DNA of 64,000 nucleotides from Roseobacter sp. HKCCD6576-2 (GTDB lineage Bacteria > Pseudomonadota > Alphaproteobacteria > Rhodobacterales > Rhodobacteraceae): NCBI RefSeq assembly GCF_013179285.1, contig NZ_WVNW01000001.1, positions 1,302,001 to 1,366,000 of the forward strand, given 5' to 3'. How positions within the stretch are numbered: position 1 is the stretch's first letter; each line of letters starts with the position of its first letter. A program made the translations under genes and the position numbers. A model generated the notes under the pieces. It saw only the letters and a program-made list of their open reading frames with translations. It was not told where the DNA came from and did no database searches. Below, in pieces: positions 1 to 64,000 of this stretch.

Positions 1-459
1 GTGCTGTTCTTCTTCGCTGGCTTGATCGGTGGTTGTGCGGGCTCGACCTCCTGCTCGATCAAAGTCTTCCGTTATCAGTTGCTGATGACGTCCATCTCGA
101 CCCAGGTGCGGCGGCTCTATGCGCCGCATGGTGTTTTTGAGCCGCGATATCAGGGGCGCCCGGTGGCCGAAGATGTCCTGAATTCGGTCATGGCGTTTTT
201 CGTCCTGTTCTTTGTGACATTGGGCGTGGTGGCGATTCTGCTTGGGTTGACCGGGCTTGATTTCATTACTGCGATCTCTGGTGCGGCCACTGCGCTGGGC
301 AATATCGGCCCGGGTCTTGGCCCGGTGATCGGCCCGGCAGGCACCTTTGCCGAGCTGAATGACACCGCGAAATGGGTTCTCTCCGCCGCGATGCTGATTG
401 GGCGTCTGGAGCTGATGGCGGTTTTTGTGTTGTTCACTGCTGCGTTTTGGCGCGGGTGA
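1..459 (+). CDS. TrkH-type potassium transporter, C-terminal part (partial at window edge)
   Basis: The last 152 residues of an integral-membrane Trk/Ktr-type K+ translocating subunit; the beginning lies outside the window. The fragment opens with a glycine-rich pore-loop segment (GGCAGSTSCSIK, residues 11-22) followed by Arg, like the third pore loop of TrkH. It contains a second pore-loop signature (TALGNIGPGLGPVIGP, near residues 96-111) that matches the fourth TrkH filter region. Three hydrophobic helices are visible. TrkH works at the inner membrane with the cytosolic NAD-binding subunit TrkA, which is not seen here. It ends 37 nt from the convergent flavoprotein gene. Family assignment is firm; whether the protein is TrkH or the closely related TrkG/KtrB cannot be settled from the tail. 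Confidence 0.88.
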   Translation: MLFFFAGLIGGCAGSTSCSIKVFRYQLLMTSISTQVRRLYAPHGVFEPRYQGRPVAEDVLNSVMAFFVLFFVTLGVVAILLGLTGLDFITAISGAATALGNIGPGLGPVIGPAGTFAELNDTAKWVLSAAMLIGRLELMAVFVLFTAAFWRG

Positions 460-495
460 GCCCTGGACCTCGCAAGAGGTTTGGCCGGAAAACGG

Positions 496-1689
496 CTACT
501 GCTTGGCGGTGATCGCACGCCCCGCCGCGACGCCGGATGACCATGCCCATTGGAAGTTGTACCCCCCAAGCCAACCGGTCACGTCCATCACTTCACCGAT
601 AAGGTAAAGGCCAGGGATGCGAGAGGATTCCATGGTTTTGGAGCTGACCTGATCCGTTGCGACGCCGCCAAGGGTCACCTCAGCCGTGCGATATCCTTCC
701 GACGAAGTCGGCGTCAGGTCCCATTGGGTTAAGGCCTTTGCGAGGGTCTGCAGGGCGGTGTCCGACATATCGGCCAGATTGCCACCGAGACCCCACTCCG
801 TTGTCAGATGCCGCGCCAGTTTCTGCGGCAGCAGTTCGGCCAAACAGGTGCCAATTGCTTTGCCGCCCGCCGTCGCGCGGCGCGCCCGCAGATGGGCAAA
901 TAGGTCCTGGTCCGGCAAAAGATGGACCGATAGCCTGTCGCCCTCGCGCCAGTAGGACGAGATTTGCAGGATCGCCGGGCCGGATAGCCCGCGATGCGTG
1001 AAGAGCATCGCCTCCTCGAAAGCGGTGCCGTTGCAGCTAATCCGGGTGTTGACCGCCGTGCCGGAGAGCGCCGCGAACTCCGTCTTGGCTGGGTCATTGA
1101 AGGTGAGCGGCACCAGGGCCGGGCGGGTTTCCGTCAGCCGGTGGCCGAATTGCTCGGCGATTTGGTACCCAAGACTGCTGGCCCCCATTTTCGGGATCGA
1201 TTTGCCGCCGGTGGCAATCACGAGATTTTCTGCGGTCACGGTGATCGGCCTACCGTCCCGGACCAACGACACCCGAAACGCGATCCCGTCATGGGCGACC
1301 TCGCCCACAGAGGTCTGCAGCCAAAGCTCGGCAGGCTGCATTTCCGCCAGGAGCATCTGGATGATGTCCTTGGCCGATCGGTCGCAGAAGAGCTGCCCCA
1401 GGGTTTTCTCATGCCAAGGGATTTGGTGCCGCCCAACGAGATCAAGGAAATCCCATTGCGTATACCGGCTCAGCGCTGACTTGGCGAAATGTGGGTTCTC
1501 CGACAGAAAATTCTCTGCCGCGCAGCCCATATTTGTGAAGTTACACCGGCCGCCACCCGAGATGCGGATCTTCTCGCCTGGCGCCTTGGCGTGATCGATA
1601 ACCAATGTGTCCGGGCCTGCATATGTCGCGCATAAAAGCCCGGCAGCGCCTGCTCCTAAGATAAGTGTTTTGACGTGTTTCGCGCTCAT
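496..1689 (-). CDS. BaiN/YhiN (HI0933)-family FAD-dependent oxidoreductase
   Basis: A 397-residue cytosolic flavoprotein. The N terminus carries the dinucleotide-binding motif GAGAAGL (residues 12-18) on a beta-strand. The glycine-rich ISGGGRCNFTN segment, a hallmark of the HI0933/BaiN family, follows near residue 44. The C terminus has the FAD-closing pattern GLYLIGEVMDVTGWLGGYNFQWAWSSG-like (GEVxDVxGxxGGYN), typical of this family. Length matches the usual 390-420. The physiological substrate is unknown for most members; the older name aminoacetone oxidase is not well supported. It converges with the TrkH gene and is followed upstream by an unrelated J-domain gene, so it is probably transcribed alone. 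Confidence 0.87.
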   Translation of the reverse strand: MSAKHVKTLILGAGAAGLLCATYAGPDTLVIDHAKAPGEKIRISGGGRCNFTNMGCAAENFLSENPHFAKSALSRYTQWDFLDLVGRHQIPWHEKTLGQLFCDRSAKDIIQMLLAEMQPAELWLQTSVGEVAHDGIAFRVSLVRDGRPITVTAENLVIATGGKSIPKMGASSLGYQIAEQFGHRLTETRPALVPLTFNDPAKTEFAALSGTAVNTRISCNGTAFEEAMLFTHRGLSGPAILQISSYWREGDRLSVHLLPDQDLFAHLRARRATAGGKAIGTCLAELLPQKLARHLTTEWGLGGNLADMSDTALQTLAKALTQWDLTPTSSEGYRTAEVTLGGVATDQVSSKTMESSRIPGLYLIGEVMDVTGWLGGYNFQWAWSSGVAAGRAITAKQ

Positions 1690-1769
1690 TGCATGGTCAT
1701 GTCTTGCAGCAACGGTCGACGTCTCCGGCGAGGGGTATGAAGCAAAGATACAGCGAGCGCGACGTGCCG

Positions 1770-2399
1770 TTAGTCTTTGAAATTCCGGCTTTCTTTGATC
1801 TGGTCCCAGGCCCAGACGACCTCTTGCAACCGGTCTTCGTCGGTCCGATCACCGCCATTCATATCGGGGTGCAAGATTTTGATCAGGGCTTTGTAGCTCT
1901 TGCGGATCTCCGCCTTGGCCCAATGGTCCTTGGCCTCAAGAATATCGAGGGCCCGACGCTCCGTCGGCGGAAGCTTTCGTGTCCCGGTGATCGATTTGCC
2001 GCGGTTTTGCGTCGCGTTGCCGCCCAGAACCTGATGCGCATCATCGATACCAAGCCGCGCCCATGCCCGTTCTTCGGCCGATTGCTTGAACGGCTTTGTG
2101 GGCCGATCCCACACGCGATCCCGGTCAAGCTGCGCTTCCATCTCGGCCTCGGTCGTGCCGTCAAAGAAGTTCCACTTCAGATTGTATTCCCGCACATGTT
2201 CCCGGCAGAACCACAAGAAATCGTCCAACACATCGGGCGATTTCGGCGCGCGATATTGCCCCGGTTCTTCACAGCCCGGATGTTCGCAAACCCGCTGCGA
2301 CGTCTCAAACGCGCCAGACATACCCCGACGGCCGCCCCGACGTTTCTTTTTGTCGGTCGAGACGCGGAGGTCGAAATTGAACGGGTCTTTGTCGGTCAT
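1770..2399 (-). CDS. J-domain (DnaJ-like) protein with N-terminal Cys/His segment
   Basis: A 209-residue protein whose C-terminal ~60 residues form a J domain: the HPD tripeptide sits in ILHPDMNGGDR, preceded by an amphipathic helix (IRKSYKALIK), so it should stimulate an Hsp70 (DnaK) ATPase. Upstream of it, about residues 35-70, are CEHPGCEEPGQY and FCREHV, a possible zinc-binding Cys/His cluster not found in canonical DnaJ. The glycine/phenylalanine region and CXXCXGXG repeats of DnaJ are absent, so this is a type III co-chaperone. It is divergent from bolA with about 76 nt between starts; this J-protein/BolA adjacency is recurrent in Rhodobacteraceae as far as I recall. Confidence 0.88.
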   Translation of the reverse strand: MTDKDPFNFDLRVSTDKKKRRGGRRGMSGAFETSQRVCEHPGCEEPGQYRAPKSPDVLDDFLWFCREHVREYNLKWNFFDGTTEAEMEAQLDRDRVWDRPTKPFKQSAEERAWARLGIDDAHQVLGGNATQNRGKSITGTRKLPPTERRALDILEAKDHWAKAEIRKSYKALIKILHPDMNGGDRTDEDRLQEVVWAWDQIKESRNFKD

Positions 2400-2475
2400 C
2401 GGAAGTGCCTTTTCGACTCGGAGCAGCCAGTTTAGAGTTTTGGTCGGTGAGGTGAAGAGGGAGCAGGCGAAAATA

Positions 2476-2733
2476 ATGACGCGAACCGAGAAAATCCAGT
2501 CACGGCTGAGCGAGGCGTTTGATCCTGTCCTGCTTGAAGTGGTTGATGACAGCGAAAGCCATCGCGGTCATGCCGGGTATCAGGAAGGCGGAGAGAGCCA
2601 TTTTAATGTGGCTATTCAAAGCGATGCCTTCAAAGGTCTGAGCCGGATCGCGAAACACCGCGCGGTGCATGACGCCTTGGGCAAGGAGCTCATGGCAGAG
2701 ATTCACGCACTGTCGCTGGATATCCGCAGCTAG
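2476..2733 (+). CDS. BolA-family protein
   Basis: An 85-residue BolA/IbaG-type protein. The open frame extends upstream, but the ATG at 2476 gives the family start (MTRTEKIQSRL) and typical length. The core signature SESHRGHAGYQ followed by ESHFNV is the BolA loop and beta-strand, with the two conserved His that can ligate a [2Fe-2S] cluster together with a monothiol glutaredoxin. A further conserved His lies in KHRAVHDAL. The likely role is Fe-S trafficking and/or iron sensing in the cytosol. It converges with the DUF4177 gene with a 4-nt overlap of stop regions. Confidence 0.9.
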   Translation: MTRTEKIQSRLSEAFDPVLLEVVDDSESHRGHAGYQEGGESHFNVAIQSDAFKGLSRIAKHRAVHDALGKELMAEIHALSLDIRS

Positions 2734-3113
2734 CCCCTGTCGGTCGTGACGGTCTCTTCCTCGACGGCCTCACGCGTGTCGAGGTTTGGGGCGCTGTCTT
2801 CTTCTATAAGATCGGTTGGCTCCGGCTCGGGCTGCGCTTCGATCAGCACCGGTTCCGGCGCGGGCTCAGCGACTTCGTCCTCAAGGGGTTTACGGAAAAC
2901 CAGGACATTGCGATAGACGGTCTGACTGCTGGTCAGGCCCGCGCGCTCGGTCACGGGCAGGGTGTCGGCGCGGACATACTCCCACCCATCTGCGCCGACC
3001 TCGTTCATCAGGGTTTCAAGGGTATGCGCGAACCGGTCGGCATTGGCCTTTATCCCCTTGGTCTTCAAGCTTTTATCTGGCGCAGGAACCACTTTGTATT
3101 CATATCGGATCAT
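2730..3113 (-). CDS. DUF4177 domain protein with acidic tail
   Basis: A 127-residue cytosolic protein. The first ~80 residues are a DUF4177 domain: it begins MIRYEYKVVPAP, has a central helix (FAHTLETLMNEVGADGWEYV) with the conserved GADGWE turn, and a final strand (YRNVLVFRK). The remaining ~45 residues are a low-complexity acidic, proline-rich tail (PAPEPVLIEAQPEPEP), probably disordered. The function of DUF4177 is unknown. The gene lies alone between bolA (convergent) and gatB (upstream, same strand, 85 nt away). Confidence 0.82.
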   Translation of the reverse strand: MIRYEYKVVPAPDKSLKTKGIKANADRFAHTLETLMNEVGADGWEYVRADTLPVTERAGLTSSQTVYRNVLVFRKPLEDEVAEPAPEPVLIEAQPEPEPTDLIEEDSAPNLDTREAVEEETVTTDRG

Positions 3114-3198
3114 AATGCCCTCAAATCAGTTTTGGGCTGGCCTCAAATTGACCAGTTAGCAACGTGCACGAGCGCTCGCGTCCTGCTTGGCCAAGCTT

Positions 3199-4710
3199 TC
3201 AAAGTCCAAGCTTGCCGGACACGATCTCATTCACGGCCTTCGGGTTGGCCTTGCCACCCGTCGCTTTCATCACCTGGCCGACGAACCAGCCCGCGAGTTT
3301 CGGGTTCTGTTTCGCCTTCTCAACCTGGTCGGGGTTGGCGGCGATGATCTCATCCACGGCGGCCTCGATGGCACCGGTGTCGGTGACCTGCTTCATGCCG
3401 CGCGCCTCGACGATCTCTGCCGGGTCGCCGCCTTCGGTATAGACGATCTCGAAAAGGTCCTTGGCGATTTTGCCGGAGATATCGCCGGACTGGATTAGTT
3501 TGATGATGCCTGAGAGCTGGGTGGGCGTGACCGGCGTTTCCGTGATGTCGTGGTCTTCTTTCTTCAGGCGCCCGAAGAGTTCGTTGATCACCCAGTTGGC
3601 GGCGAGTTTGCCATCGGTTTCCGAGGCGACGGCTTCGAAATAGGCCGCTGAGTCCGTATCGGCGGTAAGCACCGAAGCGTCATAATCCGATAGGCCGAAA
3701 TCGCCGATGAAGCGGGCCTTCTTTGCATCGGGCAATTCGGGCAGCGTATCGGCGATACCTTCGACCCAGGCCTGTTCGATCTCCAGCGGCAGGAGGTCGG
3801 GGCAGGGGAAATAGCGGTAATCATGCGCCTCTTCCTTGGAGCGCATGGAACGGGTTTCGCCTTTGTCGGGGTCATAGAGGCGCGTTTCCTGATCGATCTC
3901 GCCGCCTGCTTCCAGAATGCCGATCTGGCGTTTGGCCTCGAAATCAATGGCTTGCTGTATGAACCGCAGGGAGTTCATGTTCTTAATCTCGCAGCGCGTG
4001 CCCAGATGGCTGAAATCCTGGGTCGCTTGATATTTCTCGTACTGGCCGGGCGGGCAGACGGAGACGTTGACGTCGGCGCGCAGGTTGCCGTTCTGCATAT
4101 TGCCGTCGCAGGTGCCGAGATAGCGCAGGATCTGGCGCAGTTTGGTGACGTAAGCCGCGGCCTCTTCGGGGCCTCGGAGATCGGGGCGGGAGACGATCTC
4201 CATCAGGGCCACACCGGTGCGGTTGAGATCGACGAAGGACATGGCGGGGTCCATGTCGTGGATCGATTTGCCCGCGTCTTGCTCCAGGTGGATGCGTTCG
4301 ATGCGCACGAGGCGCGCGGTGCCGTCGCCCATCTCGACCAGCACTTCGCCTTCGCCGACTATCGGGTGGTAAAGCTGGCTGATCTGATAGCCCTGGGGCA
4401 GGTCGGGGTAGAAATAGTTCTTCCGGTCGAAGGCGGAACGCAGGTGAATCTCGGCCTTCAAGCCCAGACCGGTGCGGACGGCCTGTTCGACGCAGAATTC
4501 ATTGATCACTGGCAGCATGCCCGGCATGCCCGCGTCGACGAAGGCGACGTTGGAGTTGGGCTCCGCGCCGAAAGTTGTGGACGCGCCGGAGAAGAGCTTG
4601 GCGTTCGACGAGACCTGGGCATGCACTTCCATCCCAATCACCAGTTCCCAGTCCTGCTTGGCGCCGGGGATCACTTTGGGTTTCGGGGTCTCGTAGGTCA
4701 GGTCGAGCAT
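3199..4710 (-). CDS. gatB: Aspartyl/glutamyl-tRNA amidotransferase subunit B
   Basis: GatB of the GatCAB complex, which converts misacylated Glu-tRNA(Gln) and Asp-tRNA(Asn) into Gln- and Asn-tRNA. The open frame runs to 4851, but the ATG at 4710 gives MLDLTYETP, the usual start, with GGAGG 6-10 nt upstream; this yields 503 residues, the family norm. Diagnostic motifs are [22 protein letters not shown]-like [13 protein letters not shown], the kinase-like loop [27 protein letters not shown] and the C-terminal YqeY tail ending [14 protein letters not shown]. gatA and gatC are not adjacent. Upstream codons 4711-4851 remain open but carry no visible ribosome site. Confidence 0.96.
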
Positions 4711-5076
4711 GGGGGCCTCCGCATCGGTCGGAGCGGGTTTAAGCGAGCCGGGCGAGACGGGCAAGGGGCGGTTGGATGTGTTGGCCTCGCGGCGATAGAT
4801 CACGGTCAGGTCTTTGAGCGCCACGCGCCGACGGTTGTTGGTCATTTGCAAGGGTCAGTCTAGAGTTTTCGGACAGTCGATGATCAAGACAAATGAGGTC
4901 CGCTGGTCTGGTCCATAATTAAGGGTGAGATGTGCCAGAGCCGACCGGCGGAACCGAGCGCGTTCTGCCCTTATCCCGGCGGATATCGGCCCAAATCTGC
5001 GCAGCCCCTTGTGCCACTCCGCCCGACCGGGCAGATTAGTTGGCCTGCTCATTGTTTCCGTTTGAGGTCCAATCTA
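4711..5076. other. Intergenic region between gatB and the first lysozyme-like gene
   Basis: About 366 nt containing the divergent control regions of gatB and the lipoprotein gene. The gatB frame stays open through most of it and a 65-codon minus-strand frame lies at 4855-5052, but neither has a ribosome site or family-like sequence. No clear promoter or hairpin could be assigned by eye. Confidence 0.4.
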
Positions 5077-5661
5077 ATGCGTGTCTTTGCCATGGTTTTG
5101 CTGGCCTGTTTCGGCCTGTCGGGCTGCGTGTCGGCCACGCCGGATGTTTCAACAACCGATATGCCGCCCCCGATGCGGTGGGACTTCCGACCGGAGGGAC
5201 GATTGTGGACCGATGCGTCGCTGCAAATGCTGGCCACAGACGCGGCTGTTTTGACAGAAACCGTACCGGGCGACATCCAATCCTGGTGCCCCGCTTACCC
5301 AGAGGCCAGCGTGCAGGAGCGCGCGGCGTTTTGGACTGGACTTTTGTCCGCTTTGGCCAAGCATGAAAGCACGTGGCGGCCTGAAGCGGTGGGCGGTGGG
5401 GGCCGTTGGTTTGGCCTGGTTCAGATCGCGCCGGCGACCGCGCGCGGCTATGGCTGCGGCGCGGGCAGTGGAACTGCGCTGCAAGATGGCGAGGCCAATT
5501 TGCAATGTGCCCTGCGCATCTGGTCGACGACCGTGCCGCGCGACGGTGTGATCTCCGCTGGCGGCGGTGGTGTCGCCGCGGATTGGGGTCCGATGGTCAT
5601 GCGCAACAAGCGCGAGGAAATGCGCGCTTGGGTGTCGCAGCAAAGCTACTGCCAGGAGTAA
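5077..5661 (+). CDS. Lipoprotein with lytic-transglycosylase/lysozyme-like domain (paralogue 1)
   Basis: A 194-residue predicted lipoprotein. The frame is open further upstream, but the ATG at 5077 gives a lipoprotein signal (MRVFAMVLLACFGLSGC) with lipobox LSGC, cysteine at residue 17. The C-terminal half has a lysozyme-like core: AFWTGLLSALAKHEST, in which the Glu of HES is the likely general acid, then AVGGGGRWFGLVQIAP, the GLxQI motif of SLT-type transglycosylases, and a final AADWGPM. Cys residues near CPAYPEAS, YGCG and LQC could form disulfides. It is anchored in the envelope and may trim peptidoglycan. The next gene is a clear paralogue in the same orientation, so this is a tandem duplication. 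Confidence 0.8.
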   Translation: MRVFAMVLLACFGLSGCVSATPDVSTTDMPPPMRWDFRPEGRLWTDASLQMLATDAAVLTETVPGDIQSWCPAYPEASVQERAAFWTGLLSALAKHESTWRPEAVGGGGRWFGLVQIAPATARGYGCGAGSGTALQDGEANLQCALRIWSTTVPRDGVISAGGGGVAADWGPMVMRNKREEMRAWVSQQSYCQE

Positions 5662-5683
5662 TCCACAGCCCTGTGGATTGTTT
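5660..5683 (+). terminator. Hairpin terminator candidate after paralogue 1
   Basis: A perfect 9-bp inverted repeat (AATCCACAG / CTGTGGATT, arms 5660-5668 and 5671-5679) with a 2-nt spacer begins inside the stop codon and is followed by GTTTC. The weak T-run makes intrinsic termination uncertain, but its position suggests transcription of the two paralogues is separated. Confidence 0.5.
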
Positions 5684-5766
5684 CCCGAATCGGGCAACTC
5701 ACGGGCTTGCGCAATGGTTAACGCATCGTCACCCTGAGGTCCGTGTTATCTGGAGGGGGCCAGGTT

Positions 5767-6552
5767 ATGCGCTTACGCGACACTTGCTATGTTCTTGTTT
5801 TCGGCTTGTTGCCAGGGATGGCGGCGGCTCAGGCCGGGCCAACTGTGACGGTTGGTGCGATGACTTTGACGCCGCAATCCGAGTTTCTTGAACCGATCGA
5901 GCCCGAGACCCAAGCGCCGCGGGTGAGCCTGCGGCCGCTATCGCGACCGGAATGGGCGATGCCCGATATGATGTGGGATGGCCACCCGCGTGGTGCACGA
6001 TGGAGTCTTGCCGTCATGGGCGCGCTCAGAGGGCATGGCGCCGGTCTTATGGATGTGGTGCCCGAAGATATCGAGGCTTGGTGCCCGGCCTATGAAGCGG
6101 CGGATCGGGCGCAGCGCGCGGCCTTTTGGGCCGGGCTTACGTCGACGCTGGCGTTTCATGAAAGCACCCATCGGCCGCGAGCGGTCGGCGGCGGCGGGCG
6201 CTGGTTCGGCCTGGTGCAGATCGCGCCCGGCACGGCGCGCTGGCGCAATTGCGAGGTGCGGTCGGGCCAGGCGCTGCTGGATGGCGCAGCCAATCTGCGG
6301 TGCGGCATTCGGATCATGGCCATCACTGTGCCGCGCGACGGGGTGGTCTCAGAAGGGATGCGCGGTGTAGCTGCCGATTGGGGGCCATTTCATTCGCGGC
6401 GGAAGCGCGAAGAGATGCGGAATTGGGTGCGTCAGCAAGATTATTGCCGTCCACCCACACGGCCGCAAATCCGACCGGTCGGGCTGGTGCCAGAGCCGGT
6501 TTTGCCGGTGCCGCGACCTGAACCTTTCGCGGGTCTTGCAGAAGCGGGTTAA
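5767..6552 (+). CDS. Secreted lytic-transglycosylase/lysozyme-like protein (paralogue 2)
   Basis: A 261-residue protein with a Sec signal peptide (MRLRDTCYVLVFGLLPGMAAAQA, cleavage after about residue 23) in place of the lipobox of its neighbour. The start at 5767 has GGAGG about 10 nt upstream. The catalytic core repeats paralogue 1 almost phrase by phrase: CPAYEAADRAQRAAFWAGLTSTLAFHEST, AVGGGGRWFGLVQIAPGTARW, ANLRCGIRI, VPRDGVVSEG, KREEMRNWVRQQDYC. The HEST glutamate is the likely catalytic acid. A proline-rich 40-residue tail (LVPEPVLPVPRPEP) is unique to this copy. Role in peptidoglycan cleavage is inferred. Confidence 0.8.
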   Translation: MRLRDTCYVLVFGLLPGMAAAQAGPTVTVGAMTLTPQSEFLEPIEPETQAPRVSLRPLSRPEWAMPDMMWDGHPRGARWSLAVMGALRGHGAGLMDVVPEDIEAWCPAYEAADRAQRAAFWAGLTSTLAFHESTHRPRAVGGGGRWFGLVQIAPGTARWRNCEVRSGQALLDGAANLRCGIRIMAITVPRDGVVSEGMRGVAADWGPFHSRRKREEMRNWVRQQDYCRPPTRPQIRPVGLVPEPVLPVPRPEPFAGLAEAG

Positions 6553-6959
6553 CCCTCGCGCACGGGGACCCCGCGATTGGTGGCTTCACGGATCAACACG
6601 GTCGGGTCGGGCACAGCCATGTGATGCAGCTTCACCTCGGTCCCATCGGTCATCACGATGGTGCATCGCGTCGGGCCATCCCCGTCATAGACACGCAGAT
6701 GCGCGATCGATCGCGCGGGCAGGCTGCGGTCGCGCGGACCTTCAAAAATATGCCAACACTCGGGGGATAAATGCAGCCCATAAACCGGGGTTACAACGAT
6801 TTGCCAGAAGCAGACGCAAAGCGCGGGGATCAGCAACAACAGCACCAATCCCGGCACGGACTGCCATAGAAAAGCGGTCAATAATACCAGGACTCCAAAG
6901 GCCGTGGCACTCAAGGCAAGATTGCCCGGACGGGCACGATATTCAAAGTCACTGGTCAT
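6549..6959 (-). CDS. Small membrane protein, unknown function
   Basis: A 136-residue protein. I chose the ATG at 6959 (MTSDFEYRARPGN), which overlaps the end of the upstream acyltransferase gene by 11 nt; the longer frame to 7148 has no support. Two closely spaced hydrophobic helices occupy about residues 18-60 (ATAFGVLVLLTAF and GLVLLLLIPALCVCFW), followed by a soluble domain of beta character (GLHLSPECWHIFEGP, RCTIVMTDGTEVKLHHM). This hairpin-plus-PH-like layout is reminiscent of DUF2244-type proteins, but I cannot assign it. The overlap implies translational coupling with the acyltransferase. Confidence 0.7.
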   Translation of the reverse strand: MTSDFEYRARPGNLALSATAFGVLVLLTAFLWQSVPGLVLLLLIPALCVCFWQIVVTPVYGLHLSPECWHIFEGPRDRSLPARSIAHLRVYDGDGPTRCTIVMTDGTEVKLHHMAVPDPTVLIREATNRGVPVREG

Positions 6960-7902
6960 GGCCGTTGCATAAGAAAGTATTGAGCCTGCAATGTGGCGTG
7001 TCTGGGGAAAGCTTAGGCCCAACCTTGGCCAAAGATGGGCGGCTGGCCCGCAGCAGAGAAAACCCGTGAGTCCGCTCGCGTCCGCCCAACGCCAGGGTTC
7101 GGGCGCGCAGCATTTCGATCGCAGATGGGCCATCGGCAGGTAAGGCACTGGGCGCGATGGCCGCGCCTATATTGATGCGGAACGGTTGGCGGGCCTTATT
7201 CAGCGTTTCATAAAAGAGCGTGATGTCGCGCAAGCTGGGGTGCAGCGCATCGAAGGCGTAAAACAGGGCGGAGTTGCGGGCGCAGATATGAACCGGGATC
7301 ACCGGAAGCTCGAATCTCCGGGCGATCATTGCCGCCGAACCCATCCACGGGCGCTCCTCTAGCCGCAGACCGTGGCGTTTGGCGAGCCGCCCCGATGGGA
7401 AGATCACACCGATCCGCCCCGCGTCCAGCGCGCGATGCAGCCCGTGCATCGTCGCGCGGGTTTTGGCATAGCACCGTTTCTCAGTACGCCATTCCACCGG
7501 GAGGATGAGATCGGCCATCTGTGGTAAGACGCGCAGGATATCCGCATTTGCCATGATGAAGCTGTCATTGCGGCGCCGGGCGATGAGATGGTGCAGGATA
7601 ATCCCATCGGCAATCCCGGTCGGGTGGTTCGCGACGATCAGAGCGGGCCCCTCCGTCGGGATATGGGCGAGGCCCCGAACTGTGACATCTTGCGCGATCA
7701 GACCGGCCAAACGAGCCATGATCTCTGGCATCGGCAAGGGGCTAAGTGTCTCGCCCAAATCCAAGGTACGATTGTAGGCCAAAAGCATGTTCAGCAACGC
7801 GCGCACGTGCCGCGTCCCGGGCCTGTCGGAGAACAACCAGGGTGCCCGTTCGGCAATCAAAGGATCGGTGCGAGCCGCGATGGTCATAAGGCGCAAAAAC
7901 AC
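6949..7902 (-). CDS. PlsC-type lysophospholipid/1-acylglycerol-3-phosphate acyltransferase
   Basis: A 317-residue acyltransferase-like protein. The active-site block reads VANHPTGIADGIIL (near residue 90), where His and Asp are separated by five residues instead of the usual four, the spacing of the NHPxGxxDG subgroup. A second block, PSGRLAKR, matches motif III (substrate phosphate binding), and VIPVHICARNS resembles motif IV. It probably transfers acyl chains to a lysolipid at the inner membrane. GTG at 7902 or ATG at 7887 could be the start; neither has a strong ribosome site. It is coupled to the small membrane protein downstream and divergent from the DUF1624 gene. Confidence 0.8.
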   Translation of the reverse strand: MFLRLMTIAARTDPLIAERAPWLFSDRPGTRHVRALLNMLLAYNRTLDLGETLSPLPMPEIMARLAGLIAQDVTVRGLAHIPTEGPALIVANHPTGIADGIILHHLIARRRNDSFIMANADILRVLPQMADLILPVEWRTEKRCYAKTRATMHGLHRALDAGRIGVIFPSGRLAKRHGLRLEERPWMGSAAMIARRFELPVIPVHICARNSALFYAFDALHPSLRDITLFYETLNKARQPFRINIGAAIAPSALPADGPSAIEMLRARTLALGGRERTHGFSLLRASRPSLAKVGPKLSPDTPHCRLNTFLCNGHDQ

Positions 7903-8013
7903 CCTTTGTATGACGCGGCCATGACGATAGAGCCCCGTGAGCGGCGATCAGCGGATATAGGGTGGCGGATCGTTGACGGGCCGCTAGGGTAGGGCGCGCA
8001 AGAGCGAGATGAG

Positions 8014-8751
8014 ATGAGAGCACAATCAGAAATCAGCGTTCCAGGCCGGATCGTGGCCTTGGATTTGGCCCGCACGGCGGCGCTCGCCGGCATGGTGATC
8101 TATCATTTCATCTTCGATCTGGCGCTGTTCGGCTATGTGCCGCCAGAAACGGCCGTCACCGGTGGCTGGGCGCTGTTTGCCAAGCTGGTTGCGGGCAGCT
8201 TTCTGTTCCTGGCGGGGGTAAGCCTATGGTTGGCGCATGGGCGCGGCATCCGCTGGCCTGCGTTCTGGCGGCGGATTGCGATGGTTGGCGGCGCGGCGGC
8301 ATTGATCTCTGTGGCGACCTATGTGGTTATGCCGCAGAGTTTTGTTTTCTTTGGCATTTTGCATTCCATCGCGCTGTGCAGTGTGATCGGGTTGGCGTTT
8401 CTGCGGCTGCCGGTTTTGGTCACTCTAGCGGTGGCAATGGGCGTGTTTTTCCTGCCGCAATATGCGCGGTTCGAGATGTTCAATGCGCCCTGGTTCTATT
8501 GGACCGGGCTGGGCACGAGTTGGCCGCCGACAATTGACTATGAGCCGGTGTTTCCGTGGCTGGCGCCGTTTCTGGCGGGCCTGGCGCTGACGCGGTTTGT
8601 CGATCTTTCCGGGTGGATGCCGCGCCCGCATGTGCCGGGGCACACCGCCCGGCTCTTGGCGTGGCCGGGGCGGCATTCGCTGATCTTGTACCTGGTCCAC
8701 CAGCCGGTGCTGATCTCTGGGCTGTGGCTAGTGACCCAGGTGATCCGCTAG
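8014..8751 (+). CDS. DUF1624 / heparan-alpha-glucosaminide N-acetyltransferase-like membrane protein
   Basis: A 245-residue polytopic membrane protein. The N terminus (GRIVALDLARTAALAGMVIYH, split by the first helix) is the characteristic start of the DUF1624/HGSNAT catalytic family, with a conserved His in the first helix; about seven hydrophobic helices follow, and the C terminus has the HSLILYLVHQPVL motif (second conserved His near the end). Family members move acyl groups across membranes, but the substrate here is unknown. It converges on pepN with a 4-nt overlap and is divergent from the PlsC-type gene. Confidence 0.82.
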   Translation: MRAQSEISVPGRIVALDLARTAALAGMVIYHFIFDLALFGYVPPETAVTGGWALFAKLVAGSFLFLAGVSLWLAHGRGIRWPAFWRRIAMVGGAAALISVATYVVMPQSFVFFGILHSIALCSVIGLAFLRLPVLVTLAVAMGVFFLPQYARFEMFNAPWFYWTGLGTSWPPTIDYEPVFPWLAPFLAGLALTRFVDLSGWMPRPHVPGHTARLLAWPGRHSLILYLVHQPVLISGLWLVTQVIR

Positions 8752-11348
8752 CCGCGCATCCGTGCGACCATTTCCGAGAGATCGGGGCTGAGGCCTTCAG
8801 TGTCGGCGATCCGCGCGAGTTGGCCCTGGATCAGGGCCTGCCGATCGGCGTCATAGCGGCGCCAAGTCTCAAAGGCGGTGGACATCCGCGCGGCGGTTTG
8901 CGGGTTGAGGTGATCGAGCCGGATGAGCCAGTCGGCCAGGAAGGCATAGCCCGCGCCGGAGGGGTCATGGAACCCCGCCGGGTTGCCGGCGGCCAGACCA
9001 CTGACCAAAGCGCGGAACCGGTTGGGGTTCTTCCAGTCAAAAAGCGGATGCGCGGTGAGGGTTTCGGCGATGGCCACGGCCTGATCCGGCGCGGCGAGGC
9101 TCACTTGCAGGGTGAACCATTTGTCCATCACCAGCCGGTCATCCTGCCATTGATCATGGAACCGCGTGGCAATCTCGGCGTGGCCAAGCTCCAATAGGCT
9201 GGCGAACCCGGCCAGTTGATCGGTCATGTTGCTGGCCGCATCGTAATGGGCCTTTGCGCGCGCCCCGCCATCCAGATGCGCGGTGAGCGCCAGGGCCGTG
9301 TTGCGGAGCGCGCGTTTGCCCGCTTGGCTGGCCTCGGGGCTGTAGCTGGGGCCGGGGTCCATTTCGGCGTAAAGGGTATCGAGCACTGGCTGTAGATGCG
9401 ACCCAATCGCCTGGCGCAGGGTCTTGCGCGTGCTGTGGATCGCCAGCGGGTCTGGCACGATCCCGGCATCGACAGCGCCTTGCGCAAGGTCATCCTCTGA
9501 GGGAAGGGCCAAAGCCAATGCCCGGAAATCGGGATCGAGGCTGTCATCGCTGGCCACGCGCGCCAACCCATCCAGGAAGACCGGCTGTGGCCTTGCACCG
9601 TCGGCCAACATGCCCAAAAGCGTCTCGCGCGCCAGGCTGCGCCCGGCCTCCCACCGGTTGAACGGGTCGGTGTCGAACGCCAAAAGCAGCGCGCGATCCT
9701 CGAAACTTGGCTGATGATCCAAAATCACCGGCGCGGAGAACCCCCGCAGGATCGACGGGATGGGGCAGGCGCCGAGCCCGTCGATCACAATCTCGGCCTC
9801 CGCTTCGGCCAGTTCGATCACCTGGGTCGAGTGTGTTTCCGTGCCATCGGGCGCCAAAAGGCCAAATGCAACCGGGATCACCGCCGGAGCCTTCTCCGGT
9901 TGGTCCGGCGTGGGCGCCACCTTCTGCCGAAGGTGGAGCGTATAGGTGCCGTCTTTAAATCGGTCGCTGACATGGACGCGGGGCGTGCCCGCTTGGGTGT
10001 ACCAGCGTTTGAACTGGCCGAGATCGCGGCCCGTGGCGTCTTGGAACACCTTGAGCCAATCCTCGATGGTGCAGGCTTGGCCGTCATGCCGCTCAAAATA
10101 GAGGTTCAGCGCGGCATCATAGGCCTCCGCCCCGACGAGGAGGCGCAGCATGCGGATCACCTCCGCGCCTTTCTCATAAACGGTCGCGGTGTAGAAGTTG
10201 TTGATTTCGATATAGCTTTCCGGGCGGACATTATGGGCCAGGGGTCCAGCATCTTCGCGGAATTGCCGCGCGCGCAGCGTCAAGACGTCTTCGATCCGCT
10301 TCACGGGAGCTGAGCGCATATCGGCGGTGAATTGTTGGTCGCGGAAGACGGTGAGGCCTTCTTTCAGGCAAAGTTGAAACCAATCTCGGCAGGTGATCCG
10401 GTTGCCGGTCCAGTTGTGGAAATATTCATGCGCGATGATCCGTTCGATGAAGTCGAAGTCGCGATCCGTGGCGGTTTCGGGTGAGGCCAGAACATATTTG
10501 GAGTTAAATATGTTTAAGCCTTTGTTCTCCATCGCGCCCATATTGAAGTCATCGACGGCAACGATGTTGAAAATGTCTAAGTCATAAGCGCGGCCATAGA
10601 CCTTTTCATCCCAGATCATCGACCGTTTCAGCGCGTCCATCGCGTAATCGCAGCGGTCTTCATCGCCACGCCGGACCCAGATGTTGAGCGCGACGTCGCG
10701 GCCCTCCATCGTGGTGAATGTGTCCGAGACAGCGATCAGATCACCCGCGACCAGGGCGAAGAGATAGGCGGGTTTGGGCCAAGGGTCGTGCCACGTGGTG
10801 CTGGAAACCGCGCGGTTTCCAGCCGGATTTTTCGAAAAATCCGCATCACCCGGGTTGCCATTGGACAACATGATCGGGAGATCGCTTTCAATTGTGACGG
10901 TGAAGGGCGCCATGACGTCGGGCCGATCCGGGTAATAGGTGATTTTGCGGAAGCCCTCGGCCTCGCATTGCGTGCAATACATCCCGTTGGACATATAGAG
11001 CCCTTCGAGCGCGGTATTCGCCTCGGGCGCAATTTCCACCTCGGCCTCCCAGATGAAGGCCGGGCCGGGCAAATGGGCGGCAGGCACGGTTAGGCCAGTT
11101 TTGGTTTGAACATACTGGGTGGCATCGAGCGGCGTTCCGTCGATGGTCACCGAGATCACTTTCAGATCCTCGCCATCAAGGGTCAGGTCAGCCCCATCAA
11201 CGCCGTCTGGGTTCGTGCGAAAGGCGATCCGGGCCCGCACGCGTGTCGCCTTGGGATCGAGACGAAAGGTCAACGCCACTTCATCGACCAGATGATTGGG
11301 CGGGCGATAGTCGGAAAGATGGATCGGTTGCGGGGCAGCGTCGGTCAC
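8748..11348 (-). CDS. pepN: Aminopeptidase N (M1 zinc metallopeptidase)
   Basis: An 866-residue M1-family alanyl aminopeptidase. The open frame runs to 11531, but GTG at 11348 (encoding the start of MTDAAPQPIHLSDYRPP) has AAGGACG about 7 nt upstream and gives the usual PepN length. The exopeptidase motif GAMEN occurs in NMGAMENKGLN, the zinc site HEYFHNWTGNRIT (HEXXH plus downstream Glu in KEGLTVFRD) is intact, and the C-terminal DUF3458 helical domain is complete. It removes N-terminal residues from peptides in the cytosol. The gene stands alone, divergent from glcB with 181 nt between starts. Confidence 0.95.
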   Translation of the reverse strand: MTDAAPQPIHLSDYRPPNHLVDEVALTFRLDPKATRVRARIAFRTNPDGVDGADLTLDGEDLKVISVTIDGTPLDATQYVQTKTGLTVPAAHLPGPAFIWEAEVEIAPEANTALEGLYMSNGMYCTQCEAEGFRKITYYPDRPDVMAPFTVTIESDLPIMLSNGNPGDADFSKNPAGNRAVSSTTWHDPWPKPAYLFALVAGDLIAVSDTFTTMEGRDVALNIWVRRGDEDRCDYAMDALKRSMIWDEKVYGRAYDLDIFNIVAVDDFNMGAMENKGLNIFNSKYVLASPETATDRDFDFIERIIAHEYFHNWTGNRITCRDWFQLCLKEGLTVFRDQQFTADMRSAPVKRIEDVLTLRARQFREDAGPLAHNVRPESYIEINNFYTATVYEKGAEVIRMLRLLVGAEAYDAALNLYFERHDGQACTIEDWLKVFQDATGRDLGQFKRWYTQAGTPRVHVSDRFKDGTYTLHLRQKVAPTPDQPEKAPAVIPVAFGLLAPDGTETHSTQVIELAEAEAEIVIDGLGACPIPSILRGFSAPVILDHQPSFEDRALLLAFDTDPFNRWEAGRSLARETLLGMLADGARPQPVFLDGLARVASDDSLDPDFRALALALPSEDDLAQGAVDAGIVPDPLAIHSTRKTLRQAIGSHLQPVLDTLYAEMDPGPSYSPEASQAGKRALRNTALALTAHLDGGARAKAHYDAASNMTDQLAGFASLLELGHAEIATRFHDQWQDDRLVMDKWFTLQVSLAAPDQAVAIAETLTAHPLFDWKNPNRFRALVSGLAAGNPAGFHDPSGAGYAFLADWLIRLDHLNPQTAARMSTAFETWRRYDADRQALIQGQLARIADTEGLSPDLSEMVARMRG

Positions 11349-11529
11349 GGGACGTCCTTGTTTGAGCGGTTTCGACGGACGGTAGGCCAGCGCCGGGGCG
11401 GCGTCCAGCGCCGTATATTGGCGATGTTTTCTCGTATTGGTAAAAGGAGTTGACCGGTTTTCTTGCCTCTGGCTGGGTTTCGCGCTAAGTGCGCGGAAAC
11501 CGAGATGCATTGCGAAGAGAGGGGAGAGC

Positions 11530-13665
11530 ATGACCGAGCGGGTTGAACGCGCTGGGCTGCAGATTGCGGCTGAATTGGTGGATTTCCTGGAGGCCGAGGC
11601 GCTGCCGGGGACAGGTGTTGCGCCAGAGGCGTTTTGGGACGGCTTCGCCGGGCTTTTGGCTTGGGGAACGCCGAAAAACCGCTCCCTTCTTGAGACCCGT
11701 GAGACCTTGCAAGAGCAACTCGATGCCTGGCACCGTGAGCGGCGCGGGCAGGGTCATAATGCGGCGGCTTATGAGGCGTTTCTGCGCGAGATCGGGTATC
11801 TGGTGCCCGAGGGGGCGGAGTTTGCCATCGAGACTGGCAATACCGATCCGGAGATCGCCGAGATCGCCGGGCCGCAATTGGTCGTTCCGATCACCAATGC
11901 GCGTTATGCGCTGAACGCTGCCAATGCGCGGTGGGGCAGCCTTTACGATGCGCTTTATGGCACCGATGCGATGGGGGATCTGCCCCAGGCCGGTGGCTAT
12001 GACCCGGCGCGGGGGGATCGCGTGATCACCTGGGCGAAAGGCTTCCTGGATCAGGCCGCGCCCTTGGCCGATGGCAGCCATGCGGATGTGACGGGCTATG
12101 TGGTTGCGGGCGATGCCATGACCCCGGCGCTGGCCGACCCGGCGCAGTTCGTCGGCGCCAATCACGCCGAGGATGGAACGCTGACCGAGCTGGTGCTGCG
12201 TCATAATGGGCTCCATATCGCGGTGCAGATCGACCGGAATGGCGCGATCGGGAAAGTCGATCCGGCGGGGGTCAATGACGTGCTGTTGGAGGCGGCGCTG
12301 TCGACGATTATGGATTGCGAGGACTCGGTGGCTTGCGTCGACGCCGCCGACAAAGTTGTGGCCTATCGTAACTGGCTCGGGCTGATGCGGGGCGATCTGA
12401 CCGAAACCGTTGCAAAGGGCGGCAAAAGCTTCACCCGGGCGTTGAATGCAGATCGCACCTGCGTGAAGGCGGGCGAGACGGTCACGCTCAAAGGCCGGTC
12501 GCTGATGCTGATCCGGAATGTCGGGCATTTGATGACCAATCCGGCGATCTTGGATGGCGATGGCCATGAGGTGTTCGAAGGGCTGATGGATGCGATGATC
12601 ACCACGCTGATCGCGCGCCATGACCTGCAGAAGACCGAGGGCGCACGGAACTCGGTCAAAGGGTCGGTTTATGTGGTTAAGCCGAAGATGCATGGGCCGG
12701 AGGAAGTGGCCTTTGCCGATGAGATTTTCACCCGCGTGGAGGCGGCTTTGGGCCTGCCGCAGCATACAGTGAAGCTCGGGATCATGGATGAAGAGCGGCG
12801 CACCTCGTCGAACCTGAAGGAGTGTATCCGGGCGGCGAAACACCGGGTGGCCTTCATCAATACCGGGTTCCTGGACCGGACGGGCGATGAGATTCACAGC
12901 TCGATGGAAGCCGGACCGATGTTGCCGAAGGGTGACATGAAATCAACGGCTTGGATCAGTTCCTATGAGGACCGGAATGTCGATATCGGGCTGGCCTGCG
13001 GGTTGCAGGGCAAGGCCCAGATCGGCAAAGGCATGTGGGCGATGCCCGATTTGATGGCGGCGATGCTGGAACAGAAGGCTGGCCACCCGAAAGCCGGCGC
13101 CAACTGCGCTTGGGTGCCGAGCCCGACGGCGGCGACCTTGCACGCGACGCATTATCATCAGGTGGACGTGTTTGCGGTGCAGGATCAGATTAAATCTGGC
13201 GGTGCGCGGGGCAGTTTGAGCGATCTCTTGACCATTCCGGTGATGGATGGGCGGAACTTGAGTGCTGATGAGATTGCCCAGGAGATCGAAAACAACGCTC
13301 AGGGTATTCTGGGCTATGTGGTGCGCTGGGTGGATCAGGGCGTTGGCTGTTCGAAAGTGCCGGATATTCATGATGTGGGTCTGATGGAGGATCGCGCGAC
13401 TTGCCGGATCAGCTCGCAAGCCCTGTCGAATTGGCTGCATCATGGGGTTGTGTCCGAAGAGCAGGTGATGGCGGGCATGCGCAAGATGGCGGAGGTGGTT
13501 GACCGTCAGAATGCCGGTGATGCGCTCTATGAGTCGATGGCGCCGGGGTTCGATGGCGTGGCGTTTGCCGCGGCGTGTGATTTGGTCTTCAAGGGCCGGG
13601 TCCAGCCGAGCGGTTATACCGAGCCGGTGCTGCATGCGCGGCGGTTGCAGAAGAAGGCGGCCTGA
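11530..13665 (+). CDS. glcB: Malate synthase G
   Basis: A 711-residue malate synthase of the large, monomeric G type, which condenses glyoxylate with acetyl-CoA. The frame is open upstream, but the ATG at 11530 ([11 protein letters not shown]) has a GGGGAGAG ribosome site immediately before it. Visible signatures include the [16 protein letters not shown] segment with the catalytic acidic residues, [29 protein letters not shown] and the [23 protein letters not shown]-like block. The next gene is a GlcG/HbpS homologue, echoing the glcGB order of glycolate operons; glcDEF are not present in the window. Confidence 0.96.
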
Positions 13666-13672
13666 GCGGGGG

Positions 13673-13773
13673 AGCGCCTGCCGCGTGCCCCCATTCGGGA
13701 GCCCTTGGCAGGCGCTGGCCGGTCTTTGACCGGCTGCCTCCGGCGGGGATATTTGTAAAGCAGAGAAGCAAGG
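13673..13773 (+). repeat. Structured intergenic element after glcB
   Basis: A non-coding 100-nt stretch with two perfect stems: a 10-bp arm pair (13673-13682 with 13707-13716, AGCGCCTGCC/GGCAGGCGCT) followed at once by a 7-bp hairpin with TTT loop (13718-13724 / 13728-13734, GCCGGTC/GACCGGC). It ends with GGCGGGGATATTTG and an AAGCAGAGAAG purine tract. From memory, stem-plus-GGGGATATTT elements recur between genes in Rhodobacteraceae, so this may be one copy of a genome-wide repeat; no second copy was seen in this window. Confidence 0.45.
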
Positions 13774-13802
13774 GCGTCTGAGACGACCTTGAAGGAGATG
13801 AG

Positions 13803-14228
13803 ATGATGATTTCACTGGACCAGGCGCGGGCGATGGTGCGCGGTACGTTGGAGAAGGGCCGTGCGATGGGGTTGAAGCCCTTGTCGGTGGCGGTGCTGGA
13901 TGCGGGCGGTCATGTGTTGGCGTTTGAGCGCGAAGATGGTGCGAGCCCGGGACGGTTTGAGATTGCGCGCGGCAAGGCTTATGGCGCGGTGATGTTGGGG
14001 ATGCCGGGCTCGGCGCAGATGGCGCGGGCCGAGGAACAAGCCTATTTCATCGCGGCGGCCAATGGCGCGTTGGGCGGCAAGATGATCCCGGTGCCGGGCG
14101 GTGTTTTGGTGAAAGACGGCGCGGGCGCGGTGATTGGTGCCGTTGGCGTGACAGGTGACACCTCGGACAATGACGCAGAAGCGGCGCTGGCGGGCATTGC
14201 GGCGGCGGGTCTTGAGGGTGCTGCGTGA
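13803..14228 (+). CDS. GlcG/HbpS-family heme-binding-like protein
   Basis: A 141-residue single-domain protein of the GlcG/HbpS (DUF336) family: residues 1-30 form the first helix (LDQARAMVRGTLEKGRAMG), then LSVAVLDAGGHVLAFEREDGA, the central helix with KAYGAVMLG, and the GGKMIPVPGGVLVKD strand. A GGAG ribosome site precedes two adjacent ATG codons (13803 and 13806). Members bind heme or corrinoids in some species; in glycolate loci the role is unknown. It overlaps the RidA gene by 4 nt, so the two are translationally coupled. Confidence 0.85.
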   Translation: MMISLDQARAMVRGTLEKGRAMGLKPLSVAVLDAGGHVLAFEREDGASPGRFEIARGKAYGAVMLGMPGSAQMARAEEQAYFIAAANGALGGKMIPVPGGVLVKDGAGAVIGAVGVTGDTSDNDAEAALAGIAAAGLEGAA

Positions 14229-14602
14229 AGCGGCGGATCTCCTCAGGGTCGGCATTTGAGGCGGAGATCGGCTATTCGCGGGCGGTTGTCTGTGACGGGT
14301 GGGTCTTCGTCGCCGGAACCACAGGCTTTGATTATGCCACGATGGAGATCAGTGACGATGTTGCGGTGCAGGCCGAACAGTGTTTCCGCAATATCGACAA
14401 GGCGTTAACGGAGGCCGGTGCCTCAATGGCGGATGTGGTGCGGGTCAATTACATCTTGCCCGATGGCAGTGATTGGGAGGCCTGTTGGCCAGTCACCCGC
14501 GCTTGGCTGGGGGCGGCGCGGCCAGCGGCGACGATGATCATTGCGGGCCTTCAGGACGCGCGGATGAAAATCGAGATCGAAGTCACCGCACGGCTGCCGT
14601 AA
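14225..14602 (+). CDS. RidA/YjgF/UK114-family enamine deaminase-like protein
   Basis: A 125-residue RidA-superfamily protein. It starts with GTG overlapping the stop of the GlcG-like gene. The family hallmarks are YSRAVVCDGWVFVAGTTG, the ALTEAGASMADVVRVNYIL segment and the terminal ARMKIEIEVTA, where the Arg corresponds to the active-site residue that binds the carboxylate of imine/enamine intermediates. RidA proteins detoxify reactive 2-aminoacrylate. Coupling to a GlcG-like protein and malate synthase suggests housekeeping of glyoxylate or amino-acid-derived intermediates; this is inference. Confidence 0.87.
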   Translation: MKRRISSGSAFEAEIGYSRAVVCDGWVFVAGTTGFDYATMEISDDVAVQAEQCFRNIDKALTEAGASMADVVRVNYILPDGSDWEACWPVTRAWLGAARPAATMIIAGLQDARMKIEIEVTARLP

Positions 14603-14712
14603 GTGCCCAATTTGCGGGCAGGTGCGCAGATGCACAGCGGAATCTGCGAGGGCTGTGGGTTTCCTCACGCGTCGATGGCTTATATAGAAGGCCAACGCGC
14701 GACGGAGGTACC

Positions 14713-15492
14713 ATGGCCCGCCCAGTGATTGGCATCATCGGCAATCATCACCTGATCAATGATGAATATCCGACCCATGCGGGTGGGACGATGAACTCCG
14801 CCGCGATTGCCGAGGTCTCCTGCGGCATGCCGATGTTGATCCCGGCCGATCCGCGCTTTGTCTCGACCGAGGAGTTGATGGAGACCTGTGACGGGTTCCT
14901 GTTCACCGGCGGGCGGCCTAATGTGCACCCAGAGGAATATGGCGAGGCGGAGACCGAGGCCCATGGTGCGTTCGACAGGGCGCGGGATGCGGTGGCCTTG
15001 CCGCTGATCCGGGCTTGTGTCGCGCGCGGACAGCCGATTTTGGGCGTCTGTCGCGGGTTCCAGGAGGTCAATGTGGCCTTGGGCGGCACGCTTTACCCAG
15101 AGATCCGGGATTTGCCGGGGCGGATGAACCATCGGATGCCACCCGACGGGACGCTGGATGAGAAATTCGAGATCCGCCACAAAGTGACCTTTACGGAAGG
15201 TGGCCCGTTCCATCGCTTGATGGGCGCGCGTGAGGTGATGACCAACACGCTGCATGGGCAGGGGATCAAGACGGCCGGCTCTCGGGTGATCATTGATGGC
15301 CATGCCGATGATGGCACGCCAGAGGCGATCTATGTGGCCGATGCGCCGGGTTTCACACTGTCGGTGCAGTGGCATCCGGAATATCGCGCCGCCGAAGACC
15401 CGGTCTCGCGCCCCTTGTTCGAGGCGTTTGGCGCGGCGGCGGCGGCTTGGGCGGCGGGGCGTCGCCCGGTTTCGGTCGCGGATGTGGCCTAA
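14713..15492 (+). CDS. Class I glutamine amidotransferase, gamma-glutamyl-GABA hydrolase (PuuD)-like
   Basis: A 259-residue peptidase C26-type enzyme. The frame is open upstream, but the ATG at 14713 (MARPVIGIIG) follows GGAGG by 4 nt. The nucleophile elbow GVCRGFQEVNVALGG contains the catalytic Cys, and the His-Glu pair lies in QWHPEYRAAEDP. The oxyanion region reads LFTGGRPNVHPEEYG. The family hydrolyses gamma-glutamyl amide bonds, for example gamma-glutamyl-GABA in putrescine breakdown, but no other puu genes are present. It follows the RidA gene by 110 nt and may be in the same transcript. Confidence 0.88.
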   Translation: MARPVIGIIGNHHLINDEYPTHAGGTMNSAAIAEVSCGMPMLIPADPRFVSTEELMETCDGFLFTGGRPNVHPEEYGEAETEAHGAFDRARDAVALPLIRACVARGQPILGVCRGFQEVNVALGGTLYPEIRDLPGRMNHRMPPDGTLDEKFEIRHKVTFTEGGPFHRLMGAREVMTNTLHGQGIKTAGSRVIIDGHADDGTPEAIYVADAPGFTLSVQWHPEYRAAEDPVSRPLFEAFGAAAAAWAAGRRPVSVADVA

Positions 15493-15564
15493 GCTCTATC
15501 GTTGGGCTATGTCTGAGCCAAACGGTCGGATTGGGCCGAGGCTTGAACATCGAGGGCTGCGTGA

Positions 15565-15984
15565 ATGACCTATGATCCAGACAATGTTTTTGCGAAAATC
15601 CTCAGCGGCGATCTGCCATCCGAGCGGGTCTATGAGGATGACGACACCGTTGCTTTGATGGATATCATGCCGCGCGCAGATGGGCATGTGCTGGTGATCC
15701 CGCGCAGCGCGGCGCGGAATATCCTTGATGCCACGCCGGAGCAATTGGCGGCCTGCATGGCGACGGTTCAGAAGATCAGCCATGCGGTCATGACGGCGTT
15801 TGAGGCCGAGGGCGTGACCCTGCAGCAGTTCAATGAGGCGGCCGGCGGGCAGGAGGTGTTCCACCTACATTTCCATATCTTGCCCCGCCATGCGGGCGTG
15901 TCGCTGCGCCCGCCTGGCAAGATGGGCGACCACGCGGTGATCGCGGCGCATGCGGACAGAATCCGCGCTGCCTTGGCCGGTTAG
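15565..15984 (+). CDS. HIT-family (histidine triad) nucleotide-binding protein
   Basis: A 139-residue HIT protein. The N-terminal segment (NVFAKILSGDLPSERVYED, first strands) and MPRADGHVLVIPRSAARN are standard, and the triad motif is HLHFHILPR near residue 97. HIT proteins hydrolyse nucleoside phosphoramidates or bind purine nucleotides. Its stop overlaps that of the convergent small gene at 15981-16163 by 4 nt. It could be co-transcribed with the upstream amidotransferase. Confidence 0.92.
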   Translation: MTYDPDNVFAKILSGDLPSERVYEDDDTVALMDIMPRADGHVLVIPRSAARNILDATPEQLAACMATVQKISHAVMTAFEAEGVTLQQFNEAAGGQEVFHLHFHILPRHAGVSLRPPGKMGDHAVIAAHADRIRAALAG

Positions 15985-16163
15985 GTGGCGCGGGGTCCTC
16001 TGGCCTCATGAATCGCGCGGCGAATGCGGCGCCAGGTTTCGGCCTGGTCTGCGCGACCGGCGGCTTCCTCGACCAGAACCCGCTGCGCCGCCTCGGCTTC
16101 CGCTCTGTCGCCATGGGCGCGATAGAGTGAGCGGGCATAAGCGATGATTTCGTTCATCTTCAT
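15981..16163 (-). CDS. Small basic/helical protein, unknown
   Basis: A 60-residue protein with a strong ribosome site (AGGAGGAGAG about 6 nt before ATG 16163). It begins MKMNEIIAYARSLY and is rich in Ala, Arg and Glu, predicted to form two helices (AEAAQRVLVEEAAGRADQ and ETWRRIRRAIHEAR). The layout of a YARxLxxxHGDRAEAEAAQR helix followed by a second helix is one I associate with short conserved proteins in Rhodobacteraceae, but no function is known to me. It is convergent with the HIT gene. Confidence 0.7.
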   Translation of the reverse strand: MKMNEIIAYARSLYRAHGDRAEAEAAQRVLVEEAAGRADQAETWRRIRRAIHEARGPRAT

Positions 16164-16292
16164 TGGTCTCTCCTCCTGTTTTGGTGTTGAGAAGGTCCCT
16201 CGGGGCTTCAGTGTAGCATAGTTTTTGGGGTTTCAGGCAAGGCGTGCGGTTGCCAGCGTGTCTTTGCCGATCTCGGCTTGGGGGTTGAGGCG

Positions 16293-17885
16293 CTAGCCGT
16301 AGAGCCGCAACATCTCTTGCAGGTCCTCGAAGGTATTGGCCTCTTGCACGGGCTTATCCTTGCGCCAGCGGGCCATGCGGGGGAAGCGGAGCGCGACGCC
16401 GGATTTGTGCCGGGGGCTGGCCTGAATGCCCTCAAACGCGATCTCGAACACATGTTGCGGGGTGACCGCGCGGACCGGGCCGAACCGTTCCAGGGTGTTT
16501 TTCCGCACCCAAGCGGTGATTTCACGAAACTCGGCGTCGGTTAGGCCGGAATAAGCCTTGGTGAAAGGCACCAGATCATTGTCTTTCCAGACCGCGAAGG
16601 TGAAATCGGTGTAAAGCGTTGCGCGGCGGCCCGACCCGGCCTGGGCATAGATCATCACCGCATCGATGGTCAGCGGATCGACTTTCCATTTCCACCAATC
16701 GCCTTTCTTGCGGCCCGAAAGATAGGGGGCAGAGAGGCGCTTCAGCATCAGACCCTCGGCGCCGACCTCGCGGCTGATCTCGCGCGCGGCGGTCAGATCG
16801 GGCCAGTCGGTTGCCGGCACAGCCGCAGAGAGGCGTAGCGGTGACCCAGGCGGCAGATCGGCGATGATCGCCTCCAGCGCGGCGCGACGATCCGCCAAGG
16901 GCTGCGCGCGGATATCGGCACCGTCTTTTTCCAAGAGGTCATAGGCCATCAGGATCACCGGGGCCTCGGCCAGCAGTTTTTTCGGCACGGTTTTGCGACC
17001 AATCCGGGGTTGCAACCGGGCAAAGGGCAGCGGTTTTTCATCGGCGAAGGCCAAGACCTCTGCATCGATCACCGTGCCATCTGGCAGGAAGTCCTTTAGT
17101 TGCGCCAATTCCGGAAAGCGATCGGTCATCAACTCTTCGCCGCGCGACCACAGGAAATGCTGCCCTTCGCGCAAGATGAACTGGCCGCGAATACCGTCCC
17201 ATTTCCGCTCGGCCAGCCAATCGCTGACCGGGCCGAGGGCTTCGGGGACGCCGTCCAGTTGATAGGCCAGGTAGAACGGGTAGGGGCGGGAGAGATCGGC
17301 GCTCGGGTCCGGCGTCTCGATCAAGGCGTGATAGCTGGTGGTCTCGGGCGTCCAATTGCCCATCAGCCGGTGGGTCAGATCAGGTTCATCCATACCCGTG
17401 GCTTGCGCCAGCGCCCGCGTCATCAGTTTCTGGCTCACCCCCATGCGCCAGCCGCCGGTGATCAGTTTGTTGAACACAAAGCGCTCTGTTGGTGGCAGCT
17501 GATCCCAAGCCGCTGTGATCGCGGCCTTTTTCTCCTCTTCCTCCGCCTTGTCGAGGCTGCGGAGGGTGGTGATCCAATGGGTGAGTGTATGGTCGCTGGT
17601 CTGCGTCGCGGGTGGCAGCACCAGCGCGATGGTCTCGCTGAGATCGCCCACGACAGGGTAACACTCCTCGAACAGCCATAGCGGGATGCCGGCCACTTCT
17701 GCGGCCCATTCGCGGAGTTTGGTTGTGGTCACGGTTCGGCGTGGTCGGCGGCCAGACAGGAGCGCGATGGTCCAGAGTTTGTCATCATCGGGCGCGGCGC
17801 GGAAATAGGCGGCGAGGGCCGCGGTTTTGACGCTGGTTTTGGTGGTTTGGTCCAGCGCGGTGAAAAGGGCGGCGAAACGGTTCAT
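16293..17885 (-). CDS. ATP-dependent DNA ligase, cisplatin-damage-response type
   Basis: A 530-residue single-chain ATP-dependent DNA ligase. The adenylation motif is AERKWDGIRG with the nucleophile Lys228; motif III lies in DAEVLAF, motif IV in EGLMLKR, and motif V in WWKWKVDPLTIDAV. The N-terminal ~200 residues form the ligase DNA-binding domain. This family (about 530 residues, TIGR04120 as I know it) usually travels with an Lhr-like helicase, the ligase-associated exonuclease and a phosphoesterase; here only the exonuclease is close. ATG at 17885 overlaps the stop of the upstream signal-peptidase-like gene by 4 nt, so the three genes form a coupled unit. Confidence 0.93.
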   Translation of the reverse strand: MNRFAALFTALDQTTKTSVKTAALAAYFRAAPDDDKLWTIALLSGRRPRRTVTTTKLREWAAEVAGIPLWLFEECYPVVGDLSETIALVLPPATQTSDHTLTHWITTLRSLDKAEEEEKKAAITAAWDQLPPTERFVFNKLITGGWRMGVSQKLMTRALAQATGMDEPDLTHRLMGNWTPETTSYHALIETPDPSADLSRPYPFYLAYQLDGVPEALGPVSDWLAERKWDGIRGQFILREGQHFLWSRGEELMTDRFPELAQLKDFLPDGTVIDAEVLAFADEKPLPFARLQPRIGRKTVPKKLLAEAPVILMAYDLLEKDGADIRAQPLADRRAALEAIIADLPPGSPLRLSAAVPATDWPDLTAAREISREVGAEGLMLKRLSAPYLSGRKKGDWWKWKVDPLTIDAVMIYAQAGSGRRATLYTDFTFAVWKDNDLVPFTKAYSGLTDAEFREITAWVRKNTLERFGPVRAVTPQHVFEIAFEGIQASPRHKSGVALRFPRMARWRKDKPVQEANTFEDLQEMLRLYG

Positions 17886-18565
17886 TCGGGCGCCGTCTGA
17901 TAGGGCACGGGGGTCTCCAACGTGCCGAGGATCAGATGTAGACCGATGAAGCCGGGCCCGCCGCGCGAGAGGCTGACCCGACTGTCGCGCGCAAGGTCGC
18001 GATGATCGCCAAGGGTGAAGACGTGATCCTCTGGGACGGTGAACAGGGGTGTATCATCGAAGCGATGCCCCTCGGTCAGGTTCAGAATCGGATAGCTGGC
18101 ACCGTTGGGCAGCGTTTCCAGGTTTTGCGGGATGTCACATGTTGGAGCGGTGTCAGGTGTCTCGGCAGGGCAGGTGGGCAAGGCACCGGTGGCGTCCGCT
18201 CGGCGCTGGATGGTGAATGGCGGGAGGGGGGCTATCGTCACTGGCGTGGCGTCGATATGGAGAAGGCCGCCGATCATCTGAACGGTTTGACCTGGCAGGG
18301 CGACGACACGCGCCATCTCGATCCGGCCCTGGGTTTGATGGGTGTAGAGGATCACGTCGCCAGGCTGCGGGTCGGCCGCGCCGGGGAAGATGCGTTCAGA
18401 CACGGTGCAGAGGCCGCGGGGCACGGTGGGCGACATCGCCTCGGTCTCCGGGGAGAAGCTGCGATGGGTGCCGATGGTGCAGCGCAGGCAGAAGCAGAAC
18501 TCTTGTGCGAGCGCGGGGGCCGCTATGACCATCAGGGTTAAGGCGAGGCCAATTTGTCGGATCAT
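17882..18565 (-). CDS. Signal-peptidase-I-like (S26) periplasmic protein lacking the catalytic Ser/Lys dyad
   Basis: A 227-residue S26-fold protein. Instead of transmembrane anchors it has a cleavable signal peptide (MIRQIGLALTLMVIAAPALA), so the domain should be periplasmic. Box B, normally S-M-x-P-T, reads A43-M-S-P-T-V. Box D, normally K-R-x-V-x-x-P-G, reads M-A85-R-V-V-A-L-P-G. Box E is intact (GDHRDLARDSR, residues 186-196). Both catalytic positions are thus Ala and peptidase activity is unlikely. Six cysteines (CFCLRC at 24-29, C53, C132, C143) suggest disulfides or metal binding. It overlaps the exonuclease gene upstream and the ligase gene downstream by 4 nt each. Fold assignment is good; role is unknown. 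Confidence 0.82.
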   Translation of the reverse strand: MIRQIGLALTLMVIAAPALAQEFCFCLRCTIGTHRSFSPETEAMSPTVPRGLCTVSERIFPGAADPQPGDVILYTHQTQGRIEMARVVALPGQTVQMIGGLLHIDATPVTIAPLPPFTIQRRADATGALPTCPAETPDTAPTCDIPQNLETLPNGASYPILNLTEGHRFDDTPLFTVPEDHVFTLGDHRDLARDSRVSLSRGGPGFIGLHLILGTLETPVPYQTAPE

Positions 18566-19575
18566 TCCGTGACCTCCGCATCCTGTGGGTCATCAAGCGT
18601 TTCGCCGCCGTAATCGGTCTCAACAATGCCCGCGTCATAGCCTTGTTCGGTCAGCCAACGAGAGAACTGAGCGGTATAGCCGTGGGTGACAAAAACCCGT
18701 TCTGCACCAGTGGCTTCAACGGCGGCGTTCAGCCCGCTCCAATCGGCGTGATCCGAGATCACAAAACCCCTGTCGGCGGCGCGGCGGCGGCGCACACCGC
18801 GAAGCCGCATCCAGCCTGAGGCAAAGCTGGTCGAAGCCGCCCCAAAGCGGCGCATCCAGGCCGAGCCGAGTGCTGAGGGCGGGGCGATAACCATCGCGCC
18901 GGGAAAGGCTTTGGCATCGAGATCGGGGGTGACATTGGTCGTCTCCGGCAGAGACAGGCCCTGGGCGCGGATCACCTGATTGGTCGCCTCGATCGCGCCG
19001 TGGGTCAGGATCGGGCCGATGGCCGGGTCCAGCAGGCGCAAGACCCGCTGCGCCTTGCCAAGGGAATAGCATCCCAAGATCGAGGCGCGCCCGGCGGCGA
19101 CATTTTCCGCCCACCAGGCGTTGATTTCTTGCGCCAAGCTGGCTTGGTCGGGCCAGCTATAGATCGGCAGTCCAAAAGTGCTTTCAGTGATGAATGTGTG
19201 GCAGCGGACGGGCTCGAACGGTTCCGACAGCCCGTCATCAATGGTTTTGTAATCACCCGACGCGACCCAAACCTCGCCCGCCACCTCGACACGGATCTGG
19301 GCTGAGCCCGGGACATGGCCGGCGGGGTGAAAGCTGACGGTTGCGCCGCCGATCTCGCGGGTCTCGCCATAGGTGATTGTTTTTAAGGGAATATCACCCA
19401 ACCGGTGGCGCAGAACCGGGGCCGCGCTCTCGGTCGCGAGATAGGCTTGGTGACCGGCGCGCGCATGATCGGCATGGCCATGGGTGATCAAGGCGCGCTC
19501 CACCGGTCGCCAGGGGTCGATATAGAAATCGCCAGCCGGGCAGTAGATGCCACGATCGGTGAAGGTGAGGACCAT
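18562..19575 (-). CDS. Ligase-associated DNA exonuclease (SNM1/Pso2-like MBL nuclease)
   Basis: A 337-residue metallo-beta-lactamase/beta-CASP-type nuclease of the family that accompanies the cisplatin-type ligase (TIGR04122 as I know it). ATG at 19575 (MVLTFTDRGIYCP) has GGAAAGG upstream and gives the usual length. The metal motif HGHADH lies near residue 34, followed by FHPAGHVPGS, ASGDYKTIDD and a late VISDHADW. It is thought to process damaged DNA ends with the ligase. It is the first gene of a coupled trio (exonuclease, S26-like protein, ligase). Confidence 0.92.
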   Translation of the reverse strand: MVLTFTDRGIYCPAGDFYIDPWRPVERALITHGHADHARAGHQAYLATESAAPVLRHRLGDIPLKTITYGETREIGGATVSFHPAGHVPGSAQIRVEVAGEVWVASGDYKTIDDGLSEPFEPVRCHTFITESTFGLPIYSWPDQASLAQEINAWWAENVAAGRASILGCYSLGKAQRVLRLLDPAIGPILTHGAIEATNQVIRAQGLSLPETTNVTPDLDAKAFPGAMVIAPPSALGSAWMRRFGAASTSFASGWMRLRGVRRRRAADRGFVISDHADWSGLNAAVEATGAERVFVTHGYTAQFSRWLTEQGYDAGIVETDYGGETLDDPQDAEVTE

Positions 19576-19626
19576 GCGCTGCCTTTCCGTTGCCCGATCC
19601 AAGATAGGGCGCGAGACGGGCGGCGG

Positions 19627-20694
19627 CTACTCCTCTTCCTCGTCCTGCGGGATCAATGTGATCGTACCGGCCTCCTGCAATTCGCGGATCGCAGTGACAA
19701 TTTCGGCCATCGCCGCCTCGCCCTCTCTAAGCCGGGGCGTGCCGAATGTTTCGGCCTCTTCGCGCAGTTGTTCGGCCATCCGTTTTGACATGTTTTCGAA
19801 CAGGAACTCGACGGCGATGGGGGATTCCACCATGCCCGAAGCGAAGGCGACGACGGTTCTTTCCGGGTCGATCTGGCGCAAAACCTTGGGCACATCCGTC
19901 GGTTTCAGGCGCTTTGGAATATGATCAAAGGTAAAGATCGCCTTGCGAACGGCTTCGGCAAAGCTGGCATCGCGCGTTTCAAGCCCGTCCATGATGGCGT
20001 CGCGGATCGAGCCTGAAGCGGCATTCAGGATTGCGCCGATCCGGTCGACAGCGCTGTCGTTAAAGGCGGCCTTGGGTTTGTTTTCAAGCTGGGTAAGTAA
20101 GGTTGCGCCGATCCGGTCCACCATTTCGGGGGAGACTGTGCCGGTGAGCGAGACCGCATGGGCGATCACTTCGGCCCGATCCTCGGGCATCTTGCCAAGC
20201 AGGGTCGCGGCGCGCGCGACGTCGAGCTTTGAAAGCAAGATTGAGCACACTTCGGCACTTTCTTGGGCGATGAGCGGTGTGAGCTCCTCATCATCCAGTT
20301 CCGCGAGTTGGGTCCACGGATCAGCCGGAACATTGGCATTTGCCTCGGCCAGCAAGCCGTCGCGGGCGTTGGAGGAGAGATATGGCTCCAACAAAGCGAG
20401 CGCGTCCGGCAGACCGTCCGGAAATGTGAGCGCGAGATTGTCGAGCGCGGATGTGAACTCCTGCACGACACTGGCCAATGTCACGCGATCGATATGGCTG
20501 AGCGTGGCCATATATCGCGCGAGGCGTTCTTGTTGTTGCGGGGTCAACCGGTCCAACGCCAATGCCACATCTTCGGACAGAAGCAGCCGAACGATCACGG
20601 CCGCCTTTTGTCCGGAGCTCAACTTTCGCACTCTCAACCGCCCGCCGACCCCTTCGGCGACCGGGTCATCTATCAAATCGGCATCCCGCAGCAT
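19627..20694 (-). CDS. Flagellar motor switch protein FliG-like, divergent
   Basis: A 355-residue FliG homologue. Residues ~25-115 match the N domain (SSGQKAAVIVRLLLSEDVALAL), ~130-230 the middle domain and the rest the C-terminal torque domain (DHIPKRLKPTDVPKVLRQIDPERTVVAF). The middle-domain EHPQ motif that binds FliM reads ESAE (ESAEVCSILLSKLDVARAATLL). The tail is very acidic (QDEEEE). No other flagellar gene lies in the window; the upstream ligase cluster is on the same strand but 51 nt away. It may be a working alphaproteobacterial FliG or a paralogue; the isolation and motif change leave this open. Confidence 0.82.
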   Translation of the reverse strand: MLRDADLIDDPVAEGVGGRLRVRKLSSGQKAAVIVRLLLSEDVALALDRLTPQQQERLARYMATLSHIDRVTLASVVQEFTSALDNLALTFPDGLPDALALLEPYLSSNARDGLLAEANANVPADPWTQLAELDDEELTPLIAQESAEVCSILLSKLDVARAATLLGKMPEDRAEVIAHAVSLTGTVSPEMVDRIGATLLTQLENKPKAAFNDSAVDRIGAILNAASGSIRDAIMDGLETRDASFAEAVRKAIFTFDHIPKRLKPTDVPKVLRQIDPERTVVAFASGMVESPIAVEFLFENMSKRMAEQLREEAETFGTPRLREGEAAMAEIVTAIRELQEAGTITLIPQDEEEE

Positions 20695-20805
20695 TGCATT
20701 GCCCCATTACCCCATTGTCCCACCTATGATGCAGCATCCCGTTTCAGGGTTAAGCGTAGGTTTCTGCAGCGGCGTAGAAATCGGCCAGATTTATAGAGAA
20801 TTTCC

Positions 20806-21339
20806 CTAGTAATCTGTGGTTTGGCCGGTGGCGATGGCTTGGATCAGCGTGGTTTCTGCCCATGTGCCGGCGCCATTTCGATTGCGAATCTGGTCTAGTT
20901 CTTGCCGCGCCAGATTGTAACGCTCGGCCAGCACATGCGCCTGGCCAAGATATGATCGCGCCAAAAGGTTATCCGGGTCGGCGTCGAGGGCCCGGTCATA
21001 ATAGGCCAGCCCAAGCGCTACACGCCCGGCTTGGCGGTGGGTAAACCCGAGCATGGTCAGCACATGGCTATCGTCTTGGTTCGATATTTGGTTTAGCGCG
21101 GCGATGGCATCGCCATAGCGCGCGGCATAGGCCAACTCGCGGGCCGCCTCGTAAAGAGCCTCATCGCCCAACCGGCTTTCGCGGATCACCACGCAGCGAC
21201 CGATCACACCATCCCAGATAAACCCTTCATCGCAGGTCATCGTCGTTTCGGTCGGGGTTGGCGGGCTATCATCGGGACCGACGGCGAGAGCCTGACCCGG
21301 CAGGCAGACTGCGACTGCCAATAGCAAGGCGCGATACAT
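20806..21339 (-). CDS. Periplasmic tetratricopeptide-repeat protein
   Basis: A 177-residue protein with a signal peptide (MYRALLLAVAVCLPGQALA) starting at ATG 21339 with GGGAG upstream; the frame is open to 21660 without support. After a short Cys-containing segment (TCDEGFIWDGVIGRCVV, Cys pair) it has two to three TPR-like helical pairs: AYAARYGDAIAALNQI, LTMLGFTHRQAGRVALGLAYYDRALDADPDNL and ARSYLGQAHVLAERYNLARQEL. TPRs mediate protein contacts; the partner is unknown. It lies alone between fliG and a LysR regulator, same strand. Confidence 0.8.
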   Translation of the reverse strand: MYRALLLAVAVCLPGQALAVGPDDSPPTPTETTMTCDEGFIWDGVIGRCVVIRESRLGDEALYEAARELAYAARYGDAIAALNQISNQDDSHVLTMLGFTHRQAGRVALGLAYYDRALDADPDNLLARSYLGQAHVLAERYNLARQELDQIRNRNGAGTWAETTLIQAIATGQTTDY

Positions 21340-21508
21340 GGCGTGAGGTCTCCCTTTCTCAAGATATGCCGGGCGCCACGGCGCGAGGAATCGGGTGCCA
21401 TCTTGGATGGTATCAGGTCTTTTGGGGCTGCAGCAGCCGATTTGCGCTTCCGCCTCATGACACTCGGGGTGCGAGGCGTCGACACGCAACCATGTCCACC
21501 GCATGTGG

Positions 21509-22399
21509 TTAGGCCGAAAGTCTCTCCACCAGGAAATCAAAGACAAGGCGAATGCGGCGGCTGGTATGCAGCTCTTGGTGCGTGGTGAGCCAGACGGGCA
21601 CTGGGATTGGCAGAAATCCCGGCGGGTCGATCTTTTCGACAGACTCGGTTCTGCTTGCAATCTGCTCGGACATGATCCCGATCCCGAGGCCCTTTCGGAC
21701 CATTTCCCAAATCGCGACGGTGTTCGAGGAGAGAAGGGGGAAATTGGCGTGGCTGAGGTTCAACCCGTGTTGGCGCAAGACCTCAATCATGCGGTCGGTC
21801 TGGTCGACCCCGATAAAGACGTGATCGATCAGATCATCGACGGTCTGCGGGCGGCCATAACGCGCCAGATAAGACGGCGCAGCATATAGATGACCCATGC
21901 TGCCCGGTAATTTACGCGCCACCAGATCGGGCTCCTTTGGGGGGACATGACGGATCGCGATATCGGCCTCTCGACGACGCAGGTCGCTGATTTCATTGGA
22001 GACACTGATTTCTATGCGGATCGCGGGCGCTTGCGCGCGCAGGTCCGCGAGAATGTCGGGCAGGATATAGGCCGCGGTGGAGTCGGCGGCCGAGATCCGC
22101 ACGTCGCCCGCGATCTCTTGCGACTGTCCGGCGGCGGCAAGAGATATCCGGGTCGCGGCCTCGCCCATATCGCGCACATGGTCGAGAAGATCGACACCGG
22201 AGGGTGTGAGGACCAAGCTTTTGCCGACCCGATCAAAAAGGGTCACACCAAGCGTCTCTTCCAACGCGGTGACTTGGCGGCCAAGAGTTGGTTGCGCCTG
22301 ACCCAAAACGCGGGCTGCGGCGGACAGCGAGCCTTCTTCGACCGTGGCCAGAAACGCCCGGACCTGGTTCCAGTCGAAGGAGATTGATCGCCAATCCAT
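21509..22399 (-). CDS. LysR-family transcriptional regulator
   Basis: A LysR-type regulator of 296 residues. The usual family start, MDWRSISFDWNQVRAFL, is at ATG 22399; another ATG at 22411 lies inside an inverted repeat and is less likely. The winged helix-turn-helix occupies residues ~9-65 (GSLSAAARVLGQAQPTLGRQVTALEETLGVTLFDR). The effector-binding domain follows. The gene is divergent from a SAM methyltransferase; LysR proteins typically regulate the divergent neighbour and themselves, and the intergenic dyad at 22407-22433 is a good operator candidate. Confidence 0.9.
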   Translation of the reverse strand: MDWRSISFDWNQVRAFLATVEEGSLSAAARVLGQAQPTLGRQVTALEETLGVTLFDRVGKSLVLTPSGVDLLDHVRDMGEAATRISLAAAGQSQEIAGDVRISAADSTAAYILPDILADLRAQAPAIRIEISVSNEISDLRRREADIAIRHVPPKEPDLVARKLPGSMGHLYAAPSYLARYGRPQTVDDLIDHVFIGVDQTDRMIEVLRQHGLNLSHANFPLLSSNTVAIWEMVRKGLGIGIMSEQIASRTESVEKIDPPGFLPIPVPVWLTTHQELHTSRRIRLVFDFLVERLSA

Positions 22400-22406
22400 G
22401 CAAAAA

Positions 22407-22433
22407 TGCATATAATAAGTACAAAAATATGCA
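22407..22433. promoter_or_regulatory. LysR-type operator candidate (inverted repeat)
   Basis: TGCATAT (22407-22413) and ATATGCA (22427-22433) form a perfect 7-bp inverted repeat with 13 nt between, in an AT-rich stretch between the divergent LysR and methyltransferase genes. The span contains T-N11-A spacings as in LysR boxes. A TATAAT at 22411-22416 on the plus strand overlaps it, which would suit autoregulation or repression of the methyltransferase. Confidence 0.5.
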
Positions 22434-22482
22434 ATTTCTTTTGAATGGGAACCTGGGTAGGTGGCGCCAAAAGGAGCACATC

Positions 22483-23106
22483 ATGGACAGTATGACATTT
22501 TGGGACCGTACCGCCGCGCGCTATGCGAAATCCCCGATCAAAAATATGGAAGCCTATGAGCACACGATGGCGCGGACCCGCAGCTATCTGCGTGAGGGCG
22601 ATCATGTGTTGGAGATTGGCGCCGGTACGTCGTCGACCGCGATCCTTCTGGCGCCTTTGGTCGCTCAGTACACCGCCAGCGATATCTCGGCTGAGATGGT
22701 CGGTATCGGCCGCGAGAAGGTCTGGAACGCGGGTCTGAAAAATCTCGACGTGGTCCAAGCCGAGGCGGATGCAGACACAATTGGCACACCACCCTATGAT
22801 GCGGTTTTGGCCTACAATCTGTTGCATCTGCTGGAGGACATGAACGCTGGCGTGACGCAGGCCTATGCGCAACTGAAACCCGGCGGGTATTTCATCTCCA
22901 AAACCGTGTGCTTGCGTGGGAAATGGTATCTGCGCCCGGTGATCTGGGCGATGCAAGCTATCGGTAAGGCGCCGTTTGTCGCCTTCCTGTCGGGGGCAGA
23001 TGTGGAGCATGTGATCGCAGGGGCTGGGTTCGAACTGGTCGAGACCGACACCCATCCGACCGGTGGAATCAGCCGCTTTGTGGTGGCCCGGAAACCGGAC
23101 CGTTGA
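22483..23106 (+). CDS. Class I SAM-dependent methyltransferase
   Basis: A 207-residue methyltransferase starting at ATG 22483 (MDSMTFWDRTAARYAKSPI) with AAGGAG 7 nt upstream; the longer frame is not supported. Motif I is VLEIGAGTSSTAILLA, motif II ASDISAEMVGIGREK, and post-motif DAVLAYNLLHLL. Sequence character resembles small-molecule or quinone-type methyltransferases (GGYFISKTVCLRG, VAFLSGADVEHVI), but the substrate is unknown. It is divergent from a LysR gene that probably controls it. The C terminus ends GGISRFVVARKPDR, typical of this class. Confidence 0.88.
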   Translation: MDSMTFWDRTAARYAKSPIKNMEAYEHTMARTRSYLREGDHVLEIGAGTSSTAILLAPLVAQYTASDISAEMVGIGREKVWNAGLKNLDVVQAEADADTIGTPPYDAVLAYNLLHLLEDMNAGVTQAYAQLKPGGYFISKTVCLRGKWYLRPVIWAMQAIGKAPFVAFLSGADVEHVIAGAGFELVETDTHPTGGISRFVVARKPDR

Positions 23107-23173
23107 ACCTCATCGGCCTTTGACACCGCTCGCGCCGCTCCATAGTTTGGCGAAAACGGGCAGGGTGCAGGCG

Positions 23174-23596
23174 ATGTCAGAGCTACCAGAGTATTATTTC
23201 CGCATCCGCGAAAACGGCGCGGCGGTGTTTCGGGTCGATACCGAGAACCGCCAACGCCGGATCGAGATGCAGGAGATTGCCGTGGTGAATATCCGCAACG
23301 GCAATGTGAAGCCCCATGGCGAGCACGTTCTGACCGACGAAGAGCAAACCGTGATTGCCGAGTGGATGGAGGAGCGCCGAGCGGTCCTAGCGGATCGTGA
23401 CATCGACGATATCCACCGGGCAGTCGATTATCTGAATCTGACGACGCATTGGGCGCAAAGCCGAGCCTCGGATGAGGACCTAGAGGATGTGACAGACCGG
23501 CTCTTGCTTGCGATGCATGATCTGCGCAGCGTCTTGGTGCGCAAAAAGGCGGATCGGTTGATGAAGGGGTCAGGTGGCGGTGCCGCCACTGGATGA
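23174..23596 (+). CDS. Conserved hypothetical cytosolic protein
   Basis: A 140-residue protein with start MSELPEYYFRIRENGAAVF at ATG 23174; the upstream extension is open but lacks a ribosome site. It appears to be a two-part protein: an N-terminal beta-rich segment (VFRVDTENRQRRIEMQEIAVVN) and a helical C-terminal half (LTDEEQTVIAEWMEERRAVLA and DLEDVTDRLLLAMHDLRSVLV). It looks like a small conserved protein of Rhodobacteraceae, but I do not recognise a named domain. It has no signal peptide or membrane segment. It follows the methyltransferase by 67 nt. Confidence 0.65.
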   Translation: MSELPEYYFRIRENGAAVFRVDTENRQRRIEMQEIAVVNIRNGNVKPHGEHVLTDEEQTVIAEWMEERRAVLADRDIDDIHRAVDYLNLTTHWAQSRASDEDLEDVTDRLLLAMHDLRSVLVRKKADRLMKGSGGGAATG

Positions 23597-23965
23597 CATC
23601 TGCGGACCGGAAGGTCTCAGGGGTGCGCATGATGGTGCCCGCCGAAATCAGCGACCCATTTCAGTTCCAGGAGATACGGGCGTTGCGTGGCAGTAGTGCC
23701 AGCGCCGACGCTGACAGCTATAGGTCCAAACGAATTGAGCCAGAGTGCCACCCCTTGCGGCCTGAAAGAGTAGCGCCAATGCGGGCCGCTCGGCGGCATT
23801 CCGCATAGTCCCAGCAGAAAAATTCTCAGCGAAGTCCTGCGATGGCCTCGCGCCGTTTTTGGCAGTTGCTGGCTGGTTTGCAGGCGCGGTTTTGCCGGTG
23901 ATTGCGCTTGTACCGGTCGGCGCTGTTGGTTGGCCTTCCAACCCTAGGCAATGAAAGGCAGACCT
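23597..23965. other. Intergenic region with unsupported open frames
   Basis: About 370 nt before the CAP-RTX gene. Open frames exist on both strands (for example minus 23617-23799, whose predicted end is LLELKWVADFGGHHHAHP) but none has a ribosome site plus a recognisable family. The His-rich ending is unusual and the region could be a decayed gene. No hairpin terminator was found. Confidence 0.35.
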
Positions 23966-25105
23966 ATGTCACTTGCGAGCGAAACTGAACGACAGATGCT
24001 TGATCTGATCAATGTGGAGAGGGCCAATGCCGGTCTGAACCCGTTGAAACTGAACACTCTCCTCAACCAGTCCAGTGAGGATCACAGCACCTGGATGATC
24101 AACACCGACACATTCTCCCATACCGGACAGGGGGGATCATCCGCCACGGATCGTATGCAGGCCGCAAACTATCCGTTTGAAGGCTCGTGGGCGTCTGGCG
24201 AGAACATCGCCTGGCAGTCCGAACGTGGCGCAGATGGGATTGCGGATGATGTGATCCAACTTCACCAAGGATTGATGGAAAGCCCCGCGCATCGCGCAAA
24301 CATTCTCAACCCCGACTTCACCGAGATCGGGATTGGCATCGAACGTGGCGACATGGAGGGCTTCGACTCTGTTGTTGTGACACAGAACTTTGCGCGGACC
24401 GATGGCGATACCTCTGGGTCCGTCGAACCCGATGCCGCGCCAGAGCCCGTGCCAACACCTGAGCCAGATCCGGCCCCTGCACCAGACCCGACCCCAGAGC
24501 CGACCCCCGATCTGGCCCCAACGCCAGAGCCCGAGCCACAGCCAGATCCCACACCCACCCCGACACCAGAGCCAGATATGGTCGGTTGCGACGACACAGA
24601 TGTGCAATTTGGGACAACCGGCGATGATGAGATCACGGCCGAAGGCGATTGGGCGATGGTCTTCGCAGATGCTGGCAATGACACGGTCACGGGGTCGGAC
24701 GGTCACGACTATCTTGATGGCGAGGCAGGTGACGACGCATTGACGGGCGAGCAGGGGGACGACGCTCTGATCGGGGGTGAGGGCAACGATGCTTTGGACG
24801 GCGGCGAGGGGATGGATTATCTCGTCGGAGGTGCCGGTGACGACATCATGACCGGCGGATTAGGTGAAGATGTCTTCCATTTCATCGGTGGCAATGACAG
24901 GATCACCGACTTTGCCCTTGGCGAAGATGTCCTGGTCCTTGATGCGTTCCTTGTCAATTTTGGCATCGCTTTCGAAGCAGCCTTCTCCGATGCCGCCGAA
25001 GTGGTCGATGGCAATGCGGTTGTCGATTTCGGTGATGGCAACGCGCTGACACTGGACGGGATCACAGATGTCGCCGAGATGGACGTCTTTTGGTTCATGT
25101 GCTGA
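23966..25105 (+). CDS. CAP/SCP-domain protein fused to RTX calcium-binding repeats (type I secreted)
   Basis: A 379-residue protein starting at ATG 23966 (AAAGG about 7 nt upstream). Residues ~1-145 are a CAP/SCP domain: MLDLINVERANAGLNPLKLN, SEDHSTWMINTDTFSHTGQGG, a GENIAW strand and SPAHRANILNPDFTEIGIG. A ~50-residue Pro/Glu/Asp linker (PTPEPDPAPAPDPTPEP) follows. Residues ~225-310 hold RTX nonapeptides (GGEGNDALDGGEGMDYLVGGAGDD), ending in the ITDF-type module of type I secreted proteins. There is no N-terminal signal, consistent with ABC-exporter secretion; no exporter lies nearby. The last residue is Cys, which is unusual. The target of the CAP domain is unknown. Confidence 0.87.
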   Translation: MSLASETERQMLDLINVERANAGLNPLKLNTLLNQSSEDHSTWMINTDTFSHTGQGGSSATDRMQAANYPFEGSWASGENIAWQSERGADGIADDVIQLHQGLMESPAHRANILNPDFTEIGIGIERGDMEGFDSVVVTQNFARTDGDTSGSVEPDAAPEPVPTPEPDPAPAPDPTPEPTPDLAPTPEPEPQPDPTPTPTPEPDMVGCDDTDVQFGTTGDDEITAEGDWAMVFADAGNDTVTGSDGHDYLDGEAGDDALTGEQGDDALIGGEGNDALDGGEGMDYLVGGAGDDIMTGGLGEDVFHFIGGNDRITDFALGEDVLVLDAFLVNFGIAFEAAFSDAAEVVDGNAVVDFGDGNALTLDGITDVAEMDVFWFMC

Positions 25106-25747
25106 TCAAGCAGGCGTCGATGTTTGATTGAAGAGAGGGCGCGGCAAGGAAACGGGCCGCGCTCTCGAGGCTGATGTCGTTCAAACGAGCGCGACCGAGA
25201 TACCAAACTGCACCGTATATCTGCGGTGCTGGCGATGACATGCCTAACGGCGTTGGAAATTCCTCGAGAAATGGGTGGGAGCAGAGAGCATTCGAAGAAA
25301 CCGATGGCCGCCGAGCCAATCGGCGGCACCATTAATACGAGCGATGGCGGATTTCTCTAACACACGGCTTGGGTGGCAGCGGGCGAATAGCGCGATCAAC
25401 CAGACCCGGGCGTGGGTGTTTGCTTAAGAGCACCCAAAGCGACGGGGATCTGTAGGCTTGGCGACGGTTCTGTCTGATATCCGATCTCCTCGGGCGGTTT
25501 GATCAAAATCAATGTGTTGGTTGGGGTTCCGGCCATAATTCAAACAGTATTGAGGAGATTGTTGCGACGAAACTGAGCGATGTGAATCTTTTCGAGCCGT
25601 CCGACGGTTCGGTGATCGCCGGGTGTCACGAAACACCGTCAGTCGAGATCGTAGATAATCAAAGAACCTACGGCCTGTTCAAACAGAGAAGCCCTTTGAG
25701 AGACTGTTAAATCGTTATGGATGCTGGGGTTTGAGGAGCGTGGTCAT
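25106..25747. other. Gene-free 640-nt region of lower GC
   Basis: No supported gene. A GCGCGGC/GCCGCGC stem (25139-25145 / 25156-25162) extended by four pairs past a GG bulge lies just after the CAP-RTX gene and could act in termination, though no T-run follows. The 70-codon minus-strand frame at 25424-25636 lacks support. Base composition is visibly more AT-rich than the flanks from about 25490 onward, suggesting acquired or decaying DNA linked to the next lipoprotein. Confidence 0.4.
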
Positions 25748-26317
25748 ATGAGGTTTGTTCTTTCGGTATTGATGATTTTTGTGCTGGTATCATGCAGCTT
25801 CGAACCTCAAGCTCCTAGGGTTCAGATACAAGATGGGCTGGAGATTGATGGTGATATTCAATGCACATCGCCTTTGGAAAGGCCGGATCTCTTTGAATTT
25901 GGAACTCTTGTGATTGGCGATCTTTCGTTTGAGAACTCTCGTTATACGATTCATTTTGAATCTACCGAAAACCGACTGACCATAGAGGATTTGCAGCTTG
26001 GCTGCAGTATTTCACTGGTTTCCCATTATTTTGACTCGCCGCCGCGCCGACCAGTTATTTCTTCCCTGAGCGATAGGGCATCTCCATATTGGGCTGAGAT
26101 AGATCGCCGCCTTAGCTCAGCTTATGATGAGTGCGAAAGACACGATTATGCCCCTCGCCCGAGAGTTGATGACCCAGGCGCCGACGCCATCACCTTTTCC
26201 CGATGCGGTCTCTTCGTCGATCAACATTCTCTAGAGATAGAGATTGGATCACATGCAGATAACATCGCCATATATGGTCTCTTTGGGCATATATTCATAT
26301 GGAAACCTCGAGAGTAG
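25748..26317 (+). CDS. Lipoprotein of unknown function, AT-richer than surroundings
   Basis: A 189-residue predicted lipoprotein. ATG at 25748 gives MRFVLSVLMIFVLVSC with lipobox LVSC (Cys16), with GAGGAG upstream. The mature part has strand-rich character (LEIDGDIQCTSPLERPD, YTIHFESTENRLTIEDL) and four further cysteines (QC, GC, EC, RC), perhaps as two disulfides. No family was recognised. Codon use and GC content differ from its neighbours, including AT-rich third positions, so recent transfer is possible. It is flanked by a gene-free stretch upstream and a convergent DUF6314 gene. Confidence 0.72.
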   Translation: MRFVLSVLMIFVLVSCSFEPQAPRVQIQDGLEIDGDIQCTSPLERPDLFEFGTLVIGDLSFENSRYTIHFESTENRLTIEDLQLGCSISLVSHYFDSPPRRPVISSLSDRASPYWAEIDRRLSSAYDECERHDYAPRPRVDDPGADAITFSRCGLFVDQHSLEIEIGSHADNIAIYGLFGHIFIWKPRE

Positions 26318-26395
26318 CTCGCGACAGCTCTATATCTCATCAACAACAGATCATGACATTCATTCTGGTCGTTCATCACCAGAGAAACTGAGAAC

Positions 26396-26800
26396 CTATC
26401 GACTATATCGACTGAAAATCACCGCGTCCTTGCGCGGGCCGGTCACCTGCCAGCGGCTGGACCATCTCGGCGAGTCGGCAAAGTCATAGCGCACGCGGTA
26501 GCTGTCCGGTGCGCAGAAATGGTCGGCTTCGGGCGTTGTCGGATCGACCTTATGGAATGGGCGGCCGTCCTCGAAGAACACCTCAAGCCCATGGGTCCCA
26601 TCGCGCCAAAGATAGCGCCGCTCGGCCTGCATCGGGGGGGCATCGCCATAGTGGAGCAGGCCGGTTTCGATCTGCAAAAGCCCGTCTCCGTCCGGCACCC
26701 AATGCGCTTCGCCGGTCAGGTGCCCGGTCAGCTTCGCCCGGCGATCCTCGATCTGGCGCTCGAGCCGCCAGACGCCCTCAAGCGCGGCCAGAGAAATCAC
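26396..26800 (-). CDS. DUF6314-like protein
   Basis: A 134-residue cytosolic protein starting at GTG 26800, which overlaps the stop of the upstream gene by 4 nt. The order of motifs fits DUF6314: LEGVWRLERQIEDR, TGHLTGEAHW, GLLQIETGLLHYGD, ERRYLWRDG, GLEVFFEDGRPFH, then DSYRVRYDFAD and the end WSSRWQVTGPRKD. Such proteins form a lipocalin-like beta-barrel; the ligand is unknown. Coupling to the secreted neighbour 26797-27135 is suggested by the overlap. Confidence 0.75.
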   Translation of the reverse strand: MISLAALEGVWRLERQIEDRRAKLTGHLTGEAHWVPDGDGLLQIETGLLHYGDAPPMQAERRYLWRDGTHGLEVFFEDGRPFHKVDPTTPEADHFCAPDSYRVRYDFADSPRWSSRWQVTGPRKDAVIFSRYSR

Positions 26801-27135
26801 TCGTCAAACACCCCGGATGAGACATTGCCCCAATCGTCGATGAAGCGGAGCGCGGTGGCGCCGTCATACTCGACATCATAGCAATCCCATTCGTCGCCAG
26901 GCGGCCATTGGCTGCAATAGCGGCCCTCCTCGGCACGCCAATAGCCCCAAGAGGTCTCGCCATAGCGGTAAAGCGTGCGACCGGAGGGCAGGAAGCGCTG
27001 GAAAGCGTCGTTTTCGTAGATCAGGTCGTGAGTGGTCAGAATCTCGGTGATCCCGGCATCATCAAGCCGGACCCAATCGTCAGCCAAAGCGACACCCGGA
27101 ACGAGCAACGCCGCCAGTGCCAAAACGCTCCGCAT
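26797..27135 (-). CDS. Small secreted protein, unknown
   Basis: A 112-residue protein with a signal peptide (MRSVLALAALLVPGVALA, cleavage before DDW). The mature part contains DAGITEILTTHDLIYEN, RTLYRYGETSWGYWRAEEGRYCSQWPPGDEWDCYDVEYDG (divided here by its aromatic cluster) and two cysteines likely to pair. The aromatic-rich centre (YGETSWGYWR, GRYCSQWP) resembles small periplasmic proteins seen in Rhodobacteraceae, but I cannot name a family. It heads a two-gene unit with the DUF6314-like gene and is divergent from purB with 85 nt between starts. Confidence 0.68.
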   Translation of the reverse strand: MRSVLALAALLVPGVALADDWVRLDDAGITEILTTHDLIYENDAFQRFLPSGRTLYRYGETSWGYWRAEEGRYCSQWPPGDEWDCYDVEYDGATALRFIDDWGNVSSGVFDE

Positions 27136-27220
27136 CCTCCTGCGACCTCCTCGTGCCTTGTTCCTTGCGCCTCACCGCCATATGAGAGCGCCGAATGCCC
27201 CCGAAAAGCAAGGCCTGCCC

Positions 27221-28525
27221 ATGATCCCCCGTTACGCCCGCCCCGAGATGACCGCCATTTGGGACCCCGCCACCAAGTTCCGCATCTGGTATGAGATCGA
27301 GGCCCATGCCTGCGATGCACAGGCCAAGCTTGGCGTGATCCCGCAGGAAAACGCGGATGCGGTCTGGAAGGCCAAAGATGTGGAGTTCGACGTGGCCCGG
27401 ATCGATGAGATCGAGGCGGTCACCAAGCATGATGTCATCGCGTTTCTCACCCATCTGGCCGAGATCATCGGCAATGATGAGGCGCGGTTCGTGCATCAGG
27501 GCATGACCTCGTCGGATGTGCTCGACACCACGTTCAACATCCAACTGGTGCGTGCGGCGGATATTCTGTTGGCCGATATGGATCGGCTCTTGGCGGCGCT
27601 CAAGACGCGCGCGCTGGAGCATAAGATGGATGTGCGGATCGGGCGGTCACATGGCATTCATGCGGAACCGACCACTATGGGCCTGACCTTCGCGCGGTTT
27701 TATGCCGAGATGGATCGCAACAAAAACCGGCTGGAAAAGGCCCGCTGGGAGGTGGCGACCGGCGCGATTTCCGGCGCGGTCGGGACCTTTGCCAATATCG
27801 ACCCGGCGGTGGAAGAGCATGTCTGTGAGCAGCTTGGCCTGCGGGCGGAGCCGATCTCAACCCAGGTGATCCCGCGGGACCGGCATGCGATGTTCTTCGC
27901 CACGCTTGGGGTGATCGCCTCCTCAATCGAAAACATCGCCACCGAAATCCGGCATATGCAGCGGACCGAGGTTTTGGAGGCCGAAGAGTTCTTCTCCAAG
28001 GGTCAAAAGGGGTCCTCGGCGATGCCGCATAAGCGCAACCCGGTTCTGACCGAGAACTTGACCGGTTTGGCGCGGTTGGTGCGGATGGCGGTGGTGCCGG
28101 CGATGGAGAATGTGGCGCTTTGGCATGAGCGCGACATCTCGCATTCCTCGGTTGAGCGCGGGATTGGGCCGGATGCGACGGTGACGCTGGATTTCGCCCT
28201 GAACCGGCTGGCGGGTGTGGTCGAAAAGCTGGTGATCTATCCCGACAATATGCTCGCCAATATGAACAAGTTCCGCGGTCTGGTGATGAGCCAGCGGGTG
28301 CTTCTGGCGCTGACCCAAGCCGGGGTGAGCCGGGAAGATGCCTATCGCCTGGTGCAGCGCAACGCGATGAAGGTCTGGGAAGAGGGCAAGGATTTCAAAA
28401 CCGAGCTTCTTGATGATGCAGACGTCACCGCCGCGCTTAGCCCCGCCGAGATCGAAGAGAAGTTCGACCTGGGCTATCACACCAAACATGTGGACACGAT
28501 TTTCGCGCGGGTGTTCGGCGACTAA
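27221..28525 (+). CDS. purB: Adenylosuccinate lyase
   Basis: A 434-residue PurB, which catalyses two steps of purine synthesis (SAICAR to AICAR, and adenylosuccinate to AMP). ATG at 27221 (MIPRYARPEM) gives the standard length; the longer frame is not supported. The fumarase/aspartase signature GSSAMPHKRNPV is present near residue 265, the catalytic His region reads GRSHGIHAEPTTMG, and TSSDVLDTTFN follows the family pattern. The gene appears to be monocistronic. Confidence 0.96.
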   Translation: MIPRYARPEMTAIWDPATKFRIWYEIEAHACDAQAKLGVIPQENADAVWKAKDVEFDVARIDEIEAVTKHDVIAFLTHLAEIIGNDEARFVHQGMTSSDVLDTTFNIQLVRAADILLADMDRLLAALKTRALEHKMDVRIGRSHGIHAEPTTMGLTFARFYAEMDRNKNRLEKARWEVATGAISGAVGTFANIDPAVEEHVCEQLGLRAEPISTQVIPRDRHAMFFATLGVIASSIENIATEIRHMQRTEVLEAEEFFSKGQKGSSAMPHKRNPVLTENLTGLARLVRMAVVPAMENVALWHERDISHSSVERGIGPDATVTLDFALNRLAGVVEKLVIYPDNMLANMNKFRGLVMSQRVLLALTQAGVSREDAYRLVQRNAMKVWEEGKDFKTELLDDADVTAALSPAEIEEKFDLGYHTKHVDTIFARVFGD

Positions 28526-28581
28526 GACTTGACGATGTTCGCTATATGTTCCAGGCTGTTTTCAAACCAATGGAGACAGAC

Positions 28582-29001
28582 ATGAAGCCGCGCATCAGCA
28601 TGATCACCCTTGGCGTCAAAGACCTGCCACGCGCGGTGGCCTTCTATCGCGATGGGCTGGGTCTGCCGAAAATCGACAGCCCGCCCAGTGTGGCGTTTTT
28701 CAATCTCAACGGCAGTTGGCTGGGCTTGTTTGGCCGCGATGCCTTGGCCGAAGATGCCGGCGTTTCAGGCGCGGGGCAGGGGTTTTCCGGTGTGACCCTG
28801 TCGCACAATCTTGCGTCTGAGGCAGAGGTCGACGCGCTTTTGGAGGAGGCCGTTGCGGCGGGCGCCACGCTGGTCAAAGCCGCAGCAAAGGCCGATTGGG
28901 GCGGGTATCACGGCTATTTCAGCGATCTGGACGGGCATCTCTGGGAGGTGGCTTATAATCCATTTGGCTGGATTGGCCCTGAGGATACGCCGTCCGTGTA
29001 A
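28582..29001 (+). CDS. VOC-family (glyoxalase-type) protein
   Basis: A 139-residue VOC-superfamily protein, two beta-alpha-beta-beta-beta modules. ATG at 28582 (MKPRISMITLGVKDLPRAVAFY) has GGAG 6 nt upstream and fits the family start better than the ATGs at 28546 or 28570. The segments DLPRAVAFYRDGLGLPK and WGGYHGYFSDLDGHLWEVAYNP are typical, with His and Glu likely metal ligands. Substrate unknown. It lies about 57 nt after purB and may be read through from it. Confidence 0.85.
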   Translation: MKPRISMITLGVKDLPRAVAFYRDGLGLPKIDSPPSVAFFNLNGSWLGLFGRDALAEDAGVSGAGQGFSGVTLSHNLASEAEVDALLEEAVAAGATLVKAAAKADWGGYHGYFSDLDGHLWEVAYNPFGWIGPEDTPSV

Positions 29002-29131
29002 CTGCCTGAGCCGGTGTTCTGGCGGCGCTTTGTCCTGCATGCGCGGCAAGGCTGATTGTCTTTTGGCCGATCCGTGCTAGGCTTTGACCTGCAAGAGACG
29101 AGCTTAAGATCGACCAACAGGGAGACGCCTG

Positions 29132-29299
29132 ATGCGTATCAAGACCCTTCTGGCCGCCTTGGCGCTGATGACAGCCCCAAGCTTCGCCATCGCCGAATGC
29201 AGTTGGGGCCACGGCAGCAATGAAGCTTCGATCAGTTGTGCTCAGGGAACGACCTGGGATGCTGAGAGCCAGCGCTGCGTGACAAGCGTCAGCAGCTAA
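29132..29299 (+). CDS. Very small secreted cysteine-containing protein
   Basis: A 55-residue protein encoded by ATG 29132 to TAA 29299, too short for the usual ORF cut-off. A GGGAG ribosome site precedes it. It starts with a signal peptide (MRIKTLLAALALMTAPSFAIA) and the mature ~33 residues have three cysteines (ECSWGHG, SCAQGT, RCVTS) and the motif CAQGTTWDAESQRCV, like a miniature chitin-binding-type fold. Function unknown. A perfect terminator hairpin follows, supporting a real transcribed gene. Confidence 0.72.
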   Translation: MRIKTLLAALALMTAPSFAIAECSWGHGSNEASISCAQGTTWDAESQRCVTSVSS

Positions 29300-29317
29300 A
29301 GACCGGGAGATATGATG

Positions 29318-29356
29318 GGAAAACACGCGCCCCAAAACGGGTGGCGCGTGTTTTCC
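29318..29356. terminator. Strong bidirectional terminator
   Basis: A perfect 14-bp stem (GGAAAACACGCGCC at 29318-29331, GGCGCGTGTTTTCC at 29343-29356) with an 11-nt loop. The A-rich left arm and T-rich right arm give U-tracts for both strands, serving the small plus-strand gene and the convergent aspC. Confidence 0.85.
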
Positions 29357-29369
29357 TGATCGTGACGTC

Positions 29370-30620
<1,251 letters not shown>

Positions 30621-30753
30621 TCAGGCAGGCCCATGCTTAGGGTCGCGCCGCGTCGCAATCAAGCGTGGAAACGGCGCATCGACGCGGATCATGGGCTGGT
30701 TAGATCGCAAGAATGGCCCCATGACCCGCACCGCATCTGAAGCAGGAGATCCC

Positions 30754-31158
30754 ATGACCCAAGAGGCAATACTCGGCGCAGGCTGGTTTGACGAAGACAC
30801 GGCGACCTTTGGCGACCGTCTGGCCGGTGCGCGTGATGCCGCCGGGTTGAGCCAGGCCGAGTTGGCGCGGCGCTTGGGAACCAAGACCAAGACCATCAAG
30901 GGTTGGGAAAACGATCAAAACGAGCCCCGGGCCAATAAACTGCAGATGGTGGCGGGGCTGTTGAACGTGTCGATCATGTGGCTCCTGACCGGGCAAGGGG
31001 AGGGGCTGGACGGCCCTGAAATGGTCGAGAGCTTGCCCACAGGTCTTGAAGACATGCTGACCGAGATGCGCAAGCTGCGCGCCGAGCAGGCGCAGATTGC
31101 CGAGAAAATGGGCCGGTTGGAAAAACGCCTGCGAGGTGCCCTGGCAGAGACCTCCTGA
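30754..31158 (+). CDS. Cro/CI-type helix-turn-helix regulator with coiled-coil tail
   Basis: A 134-residue XRE-family regulator. ATG at 30754 (MTQEAILGAGWFDEDTATFGDRL) has AGGAG 6 nt upstream. The HTH (residues ~23-77) is LAGARDAAGLSQAELARRLG followed by TKTIKGWENDQNEPRANKLQMVAGLL. The C-terminal third is a predicted coiled coil (EDMLTEMRKLRAEQAQIAEKMGRLEKRL). It overlaps the next gene, sdhE, by 1 nt (TGATG), so the two are co-translated; the pair HTH-SdhE is one I recall from Rhodobacteraceae. Confidence 0.88.
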   Translation: MTQEAILGAGWFDEDTATFGDRLAGARDAAGLSQAELARRLGTKTKTIKGWENDQNEPRANKLQMVAGLLNVSIMWLLTGQGEGLDGPEMVESLPTGLEDMLTEMRKLRAEQAQIAEKMGRLEKRLRGALAETS

Positions 31159-31427
31159 TGCAAGAAGAGCCGCGTGACATTCGCCTAAAACGTCTGAAAA
31201 TGCGGGCCGAGCATCGCGGGATCAAAGAGATGGATTTGATCCTGGGCGGGTGGGCGGCGGCGCATCTTGCAACCGCCTCCGACGCAGAAGTGGACCTGTT
31301 TGAGGCCATCTTGGCTGAGGCCGATCACGACCTTTACAATTGGGTGACGGGGCAGGCTGTTGTGCCAACGGCCTATGAGAATTTCATGGCTGAACTGTCC
31401 AAAACGATCAGTGGCGACAACGCCTAA
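31158..31427 (+). CDS. sdhE: SdhE/Sdh5-type FAD assembly factor
   Basis: An 89-residue protein of the SdhE (DUF339) family, which promotes covalent flavinylation of succinate dehydrogenase subunit A. The family signature RGIKEMDLIL (RGxxExD) is present near residues 20-29, and the compact five-helix character fits. It is co-translated with the HTH regulator (TGATG overlap). sdhCDAB are not in the window. The stop is followed by the CtrA-type control region of the giant surface-protein gene. Confidence 0.9.
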   Translation: MQEEPRDIRLKRLKMRAEHRGIKEMDLILGGWAAAHLATASDAEVDLFEAILAEADHDLYNWVTGQAVVPTAYENFMAELSKTISGDNA

Positions 31428-31527
31428 TCCCCGGCTTTTCGGCATGCGTGGCTCGCAATAAAACCCGTTTCGAGCGTTCCCACCGCCACTGGGGTGGATA
31501 TCCCTTTCGACAATTTTCTCTTTAAAT

Positions 31528-31553
31528 TTAACCGTTTATTAATGTTTGGTTAA
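31528..31553. promoter_or_regulatory. Two overlapping CtrA-type boxes (TTAA-N7-TTAA-N7-TTAA)
   Basis: TTAA occurs at 31528-31531, 31539-31542 and 31550-31553 with exactly 7 nt between each pair, so both gaps match the CtrA consensus TTAA-N7-TTAA; the first two form TTAACCGTTTATTAA. They lie 38 to 63 nt upstream of the 1,985-residue surface-protein start. Another TTAA at 31522-31525 is out of phase. Confidence 0.72.
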
Positions 31554-31559
31554 GACATC

Positions 31560-31574
31560 GTAACCTGGGGTTAC
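31560..31574. promoter_or_regulatory. Palindrome between CtrA-type boxes and the giant gene start
   Basis: GTAACC (31560-31565), TGG, GGTTAC (31569-31574): a perfect 6-bp inverted repeat with a 3-nt centre. It lies 17-31 nt upstream of the start codon where a ribosome site would be; it could be an operator or form an mRNA hairpin. Confidence 0.45.
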
Positions 31575-31590
31575 AAGTCTTGGTAGTATA

Positions 31591-34500
31591 ATGGCCAAAC
31601 GGAATGGGCGATCTGGTCCGGTCCCAGTGGCATTCGAACGATCGGATGCGTGGCGATGGTTTGAACGCTCCAGCGAGGGACGTTGCGCAGGTCTTTTCCA
31701 CCGGCTGGCGACCATTGTCTTTGTCGTTGGACTTGCCGCACTGGGCAGCGCTTTCGCCGCAGTCCGCGCGGAGGCAATTTCCTGTTCAGTAGTCTCCGAG
31801 CCGGATGCGGCTGGTCGAACGCTATTTCAACGAATTGACTTTGGCGCAGATAGCTGCACGCCAATCGGATCTATCCCAAGCGACGGTGTTTTGATTGCGC
31901 TCACGGTGCCCCCCGCGCTGAGCGACAACATATATGACTTGATGTTCCGGATTCAGCCAAGGGCCGACATCTCTGATGTCTCACTTGACTGCGCCACATC
32001 TTTTGGCACGTCGACAGCGCCGCCCTTCTACCTGGCGTCTTATCGGGCGGACGTGGATGGACTGCCGAATGCATGCACCTTGCGTTACGTGGCTGATGTG
32101 ACCGCCGTGACGGTTGAGTTCACGGCGACCGTGACGACCGATGGAAGCACAAAGACGGCCAGCCTAGATGTCACGAGCGTGCGCGAGGGCAGCAGCGCCG
32201 ATACTGATGCACCGACCATCACCAGCCTGACACGGATCCGCCCGACGACAGAGTTGACCGGTGCCGTGCCGGAACTGGTCTGGCAGATTGCCTTTGATGA
32301 GGACGTCCAGAATGTCGATGTCAGTGATTTTGTCGCGACCGGAGGGGAAGGCTCTCTTGGTCTGCGTCGACTGACCGACCGCCAATATGAGATCACCTTT
32401 CAAGGCGCGGCGCTTATGTCCGGTAATGGGGCGGTGAAATTGAGCTTGGTGCCGGGGCAAGACATCACCGACTTGGTGGGTAATGCACTGACCGAAACCG
32501 CCCCGACCGGGGCCAATGAACCGAGTTTCATTTTGGATACGGCGCGACCGAGCCCCACGATCAGCAGCAGCGCAAGCGCCGCGACCAATCTCGCGGTGAT
32601 CCCGCTGACAATCCAGTTTTCAGAAGCCGTGACCGAGTTGACCGTGGGTGATTTCATCGTCTCCGGCGGCGCGATCAGCGGGTTTTCAGGAACCGAAGCG
32701 GATTACAGCGCAAACCTGACCCCCTCGGGCGACGGTGTAATAACGGTCGACCTTCCGTCCGCCGCTGCATTGGATCAGGTGGGGCAACCCAGCCTGGCGG
32801 CGGAGACCTTCACGATCACATCGGATCGCCGCGCGCCACGTGTTGCGTCGATCGAACGCCGTACACCAAGTGATGCCTTGAGCAATGCGGACAGCCTGAC
32901 GTGGCGGGTTGTGTTCGACGAACCCGTAACCGGCGTCAGCGCGGAGGATTTCACGCTCTCAGGAACCAGTGCGGATCTGTCTGTGGCCGCGATCGACTCA
33001 ACTCAATATGACGTAACAGCCTCTGGCGGTCTTCTGGCGAGTTTCGAAGGCACCGTCAGCTTAGCGGTGACCGGGAGCGCGGCGATACAGGATCTGGCCA
33101 CAAACTCGATCAGTGATCCGCAGCCGGTCGGAACAAATGAGAGCTATATGCTCGACAACATCGCCCCCGCCATCAGCTTGAGTTCAACCACGCCCGATCC
33201 GTTCGCCGAGGGCGATTTAACCCTTGTGATGCAAAGCGATGAGGTGATCCCAGGGTTTGGAAGCGGCGCACTTCAGATCACCAACGGCACGCTTACAAGT
33301 CAAAGCCAACCTAATGCGCGCACCCTGAACATCGTCATCACCCCGACCGACCCCGGACCTGTGACCGTGCGATTGCCAGCCGGTGCGTTTGGCGACGCCG
33401 CCGGGAATACAACCGGCGAAGCGACCCTATCGCGGGAATATGGCCCCGATGTCACCGCACCGCGGCTGGTTTCCGTCACGCGACTCCAGCCCGCGACAAC
33501 GCCAAGCAACGCCGATACGCTGAACTGGCGCTTGGCATTCGATGAGCCCGTCATGGGTTTCGATGCCAGCGATTTGTCGATTGCCGGGGCTGTGCCCGGG
33601 ACCGGGACCGTTGTGGTCAGTCCGATAACCGACATGCTCTATGATGTTGTGGTCTCTGGGGGAGATATCCCGTCTCTGAGCGGGACGGTCACCTTAGGTT
33701 TCGCGGTGGTCCAAAACATCACCGATCTCGCGGGCAATGCGCTCGCCAATCTCATCACGAGCAGCAGCCCGGATACGCGGGAGGCGCTTTTGGACAACAC
33801 GGCGCCTGGCGTTACTCTGTCGAGCGGCGCCGCATCGCCAAGCAACGCGGCCAGCTTCCCGCTGATGATCGTCTTTGACGAGCCGGTGAGCGGCTTCGGT
33901 GATGGCGATGTGAGTGTCACGGGTGGCACGATCAGCGCAATTTCAGGCAGCGGCGCGACCTATAGCGCAACACTAACGCCGAGCGCCGATGGGATGGTGA
34001 CGGCAATGGTCAATGCGGCGGTGGCTGTTGATGCCGCCGGCAACGGCAATCTCGCGGCCACCGCCCTTAGCATCCTGTCCGATCGGACCGTGCCAGACGT
34101 TGCGATATCCGGGCTGTCCGCTCTTATCACGGAAGCGGTGCCGCTGACCGTTCGCTTCTCCGAAGACGTCACTGGCTTTGTGGAAGCTGATATCGCGGTT
34201 GAGAACGCCACACTCTCTGGGTTTGCCGGGAGTGGCCGCGCCTATTCCGTGACCTTGACCCCAGATTCCGATGGTGCCGTCTCTGTTCAGGTTCCGGCAA
34301 GCCGGGCCGAGGATGCGGCGGGAAACGGCAATCAGGAGAGTGGAACGATAGCAGCGACAGCGGATTTAAGCCCGCCCGGCGTGTCGATCACCGGGCTTCC
34401 GGCCCTTCTAAACGGAGCCGCGACAATCACCGTGACATTCGATGAGCCCGTGAGTGGGTTTGACATCGCTGATCTGGTGCTCAGCAATGCTTCGGCCAGC

Positions 34501-37500
34501 GATTTGTCCGGAGCCGGTGCGGTGTATCAGGTCCTGCTAACACCTCTAGCCGATGGCCCGGTGACCGTGGGCGTCAGGGCAGATGCGGCCCAAGATCGGG
34601 CAGGGCGGTTCAATACCGTCTCGAACACTGCCACCGCGACCGCAGATTTGAGCGCCCCGTCGGTGATGATCACGGGGGTTCCGCCGGATCTGGCGGGGCC
34701 AACGCTTGTGACGATCCGGTTCAGCGCGCCGGTGACCGGGTTCACGGTCGCAGATTTGACGCTCAGCAATGCGCAGATCAGCATGTTTTCCGGGAACGGT
34801 GCAGAGTATCAGTTCACACTGACCCCAGAGGCGGACGGCCCCGTCAGCCTATTGCTGCCAGCCAATGCCGCTATCGATGCAGCGGGCAATGGCAATACAG
34901 CCCCCAATCCAATTTCTGCATTGGCGGATATGTCCGGCCCGACGGTCAGTGTTTCTGCTTTGCCGCCCATGATCACCGGCTCAACCTCAGTGAACCTGAC
35001 GTTTTCAGAGCCGGTATTCGGCCTTGAGCTGAGCGATTTCGAAACCGTCAATGCACAACTGTCCGCGCTGACGGGCACGGGCAGCAGCTATACGCTTCAG
35101 ATCACACCAGATGCGGATGGAGCGGTCTCGCTGCGCCTACCTGCCGGGCGGCTGAACGATGCGGCGGGAAATCCGAACCTTGCATCTGACTGGGTTGGCA
35201 GCGTGGCAGATATCTCCCCTCCGACCGTAACACTCTCGCCCCTGCCATCCGTTTTAGGGGCGCCGGTGCAGGTTTCTATCACGTTTAGCGAGGCGGTTTC
35301 CGGTCTTGAGGTCGCCGATTTCACGACCCTGAATGCGATGGTGTCGAATCTGTCTGGTGGCGGGGCGGGTTATCAGGTGACGCTCATCCCATCGGGGGAC
35401 GGGCCCGTCGAGATGCAGTTACCCAGTGGTCGCGTTTTTGACGCTGCCGGTCATGCGAATGTGGCTTCCTTGGCCATCAACAGTGTTGCGGACATGACCG
35501 ATCCCACGGTCAATATCACGCCATCGGTGACAACAGTCGCTGGCGCGCAGCCGATTACCATCGCATTTGGCGAACCCGTCATTGGATTCACGTTGGCTGA
35601 TATCGTCGTCGCAAACGCGACGCTCACGAATTTCTCCGGAAACGAAGCGGTTTATACGGTGACGCTGACCCCAGAAAGCAATGGCCCGATCTTTGTTTCG
35701 ATCCCGGAGGGCGTTGTAACTGACGGCGTGGGGCGGCCCAATCAAGCTTCGGATTTGTGGACAAGCCTGGGCGTCGTGCCGAAACCGACTGTGTCGATCA
35801 CGGGGCTACCTAACCCAATCCTCGGACCGGCGCTTGTGCAGATCAGATTCTCCGAACCGGTCACTGGGTTCGAGCTTGGTGATATCCAAAGCAGCAATGC
35901 CGCCTTGTCGGATTTCTCCGGCTCCGGCGCGGATTATGCCGTGCGTGTGACCCCCCAAAATGAGGGTGCGGTTTCGCTTGGTATTCCCGAAGATGTGGCG
36001 GTCGCGACAAGCGGAGCTGGGAATGAAGCCTTTGTGATGCCGTCGGTGTTGGCGGACCTCACGCCGCCAACCGTTTCTTTGAGCGGCACACCAGCGCCTG
36101 TGGGCGTGGCCTACATGATCGCAGTTGTCTTTTCGGAACCGGTGACGGGGCTCGACCTCTCCGATTTCGTGACGGTCGGTGCAACCGTGACCCAACTCAC
36201 GGGCAGCGGTGCTGTGTATCAGATGCAACTCACCGCGACCCAGATGGCGCATTCCGTTCGACTGCCTGAAAACGCCACCCAGGATGCCGCAGGTCGTGGG
36301 AACCGAGCCTCCACAGCATTCGAAATCGTCCCTGACGGACACCCGCCATCGCTTCAGATCAACGGTATGCCATCTTCATTAAGGGCAGGTGAACCGGTGA
36401 CGCTCAGGTTCGACTTTTCGGAACCCGTCGTCGGCTTTTCATCGAACGACATCAATCTGATAAATGCGGTGATGCTGGGAATGTCGGGCGGGCCGCAACA
36501 CTATTCGGTTGAAATAGCCCCCACGGGTGAGGGGCCTCTGAGCCTCAATGTGGCCGGTGGGGCCGCGCATGATGCATCGGGGCAGGGGTCAATGCCGGCG
36601 CGCCTTGCAGCAATGGTTGTCATCGATACAACGCATAGCGATGAGATCAGCGATTTCCTACAAGCGCGCTCCCGCGATTTAATCGCGGGTCAGCCGGGGC
36701 TTACGGAGTTCCTCAGAGGCCGCCAGTCGGGCCAGGTCATCGCAGATGTCAGCCGGGGGCAGGCCAGTTTGGATCTCCAGACCAATGGCGGAGGCCCAGT
36801 TTGGATGTCTTTCCAAGCGTCGCGCAGCGAAGATGACAGCGGGCAAGACGCGACCTATGCCTTGGCGGTTTTCGGCAGTCATTTGGAGCTTGGTCCGACC
36901 GCCATACTCGGTGCGATGCTGCAATTCGATCATGCTCAGATGATCGGCAACGGCGGTGTCGAGATTGAAGGTGACGGCTGGCTCCTCGGCCCCTATTTTG
37001 CGGCACATCTTCCGGGCCAACCGCTCTATTTTGAGGGGCGGCTGTTGAGGGGACAGGTCAAGAATACCCTAGCCCCGGCGGGGGGTGTCCCTGAGCAGTT
37101 CGAAGGGACGCGCTGGCTGGCCACATTGGCTGTAAGTGGCGCGCATCATGGCGAAAACCTCAGCACCTATCCAAGCCTGACGTTCAGCAGGGTCCACGAC
37201 CGGCAAGATGCTTATTCCAATAGCGCGGGCGCCTTGGTCCCGGCCCAGAGGATCGCGTTGAGTGAGCTATCGCTTGGCGTGGATTTTGAGATGCCCTTTG
37301 CGCTGGATGCAGGAGATTTGACGATCACCTGGGGTGTTTCGGGTATCATGTCTCAGATCCACGGCGGCGGCGAAGCCTCAGCCTTTGTAACCGAAGAGGA
37401 GACTGTGCGCGGGCGTCTTGATCTCGGTTACATGCTTGATAACGGCCGCGGCCTGACATCCAACGCGCGCGCTTTCATGGACGGGATCGGGAGCAGGTCG

Positions 37501-37548
37501 GGTTTGGTGAGCTATGGCGTTGAAGCCGGATTCCAGCTCGAATTCTAA
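31591..37548 (+). CDS. Giant autotransporter-like surface protein with 15 Ig-like modules and a C-terminal beta-barrel
   Basis: A 1,985-residue protein. Residues 1-62 are a long Arg-rich leader and hydrophobic stretch (LATIVFVVGLAALGSAFAAVRAEA split by charge), with cleavage near residue 62. Residues ~63-205 form an N-terminal domain with several Cys (SCSVV, DSCT, LDCA, NACT). Residues 206-1680 are a linker-free array of 15 Ig-like (Big_12-like) modules. Modules 1, 3 and 5 are long (~105 residues), 2 and 4 shorter, and 6-15 are ten ~93-residue units with the pattern FSEPVTGFxxxD ... SGSGxxY ... DGPVSL ... DAAGNGN. Residues ~1690-1985 are an autotransporter-like beta-barrel ending in Phe (GVEAGFQLEF). 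It should be displayed on the outer membrane; adhesion is inferred. No ribosome site is visible. Confidence 0.85.
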   Translation: MAKRNGRSGPVPVAFERSDAWRWFERSSEGRCAGLFHRLATIVFVVGLAALGSAFAAVRAEAISCSVVSEPDAAGRTLFQRIDFGADSCTPIGSIPSDGVLIALTVPPALSDNIYDLMFRIQPRADISDVSLDCATSFGTSTAPPFYLASYRADVDGLPNACTLRYVADVTAVTVEFTATVTTDGSTKTASLDVTSVREGSSADTDAPTITSLTRIRPTTELTGAVPELVWQIAFDEDVQNVDVSDFVATGGEGSLGLRRLTDRQYEITFQGAALMSGNGAVKLSLVPGQDITDLVGNALTETAPTGANEPSFILDTARPSPTISSSASAATNLAVIPLTIQFSEAVTELTVGDFIVSGGAISGFSGTEADYSANLTPSGDGVITVDLPSAAALDQVGQPSLAAETFTITSDRRAPRVASIERRTPSDALSNADSLTWRVVFDEPVTGVSAEDFTLSGTSADLSVAAIDSTQYDVTASGGLLASFEGTVSLAVTGSAAIQDLATNSISDPQPVGTNESYMLDNIAPAISLSSTTPDPFAEGDLTLVMQSDEVIPGFGSGALQITNGTLTSQSQPNARTLNIVITPTDPGPVTVRLPAGAFGDAAGNTTGEATLSREYGPDVTAPRLVSVTRLQPATTPSNADTLNWRLAFDEPVMGFDASDLSIAGAVPGTGTVVVSPITDMLYDVVVSGGDIPSLSGTVTLGFAVVQNITDLAGNALANLITSSSPDTREALLDNTAPGVTLSSGAASPSNAASFPLMIVFDEPVSGFGDGDVSVTGGTISAISGSGATYSATLTPSADGMVTAMVNAAVAVDAAGNGNLAATALSILSDRTVPDVAISGLSALITEAVPLTVRFSEDVTGFVEADIAVENATLSGFAGSGRAYSVTLTPDSDGAVSVQVPASRAEDAAGNGNQESGTIAATADLSPPGVSITGLPALLNGAATITVTFDEPVSGFDIADLVLSNASASDLSGAGAVYQVLLTPLADGPVTVGVRADAAQDRAGRFNTVSNTATATADLSAPSVMITGVPPDLAGPTLVTIRFSAPVTGFTVADLTLSNAQISMFSGNGAEYQFTLTPEADGPVSLLLPANAAIDAAGNGNTAPNPISALADMSGPTVSVSALPPMITGSTSVNLTFSEPVFGLELSDFETVNAQLSALTGTGSSYTLQITPDADGAVSLRLPAGRLNDAAGNPNLASDWVGSVADISPPTVTLSPLPSVLGAPVQVSITFSEAVSGLEVADFTTLNAMVSNLSGGGAGYQVTLIPSGDGPVEMQLPSGRVFDAAGHANVASLAINSVADMTDPTVNITPSVTTVAGAQPITIAFGEPVIGFTLADIVVANATLTNFSGNEAVYTVTLTPESNGPIFVSIPEGVVTDGVGRPNQASDLWTSLGVVPKPTVSITGLPNPILGPALVQIRFSEPVTGFELGDIQSSNAALSDFSGSGADYAVRVTPQNEGAVSLGIPEDVAVATSGAGNEAFVMPSVLADLTPPTVSLSGTPAPVGVAYMIAVVFSEPVTGLDLSDFVTVGATVTQLTGSGAVYQMQLTATQMAHSVRLPENATQDAAGRGNRASTAFEIVPDGHPPSLQINGMPSSLRAGEPVTLRFDFSEPVVGFSSNDINLINAVMLGMSGGPQHYSVEIAPTGEGPLSLNVAGGAAHDASGQGSMPARLAAMVVIDTTHSDEISDFLQARSRDLIAGQPGLTEFLRGRQSGQVIADVSRGQASLDLQTNGGGPVWMSFQASRSEDDSGQDATYALAVFGSHLELGPTAILGAMLQFDHAQMIGNGGVEIEGDGWLLGPYFAAHLPGQPLYFEGRLLRGQVKNTLAPAGGVPEQFEGTRWLATLAVSGAHHGENLSTYPSLTFSRVHDRQDAYSNSAGALVPAQRIALSELSLGVDFEMPFALDAGDLTITWGVSGIMSQIHGGGEASAFVTEEETVRGRLDLGYMLDNGRGLTSNARAFMDGIGSRSGLVSYGVEAGFQLEF
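32206..36630 (+). repeat. Tandem array of 15 diverged Ig-like coding modules
   Basis: Each unit runs from a (T/S/G)V(T/S)(L/I) strand to a DLSPP/DISPP-type end. The first five alternate long and short forms, and the next ten are uniform. Between units protein similarity is clear but DNA identity is visibly low, so the array is old and not prone to recent slippage. The conserved core per unit is (D/S)E(P/A)V(T/S)GF, then LSNA/VNA, SGSGA, TLTP and DGPV, DAAGNGN. Confidence 0.78.
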
Positions 37549-37689
37549 GAGTTCCGCCAAGGTCGCGGGCGGATTTTTGCCGGTTAGACGTCGGAAATCT
37601 GCCGCCTCGACGCAAATCCGGCGAGGTCTTAACTCCTTGTTGGTCTTTTTCCCGCATCTCTTGAATCGAGCAGATATGCGGAGTCACAA

Positions 37690-38187
37690 ATGAGTATGCA
37701 CGCCCCTGTCGCGGAGACGTCCAACCACGGTTTCATCACCGGGTATCTGGAATCCTTGTCTTTGGTAGAGCGGCTGCACAGGCTTCTGCTCGATGTCATC
37801 AAAGATGAGTTCGAACGCCTTGGTTTATTAGAGATCAACGCCGTCCAAGCGCTGCTCTTGTTCAATGTCGGCGATAATGAAGTCACTGCGGGGGAGTTGA
37901 AGACCCGGGGATATTACCAGGGCTCCAACGTTTCCTATAACTTAAAGAAGCTCGTCGAAATGGGATACATGCACCATCAACGCTGCGAGATCGATCGCCG
38001 CTCGGTTCGGGTGCGATTGACCGAGAAAGGGCGCCATGTGCGCGATGTGGTGGCTGATCTTTTCGGGCGTCATGCCGATGGCTTGCAATCGCATGGGGTT
38101 CTGGGTCCTGATGGGATTAATCAGATCAACCATTCTCTGAAACGGGTCGAGCGCTATTGGGCGGATCAGATTCGGTACATCTATTGA
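37690..38187 (+). CDS. MarR-family winged-helix regulator, LdtR-like
   Basis: A 165-residue MarR regulator. Features are a long N-terminal helix (SLSLVERLHRLLLDVIKDEFERLG), the winged helix GELKTRGYYQGSNVSYNLKKLVEMGYMHHQ, the wing RRSVRVRLTEKG and the C-terminal dimer helix HSLKRVERYWADQIRYIY. The closest family I know is LdtR of alphaproteobacteria, which regulates L,D-transpeptidase, stress and envelope genes. A single Cys (HHQRCEIDRR) is at the wing base. It lies 141 nt after the surface-protein gene and may be related in function (envelope), though independent promoters are likely. Confidence 0.82.
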   Translation: MSMHAPVAETSNHGFITGYLESLSLVERLHRLLLDVIKDEFERLGLLEINAVQALLLFNVGDNEVTAGELKTRGYYQGSNVSYNLKKLVEMGYMHHQRCEIDRRSVRVRLTEKGRHVRDVVADLFGRHADGLQSHGVLGPDGINQINHSLKRVERYWADQIRYIY

Positions 38188-38423
38188 GCATCTCGGCTGC
38201 GCCGCCCGCACTAACAGCAGACCCAATTGTCCATCGCAGCGATAGGGTCCCGGCGGTCGCGTACATGCCTTCGGCCTGGTTCCGGATGCTGTATCGGCAT
38301 CGGCGTTGAGGGGTCGGCTGACTTTGTCAGGGGCAGGGCTCAGATATTCGCGAACAGAAAAACTGGCTCAACCGTTTTGCCCGCATCTGTCGCAAGTGGT
38401 CGCCACTAGATACGATGTGAGCC

Positions 38424-39020
38424 CTAGCTATCAGAGGCTGCGTCGCTGGTGCCTATCGCCAGAGTATATCCGGCCGCTTCAAGGGCCGGGAGAATCTGGT
38501 TCTCCAACGAGCGGGCCAGAACAGGGCCGCGGAAATGGTAAACCACAACACCTTCATCATTGATGAAGAAGGTTTCTGGCATCGCGACGACCCCCCAATC
38601 CCGACCGTTATGGGCCAACTCATCCCGCCCGATCCTGTCATAGGGATTGCCAAGCTCGTCCAAAAACGCCAGCGCCTGATCGTATCGATCCCGGTAGTTG
38701 ACTCCGAAGAGCGGGTTTCCGGCTTCGGCCAGCTCGGTCAGAACCGGGTGTTCCGCACGGCAAGGTGGGCACCAGCTCGCCCAAAAATTCACGATGATGA
38801 GGCCATTCCCCTCAAGATCTTCCCGGCTCAGAAGCGCGGTTCCCTCAAGCGGCGCCAGTTCCAGATTGGGGGCAGGCCGCCCCTCTTGCGCCGAGCGCAA
38901 GGCCATCGTGTCCACGCCATGCTGCAGATCGTCCTGATTCATCATCAACTGAACGCCTGCGATCCCGAAGAACCCGATGGTCAACACCACGGGCAGAACC
39001 ATCAACCAATTGACTTTCAT
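38424..39020 (-). CDS. ccmG: Thiol:disulfide interchange protein CcmG/DsbE
   Basis: A 198-residue thioredoxin-fold protein anchored by an N-terminal helix (MKVNWLMVLPVVLTIGFFGIAG). The redox motif WCPPC lies in NFWASWCPPCRAEHP, and the cytochrome-maturation-specific GVNYRDRYDQALAFL and AMPETFFINDEG motifs with cis-Pro are present. It reduces apocytochrome c in the periplasm. ATG at 39020 overlaps the end of ccmD by 4 nt. The tail (SDAASDS) is disordered. Confidence 0.93.
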   Translation of the reverse strand: MKVNWLMVLPVVLTIGFFGIAGVQLMMNQDDLQHGVDTMALRSAQEGRPAPNLELAPLEGTALLSREDLEGNGLIIVNFWASWCPPCRAEHPVLTELAEAGNPLFGVNYRDRYDQALAFLDELGNPYDRIGRDELAHNGRDWGVVAMPETFFINDEGVVVYHFRGPVLARSLENQILPALEAAGYTLAIGTSDAASDS

Positions 39021-39172
39021 GTGGATTTCCCGCGTCGTTCTTCGACAGAGTTCAGCCGCCTCTGAACCCGTCGTGCCTGCCAAATAGAGACGACAACAAC
39101 CAAGATCAACAGTGCCAGAGACCCCGCATAGGCGGACAACACCTCTGTTGCGTATCGGCCCAGATCCGGCAT
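39017..39172 (-). CDS. ccmD: Heme exporter protein CcmD
   Basis: A 51-residue one-helix membrane protein (MPDLGRYATEVLSAYAGSL then LALLILVVVVSIWQARR) that stabilises the CcmC-CcmE heme handoff. The open frame is longer (to 39421) but only the ATG at 39172 gives CcmD-like sequence; it overlaps the ccmC stop in a TGATG arrangement and the ccmG start by 4 nt. Its size makes it easy to miss. Confidence 0.85.
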   Translation of the reverse strand: MPDLGRYATEVLSAYAGSLALLILVVVVSIWQARRVQRRLNSVEERRGKST

Positions 39173-39900
39173 CACGCCATCCTCTCTTGCGCAATCAGCG
39201 CTTTCAGCCGTCGCGCGCGAATTTCGGTCTGGGTGCGATACAGTACGAGGGCCAAGAACAAAAACCCGAAACCGGCGATGCAGATAACCAGCGGATACCA
39301 GAACACATTTGAGATGTTTTGCTCCGCATCGAGTGACAGTGTTGCACCTTGATGTAGACCCTGGTTCCAGAAGAGCAGCGCATAGCGGGAAATGATCGCA
39401 AAGACCGATCCCACGAGGCACAGCACCGCCGTTAGATCAGCCGCGCTATCGGGGTTCTCGATCGCCTCCCAAAGAGCCATGTAGCCAAGATAGAACAGGA
39501 AGAGGATCAAGAAAGAGGTCAGGCGCGGGTCCCATTCCCACCAGGTGCCCCACATCGGCTGGCCCCAGACCGCGCCGGTGAAAAGCGCGATGAGCGTAAA
39601 CACCATACCCACGGGCGCGGCGGCCTTGGCGGCCAAGGCGCTGACATGGTGGCGTCGGATCACCCAGACCAGGGAGGTGATCAGCATCATCAACCAGGCG
39701 TTGATCGCCATGAGCGCCGCGGGCACGTGCAGATAAATGATTTTCACCGTTGATCCCTGACGGAAATCATCCGGTGTGAAGAAAAAGCCCCAGATCAGTC
39801 CGACGCCCAAGCAGAGCGCCGCGATGCCTGCGACCCATGGCAAAAGAGCGCTCGAAAGCGCCATGAATTTTCGCGGATTTGCGTATTCCCAGAACGACAT
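39172..39900 (-). CDS. ccmC: Heme exporter/handling protein CcmC
   Basis: A 242-residue six-helix membrane protein that loads heme onto CcmE. The tryptophan-rich WWD-type motif is GTWWEWDPRLTSFLILFL, with periplasmic His in IIYLHVPAALMA and WNQGLHQGATL, both heme ligands in the family. The gene is followed by ccmD in TGATG coupling and is separated from ccmB by 56 nt. Confidence 0.95.
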   Translation of the reverse strand: MSFWEYANPRKFMALSSALLPWVAGIAALCLGVGLIWGFFFTPDDFRQGSTVKIIYLHVPAALMAINAWLMMLITSLVWVIRRHHVSALAAKAAAPVGMVFTLIALFTGAVWGQPMWGTWWEWDPRLTSFLILFLFYLGYMALWEAIENPDSAADLTAVLCLVGSVFAIISRYALLFWNQGLHQGATLSLDAEQNISNVFWYPLVICIAGFGFLFLALVLYRTQTEIRARRLKALIAQERMA

Positions 39901-39956
39901 GGGCGCGAATGTAGGCGGGGCTGTGAGCGCTCACAATATGCCAAGGGCGCGCAGGG

Positions 39957-40613
39957 CTAGCGCAGATTGACGCGGAGGGCGGCGGCGGCCGCGAAGGGCA
40001 GGGTGGCGATCGTGACCAAAGTGATACCGGCCAGAAGCGCCAGCGGGGTCATGGCGTCAAGGCCAGCGCCGCCGCGCGTGACCACCAAGGCGCCGAAGAT
40101 CAGGGTCGGGACATAGAGCGGCAGGACAAGTAGCGACAAAAGCAGTCCGCCGCGTTTCAACCCCACGGTGAGCGCGGCACCAAATGTTCCAATGGCGCTG
40201 AGCGCGGGGGTGCCAATGGCCAGGGACGCCATGAGCCAGCCATAGCCGGGCGCGGGCAGGTTCAAGAGCAGCCCAAGGATCGGCGCGGCCACAACAAGTG
40301 GCAGGCCCGTTGTCACCCAATGCGCCAGGGCCTTCACCGCCGCGACATTTTCTAGCGGCAGGGGGGAGGTGGCCAGCAGATCAAGCGAGCCGTCCTCCCA
40401 ATCGAGTTGAAAGACGCGATCAAGCGACAAGAGACAAGCCAGGAGCGCGCCGAGCCAGAGGATGCCGGGGGCGATGGTGGACAAGACCCCAGTGTTCGGG
40501 CCGACCCCAAAGGGCACCAAGACGGTCACGATCAGAAAAAAGGCGAGGCCGAGGCCAAAACCACCGCCCGCCCGGATGGCCAGCGCCAAATCGCGTTTGA
40601 ACAGACCCATCAT
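39957..40613 (-). CDS. ccmB: Heme exporter ABC permease CcmB
   Basis: A 218-residue six-helix permease: [31 protein letters not shown], the motif [25 protein letters not shown] (divided here: [15 protein letters not shown]), and several GxxL-rich helices. With CcmA it forms the ATPase that releases holo-CcmE from CcmC. Its start overlaps the ccmA stop by 4 nt. Confidence 0.93.
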
Positions 40614-41233
40614 GCGAAGGCCTCATCGCTGAATGGGTCACGCTCGGGCAGGGATTTGGCCATGAAGGGGCTGATGTCGAGGATGTCGGCTTGCGGCAAG
40701 CCGAGGTCGATATGGGTGGCGATAATCGCGCTGCCGCCAGCGGCCAGATGGGTGCGAACGGCGGCGGCAAACCGGGCGACATTGGTCGTGTCGAGCGAGA
40801 CGGTTGGCTCGTCCAGGCCCCAAATCGGCCGTCCTGTGACCAGAAGCCGCGCCAAGCTGAGGCGTCTTTTTTGCCCGGCAGACAGCTCGCCCGCAGGGCG
40901 GTCCAGAAGCTCGGTCAAATCAAAGGCGGAGATGGCGGCGTCGATCCCGGTTTTGCCGAACACACCAGACCAGAACCGCAGGTTTTCGGCCACGCTCAAC
41001 TGCGCTTTCAATCCGTCCGCATGGCCGGCATAGGCGAGGCTGTCTGGCGCGGCCTCAATCTGTCCGTTTAGAGGTGGGGTTAGCCCCGCAAGGGTTCGCA
41101 ATAACGTCGTTTTCCCCGATCCGTTCGGCCCACGCAGGATCAATGCCTGCCCCGGAGAAAGGGTAAAAGACACGCCCGCAAGCACTTGCAGCGACCCGCG
41201 TGCGCAGGCCAGATCGGTGACCGTCATATGCAT
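40610..41233 (-). CDS. ccmA: Heme exporter ABC ATPase CcmA
   Basis: A 207-residue ABC ATPase. Walker A is [11 protein letters not shown] (near residue 35), the signature [14 protein letters not shown], Walker B IWGLDEPT and a late H-loop-type HIDL. It is the first gene of ccmABCDG; ccmE, ccmF and ccmH must lie elsewhere. ATGs at 41233 and 41227 are both possible starts with no strong ribosome site. The gene is divergent from acnA, and the 235-nt gap holds two dyads (41345-41360 and 41380-41397). Confidence 0.92.
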
Positions 41234-41344
41234 CGTGTCGAGGGGTAGCGGAAAGATCGGGGCGAGGGAAGGGTGGCCACCTGCGGCAGAGCGGCCAGAA
41301 CGGCGGACTCACCCGGGGCCAAACGCGATACATCTTGAAAAACG

Positions 41345-41360
41345 GTATGCAATTGCATAC
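41345..41360. promoter_or_regulatory. 16-bp perfect palindrome in the ccmA-acnA divergent region
   Basis: GTATGCAATTGCATAC, arms GTATGCAA and TTGCATAC. Perfect uninterrupted dyad symmetry fits the operator of a dimeric regulator (GntR- or MarR-type spacing), located 112-127 nt upstream of the ccmA start and 109-124 nt upstream of acnA. Confidence 0.6.
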
Positions 41361-41379
41361 AAAAAGTGTCGCACCCCGA

Positions 41380-41397
41380 CCGATCAGCCTTGATCGG
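41380..41397. promoter_or_regulatory. Second inverted repeat upstream of acnA
   Basis: CCGATCA (41380-41386), GCCT, TGATCGG (41391-41397): perfect 7-bp arms, 4-nt centre. It lies 71-89 nt before acnA. A TTGATC that could be a -35 element overlaps its right arm; a matching -10 was not clear. Confidence 0.45.
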
Positions 41398-41468
41398 CTC
41401 CGATCTTGGTGGCATAGGCCGGGGCAGCACCAACCCAATTCCACTGGATTATAGGGAGGCCTAGCCCC

Positions 41469-44159
<2,691 letters not shown>

Positions 44160-44184
44160 ACAACGCCCGCAAGACATCCCGCAG

Positions 44185-44212
44185 CAGCCTCCGGCGATCC
44201 CGCCGGGGGCTG
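44185..44212 (+). terminator. Hairpin terminator after acnA
   Basis: A 12-pair stem (CAGCCTCCGGCG at 44185-44196 with CGCCGGGGGCTG at 44201-44212, one T-G pair), 4-nt loop, then TTGTCGTTT. Position 26 nt past the acnA stop supports termination, though the T-run is interrupted. Confidence 0.65.
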
Positions 44213-44261
44213 TTGTCGTTTCGGGCTTGCAATCGTAAGGTCTGCGGTCAGATTGGAGGCC

Positions 44262-45062
44262 ATGACTGGTCACTCCGTTACCTTCACCCATGCGCTCTGC
44301 CGTGCGCCGTCCCGATCCGTCACGGATGGGTTGCGCGCGGAGGATCGGGGCGCGCCGGACGCGGATCTGTTTGCCGCAGAGCATGCCGCATATGTCGCGG
44401 CCTTGCGCAAAACCGGGGCTGAGGTGACGGTTCTGCCACCGCGAGAAGACTTCCCCGACAGCGTGTTCATCGAAGATCCGGCGCTCTGCCTGAACAGTGT
44501 GGCGATTGTGTTGCGGCCCGAGGCCCCAAGCCGACGGGGAGAGGCCGCGATGCTGCGGCCGGATTTGATCCGCCTGTTTCCGGAGGTCCGGGAGCTTGAC
44601 GGTGAGGGATTTGTCGATGGCGGCGATATCCTGTGTTCCGACACCGAGGTGATGGTCGGCTTGTCAGCGCGCACCGATGCGGCGGGCGTGGCGGCTTTGC
44701 GCCCGATTGTCGAGGATCTGGGCTATCGCCTGCGCATGGTCGAGACGCCGCCCGAGATCTTGCATTTCAAAACCGAAAGTAGCCTTCTAGACCCCGAAAC
44801 GATCCTGGCCTCGCCCAGGCTGGCGGCGACGGGCTGTTTCGATGGCTACAAGGTGATTGAGACCGCACCGGGCGAGGAGGGCGCGGCCAACGCGATCCGC
44901 TTCAACGCGCCGGTGTTTTTGTCGGACGGGTTCTCGCAAACGGCGGATCGGCTTGATGCGGCGGGCTATGAGATTTGGCCGATGCCAACGACCCAGGCCG
45001 CGTTGCTGGATGGCGGGCTGTCTTGCATGTCGTTGCGCTATTCGCTGCCGTCAGGCGCCTAA
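44262..45062 (+). CDS. Dimethylarginine dimethylaminohydrolase (DDAH)-like amidinotransferase-fold enzyme
   Basis: A 266-residue pentein-fold hydrolase. The first part has FTHALCRAPSRSVTDGLR and EDFPDSVFIEDPAL; the catalytic His lies in EILHFKTESSLLD and the nucleophile Cys near the end in LDGGLSCMSLRYS. This layout and length fit DDAH (N-omega-dimethylarginine to citrulline plus dimethylamine) rather than arginine deiminase, which is longer. ATG 44262 is preceded by GGAGG with unusually short spacing. It lies 102 nt after acnA and 33 nt before the SDR gene, same strand. Confidence 0.83.
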   Translation: MTGHSVTFTHALCRAPSRSVTDGLRAEDRGAPDADLFAAEHAAYVAALRKTGAEVTVLPPREDFPDSVFIEDPALCLNSVAIVLRPEAPSRRGEAAMLRPDLIRLFPEVRELDGEGFVDGGDILCSDTEVMVGLSARTDAAGVAALRPIVEDLGYRLRMVETPPEILHFKTESSLLDPETILASPRLAATGCFDGYKVIETAPGEEGAANAIRFNAPVFLSDGFSQTADRLDAAGYEIWPMPTTQAALLDGGLSCMSLRYSLPSGA

Positions 45063-45094
45063 GCCATCTGTAGCCTTCAATGGAGGAAGATGAA

Positions 45095-45811
45095 ATGACG
45101 GACCAAGTGTGTTTGATCACTGGCGGAGCGGGTGGCATTGGTAGGGCGATCGTCGAACGGATGTTGCGCGCCGGGCGGCAGGTCGTCTTCACCTATGTCA
45201 GCCGCGAGGCTGAGGCGCGGGAACTGGAGGCCACGCTTGGCAACCGGGTCGAGGCGGTGCCCTGTGACCTCCGCGAGCCGGGTGCTGCCGAGGCGCTTGT
45301 GAAAGACGTCGCGGCGAAGGCGGGGCGGCTGGATGAGATTGTCTGCAACGCTGCTGGCGTCGCGGAGGGGCCAGATGGCGGCGTGACCGAGGCCCATCGT
45401 GACATGATCGAGGTGAACCTCACCGCGCCCATCGCGATGATGGATGCCGCGCGGGCAGTGCTGCCGAGGGGCGGCGCGATTGTGAATATCTCCTCGCTCA
45501 ATGCGATCCGCCCGCCTGTTGGCGCAGTAGTCTATACGGCGACCAAGGCGGGCCTCGATGGCGCGACAGCGGCTTTTGCCCGCGAGTTGGGGCCTCTCGG
45601 AATCCGTGTGAATGCGGTGGCCCCAGGTCTGATCGAGCGGGTGGAGAAGCCGCGCCCGCAGGAGATCATCGATATGGTTTTGGAAGAGACGCCGCTTGGC
45701 CGGATTGGGCGACCGGAGGATATCGCGGGTGCCGTCGCGTTTTTGCTCTCCGAAGAGGCGTCCTTCATCACCGGGCAGGTTTTGACCGTGGCGGGCGGCT
45801 ATCGGCTCTGA
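45095..45811 (+). CDS. SDR-family NAD(P)-dependent oxidoreductase (FabG-like)
   Basis: A 238-residue classical short-chain dehydrogenase. ATG at 45095 has GGAGGA about 7 nt upstream, and the ATG at 45080 lies within that ribosome site. Motifs are the cofactor turn TGGAGGIGRAI, NAAG-like CNAAGV, the catalytic Ser in NISSLNA, YxxxK in YTATKAGLDG, and PG in VAPGLIE. The ending LTVAGGYRL is FabG-like. The substrate is unknown. It ends convergent with a GT25 gene (13-nt overlap) and follows the DDAH-like gene by 32 nt. Confidence 0.9.
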   Translation: MTDQVCLITGGAGGIGRAIVERMLRAGRQVVFTYVSREAEARELEATLGNRVEAVPCDLREPGAAEALVKDVAAKAGRLDEIVCNAAGVAEGPDGGVTEAHRDMIEVNLTAPIAMMDAARAVLPRGGAIVNISSLNAIRPPVGAVVYTATKAGLDGATAAFARELGPLGIRVNAVAPGLIERVEKPRPQEIIDMVLEETPLGRIGRPEDIAGAVAFLLSEEASFITGQVLTVAGGYRL

Positions 45812-46620
45812 GCGGGTGGGGTCTCGGCGAAGGCCACATCCACCAGTGTCGCCTGGCCGGTGAGATATTGCAGCACTTGACGCGGGGCCTGGTTGACCTC
45901 ATTGGCGCCGCGCCGGAGCGTCCGCAGCCGTTTGCGCCACCCTTTGGGCCGGATCGCTTTGCCCAAGGGCGCGATATCAGAGTTGTAATCATAGGCGCGT
46001 TGTGTCGCCATGGCGGGCACAATGATCGCGGGTTTCAGCGCCCGGCGGAGCGGTGACACGGTGTCATTGAACAGAAAATGATCAATCGGCACCCGGATCT
46101 TCCCACGCCAGGCGAGCGCGGCCTCGGCACCCGTGCGTGAGAGGATATAGGCCCCGCCGCCCACATGGCGGGACATCATCCGGTGGATAGCGCGGCCCGT
46201 CGGTGTCGCGCCGATCTTGGGGCCGAGCAGAAGCCGCGAGGCGCCGGCGCCGAATTTCTCCAGTTTCACCGCCTCGATGCCCGGCGGGATCCAATCCGCA
46301 TGGTCTAGAACCGATGCCAAGTCTTCCGCCAGATAGATGTCATCTTCCAGAAACAGGGCATGGCTGGCCCTGCTCTCCAGAAAGGCTTGCCAGGCCCAGC
46401 TATGACTGACGGTACAGGCGCGATCCCCCTGGCCAAGCTGCCCAAGGGGGCCGCTGCTGTGGATCACGCTGGCAATCGCTGCCTCGGGGGTGGTGGTCGC
46501 ATCGCAGGCCTCTTGCCGGATGAACGCCACATCGCGCTCCGCCAGATGGTCGCCAATCCGCTTCAACCGGTCGGGGCGGCGGGTCAGATTGATCACATAG
46601 ATGGGGAGGGATTGGGGCAT
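45799..46620 (-). CDS. GT25-type glycosyltransferase (LPS glycosyltransferase family)
   Basis: A 273-residue GT25-fold enzyme. It starts LPIYVINLTRRPDRLKRIGDHL, the standard GT25 N terminus, contains a VSHSWAWQAFLES segment, an acidic EDD motif in ALFLEDDIYLAED, and a GGGAYILSRTGAEAAL block. It probably adds a sugar to lipopolysaccharide or another glycan. It is divergent from the next GT25 gene (46755-47513) and marks the left border of the glycan locus. Its 3' end overlaps the SDR gene by 13 nt. Confidence 0.82.
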   Translation of the reverse strand: MPQSLPIYVINLTRRPDRLKRIGDHLAERDVAFIRQEACDATTTPEAAIASVIHSSGPLGQLGQGDRACTVSHSWAWQAFLESRASHALFLEDDIYLAEDLASVLDHADWIPPGIEAVKLEKFGAGASRLLLGPKIGATPTGRAIHRMMSRHVGGGAYILSRTGAEAALAWRGKIRVPIDHFLFNDTVSPLRRALKPAIIVPAMATQRAYDYNSDIAPLGKAIRPKGWRKRLRTLRRGANEVNQAPRQVLQYLTGQATLVDVAFAETPPAQSR

Positions 46621-46754
46621 TTGCGTCCAGACAAGCAGGGCAGGCCGACGTGTTCTGTCATGAAAGCGCGCGCGGGGGCAAGTCTTGGGCGGGTGACTTG
46701 TTTTCGTGCTCCGCCGGGCCTAAACCGGCACGAATACCCGCGTGGGAGAGTTCC

Positions 46755-47513
46755 ATGGCCCCCTGGCCGTCCTATGTCATCAACTTGGCCGAGAATACCC
46801 GCCGGATGGAGACCAGCTCCCGACAACTGGAGGCGGCAGGTCTGCCCTGGCGGCGGCTCGAAGGTGTTAACGGATGGGCGATGGACGACAGCGCATTGGC
46901 GAAAGTCTATGACGCAGATCGTAACGCTATCGCAGCAAAACATCCGTTGGTTCCGCCAGAGATCGGCTGCTATCTTAGCCATATTGCGGCTTGGCAAGCG
47001 ATCGCCGAAGGGGACGCGCCGGGCGGGTTTGTTTTTGAGGATGATTTCGCGGCCAGTGATGATCTTGGCGTTGCCCTGACGCATTTGAGCGCAGCTCAGG
47101 ATGACTGGGATATGGTCAAGCTGTTCTCCTTTGATCCTGCACCAAAAATGATCGCGACCAAGCCACTTGGCCCATTCAAAATTGGCATTCCGTACCGTGT
47201 ACCGACTTGTCTGATCGGCTATGGCGTCACCCGTGAAGCGGCCCGCAAGCTCGTGGCGCGAGCGATACCGTTTTTTCGGCCGGTGGATGAGGATCAGAAG
47301 TTTTTTTGGGAAACGGGCCTGCGAGTGGCACTTATCTTGCCGCAGCCGGTTCTGGTTGGGGATCAGCAGGCAGAGACAGGTACGATTGGCGAGACGCGCC
47401 GTTCAACAGCGCCGGGGCGGACCGGCTTGGCTGGGGCATGGCACAATCTGAAATATCAACTGGGTTACGAGACGCGGCTGCGGTTGGCTCGGTTCAGAGG
47501 ACAAGGGCAATGA
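46755..47513 (+). CDS. GT25-type glycosyltransferase, second copy
   Basis: A 252-residue GT25-fold protein. ATG at 46755 (MAPWPSYVINLAENTRRMETS) is the likely start, as the upstream frame has no family similarity. Motifs: IGCYLSHIAAWQAIAEG, the acidic EDD in GFVFEDDFAASDD, and TCLIGYGVTREAARKL. It differs considerably from the copy at 45799 and from that at 48542, so the three are old paralogues or separately acquired. Stop overlaps the GT4 gene start by 4 nt (ATGA), indicating co-translation. Confidence 0.82.
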   Translation: MAPWPSYVINLAENTRRMETSSRQLEAAGLPWRRLEGVNGWAMDDSALAKVYDADRNAIAAKHPLVPPEIGCYLSHIAAWQAIAEGDAPGGFVFEDDFAASDDLGVALTHLSAAQDDWDMVKLFSFDPAPKMIATKPLGPFKIGIPYRVPTCLIGYGVTREAARKLVARAIPFFRPVDEDQKFFWETGLRVALILPQPVLVGDQQAETGTIGETRRSTAPGRTGLAGAWHNLKYQLGYETRLRLARFRGQGQ

Positions 47514-48538
47514 GCAAGAAAATCCTCCATATGCATTTCGGCAAAGATGGTGGAGCCGAGCGGTTTTTCGTGAACCTTGTTCAGGGCTTTGGCGTGCGCG
47601 GTGCCGAGCAGCGTTTTGTCACCCGCCCCGGACGCATCTGGAAAGACGAAATCGCCCCTTTGGGTCCGATTATGGAAAACCACTATCGCCGCTTGTCTAT
47701 ATCGACGCCTCTTTTGACCTGGCGGGTCCACCGGATGATCCAGCGTTGGCAACCTGATGTGATCATGGCGTGGATGTCGCGGTCGTCTCGCCTGATCCCG
47801 GATTATCCCGGAGCGGTGAAACTGACCCGTCTTGGCGATTACCCGCGGCATTTGCGTCATTTCCGGTACAACGACCTAATCATCGGGAATACGCCCGGCA
47901 TCGCGCAGGCGTGTCGCGATTTGGGATGGCAAAAACCTGCGCTGGTCATCTCGAACTTCGCGCGCGAGATTACGCCGGTCCCGATCAGCCGGGTGAGTGT
48001 GAACACGCCAGACGACGCTTTTGTAATCTGCGGGTCGGGTCGGTTTGTGCATCGGAAGGGCTTCGATGTGTTGATCCGGGCAGCAGCCAAGATCCCGAAT
48101 GCCTGGCTCTGGTTGCTGGGCGAGGGGGAAAAACGGCCCGAATTGGAAGCGCTGGTGGCGGAACTCGGCATGTCCGAGCGGGTGCGGTTTCTTGGGTGGG
48201 TCGACGAGCCGATGCACTATGTGGCCGCGGCGGATGTGTTTGTGATGCCATCGCGCCATGAGCCCCTCGGCAATGTGATTTTGGAGAGCTGGAAGGCACA
48301 GGTGCCGACGATTTCTACGAAATCCGAAGGGCCAAGCTGGTTCGCAACCGACGGGCAGGATTGCTTGCTGGTTGATATCGATGATGTAGACGGGACGGCC
48401 GCCGCTATTGAGCGTGTTCGGGATGAAGAGGGCCTGGCGGCAAACCTGGTGGCCGCAGGCACAGCGACGCTTGAAGCGAAATTCACTAAAGACCGCGTGC
48501 TCGACCAGTATTTCGAAATCTTCAATGGCGGCTACTGA
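47510..48538 (+). CDS. GT4-type glycosyltransferase
   Basis: A 342-residue GT-B fold glycosyltransferase of family 4. The N-terminal domain starts KKILHMHFGKDGGAERFF (GGAE turn), and the C-terminal donor domain has ICGSGRFVHRKGFDVLIRAAAK, WLLGEGEKRPELEALV, RVRFLGWVDEPMHYVAAADVFVMPSRHEPLGNVILE (E-x7-E motif). It overlaps the preceding GT25 gene by 4 nt and is 3 nt before the following GT25 gene, so all three form one operon. Donor and acceptor are unknown. Confidence 0.9.
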   Translation: MSKKILHMHFGKDGGAERFFVNLVQGFGVRGAEQRFVTRPGRIWKDEIAPLGPIMENHYRRLSISTPLLTWRVHRMIQRWQPDVIMAWMSRSSRLIPDYPGAVKLTRLGDYPRHLRHFRYNDLIIGNTPGIAQACRDLGWQKPALVISNFAREITPVPISRVSVNTPDDAFVICGSGRFVHRKGFDVLIRAAAKIPNAWLWLLGEGEKRPELEALVAELGMSERVRFLGWVDEPMHYVAAADVFVMPSRHEPLGNVILESWKAQVPTISTKSEGPSWFATDGQDCLLVDIDDVDGTAAAIERVRDEEGLAANLVAAGTATLEAKFTKDRVLDQYFEIFNGGY

Positions 48539-48541
48539 GCC

Positions 48542-49360
48542 ATGCGCGTGCTGATCATCAATATGGCCAGCGCGACGGACCGCATGGGCTTCATGCGCGC
48601 GCAGATGGATCATTTTGGGTTCGACTGGGAGCGGATCGAGGCTGTGACGCCCCAAACTTTGGATCCGCCCGAAGACGACCCGGTTTGGCACCGCTGGCAG
48701 CGGCCCCTACGCGTGACCGAGATGGCGCTTTGCGCTTCGCATATGCGCGCATGGACCCGGGTTTTGGAGTTGGACGCACCTTGTCTTGTCTTGGAGGATG
48801 ACGCGGTTTTGGCGGTCGATCTCCCGGGGTTTTTGGCGCGCGTGGCGCCTTTGCCGGGGATCGATCACATCAGCTTGGAGACCCGCAGCCGGAAGAAATT
48901 CGTTGGGTTTCATATGCATCCCGCCGCCCCGATCCGGCGGCTTTGGCAGGATCGCACCGGCTCGGCGGCTTATATTGCTTGGCCTCGGGGCGCGCGCGAG
49001 ATGCTGGAACATGCGCGGGATGCGGGCGGCCCCTCTGATGCGATCATCAGTTCGACCTATGGGATGGAGAGCTATCAAGCCGACCCGGCGCTCGCGATCC
49101 AGCTTGACCAATGCGCCGCCTATGGTGTGCCGCAACCGATCCCGACCACGTCTCTGATCGATGCGGTGAAGAAGCCGGTCGCATTGGAGCGGTATTCGGA
49201 GGTGGAACAGAAGGCGTTTCGCCGCCGTCGTGTTTGGGCGCAAGTCCGGATGGGGCTGCGTCAGGCCGTGAGGTTGTCGAAAGGCGTTCGGAGACACATT
49301 CGACCAGCGGCCAGCTGGCCTCCAATGATGGCATCAAGCAACACCACCGCTCAAAGTTAG
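48542..49360 (+). CDS. GT25-type glycosyltransferase, third copy
   Basis: A 272-residue GT25-fold protein. It begins MRVLIINMASATDRMGFMRA, with MALCASHMRAWTRVLEL and the acidic EDD in CLVLEDDAVLAVD. The middle SAAYIAWPRGAREMLEHA is a GT25 feature. The C-terminal ~40 residues are basic. It starts 3 nt after the GT4 gene stop, so it is the third gene of that operon. It differs in sequence from the other two GT25 enzymes, suggesting different linkages. Confidence 0.82.
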   Translation: MRVLIINMASATDRMGFMRAQMDHFGFDWERIEAVTPQTLDPPEDDPVWHRWQRPLRVTEMALCASHMRAWTRVLELDAPCLVLEDDAVLAVDLPGFLARVAPLPGIDHISLETRSRKKFVGFHMHPAAPIRRLWQDRTGSAAYIAWPRGAREMLEHARDAGGPSDAIISSTYGMESYQADPALAIQLDQCAAYGVPQPIPTTSLIDAVKKPVALERYSEVEQKAFRRRRVWAQVRMGLRQAVRLSKGVRRHIRPAASWPPMMASSNTTAQS

Positions 49361-49449
49361 CTTGCCCGAGATAGATCGGGGACGAAGCTGATCGAGAGTG
49401 GTCAGCCGTTCTACAGCTTGTCGTGCCTGTATGCCTGAGGCTATAGGGA

Positions 49450-50181
49450 TTGAAAAAGCAAAGGATTTCTCGATTGGCTGATCCGTTCCGCAACCTCCGG
49501 CTTTACTGGCACCGGATGATGAAGACATCTCTGATCACCATGGATGGTGTCCGGGTCCATGCTGACGCTGACCGTGTGCCGCGACCGGTTCGAAACGGGC
49601 TGTTCAAAGGCACTTATGAAGATGCCGAACGTGCCTTGATGGCGCGGGTTCTGAAATCCGGTTGCAAAGTGCTCGAGATTGGCGGCGGCATTGGTCTGGT
49701 TGGATTGATCGCGGCACGGATTGCCGGATCAGGACAGGTCACGTCATATGAGGCTAATCCGCTGATGAAACCGATGATCGAAGCGAACTACGCGCTCAAC
49801 AGCATTGCGCCAGACCTACGAATGAAGGCGATCACTGTCGATGGGAAGCCGGTAAGCTTCCATCAAAGTGATAATGTGATTTCCTCTTCACTCTATCAGC
49901 GTGCTGAGACACAAACCACAGTTACGGTGGAAAGCGATGCGCTCGCCGATGTCTTGGTCGAACTGGCCCCGGATGTGGTCATAATGGATGTGGAGGGGGC
50001 AGAGATCGACTTGCTTGCCAACTTATCCCTAGACGGCGTTAAGGCGTTGGTCGTTGAGTTGCATCCCCATATCGTCGGTCAGCAGAAGATCGACAATTTG
50101 CTGGCCTCGCTTGCAGAACGCGGTTTTGAGACCACTGGAAACATGCGCAACAATGTGCTGCTCGAGCGAGCGGTTTCGTGA
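49450..50181 (+). CDS. FkbM-family methyltransferase
   Basis: A 243-residue FkbM-type SAM methyltransferase, often an O-methylator of sugars in polysaccharide loci. Motif I is VLEIGGGIGLVGLIAARIA, with TSYEANPLMKPMIEANYALN for the cofactor and DVVIMDVEGAEIDLL (family hallmark DVEGAE). The N terminus is uncertain: a TTG at 49450 opens the frame and other starts downstream would give about 220 residues. It overlaps the following methyltransferase start by 4 nt. Confidence 0.87.
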   Translation: MKKQRISRLADPFRNLRLYWHRMMKTSLITMDGVRVHADADRVPRPVRNGLFKGTYEDAERALMARVLKSGCKVLEIGGGIGLVGLIAARIAGSGQVTSYEANPLMKPMIEANYALNSIAPDLRMKAITVDGKPVSFHQSDNVISSSLYQRAETQTTVTVESDALADVLVELAPDVVIMDVEGAEIDLLANLSLDGVKALVVELHPHIVGQQKIDNLLASLAERGFETTGNMRNNVLLERAVS

Positions 50182-50627
50182 AAGGCTTTCCCGACCTACC
50201 ACCAATTTGGCTGGCTGGATTTGTCGTCATTGCTTGGTTTTTGGCTGCGGAACTACCGCTTCTGATCGTGTTTGGTCCACTTTTTCAGCTTCTGGGCCTG
50301 GTAACCTGTTTCGCGGGGTTTGCCGCCATCGCCTGGTCGGCGCTGTGGTTCTGGCGAAAGAAAACCACCATTGAACCTCATGAAGCGCCGAAGGCGTTGA
50401 TCACCGAGGGTCCATATCGCTATTCGCGGAACCCGACTTATCTGGGTCTGGTGATGATCTTGACCGGCTATGTCCTCTGGTTGGGCGCCCTCAGCGCTGT
50501 TTTGCTGCCGGGCCTCTTTATCAGTGTGCTGACGCTGCGGTTCATCCAACCCGAGGAGGCCCGCTTGGCCGATGCTTTCGGAGCTGAGGCTGAGCGATAC
50601 CTGCAAGCCACACGGCGCTGGTTGTAA
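50178..50627 (+). CDS. ICMT/PEMT-type membrane methyltransferase
   Basis: A 149-residue membrane protein of the isoprenylcysteine carboxyl methyltransferase/phospholipid methyltransferase superfamily. Two to three hydrophobic helices (LAGFVVIAWFLAAELPLLIVF) are followed by the SAM-binding pattern TEGPYRYSRNPTYLGLVMI and the late LRFIQPEEARLADAFGAE motif. A GTG start overlaps the FkbM stop by 4 nt. Its substrate in the glycan locus is unknown. Confidence 0.87.
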   Translation: MKGFPDLPPIWLAGFVVIAWFLAAELPLLIVFGPLFQLLGLVTCFAGFAAIAWSALWFWRKKTTIEPHEAPKALITEGPYRYSRNPTYLGLVMILTGYVLWLGALSAVLLPGLFISVLTLRFIQPEEARLADAFGAEAERYLQATRRWL

Positions 50628-50712
50628 CGCGGCCTCGCAAATCCTTGATTGGCCTCACTGCTGTCGCGCCGCTAGCTATGGGGAGCAACTCCCATGTGAC
50701 GAAAGGTATCTC

Positions 50713-51414
50713 ATGCGGCTGATCCTGTCCTTTGTGCTGGCATGCGCCGGTTTGACCCCTGCAGCCATGGCTCAGGCAGACGATCTCGTTGTGGTGGAGC
50801 TTTTCACCTCGCAGGGCTGTTCATCTTGTCCGCCAGCGGATGCGCTCTTGGGGGAACTGGCCCAACGAGAGGACATCATCGCGTTGAGCCTGCATGTGGA
50901 CTACTGGGATTACATTGGCTGGGCCGACACATTCGCGACGCCTGAATACACTGCGCGGCAGCACGCCTATGGCCGTGCAGCAGGGTCGACCGTGGTTTAC
51001 ACGCCGCAAATGGTCATCGGCGGCGTCGATCACGTTGTGGGGTACCGACCGATGGATGTCGCCGATCTGATCATGGCGCACCGTGGACAGGCCGACCCGG
51101 TGTCAGTCAGCGTGACCCGTCAAGACGATGTGTTTGTGATCCGTGCCGAAACCGACATGGCCCCGCCGCGCCCCGAGATGGTGGTGCAATTGGTTGGGTA
51201 TTCGCCATATGAGGAGGTCGATATTCGCCGTGGCGAGAATGCGGGCCGGGTGGTGAGCTACCACAATGTCGTGACGTCTTGGCAGGTTATGGATGAATGG
51301 GATGGCGCTGGCACTTTCCAATCGCGGGTGCGCCCGCAGAGTGAAACGCCGCTGGTGGTGATCATTCAAAGCGCCGGACATGGTGCCATTCTCGGGGCCG
51401 CACGCCTCAACTAG
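50713..51414 (+). CDS. DUF1223 thioredoxin-like secreted protein
   Basis: A 233-residue protein with a signal peptide (MRLILSFVLACAGLTPAAMAQA). The DUF1223 signature VVELFTSQGCSSCPPADALLGELA contains the CSSC redox-type pair (split for display). Further family elements are LHVDYWDYIGWADTFA and STVVYTPQMVIGG. Such proteins are extracytoplasmic with a thioredoxin-like fold; partner unknown. ATG 50713 gives the canonical start; the longer frame to 50572 is spurious. It ends 10 nt from the convergent LpxL-type gene. Confidence 0.87.
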   Translation: MRLILSFVLACAGLTPAAMAQADDLVVVELFTSQGCSSCPPADALLGELAQREDIIALSLHVDYWDYIGWADTFATPEYTARQHAYGRAAGSTVVYTPQMVIGGVDHVVGYRPMDVADLIMAHRGQADPVSVSVTRQDDVFVIRAETDMAPPRPEMVVQLVGYSPYEEVDIRRGENAGRVVSYHNVVTSWQVMDEWDGAGTFQSRVRPQSETPLVVIIQSAGHGAILGAARLN

Positions 51415-51423
51415 CCGCGTTTG

Positions 51424-52341
51424 TCAGTCTTCGTTCGCAGTCCGGAAATACCTCGCCTGGCGTCCCGGTTTCCAGCGCCGGTGAATCCAAAACCATTGTT
51501 CCGGATGTTGCGTAACTTGGGCCGCGAGGCTGTCATTCAGCGCCTGCGTCATCGTCTTGGCATCGCTGTGGGCAATCGGCGCCTCAAGGGTCACTTCGAA
51601 ATCGAGACCGCTCTCTAGGCGTCGGGCATAAAACGGGATCAAGAGCGCGTCGTATTTCAGCGCCATCTCCGCCGCCGACAGCGAGGTGGGCGCGGGCTTT
51701 CCCAAAAAATCCAACTGTTCGCCGGCGGCGAAATACTGATCGGTCAACAGCACGCCCTGGCCGCCTGATCTCAGGTGTCGCACGAATTTCCCGACACCTT
51801 TCGGGCCTCGCGGAAAGACCGGGCCGCCGAAGCTCTCCATCGTCGCAACATAGTGGCGGTTGAAATAGCCGTTATTCATTGGTCGATAGAGTCCACCGAT
51901 GGAATAGTCCCGCACGGTCAGCGCGGCGCGCGCCGCTTCGTAGTTGCCGAAATGCCCGGTGATCAGCAACACGGGACGACCAGCTCCTTGCGCCTCGGCC
52001 AAAGCGGCGACACCGGGGCCGCTCGGGTCCCATGCTTCCGCCCGAGCCAAGAGGTCGGATGTGGAGTAATTCTCGATCAGCGTGCGTCCGACATTTTCCA
52101 TCATCCGATTGGTAATGTTGTTTGCCCGCTCATCGGGCAGCCCGGGCCACACATGGGCCATATTGGCCAATGCCCGCCCGCGGGCACCGGTAAGCGGGCC
52201 GACAATGCGGCGCATCAACCACCCCATCATCGGCACCCTGGCCGTGTAGGGCAGGGCGCGGGCCAGGCCGATCAACCCGCGCGCCCCGCGATCGGTCAGC
52301 CAGTCGCGCCAGGTAAAGCTTTGCGCATTTGAGACGCCCAT
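51424..52341 (-). CDS. LpxL/HtrB-type lipid A acyltransferase
   Basis: A 305-residue LpxL-like late acyltransferase of lipid A synthesis. The catalytic H-x4-E is in ITGHFGNYEAARAAL, with the later block GVLLTDQYFAAGEQL and the family ending WFWIHRRWK. ATG 52341 (MGVSNAQSFTWRDW) gives a normal length and clears the upstream EamA gene; the longer frame to 52434 would overlap it. It acts at the inner membrane using acyl-ACP. Which acyl position it modifies cannot be told. Confidence 0.87.
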   Translation of the reverse strand: MGVSNAQSFTWRDWLTDRGARGLIGLARALPYTARVPMMGWLMRRIVGPLTGARGRALANMAHVWPGLPDERANNITNRMMENVGRTLIENYSTSDLLARAEAWDPSGPGVAALAEAQGAGRPVLLITGHFGNYEAARAALTVRDYSIGGLYRPMNNGYFNRHYVATMESFGGPVFPRGPKGVGKFVRHLRSGGQGVLLTDQYFAAGEQLDFLGKPAPTSLSAAEMALKYDALLIPFYARRLESGLDFEVTLEAPIAHSDAKTMTQALNDSLAAQVTQHPEQWFWIHRRWKPGRQARYFRTANED

Positions 52342-52366
52342 TCGGGTGGCGACCTTTCGGCGAGGT

Positions 52367-53257
52367 TTAGGTTTCAGGCGATATTGCCGCGGTATCGCGG
52401 CGGGCCCGGGTTTCGCGGTGCCAGACATAGACACCAGCCCCGATGATCACAAGCGCGCCCAGAATGGTCAACGCGTCCGGCACCTCGCCAAAGGCCAGAA
52501 GGCCCCAGGTGGTCGCAAAGATCACCCCGGCATAGCCAAAGGGGGCGACCGCGCCGGCCTCCGCCGTCGTCAGTGACTTGATCAGCAGGAATTGCCCGCC
52601 CGCGCCAACCGCCCCCAAAAGCACAAAAAGCGCTGCGTCCGCCAGATCGGGCGTGGTCCAAAAAAACGGGACCACCAAGCTGGCCACAATGGTGCCGATT
52701 AGGGCGGTGTAGAGAAAAGAGGTCAAGATACCCTCGTCACGCCCCAGAAACCGGGTGCTGAGCGCGTAGCTGGCATAGAACACGCCCCCCAAAAGCGGGA
52801 AGAGAGCGGCGGGGGTGAAGACATCGGTGCCCGGGCGGATGATGATCAAGGCGCCGATCATCGCCGCGACGATCCCGAAAATCCGCCGTGGCCCAAGCGC
52901 TTCGCGTAAGATCAGTGCCGCGCCGAGTGTCAGAAGCACCGGGTGAATGTTCATCACCGCTGTGGCCGAGGCGATCTCCATCAGGCTGAGCGCAAGGAAA
53001 AAGCAGACTGTCGCCGCGAACAGAAAGCCGGAACGCAGCAGTTGCAGCCCCAGATGCCGGGTTCGGATGACGAGATGCAGTCGTGGTGCCAAGACGGCGG
53101 CCACAACCAGAGTCTGGCCTGCATAACGGGCCCAAACCACCTGCAACACGTCATAACGGCTGGTCAAAAGCTTGGCCAACGCATCCATGGCGGAGAAGAG
53201 AAAGATCGCCGCCAGCATGTAGAGAATGCCGCGCGCCGTCGGGCTTAGCCCGCTCAC
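52367..53257 (-). CDS. EamA/DMT-family membrane exporter
   Basis: A 296-residue ten-helix drug/metabolite transporter. Two EamA repeats are visible: GILYMLAAIFLFSAMDALAKLL at the start of the first and PLLGGVFYASYALSTRFLG at the start of the second. The GTG start at 53257 overlaps the sulfur-transferase gene by 4 nt, so it is probably co-transcribed with the sulfur block; a role in exporting a sulfur or amino-acid compound is conjecture. Confidence 0.85.
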   Translation of the reverse strand: MSGLSPTARGILYMLAAIFLFSAMDALAKLLTSRYDVLQVVWARYAGQTLVVAAVLAPRLHLVIRTRHLGLQLLRSGFLFAATVCFFLALSLMEIASATAVMNIHPVLLTLGAALILREALGPRRIFGIVAAMIGALIIIRPGTDVFTPAALFPLLGGVFYASYALSTRFLGRDEGILTSFLYTALIGTIVASLVVPFFWTTPDLADAALFVLLGAVGAGGQFLLIKSLTTAEAGAVAPFGYAGVIFATTWGLLAFGEVPDALTILGALVIIGAGVYVWHRETRARRDTAAISPET

Positions 53258-53688
53258 CCCCGTGGGTTTGCGGCGAGAGCGTCGATTTGGGGCCGCATGC
53301 CATCGAGCATATAACCGGCGGCCCGGGTTGCGGCCAAAATCTCATCTGTTGGCAACTGCCCCGCTTGGGTGAGGGCCCAAACGATGCTCGACCGGTTGCC
53401 GCTGGCGCAATAGGCCACGACAGGGCCATCTGCGCCCGCGATTGCGTCGGCTTGCTCTTCCACATTGGCCATGGTCATCGCACCACCGACAATCGGGTTG
53501 AACACGAACTCTAGACCAGCGGCTTCTGCGGCGGCTTGCATCTGCGCCGCATGAAGGTCGGGCGTGATTTCCGGGTCAGGCCGGTTGCAGATGATTGTCG
53601 TGACGCCTTGCGCGGCCAAGGCTGCCATATCGGCAGGTTCAAGCTGCGGGGCGACGGCATAGCTTTCGGTCAGCGGGCGGATATCCAT
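53254..53688 (-). CDS. TIGR01244-type sulfur transferase/BLH phosphatase-like protein
   Basis: A 144-residue protein with dual-specificity-phosphatase-like fold. The conserved loop is CASGNRSS, the C-x5-R signature with the Cys as nucleophile. The N terminus (MDIRPLTESYAVAPQLEPADMAALAAQG) and the GVTTIICNRPD segment match the family that accompanies persulfide dioxygenase (Blh-type) operons. It is upstream-coupled with EamA and follows the YeeE-like genes by 21 nt. Confidence 0.84.
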   Translation of the reverse strand: MDIRPLTESYAVAPQLEPADMAALAAQGVTTIICNRPDPEITPDLHAAQMQAAAEAAGLEFVFNPIVGGAMTMANVEEQADAIAGADGPVVAYCASGNRSSIVWALTQAGQLPTDEILAATRAAGYMLDGMRPQIDALAANPRG

Positions 53689-53709
53689 TAGGCACTCTTT
53701 CTTTGTCGG

Positions 53710-54135
53710 TCAGGCGAACAACGCGAAACGTCGGCGCAGGGGCGGTGTAACCACCATGCCCGCCACCATTGCAAGAAGAAAGAGCGCTCCGCCCCAACCA
53801 CCCCAAGAAAGCGAGGCCAAGGCTGGGCCTGGGCAAAGACCGGCCAAGCCCCAGCCCATGCCGAAGAGCGTCGAGCCGACCACGACGTTGCGACCGAGCT
53901 TGGGCTGCGGTGGCGGTGGGAATGCGGTGCCCAAGATCGGCGAGGCGAATCTCCGCGTCATCCGCCAGGCCACGGCCATCGGAAGGATCGCGCCGCCAAG
54001 CACAAAGGCCAGGGTCGGATCCCATGCGCCGAAGATATCTAGCCAGCCCTGAACCCGGGTTGTGTCGGTCATCCCTGACAGCATCAGGCCCAATCCAAAA
54101 AGGGCGCCCGCCAGCGCCGAGGCAAACATCCGCAT
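53710..54135 (-). CDS. YeeE/YedE-family membrane protein (DUF6691 half)
   Basis: A 141-residue four-helix membrane protein of the sulfur-transport superfamily. The sequence GLAGLCPGPALASLSWGG carries the conserved Cys-containing motif (CPGPAL) of the second-type half. It lies 1 nt from the next YeeE-like gene and forms a pair that likely assembles into one transporter for a sulfur species (thiosulfate in characterised members). Substrate is inferred from neighbours. Confidence 0.85.
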   Translation of the reverse strand: MRMFASALAGALFGLGLMLSGMTDTTRVQGWLDIFGAWDPTLAFVLGGAILPMAVAWRMTRRFASPILGTAFPPPPQPKLGRNVVVGSTLFGMGWGLAGLCPGPALASLSWGGWGGALFLLAMVAGMVVTPPLRRRFALFA

Positions 54136-54136
54136 C

Positions 54137-54565
54137 TCAGATCACCCCCAGAACGTGGCGGAACAGCACCATGACGATCCCACCGGCCAGAAGGTAAAAC
54201 ACCGTCGCGACAATGCCGCGGATCGACAGGCGCGAGATGCCGCAAACCCCGTGACCCGAGGTGCAGCCATTGGCGATCCGCGTGCCGATGCCGACCAGAA
54301 GGCCAGCGGCGATGATCACCACCACATTTGTCGTCAGGTTGGTCGATCCCGCGCCGAAGAACAGCGCCACCAGAGCCGGTGCGCCGATCAACCCGCCCAA
54401 GAAGGCCAGTTTTTCGCGCCGATCGCTGCCTTCTGCCGATCCGTCGGCAATTGACCCCAAGATGCCACTGGCCCCCATGATCTTGCCATTGATCAGCAAC
54501 AAAACCGCCGCTGCCGTGCCAATGATCAGCCCGCCAAGCAGGCCGTAAAGATAATGCAATTCCAT
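54137..54565 (-). CDS. YeeE/YedE-family sulfur transport membrane protein
   Basis: A 142-residue membrane protein. Four helices surround the conserved NGCTSGHGVCGISRLS loop (two cysteines), the hallmark of the YeeE/YedE (PF04143-type) half-transporters. It lies 1 nt upstream of the DUF6691 half and 13 nt downstream of the persulfide dioxygenase gene in transcription order, so all are in one operon. Confidence 0.87.
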   Translation of the reverse strand: MELHYLYGLLGGLIIGTAAAVLLLINGKIMGASGILGSIADGSAEGSDRREKLAFLGGLIGAPALVALFFGAGSTNLTTNVVVIIAAGLLVGIGTRIANGCTSGHGVCGISRLSIRGIVATVFYLLAGGIVMVLFRHVLGVI

Positions 54566-54578
54566 GTGCGCCTCGGGG

Positions 54579-55442
54579 TTAGAGCGTGTTCAAGGGCAGC
54601 TTCAGATACGAGGTGCCGTTATCTTCCGGCTCCGGCATCTGACCTGCGCGCATGTTGATCTGCAGCGAGGGCAGGATCAGACGGGGCATGCCCAAGGTGG
54701 CGTCCCGCGTCTCCCGCATCTCAACGAACTCTTCGATTGGGCGGCCTTGGCCGACATGCACATTAAGCGCCTTTTGCTCGCCCACGGTGGTTTCCCAAGC
54801 GTATTGGTCACGGCCCGGGGCCTTGTAGTCATGGCCGACAAAGACGCGGGTCTCATCCGGCAGGGCTAAAATCCGCTGGATCGAGTTGTAGAGGTCCGAC
54901 GCCGAGCCGCCGGGGAAATCGCAGCGCGCGGTGCCGAAATCTGGCATGAACAGCGTGTCGCCGACAAAGGCCGCGTCGCCGATGACATAGGTCATGCAAG
55001 CCGGCGTGTGGCCCGGCGTGTGCATGACGTCGCCGCGCATCTGGCCGACATGGAAGCTGTCACCCTCGCCGAAAAGCGCATCAAACTGGCTGCCATCGCG
55101 TTGGAACTCGGTGCCTTCGTTGAAGATCTTGCCGAAAGTGTCCTGCACCACGGTGATGTTCTTGCCGATGCCGATCTTGCCGCCAAGCTGCTCTTGCAGA
55201 TAGGGCGCGGCGGAGAGGTGATCGGCATGGACATGGGTTTCCAGAACCCATTGCACATCCAACCCTTCGGCCTTGCAATGTGCGATGATCTCATCGGCGC
55301 TGTCGGTTGTGGTCCGGCCGGAGGCCTGATCGAAATCCAAAACGCTGTCGATAATGGCGGCGGCTTTCCCCGCGGGGTCGCGCGCAACGTAAGAGACAGT
55401 GTTTGTCGCGGTGTCGAAAAAGGGCGTGATCTCGGGATGCAT
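54579..55442 (-). CDS. ETHE1/Blh-type persulfide dioxygenase (MBL-fold hydrolase)
   Basis: A 287-residue metallo-beta-lactamase-fold enzyme. The metal motif is ETHVHADHLSAAPYL, followed by TPGHTPACMTYVIGDAAFVGDTLFMPDFG and VFVGHDYKAPGRDQY. The CRAS motif seen in rhodanese fusions is absent and only one MBL domain is present. Enzymes of this type oxidise glutathione persulfide to sulfite. It is the first gene of a five-gene block (dioxygenase, two YeeE-like, BLH phosphatase, EamA). No BigR-type regulator gene is adjacent. Confidence 0.9.
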   Translation of the reverse strand: MHPEITPFFDTATNTVSYVARDPAGKAAAIIDSVLDFDQASGRTTTDSADEIIAHCKAEGLDVQWVLETHVHADHLSAAPYLQEQLGGKIGIGKNITVVQDTFGKIFNEGTEFQRDGSQFDALFGEGDSFHVGQMRGDVMHTPGHTPACMTYVIGDAAFVGDTLFMPDFGTARCDFPGGSASDLYNSIQRILALPDETRVFVGHDYKAPGRDQYAWETTVGEQKALNVHVGQGRPIEEFVEMRETRDATLGMPRLILPSLQINMRAGQMPEPEDNGTSYLKLPLNTL

Positions 55443-55460
55443 CGATTTTTCCCCGGTTAA

Positions 55461-55477
55461 AGTTTACGTTGTCAACT
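55461..55477. promoter_or_regulatory. Dyad plus -35-like element upstream of the sulfide block
   Basis: AGTT (55461-55464) and AACT (55474-55477) are inverted arms 9 nt apart, and a perfect TTGACA (minus strand, 55475-55470) lies inside, 28-33 nt upstream of the dioxygenase start. A convincing -10 was not found at standard spacing. Confidence 0.35.
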
Positions 55478-55614
55478 ATCTTGGGGTTTTTGGGCTCAAG
55501 GTCAAGCCTGTCTTATGCCCTTTGATCGAAGTCAAAGCTCAACGGTTCTGCGCAAGATAGCATGGGATAAGGGCGAAACCGCGCCGAGGCGGGCCCTGAG
55601 AGGAGGATCAAACG

Positions 55615-55932
55615 ATGACAAACCTGGTTCAGCGCCGGCAACAACTGATGGATCGTTTGACCGCTTTGGAGGAGCGGTTGCATGAGATCGAGGATGAGCT
55701 CGATAGCCACCAATCCAAAGACTGGGAAGAACTGGCGACCGAACGCGAAGGCGATGAGGTGCTGGAACAGATGGGTGTCAGCGGTCAGGCGGAAATCCGC
55801 CAGATCAAGGCCGCGCTCGCCCGGATGGATGCAGGAGAGTATGGCGACTGCGTGAAATGTGGTGAAGTGATCTCGGAGGAACGATTGGACTTGCTGCCCT
55901 TCACGCCGTTTTGCCGCAAATGCGCCACCTGA
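55615..55932 (+). CDS. DksA/TraR-family zinc-finger protein
   Basis: A 105-residue protein with a long helical hairpin (RRQQLMDRLTALEERLHEIEDELDS) and a C4 zinc finger: CVKCGEVI ... FCRKCAT. The DksA tip (two Asp in DDXXDXAXXX) is not obvious: the tip region reads EQMGVSGQAEIRQI. The length and the IKAALARMDAGEYGDCVKCG block match short DksA/TraR-like proteins. It probably binds RNA polymerase's secondary channel. It is divergent from the sulfide block and precedes a 58-residue protein. Confidence 0.87.
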   Translation: MTNLVQRRQQLMDRLTALEERLHEIEDELDSHQSKDWEELATEREGDEVLEQMGVSGQAEIRQIKAALARMDAGEYGDCVKCGEVISEERLDLLPFTPFCRKCAT

Positions 55933-56009
55933 AACGGATCGCGGGACGAGACACATGACGACCCTGGGGCGCTCGGGTAGAGGCGCTTTGTAACACGGGA
56001 GGTGACGAC

Positions 56010-56186
56010 ATGACTGAAGACCCCAAGGAAACCCCTCCACAAGAGGTGCATACCGAGCTTCGCAAGCTGAAAACGGCTGGCAAGGCAGAGGTAAAAACCG
56101 GCGTCGCAAAACGCTCGAAAGTGGCGGCTGCACAAGCCGAAGAGGACGATCTTCTGGATGATCTCTTCAACGATATGCCGGTTTGA
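56010..56186 (+). CDS. Small acidic-tailed protein, unknown
   Basis: A 58-residue protein (ATG 56010 to TGA 56186), below the usual size cut-off. A GGGAGGTG ribosome site precedes it. It is highly charged: N-terminal Glu/Pro (MTEDPKETPPQEV), central Lys-rich LRKLKTAGKAEVKTGVAKRSKV, C-terminal acidic EEDDLLDDLFNDMPV. Predicted disordered or helical; no family was recognised. It is 77 nt after the DksA-type gene, and a strong hairpin follows it, so the two are probably one transcript. Confidence 0.6.
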   Translation: MTEDPKETPPQEVHTELRKLKTAGKAEVKTGVAKRSKVAAAQAEEDDLLDDLFNDMPV

Positions 56187-56247
56187 CGCAGACGACGTGC
56201 GCAACAGACGTTGTACGTCGATGATCAGACCGCGCGGGCGCGGTCGT

Positions 56248-56284
56248 CAGGCCGGGGAGCAAATCCCCGGCCTGTTTTGGTTTT
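56248..56284. terminator. Intrinsic terminator shared with ggt
   Basis: A perfect 11-bp stem (CAGGCCGGGGA at 56248-56258, TCCCCGGCCTG at 56264-56274), 5-nt loop, and TTTTGGTTTT. It ends the plus-strand DksA/small-protein unit, and it lies at the 3' end of the convergent ggt gene. Confidence 0.85.
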
Positions 56285-58085
56285 ACTCACCCAAGGCAAT
56301 GCCTTCGCGGCGCGGGTCGGCCCCGCCTTGTAAGCCATCGTCACCAATCGCGATGACATGGATGCCGGAGTTGAGGCCGCGGATATTCACCTCATAACCC
56401 AAATCGGTCAAAGCCTCGGCAAAGCCTTCGGCCTCGGTACCTTCTTCCAGGTCATAGGTGCCGAAGCGGTTCACCAGATGCGGCATCGACGCGGCCTGTT
56501 GCACATCCATCCCCCACTCCAGATGCGCGAGGATCGTCTGCGCGACATAACCGATAATCCGGCTGCCGCCCGGCGAGCCCACGGCCAGGACCGGTGCGCC
56601 ATCTTCCAACACGATCGTCGGCGCCATGGAGGAGCGGGGGCGTTTGCCCGGCTCGATCCGGTTGGCAATCGGGACGCCATCCACATGGGTGCGGAAGGAG
56701 AAATCGGTCAACTCATTGTTGAGCAAGAACCCACCGGGCGCCATCAACCGCGAGCCGAAGCCGTTTTCGATGGTCGTGGTCATCGACAGCACATTGCCCT
56801 CTGCATCAACGATGGAGATATGGCTGGTTGAGGGCAGTTCGAGCGACTGGTCATCGGCCCAGAGCATCGCGTGATCCCATTCCGGATTGCCGGGGGCCAC
56901 CTCGGGCAGCGCACCGAACCCATCGGTCCGATCCCCCGCGATCAGGCCCGCGCGTTCCTCGAGGTAGAACGGATCGACCAGACCCGCCGTCGGCATCGGC
57001 ACAAAATCGCTATCCGCCATGTAGCGGCCGCGGTCGGCGAAGGCGAGGCGGGAGGCATCGCCGATCAGTCGCCAAGTGTCAGGATCGGTCGGGTCCGAGA
57101 TGTCAAAATTGTTCACGATCCCAAGGATTTGCCCAACCGTCAGCGCGCCGGAGGAGGGCGGACCCATGCCACAGACATCATAGGCGCGGTATTCGACACA
57201 GACTGGCGCACGTTCGATCACCTCATAAAGCGCGAGATCGCGAAGCGAGAGCAGACCCGGATTGCCCTCTGCGCTACGCACGGTCTCGACAATCCCTTCG
57301 GCAATCGGTCCGCTATAGATCACCTCGGCACCCTCAGCGGCCATCGCGCGCAGCGTATCGGCATAGGCCTGGTTTTGCAGAAGCGTGCCTTCGGCCAGCG
57401 GCGTGCCGTTCGGCAGGAAATAGGCCGCAGTGGCCGGGAAGGTGGAGAGCCGCTCAGCATCCCGCGCGATGGAACCGGCCATCCGGGCCGAAACCTCAAA
57501 CCCGTCTTCGGCATGGCTGATCGCGGCCTCAAACAGGCTACCCCAGTTTGCCTCGCCCCATCGCCGATGGGCCTCTTCCATCAACGCGGGCGTGCCGGGT
57601 GTGCCAACGGACAGCCCGCCCACAACGGCATCGAAAAAGCCCAGTGGCTCACCATCTTCGTTTTGAAACAGGGTGGGGGTCACCGCCATCGGTGCGGTTT
57701 CGCGGCCATCAAGCGTGGTGACCTCGCCAGTCGCCGCGTCATACCAAACCAGAAACGCCCCGCCGCCGAGGCCCGAGCTTTGCGGCTCCACAAGGCCCAA
57801 AACGGCTTGCACGGCGACCATCGCATCCGCCGCTGATCCACCGGCGCGCAAAACATCCGCACCCGCTTCGACCGCAAGCGGATTGGCCGCGGCCACCATC
57901 CAGTTTTCCGCTGTCACCGGCTGCCCGGCATCGCGCGCTGCCATGGCATCCATCGCAGCCTGCGACAGTGCCATCGCGCCGGTTTCGGTGGCCCCCTCGG
58001 GTGCAACGGCATCGGCGGCGTCCTGCGCCAGCGCGAGGCTGGTCGTCAGCAAAAGGGCCGTGGTTGAAAAGAGAATGAGACGCAT
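56283..58085 (-). CDS. ggt: Gamma-glutamyltransferase
   Basis: A 600-residue periplasmic gamma-glutamyltranspeptidase precursor. A signal peptide (MRLILFSTTALLLTTSLALAQ) is followed by the large-subunit block with the DAMVAVQAVLGLVEP and GGGAFLVWYDAATGEV motifs, then the autocleavage threonine in LPSTSHISIVDAEGN (T-S-H, cutting to small subunit). GSPGGSRIIGYVAQTIL and VNRFGTYDLEEG complete the family pattern. It cleaves gamma-glutamyl bonds of glutathione and similar compounds. The gene is alone; its control region is the following 395-nt gap. Confidence 0.95.
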   Translation of the reverse strand: MRLILFSTTALLLTTSLALAQDAADAVAPEGATETGAMALSQAAMDAMAARDAGQPVTAENWMVAAANPLAVEAGADVLRAGGSAADAMVAVQAVLGLVEPQSSGLGGGAFLVWYDAATGEVTTLDGRETAPMAVTPTLFQNEDGEPLGFFDAVVGGLSVGTPGTPALMEEAHRRWGEANWGSLFEAAISHAEDGFEVSARMAGSIARDAERLSTFPATAAYFLPNGTPLAEGTLLQNQAYADTLRAMAAEGAEVIYSGPIAEGIVETVRSAEGNPGLLSLRDLALYEVIERAPVCVEYRAYDVCGMGPPSSGALTVGQILGIVNNFDISDPTDPDTWRLIGDASRLAFADRGRYMADSDFVPMPTAGLVDPFYLEERAGLIAGDRTDGFGALPEVAPGNPEWDHAMLWADDQSLELPSTSHISIVDAEGNVLSMTTTIENGFGSRLMAPGGFLLNNELTDFSFRTHVDGVPIANRIEPGKRPRSSMAPTIVLEDGAPVLAVGSPGGSRIIGYVAQTILAHLEWGMDVQQAASMPHLVNRFGTYDLEEGTEAEGFAEALTDLGYEVNIRGLNSGIHVIAIGDDGLQGGADPRREGIALGE

Positions 58086-58480
58086 AAGGGACCTCCCGGT
58101 TGGCTATGTCGTTCGCGGTCATGCTGGGGTGGAACAGGTCGGACGGCAATACGCATCCGGGCAAAAAAGCGGACCTAAGATCACTTTTGCAGGAGTCTTT
58201 TTTGGAAAGGCCCATTTTCCAGACTTTCATAGAGAGACTGAATCTATGATCAATACTCACGCAAATGCTCTGAGCAATGTGCGTTTCGGCGGTGCCGAGA
58301 GCGATGTCATCAATCTGAATGTTGCGGGAAGCGCGCGGGATTTTGTGAGGGCGGCCGTCGCGGCGACGGGATCACGATTAGAAGAGCGAGGTCAAGCGGG
58401 CCAATCAACTTGCGCCATTAGACAGCAGCGATTTGCTGTTCGGCTGAATTTTAAAGATATATCAGTCGGTTGGCAGGGGG
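58086..58480. other. Gene-free region upstream of ggt
   Basis: 395 nt with the ggt control region and an interrupted small reading frame (see 58246-58447). No clear hairpin was found. The AT content is higher near 58170-58250 (ACTTTTGCAGGAGTCTTTTT), where a promoter is likely. Confidence 0.4.
58246..58447 (+). pseudogene. Possible frameshifted small gene
   Basis: ATG at 58246 opens a frame MINTHANALSNVRFGGAESD, but the protein-like composition then appears to continue in the +1 frame as SEVKRANQLAPLDSSDLLFG, ending at TGA 58447. A single-base insertion near 58370-58385 would join them into one ~66-residue product. The signal rests on composition alone and no family was recognised, so this is weak. 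Confidence 0.3.
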
Positions 58481-58699
58481 TTAGCCGCCCATCACCACGC
58501 CGACCACGACGCTCATCATGCCCAAGACCGAGGCCAGGACCGCGCCCATATTAATCGGCACGACACGCTGCAATCGGGCGCGCAGCTCACTATCGGAAAG
58601 CTTGGCCCGTTTCGCGCCGATGGCGACAACGATGCAGTATCCGATGGCCATGAGGCCCAAAATCGCAAGTCCGGTTCCGATCCAGATCAACAGTTCCAT
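58481..58699 (-). CDS. Small two-helix membrane protein, unknown
   Basis: A 72-residue protein. ATG at 58699 (MELLIWIGTGLAIL) has GAGGA about 9 nt upstream; the ATG at 58708 would have almost no spacing. Two transmembrane helices, LLIWIGTGLAILGLMAIGYC and GAVLASVLGMMSVVVGVVM (separated by a basic loop AKRAKLSDSELRARLQRVV), are visible. The layout is one I associate with small conserved inner-membrane proteins of Rhodobacteraceae; function is unknown. It is divergent from gapR. Confidence 0.68.
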   Translation of the reverse strand: MELLIWIGTGLAILGLMAIGYCIVVAIGAKRAKLSDSELRARLQRVVPINMGAVLASVLGMMSVVVGVVMGG

Positions 58700-58831
58700 T
58701 GGCCACATTCCTCATCGTCAGAGTGTGTCAGTTTGCGCAATTTGCGCGCCGGGGTCCAGCATCACTTGCGGCTCCTAAGTGCGAGATGTAGAGCTTTGGC
58801 CCGATCCTGCGAACATAAAGGTCCCCAAGAC

Positions 58832-59098
58832 ATGATGGATGACGCTCAAACCCCCTCCGATAGCTACCGCGTGACCGCCGACGAGCTGCGGCAGTTCATT
58901 GAGCGTTTCGAGCGCTTGGACGCGGAAAAGCGGGATATCGCGGATCAGCAAAAAGAGGTCATGGCCGAGGCCAAGAGCCGAGGGTATGACACCAAAGTCA
59001 TCCGCAAAGTCATCGCGCTGCGCAAACGGGAACCGGATGATATCGCCGAAGAAGAGGCGGTGTTGGAGATGTACAAAGAAGCGCTTGGGATGCGATGA
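58832..59098 (+). CDS. gapR: GapR-like DUF2312 nucleoid protein
   Basis: An 88-residue DUF2312 protein, the family of GapR, which binds overtwisted AT-rich DNA ahead of moving polymerases and is important in alphaproteobacterial replication. Adjacent ATGs at 58832 and 58835 are plausible starts; the longer frame is unsupported. The sequence shows the coiled-coil helix ELRQFIERFERLDAEKRDIADQQKEVMAEAKSRG and then TKVIRKVIALRKREPDDIAEEEAVLEMY, both family-typical. It converges with the sulfotransferase-like gene. Confidence 0.9.
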   Translation: MMDDAQTPSDSYRVTADELRQFIERFERLDAEKRDIADQQKEVMAEAKSRGYDTKVIRKVIALRKREPDDIAEEEAVLEMYKEALGMR

Positions 59099-59114
59099 TC
59101 GCCGGACGGGACGG

Positions 59115-59990
59115 TTAGGGCCTGATATAGGTCACGCCGGGCAAATCCGCGACATAGTCCATATCGGCCTCATAGGCCTCGGTCATCTGTTCGATCATCT
59201 CTTCGCTCCACCCGGGGGCGTCGAGTTCCTCTTCGATCGCATCTTCCAAGGCAAATTTGTCTAAAAACGCCGCTGCGATCCGGCGCCGTTGAATCTCGGT
59301 TTCGGGTGGATTCTGCGCCACATAAGCCTGCATCCGTTTGTATCCGGCCGGATCCATGATCGACTCAAGCAGATCATCAACGCCAGCCAACGGCACATCA
59401 TTGCCGATCCCTGCCAGTTCCCGCATCAATTGACCCCAAAGAAATGGGGTGTCCTCGTTGTTCCACGCCGTGATTTGGCAATCGGGATGGGCCCGTTGCA
59501 ACCGGCCCAGCATTTCGGACCAGGTCACCGCCCCGGGTTGCATGCCTTCGGTAAACTCATCGAAATCGGTGAACCGCGATGCTTTGAACAAGGCGGGAAT
59601 CAAGGTGGCGGGGTCGCGCATCCCGATGAAGAATTCGACCTGCGCGTGCGGCACCAGATTGCGCAGCTTCGTCGTTTCGCGCTCAATCATCGGCCAGATT
59701 TGCACCCGCTGCACCATGAGACGGTTGATGCAGATGAAATGCGGGTCCGAGAGGACCAGACGTTCGCAATCTTCCTCATCCATGATGGCATCAAGCAGCG
59801 CGTCTTGAATGTCTTCTGATGCAGCAGCCCCCTTCAGGGCCCGGCTCGCATCGCGGATCACTGACCGGTATCGACCGGGCGGTGGAACCACGACTCCCAA
59901 ATCCGCCAGCTGCGCACGGTTCTGCAACAGCGATTTGATCAGCCGATCTTCGTCGGTGCAAGGGGCGCCGAGATGATAGACAACCTGCAT
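59115..59990 (-). CDS. Sulfotransferase-like protein, unassigned
   Basis: A 291-residue cytosolic protein. The N terminus MQVVYHLGAPCTDEDRLIKSLLQNRAQLADLG has the layout of sulfotransferase-type P-loop enzymes (VVYHLGAPCTDEDRL in place of HIGFPKTGTT), with a following VVVPPPGRY and RDPATLIPALFKASRF that may be the 3'-phosphate-binding region. The canonical Lys/Ser of the PAPS loop are not obvious, so activity is uncertain. I think it belongs to a Rhodobacteraceae family of hypothetical proteins. Divergent from dctB. Confidence 0.6.
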   Translation of the reverse strand: MQVVYHLGAPCTDEDRLIKSLLQNRAQLADLGVVVPPPGRYRSVIRDASRALKGAAASEDIQDALLDAIMDEEDCERLVLSDPHFICINRLMVQRVQIWPMIERETTKLRNLVPHAQVEFFIGMRDPATLIPALFKASRFTDFDEFTEGMQPGAVTWSEMLGRLQRAHPDCQITAWNNEDTPFLWGQLMRELAGIGNDVPLAGVDDLLESIMDPAGYKRMQAYVAQNPPETEIQRRRIAAAFLDKFALEDAIEEELDAPGWSEEMIEQMTEAYEADMDYVADLPGVTYIRP

Positions 59991-60176
59991 ATTGGGGGTG
60001 TTTCCAAACCGCTCTTTTTCCGTTGATCGACAACTTATACGCCCGCCTCACCGGACGCAAACCCGTTCGCCAGATAAGGTGACCCACCCGGCATTGCGAA
60101 AACGCCCCTCGGCGTGGCATCAAATGAAATGGTCAGTCTTAAGGGGGGCGGCCGGATTGGGGAGGAGGGGCCCGTT

Positions 60177-61952
60177 GTGAGCAAAACATCGACCATCGTT
60201 GCTCCGCCTGCTGGCGGGGTTGGCGGTTTGGCGCGCTATATGCGCCCGGGTCTGCTCTATGGCGTCTTGCCGCTGGCGGTTGCGGCCATGGTTTTTACGC
60301 TGGCCTATCGGGTGTTTCTGTCCAATGAATTGACTGAGGCCGAGGGGCGATTGTCGCTCTATCGCAGCACTGTTGTGGCCGAGCTTGAACGCTTCTCACA
60401 TCTGACCTTCGTCCTGGCGCGGGACCCGTTTGTGGTGGCGACGGCGACAGGCGCGCCGACCGAAACGCTTGATGTTCGGCTTGCGGCCTTTGCGGAACAG
60501 GCGGAGCTTGATGCGATTTATCTGATGACGCCCGACGGGCTGACGATCTCGTCGTCCAACGCAAACGCGCCGCAAAGCTTTGTCGGGCAGAACTATGCGT
60601 TCCGCCCCTATTTCCGGGACGCGCTCGCCGGACGGCAGGGCGAGTTTTACGGCATTGGGGCGACCACGGGGCTCCCTGGATTTTTCATCGCTGATCCGGT
60701 TGTGGATGACGAGGGCGCAGTGGTCGGTGTCATCGCGCTCAAGCTTGATTTGATCCGGTTGGAAAACACCTGGCGTGAGGCCGGCGAGACGGTCGTGTTG
60801 GTCAATCAGGATGGGGTGGTGCTTCTCGCCTCCGATCCGTCTTGGCGCTATCGGGCGCTCGCGCCGCTCAACGCCGATCAACGCGCTCAAATCGCTGAGG
60901 CGCGGCAGTTTGACGGGCAAGACCTGGCGCCACTTGACTGGACGCTTCTGGGCGACACCAGGGCCGAGATTGCGGGCCAAGAGCAGATACATCTGACCAC
61001 GGACCGGCTGCCGCATGATTGGGTCCTGCACTATTTCGCGTCTGACGAGCCCGCCGTGACGCGAAGCTGGCTCGCCGCCGGTCTCGCGATCATCTTGGGC
61101 GGCGCACTGCTGATCGCGTTTCAGTTGCGGCGCAATGCGCAGATCGAGGCCTCGCTGCGCCGATCCGAGGCTGAGGAGGTCCTGCTGCGCCGCTCCAATG
61201 AACGCCTGGCGGTCGAGATCGAAGAGCGTCGTGCGGCCGAGCGGCGGCTGGAACGCACCCGCGATGAGCTGGCCCGCGCCAGCCGTTTGGCCGCTCTGGG
61301 CGAACTTGCGGCGTCGGTCACCCACGAGCTGGGCCAACCGATCACCGCAATGCGCAATCATCTGGCCGCCGCCGAAATGACTGACCCGCCCCGATCTCAG
61401 CCGGTTGGCCAATTGAGCGGGCTGGTCGAGCGGATGGCCGGGATCACCCGGCAGTTGAAATTCTTTGCCAGCCCTGGGGCGGAGGCCTTGGAGCCCGTCG
61501 ATTTGCGCGCGGCCATGGGCGAGGCGCTGACATTGGTGCAACCGAATATCGAGGCGGGCGGGGTTGCGCTTGAGGCCACGTTGCCTCCCAATCCGGTAAT
61601 TGTGCAGGGCAACAAGCTGCGGGTTGAGCAAGTGATGACCAATCTGCTGCGCAATGCCCTGGATGCGATGGAAGAAATGGATGACCGCGCATTGAGTATC
61701 GAGATGGGCATATCCGGTCAGACAGCCTGGTTTGAGGTCCGAGATCGCGGCCATGGTCTGGGCGGCGCCGATCTGGCCGAGTTGCAAGAACCCTTCGTGA
61801 CCAGCCGTGCGTCGGGGCAGGGGATGGGGCTGGGCCTCGCGATTTCGGCGGGGATCGTGAAAGAGCATCATGGGCGTATGATGGCTAAGGACCGCGATGG
61901 CGGAGGGGCGGTGTTTCGGGTTGAGATGCCGGTGGCAGAGGCGGTGGCATGA
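60177..61952 (+). CDS. dctB: C4-dicarboxylate sensor histidine kinase DctB-type
   Basis: A 591-residue membrane sensor kinase. GTG at 60177 is chosen because GGAGGAGGGG lies 6 nt upstream; earlier codons at 60114 and 60129 lack such a site. A first helix (YGVLPLAVAAMVFTLAYRVF), a periplasmic Cache-like sensor (about residues 45-290, with GQNYAFRPYFRDALAGRQG), a second helix (SWLAAGLAIILGGALLIAF), a coiled coil and the HisKA block ASVTHELGQPITAMRNH (His383) are visible. The catalytic domain has NLLRNALDAM, VRDRGHGLG and GQGMGLGLAIS. It overlaps dctD by 4 nt and precedes a TRAP binding protein gene. Confidence 0.92.
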   Translation: MSKTSTIVAPPAGGVGGLARYMRPGLLYGVLPLAVAAMVFTLAYRVFLSNELTEAEGRLSLYRSTVVAELERFSHLTFVLARDPFVVATATGAPTETLDVRLAAFAEQAELDAIYLMTPDGLTISSSNANAPQSFVGQNYAFRPYFRDALAGRQGEFYGIGATTGLPGFFIADPVVDDEGAVVGVIALKLDLIRLENTWREAGETVVLVNQDGVVLLASDPSWRYRALAPLNADQRAQIAEARQFDGQDLAPLDWTLLGDTRAEIAGQEQIHLTTDRLPHDWVLHYFASDEPAVTRSWLAAGLAIILGGALLIAFQLRRNAQIEASLRRSEAEEVLLRRSNERLAVEIEERRAAERRLERTRDELARASRLAALGELAASVTHELGQPITAMRNHLAAAEMTDPPRSQPVGQLSGLVERMAGITRQLKFFASPGAEALEPVDLRAAMGEALTLVQPNIEAGGVALEATLPPNPVIVQGNKLRVEQVMTNLLRNALDAMEEMDDRALSIEMGISGQTAWFEVRDRGHGLGGADLAELQEPFVTSRASGQGMGLGLAISAGIVKEHHGRMMAKDRDGGGAVFRVEMPVAEAVA

Positions 61953-63289
61953 GCGCGCAAGATACATACAGCATTCTGATCGTGGATGACGACAAATCCA
62001 TGCGCGTCTCGCTGATCAACCTGCTGGAGGCCGCGGGGTGGCGGGCCGAAGCGGTCTCTCGCGCGGCGCAGGTCGAGGCGCTTTGGCCCGAGTTGCAGCC
62101 CGATGTTATCCTGTCGGATGTGCGGATGCCGGGCATGTCTGGCCTGGAGCTTCTGGCCAGCCTCGACCAGAGTATCGCACCGCCTTTGGTGCTGATCTCC
62201 GCCCATGGCGACATCCCGACAGCGGTGCAGGCGATGCAGGACGGGGCCTATAGTTTCGTGGAGAAACCTTATGAGCCGCGCCGTCTTCTGACCATCCTGC
62301 GCCATGCCGCCGAACAACACCGCATGGCAAAGGGTACCGAGCGGCTGAAGGTGCAACTGGCGCGCCTCTCCGGGCTCGACCGGCTTCTGATCGGTCAGAC
62401 CGCGGAGATCGCAGCGCTGCGCGAAGAGATCTTGGACTTGGCCGAGATCGATATGCCGGTGCTGCTGCAAGGCGAGACCGGGACCGGCAAAGAACTGGTC
62501 GCCCGCGCGTTGCATGATCTGGGGCCGCGTGCCGCCGCGCCCTTCCTGCCATTAAATTGCGCCGCGATCCCGCCGGATCAATTCGAGACAGAGATGTTCG
62601 GCGTGAAAGGCAGCCATGCGGGTAAGTTGATCGCGGCCAGCGGCGGTACGTTGTTCCTGGATGAGATCAGCGCGTGCCCCCTGCCGGTTCAGGCGAAATT
62701 GCTGCGGGTGATCGAGGATCAAGAGATCACCCCGATCGGCAGCACGACGCCGGTTGCAGTGCGCTTCCGGGTCATCTCAGCCTCCAATCTCGACACCGAG
62801 CAGGCGGTGCAGGACGGCCATTTGCGCCAGGATTTGCTCTATCGGTTGAACACAATGGTGTTGACCCTGCCGCCGCTCCGGCACCGCCGTGATGATCTGG
62901 TGCTGCTTTACACCCATTTCCTGCAAGAGTTTGGCCAGGTTTATGAGGTCACCCCGCCGGAGCTTGGCCCTGAGGATGTGGCGGCCTTGCTGGCGCATGA
63001 CTGGCCCGGCAATGTGCGCGAATTGCGCAACGCTGCCGAACGCCGGGTTCTGGCAGCCCGGCGCGGTGCCGGGTCAGTCGCGGCGGCGATCCAAAGCGAT
63101 CCTCTTGTCGAAGATGTGCCCGAAACCCTGCGCGAGGCCGTGGCGGTGTTTGAGCGCGAATTGATCGGCAAAGCGATCCGCGCGCATCAAGGCCGGATGG
63201 ACGCCGTCGCCGAAGCGCTTGGCATTGGGCGGCGGACATTGAACGAGAAAATCGTCAAGCTCGGCCTCGACAAAGACGCACTGCTCTAA
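61949..63289 (+). CDS. dctD: DctD-type AAA+ response regulator lacking the GAFTGA loop
   Basis: A 446-residue NtrC-family response regulator. The receiver has DDD (13-15), phosphoacceptor Asp57 and Lys in VEKPYEP. The AAA+ domain has Walker A GETGTGKE (175-182) and GGTLFLDEIS, but the sigma-54 contact loop GAFTGA is missing: residues 215-226 read EMFGVKGSHAGK, about ten residues short of family members. The arginine-finger region and the C-terminal Fis-type HTH (DAVAEALGIGRRTLNEKIVKLG) are present. It overlaps dctB by 4 nt. It probably regulates the TRAP genes but cannot do so through the normal sigma-54 route. Confidence 0.92.
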   Translation: MSAQDTYSILIVDDDKSMRVSLINLLEAAGWRAEAVSRAAQVEALWPELQPDVILSDVRMPGMSGLELLASLDQSIAPPLVLISAHGDIPTAVQAMQDGAYSFVEKPYEPRRLLTILRHAAEQHRMAKGTERLKVQLARLSGLDRLLIGQTAEIAALREEILDLAEIDMPVLLQGETGTGKELVARALHDLGPRAAAPFLPLNCAAIPPDQFETEMFGVKGSHAGKLIAASGGTLFLDEISACPLPVQAKLLRVIEDQEITPIGSTTPVAVRFRVISASNLDTEQAVQDGHLRQDLLYRLNTMVLTLPPLRHRRDDLVLLYTHFLQEFGQVYEVTPPELGPEDVAALLAHDWPGNVRELRNAAERRVLAARRGAGSVAAAIQSDPLVEDVPETLREAVAVFERELIGKAIRAHQGRMDAVAEALGIGRRTLNEKIVKLGLDKDALL

Positions 63290-63292
63290 GCT

Positions 63293-63308
63293 CTGCGGAT
63301 TTCCGCAG
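63293..63308 (+). terminator. Weak hairpin after dctD
   Basis: CTGCGG (63293-63298) and CCGCAG (63303-63308) with an ATTT loop, immediately after the dctD stop. No T-run follows, so it is at most a weak terminator or attenuator before dctP. Confidence 0.4.
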
Positions 63309-63407
63309 GGCAGGGCGGATCCTGTCGGCAAAATCTCTCATAGGCAAAGCCACACGAATCCGTGATGCTGCGCAGACCGACATATGCAGGATCCAGGGAG
63401 GAGACCC

Positions 63408-64000
63408 ATGCAGAAGATTTTAACCGGAACCACCGCCGTCATTCTGTCCGCCAGTTTCGTGACCGAGGCGCTCGCAACCGAATGGAACGTCTCCGTTTGG
63501 GGCACACGTCGTGCGTTTACCGAACATGTGGAACGCCTCGCCGAACTGGTGTCTGAGCGCACCGATGGTGAGTTCACCATGAACATCTCTTACGGCGGCC
63601 TCTCAGGCAACCGCGAGAACCTTGATGGGATTTCGATCGGCGCGTTTGAGATGGCGCAGTTCTGCGCTGGCTATCACCGGGACAAAAACCCTTCGATCAC
63701 CGTGCTGGAATTGCCGTTCCTCGGCGTGACCACGTTGCAGCAAGAACGCGAGATCAGCCAAGCGCTTTATCAGCATCCGGCGGTTCAGGCCGATCTGGGG
63801 CGCTGGAACGCGACGCTGCTGATGCCGTCGCCCTTGCCGCAATACAACATCGTCGGCAGCGGTGATGCGCCCGCAACACTGGCCGATTTTGAAGGCCTGG
63901 CTGTTCGTGCGACCGGCGGTATCGGTGCCGCGATGGAGACCGTGGGTGCGGTTCCGACCTCGATGTCGGCCACCGAAGTGCGCCAGGCGATGGATAGCGG
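63408..64000 (+). CDS. dctP: TRAP-type C4-dicarboxylate substrate-binding protein (partial)
   Basis: The first 197 codons of a DctP/TRAP substrate-binding protein, cut by the right edge. ATG 63408 has GGGAGGAGA upstream. A signal peptide (MQKILTGTTAVILSASFVTEALA) is followed by the domain (TEWNVSVWGTRRAFTEHVERLAELVSERTDG split) with the substrate Arg region GLAVRATGGIGAAMETVGAVP, the standard R-x-x-G of DctP. The product captures C4-dicarboxylates or other organic acids in the periplasm for the DctQM permease, which lies beyond the window. The position after dctBD suggests control by them. Confidence 0.9.
   Translation, partial: MQKILTGTTAVILSASFVTEALATEWNVSVWGTRRAFTEHVERLAELVSERTDGEFTMNISYGGLSGNRENLDGISIGAFEMAQFCAGYHRDKNPSITVLELPFLGVTTLQQEREISQALYQHPAVQADLGRWNATLLMPSPLPQYNIVGSGDAPATLADFEGLAVRATGGIGAAMETVGAVPTSMSATEVRQAMDS

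Follow-up and report, generated by a model that had tools for sequence, protein, structure and literature searches.

In Roseobacter sp. HKCCD6576-2, a gene for an apparently exported protein with the fold of a type I signal peptidase is placed between two genes of a DNA repair pair. This arrangement raises the question of what such a protein does and whether it belongs to the repair unit at all. We analyzed the locus within a window, that is, the whole stretch of 64,000 nucleotides (contig NZ_WVNW01000001.1, positions 1,302,001 to 1,366,000), and window coordinates are used throughout. The gene occupies positions 17882 to 18565 on the reverse strand and encodes 227 aa. According to NCBIfam, it is preceded by a ligase-associated exonuclease (TIGR04122, 487.8 bits for a cut-off of 325; 18562 to 19602, reverse strand), whose listed reading frame starts with TTG and may have its true start later, and followed by an ATP-dependent DNA ligase (TIGR04120, 653.6 bits for a cut-off of 400; 16293 to 17885, reverse strand). 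An ATGA stop/start overlap joins the exonuclease gene to the gene under study (18562 to 18565, reverse strand), and a second one joins the latter to the ligase gene (17882 to 17885, reverse strand). An earlier note on this DNA had stated the two identities, both 4-nt overlaps and the presence of six cysteines in the protein, all of which proved accurate. Upstream of the exonuclease gene, a three-domain FliG homologue (FliG_N, M and C) was found at 19627 to 20694 on the reverse strand, with a relative at the same place in loci L086 and L147.

A signal peptidase fold with both catalytic residues replaced

The protein was compared with LepB, the type I signal peptidase (MEROPS family S26). In Pfam, it matched Peptidase_S26 (PF10502) with an E value of 1.9e-16, and in NCBIfam it reached 60 bits for sigpep_I_bact (TIGR02227). 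Since this score is over the cut-off of 47 bits, annotation with this NCBI model would label the protein as an active signal peptidase. Its homology to type I signal peptidases extends over residues 34 to 217. The only other match in the genome at an E value of 10 or less was a canonical LepB (261 aa) in which Ser and Lys are both present. When the two were aligned, Ala43 was opposite the catalytic Ser and Ala85 opposite the Lys, so that both dyad residues are replaced; the claim of an S26 homologue with alanines at these two places was therefore borne out by Pfam, NCBIfam and the LepB alignment alike. In the numbering of Escherichia coli signal peptidase I (SPase I), Ala43, Ala85 and Ala192 stand at Ser90, Lys145 and Ser278, respectively. 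Box E, described earlier as intact, is so only in part: GD, R and DSR are retained, while His188 is found at the place of Asn274 and Ala192 at the equivalent of Ser278, a residue that, according to passages of PMC4049620, stabilizes the Lys in the E. coli enzyme.

A substitute nucleophile at Ser36, Ser38 or Ser45 with a Lys nearby was considered and rejected: none of the three aligned with the nucleophile, Ala43-Met44 lay on the Ser-Met of LepB, and the protein has no Lys among its 227 residues. The piece of the related protein from G208 has none either. Given the mean of 2.56% Lys over the 44 open reading frames (ORFs) of the window, the chance of finding no Lys was 0.0028; low lysine is nevertheless unremarkable in this window because seven of the 44 ORFs, including this one, contain less than 0.8%, and one of these seven is 600 aa long with a single Lys.

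The N terminus consists of one hydrophobic stretch followed by a putative cleavage site between ALA and QE, which we read by eye as a likely cleavable Sec signal peptide of residues 1 to 20 (18506 to 18565, reverse strand); relatives start similarly. By the same reading, the signal peptide stands in place of the membrane anchors of LepB. The C-terminal part of LepB is missing. The six cysteines are at positions 24, 26, 29, 53, 132 and 143. Compared with LepB, the protein shares the fold, the box E core and the Cys132-Cys143 pair, but it lacks the Ser/Lys dyad and a Ser278 equivalent, and it has an additional CxCxxC motif and probably also an additional Cys53.

A structure predicted from a seven-row alignment had a mean pLDDT of 71.6 and a pTM of 0.70, with values of pLDDT below 50 at residues 17 to 36, 51 to 62 and 218 to 227, the first two of which are cysteine regions. 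The top matches of this model in the PDB, found with Foldseek, were E. coli signal peptidase I (E value of 2.3e-8, TM score of about 0.5), and chains of SipA from Streptococcus pyogenes were at ranks 22 to 24 (E values of 1.9e-3 to 3.5e-3). A sequence search of solved structures returned a single weak match, again a signal peptidase (E value of 0.0016). Taken together, the sequence comparisons support the view that the product is a putative catalytically dead S26 homologue. We also considered a phage origin, which was rejected as PHROGs gave only one weak match (E value of 0.013). A tblastn search with the protein against 72,556 plasmid records gave matches in 19 records, all below 60% identity, two of them covering at least 80% of the query.

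A patchy class of anchor-less, cysteine-rich S26 proteins

A profile of ten members was searched over 394 Rhodobacteraceae genomes (393 genera). Among the matches listed, ten scored 258 to 312 bits, these being the profile's own rows, and the next scored 201 bits. An eleventh member, from G221, had a score inside the LepB range (184 bits) and was admitted for its build, with a signal-peptide-like start, CxCxxC and the C-terminal part missing. The anchor-less, signal-peptide-bearing and cysteine-rich class is thus present in 11 of the 394 genomes. Searches within genera added G394 and G395 (three of six genomes in that genus) and G781, G783 and G787 (four of 13), and in further genera members were found in one of two, one of 12 and one of one genomes. 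A congener of the window strain, G167, had a LepB-type match only. The 16 members analyzed here are therefore those of the window, G333, G394, G395, G206, G781, G783, G787, G340, G304, G208, G243, G218, G364, G003 and G221. In 385 Alphaproteobacteria genomes, none besides that of the window passed an E value of 1e-50, a threshold that weaker members would escape. In the mostly open-access literature searched, we found no description of an anchor-less, cysteine-rich S26 class in Rhodobacteraceae.

In a tree with eight LepB-type rows, the split between the class and LepB was supported at 100/98; when 34 of 60 different LepB-type rows were used, the grouping of all 13 short rows on one side had a support of 57/95. 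The inner branching order is unsure because several end branches are long. The branch leading to the window protein itself is long, at 1.28 and 2.35 in these trees, and its amino acid composition is odd. Three side observations were made during these comparisons. The S26 gene of G208 (L035, around 5695) has an in-frame TAG within the signal peptide stretch, which means that either the gene is broken or the sequence contains an error. A contig of a viral collection (IMGVR_UViG_2537561733; L179, 2914 to 3555) encodes an S26-like protein whose start resembles a signal peptide and in which, as judged by eye, Ser is kept and His replaces Lys. Loci L075, L076 and L077 carry a second, shorter LepB-type gene with an intact dyad in tandem with LepB, adjoining an ORF named by eye as rnc-like (RNase III).

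The class has been far more faithful to its cysteines and to box E than to its dyad. The pattern GD[HN]RD...DSR was found in 16 of 16 members and CxCxxC in 13; Cys53 and Cys132 are present in all 16 and Cys143 in 15. Ser is kept in seven of 16 members and Lys in two (G364 and G243), and at least one dyad residue has been lost in 14, including the window protein. As two members retain the full dyad, the class is not dead throughout. On the tree with eight LepB-type rows, which holds 13 of the 16 members, the fewest changes were two for the Lys state and four for the Ser state. Variation occurs even within one genus: in G206, G783, G787 and G781, the Ser place reads S, N, S and N and the Lys place D, D, D and N, with constant cysteines and box E.

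We then compared conservation in 15 members with that in 16 LepB rows (15 drawn from a set of 50 and the genome's own LepB, which was among those drawn and was thus counted twice, leaving 15 different rows). Where the class varied at positions invariant in LepB, these belonged to the anchor and the C terminus and to the strands of boxes B and D. Specifically, positions 37 to 43, 80, 82, 84 and 85 were shared by at least 15 of the 16 LepB rows and varied across the 15 members. Going by E. coli SPase I and, in part, by passages of PMC4049620, the box B and D strands presumably line the substrate cleft. Whether Cys53 is absent from LepB is uncertain, since its column aligned once with a LepB Cys and once with a Phe. 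With signal peptide ends judged by eye, every mature protein except that of G364 has an even number of cysteines (15 of 16 members), and a single N-terminal Cys accompanies Cys53 in the G333/G395 lineage. For these two reasons, we ranked a metal site below disulfides.

The nearest precedents for such proteins would be SipA of S. pyogenes and SpsA of Staphylococcus. As far as the passages of PMC4049620 go, SipA lacks the dyad, has no peptidase activity and retains the cleft, and pili cannot polymerize without it; by analogy, it would be the best precedent for a noncatalytic S26 protein with a job. Both it and the window protein have the S26 fold with the two catalytic residues and Ser278 replaced. 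SpsA is called inactive in a review (PMC12445088), and like the window protein it is a second S26 homologue beside an active one, with two catalytic residues missing; going by its published description, the window protein differs from it by the cysteine motif and export signal. One explanation for the window protein, modeled on SipA, is that a dead S26 protein keeps its peptide-binding cleft and assists one particular exported protein, either as its chaperone or in its assembly. The need for SipA in pilus polymerization despite its missing Ser and Lys and the presence of its chains among the fold matches speak for this explanation, but the positions listed above vary in the class despite being constant in LepB. 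Moreover, SipA is a surface protein of a Gram-positive pilus system, whereas the window protein comes from the Rhodobacteraceae and has no evident anchor, and no adjoining pilus gene was found. No pilus family appeared in a Pfam run on 20 proteins (17 neighbors, two junction inserts and one member), the neighbors being a minority of the ORFs listed around the 16 members. Because conservation of the strands near the old active site seems lower than a role of the cleft would ask for, SipA and the window protein may work differently, and we consider a SipA-like role possible but rather unlikely.

Next, selection on the S26 genes was estimated by the Nei-Gojobori method. Six pairs were available in the G206 genus, two with a finite dS and four synonymously saturated. 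For G206-G783, in which Lys is missing from both proteins and Ser also from one, dN/dS was 0.12 (95% interval, 0.08 to 0.19); therefore, dead members can be under purifying selection. G787-G781 gave 0.11 (0.08 to 0.22; 312 of 500 resamplings usable) at a dS of 2.56. Neighboring genes in the same genus evolve more slowly than the S26 gene, with values of 0.03 to 0.05 for rlmE (six pairs) and 0.04 to 0.06 for ppx (three pairs). The S26 genes of G333 and G394 differ by four synonymous and two nonsynonymous changes, too few to judge, and between G333 and G395 the amino acid identity was 52% for the S26 protein versus 86% for the exonuclease and 85% for the ligase. The window copy gave 0.30 against G333 and 0.31 against G394, both at a dS above 2, and an undefined value against G395, and these figures are for that reason unusable as a measure of constraint.

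The long branch of the window protein and its poorly measurable dN/dS would also suit a gene in decay, that of a onetime peptidase that no longer has a function, in this genome at any rate, as would the congener with only a LepB-type match and the in-frame TAG in G208. Against this, the frame is open with gene-like codon positions, all six cysteines and the box E core are retained at 31 to 39% identity to nine relatives, and purifying selection acts on one pair of dead relatives. We thus regard decay as unlikely. The description of the product as a catalytically dead, exported S26 paralogue has support from its sequence, with the dyad gone in it and in the three other members found at the same junction, and from the selection on that dead pair.

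The exonuclease-ligase junction

The exonuclease-S26-ligase trio was found in the window, G333, G394 and G395, representing two of the 11 genera, with ATGA overlaps at both ends in each case. The earlier note had asked whether the trio and its Ala/Ala state recur. The trio does, and none of its four S26 proteins keeps the dyad, an outcome in favor of the note, but the replacing residues differ (Ala/Ala in the window, Gly/Phe in G333 and G394, and Ala/Phe in G395). The full Ser/Lys dyad is kept by relatives outside this operon (G364 and G243). Three other genomes of the genus of G333 (G396, G397 and G398) have the exonuclease and ligase genes joined directly, as does G221, in which the S26 gene is located elsewhere.

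We examined the best 80 of at least 548 confirmed relatives of the exonuclease, a set that may not include the window's own record; 78 of them hold a ligase. No insert larger than 400 bases was present at 71 of the 78 junctions, 62 of which were joined by ATGA and nine otherwise. The other seven junctions contained an insert, which was an S26 gene in one (L110) and an alpha/beta hydrolase gene in six (L086, at 6142 to 7029; L119; L123; L130; L134; and L147). The inserts of L086 and L123 belong to Abhydrolase_3 in Pfam; three others are 63 to 80% identical to those two, and that of L147 is 39% identical. All six hydrolase genes begin at the ATGA of the exonuclease gene, and at their downstream end three overlap by ATGA, two by GTGA and one by TTGA. 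L086 and L147 have seven ORFs in common with the neighborhood in the window, with the hydrolase in place of the S26 gene. The flanking genes of the window are members of the TIGR04122/TIGR04120 pair, of which an S26 gene, present at one of 78 junctions, is not a constant part. On the best tree, the trio requires two changes, and a single origin was not rejected (p-AU of 0.258); one or two insertions are therefore possible.

Elsewhere, the S26 gene has other neighbors: it is flanked by pepN and malate synthase (G340 and G304) or by hisG and a DUF1489 gene (G208 and G243), or it adjoins FtsJ and Ppx (the four genomes of the G206 genus), kynureninase and an L-PSP gene (G218) or other genes (G364, G003 and G221). 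No constant neighbor was found around the members looked at. In the window, pepN and malate synthase, whose identities were confirmed by comparison, lie side by side at 8748 to 13665, some 4 to 6 kb from the S26 gene with none between them; in G340 and G304 (L032 and L034), the S26 gene is between the two.

These results bear on the proposal that the protein was recruited to the repair operon as a partner of the ligase and exonuclease, acting as a binding or redox factor. The trio with its 4-nt overlaps in two genera, with the dyad lost in all four cases, is what such a partner might leave. However, at an E value of 1e-10, the exonuclease is absent from seven of the nine non-trio genomes that have the class (one per genus), and overall it is found in 213 of 394 genomes versus four of 11 with the class, without excess co-occurrence (Fisher p of 0.36). 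Furthermore, 77 of the 78 junctions have either no large insert or a hydrolase. The S26 protein also bears a likely export signal, whereas the ligase and exonuclease are taken to work on cytoplasmic DNA. A role in DNA repair is thus not supported, and we hold such a partnership to be very improbable. The second option of the earlier note, in which the gene is coupled to the pair but not functionally linked to it, is the better fit: the window gene is most likely a passenger beside repair genes. That a second genus has the trio too, again with these overlaps, could mean that the position brings a benefit.

Cleavage by means of other residues, such as His188 or Thr41, can hardly be credited: the fold is kept and His is common at the place of Asn274 (nine of 13 class members), but the same His occurs in the dyad-intact second LepB-type copy of L075, the place of Thr41 is variable (T, Q, A, S or G), and the window protein has no Lys at all.

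A proposed secreted binding module in a shared slot

The explanation that we favor, and consider probable, is an exported and likely disulfide-rich S26 pseudo-peptidase that would bind without cutting and is encoded as a coupled passenger at the exonuclease-ligase junction. The protein would be exported via Sec and its signal peptide trimmed by the genuine LepB of the genome. Disulfides might link the N-terminal cysteines with Cys53, and Cys132 with Cys143 as in LepB, stapling the new N terminus to the core; the structural model lends them no support because its cysteine regions (residues 17 to 36 and 51 to 62) fall below a pLDDT of 50. In the periplasm, the protein may bind a partner without cleaving it. 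The binding surface would probably be away from the old cleft, since the fold core, box E and the cysteines are best conserved, rather than the strands around the former active site. The position at the junction would provide translational coupling with no role in DNA repair, in a slot that also takes another gene.

More tentatively, the class may be a secreted, cysteine-stapled binding module derived from the signal peptidase fold in these Gram-negative bacteria, in which the active site became dispensable and changed more than once, and the exonuclease-ligase overlap may be a slot in which unrelated genes land repeatedly and are coupled by 4-nt overlaps without harm to the pair.

The window protein thus presents a known fold in a state that is uncommon, as a cysteine-rich and probably secreted S26 pseudo-peptidase whose class is patchily distributed. 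This class forms a natural series from an intact dyad to the loss of both residues, partly inside one genus, in which the transition from a peptidase to a nonenzyme can be observed. Tight packing in a repair operon need not mean membership in it, as this junction is empty in some relatives and is occupied in others by an alpha/beta hydrolase gene or an S26 gene.
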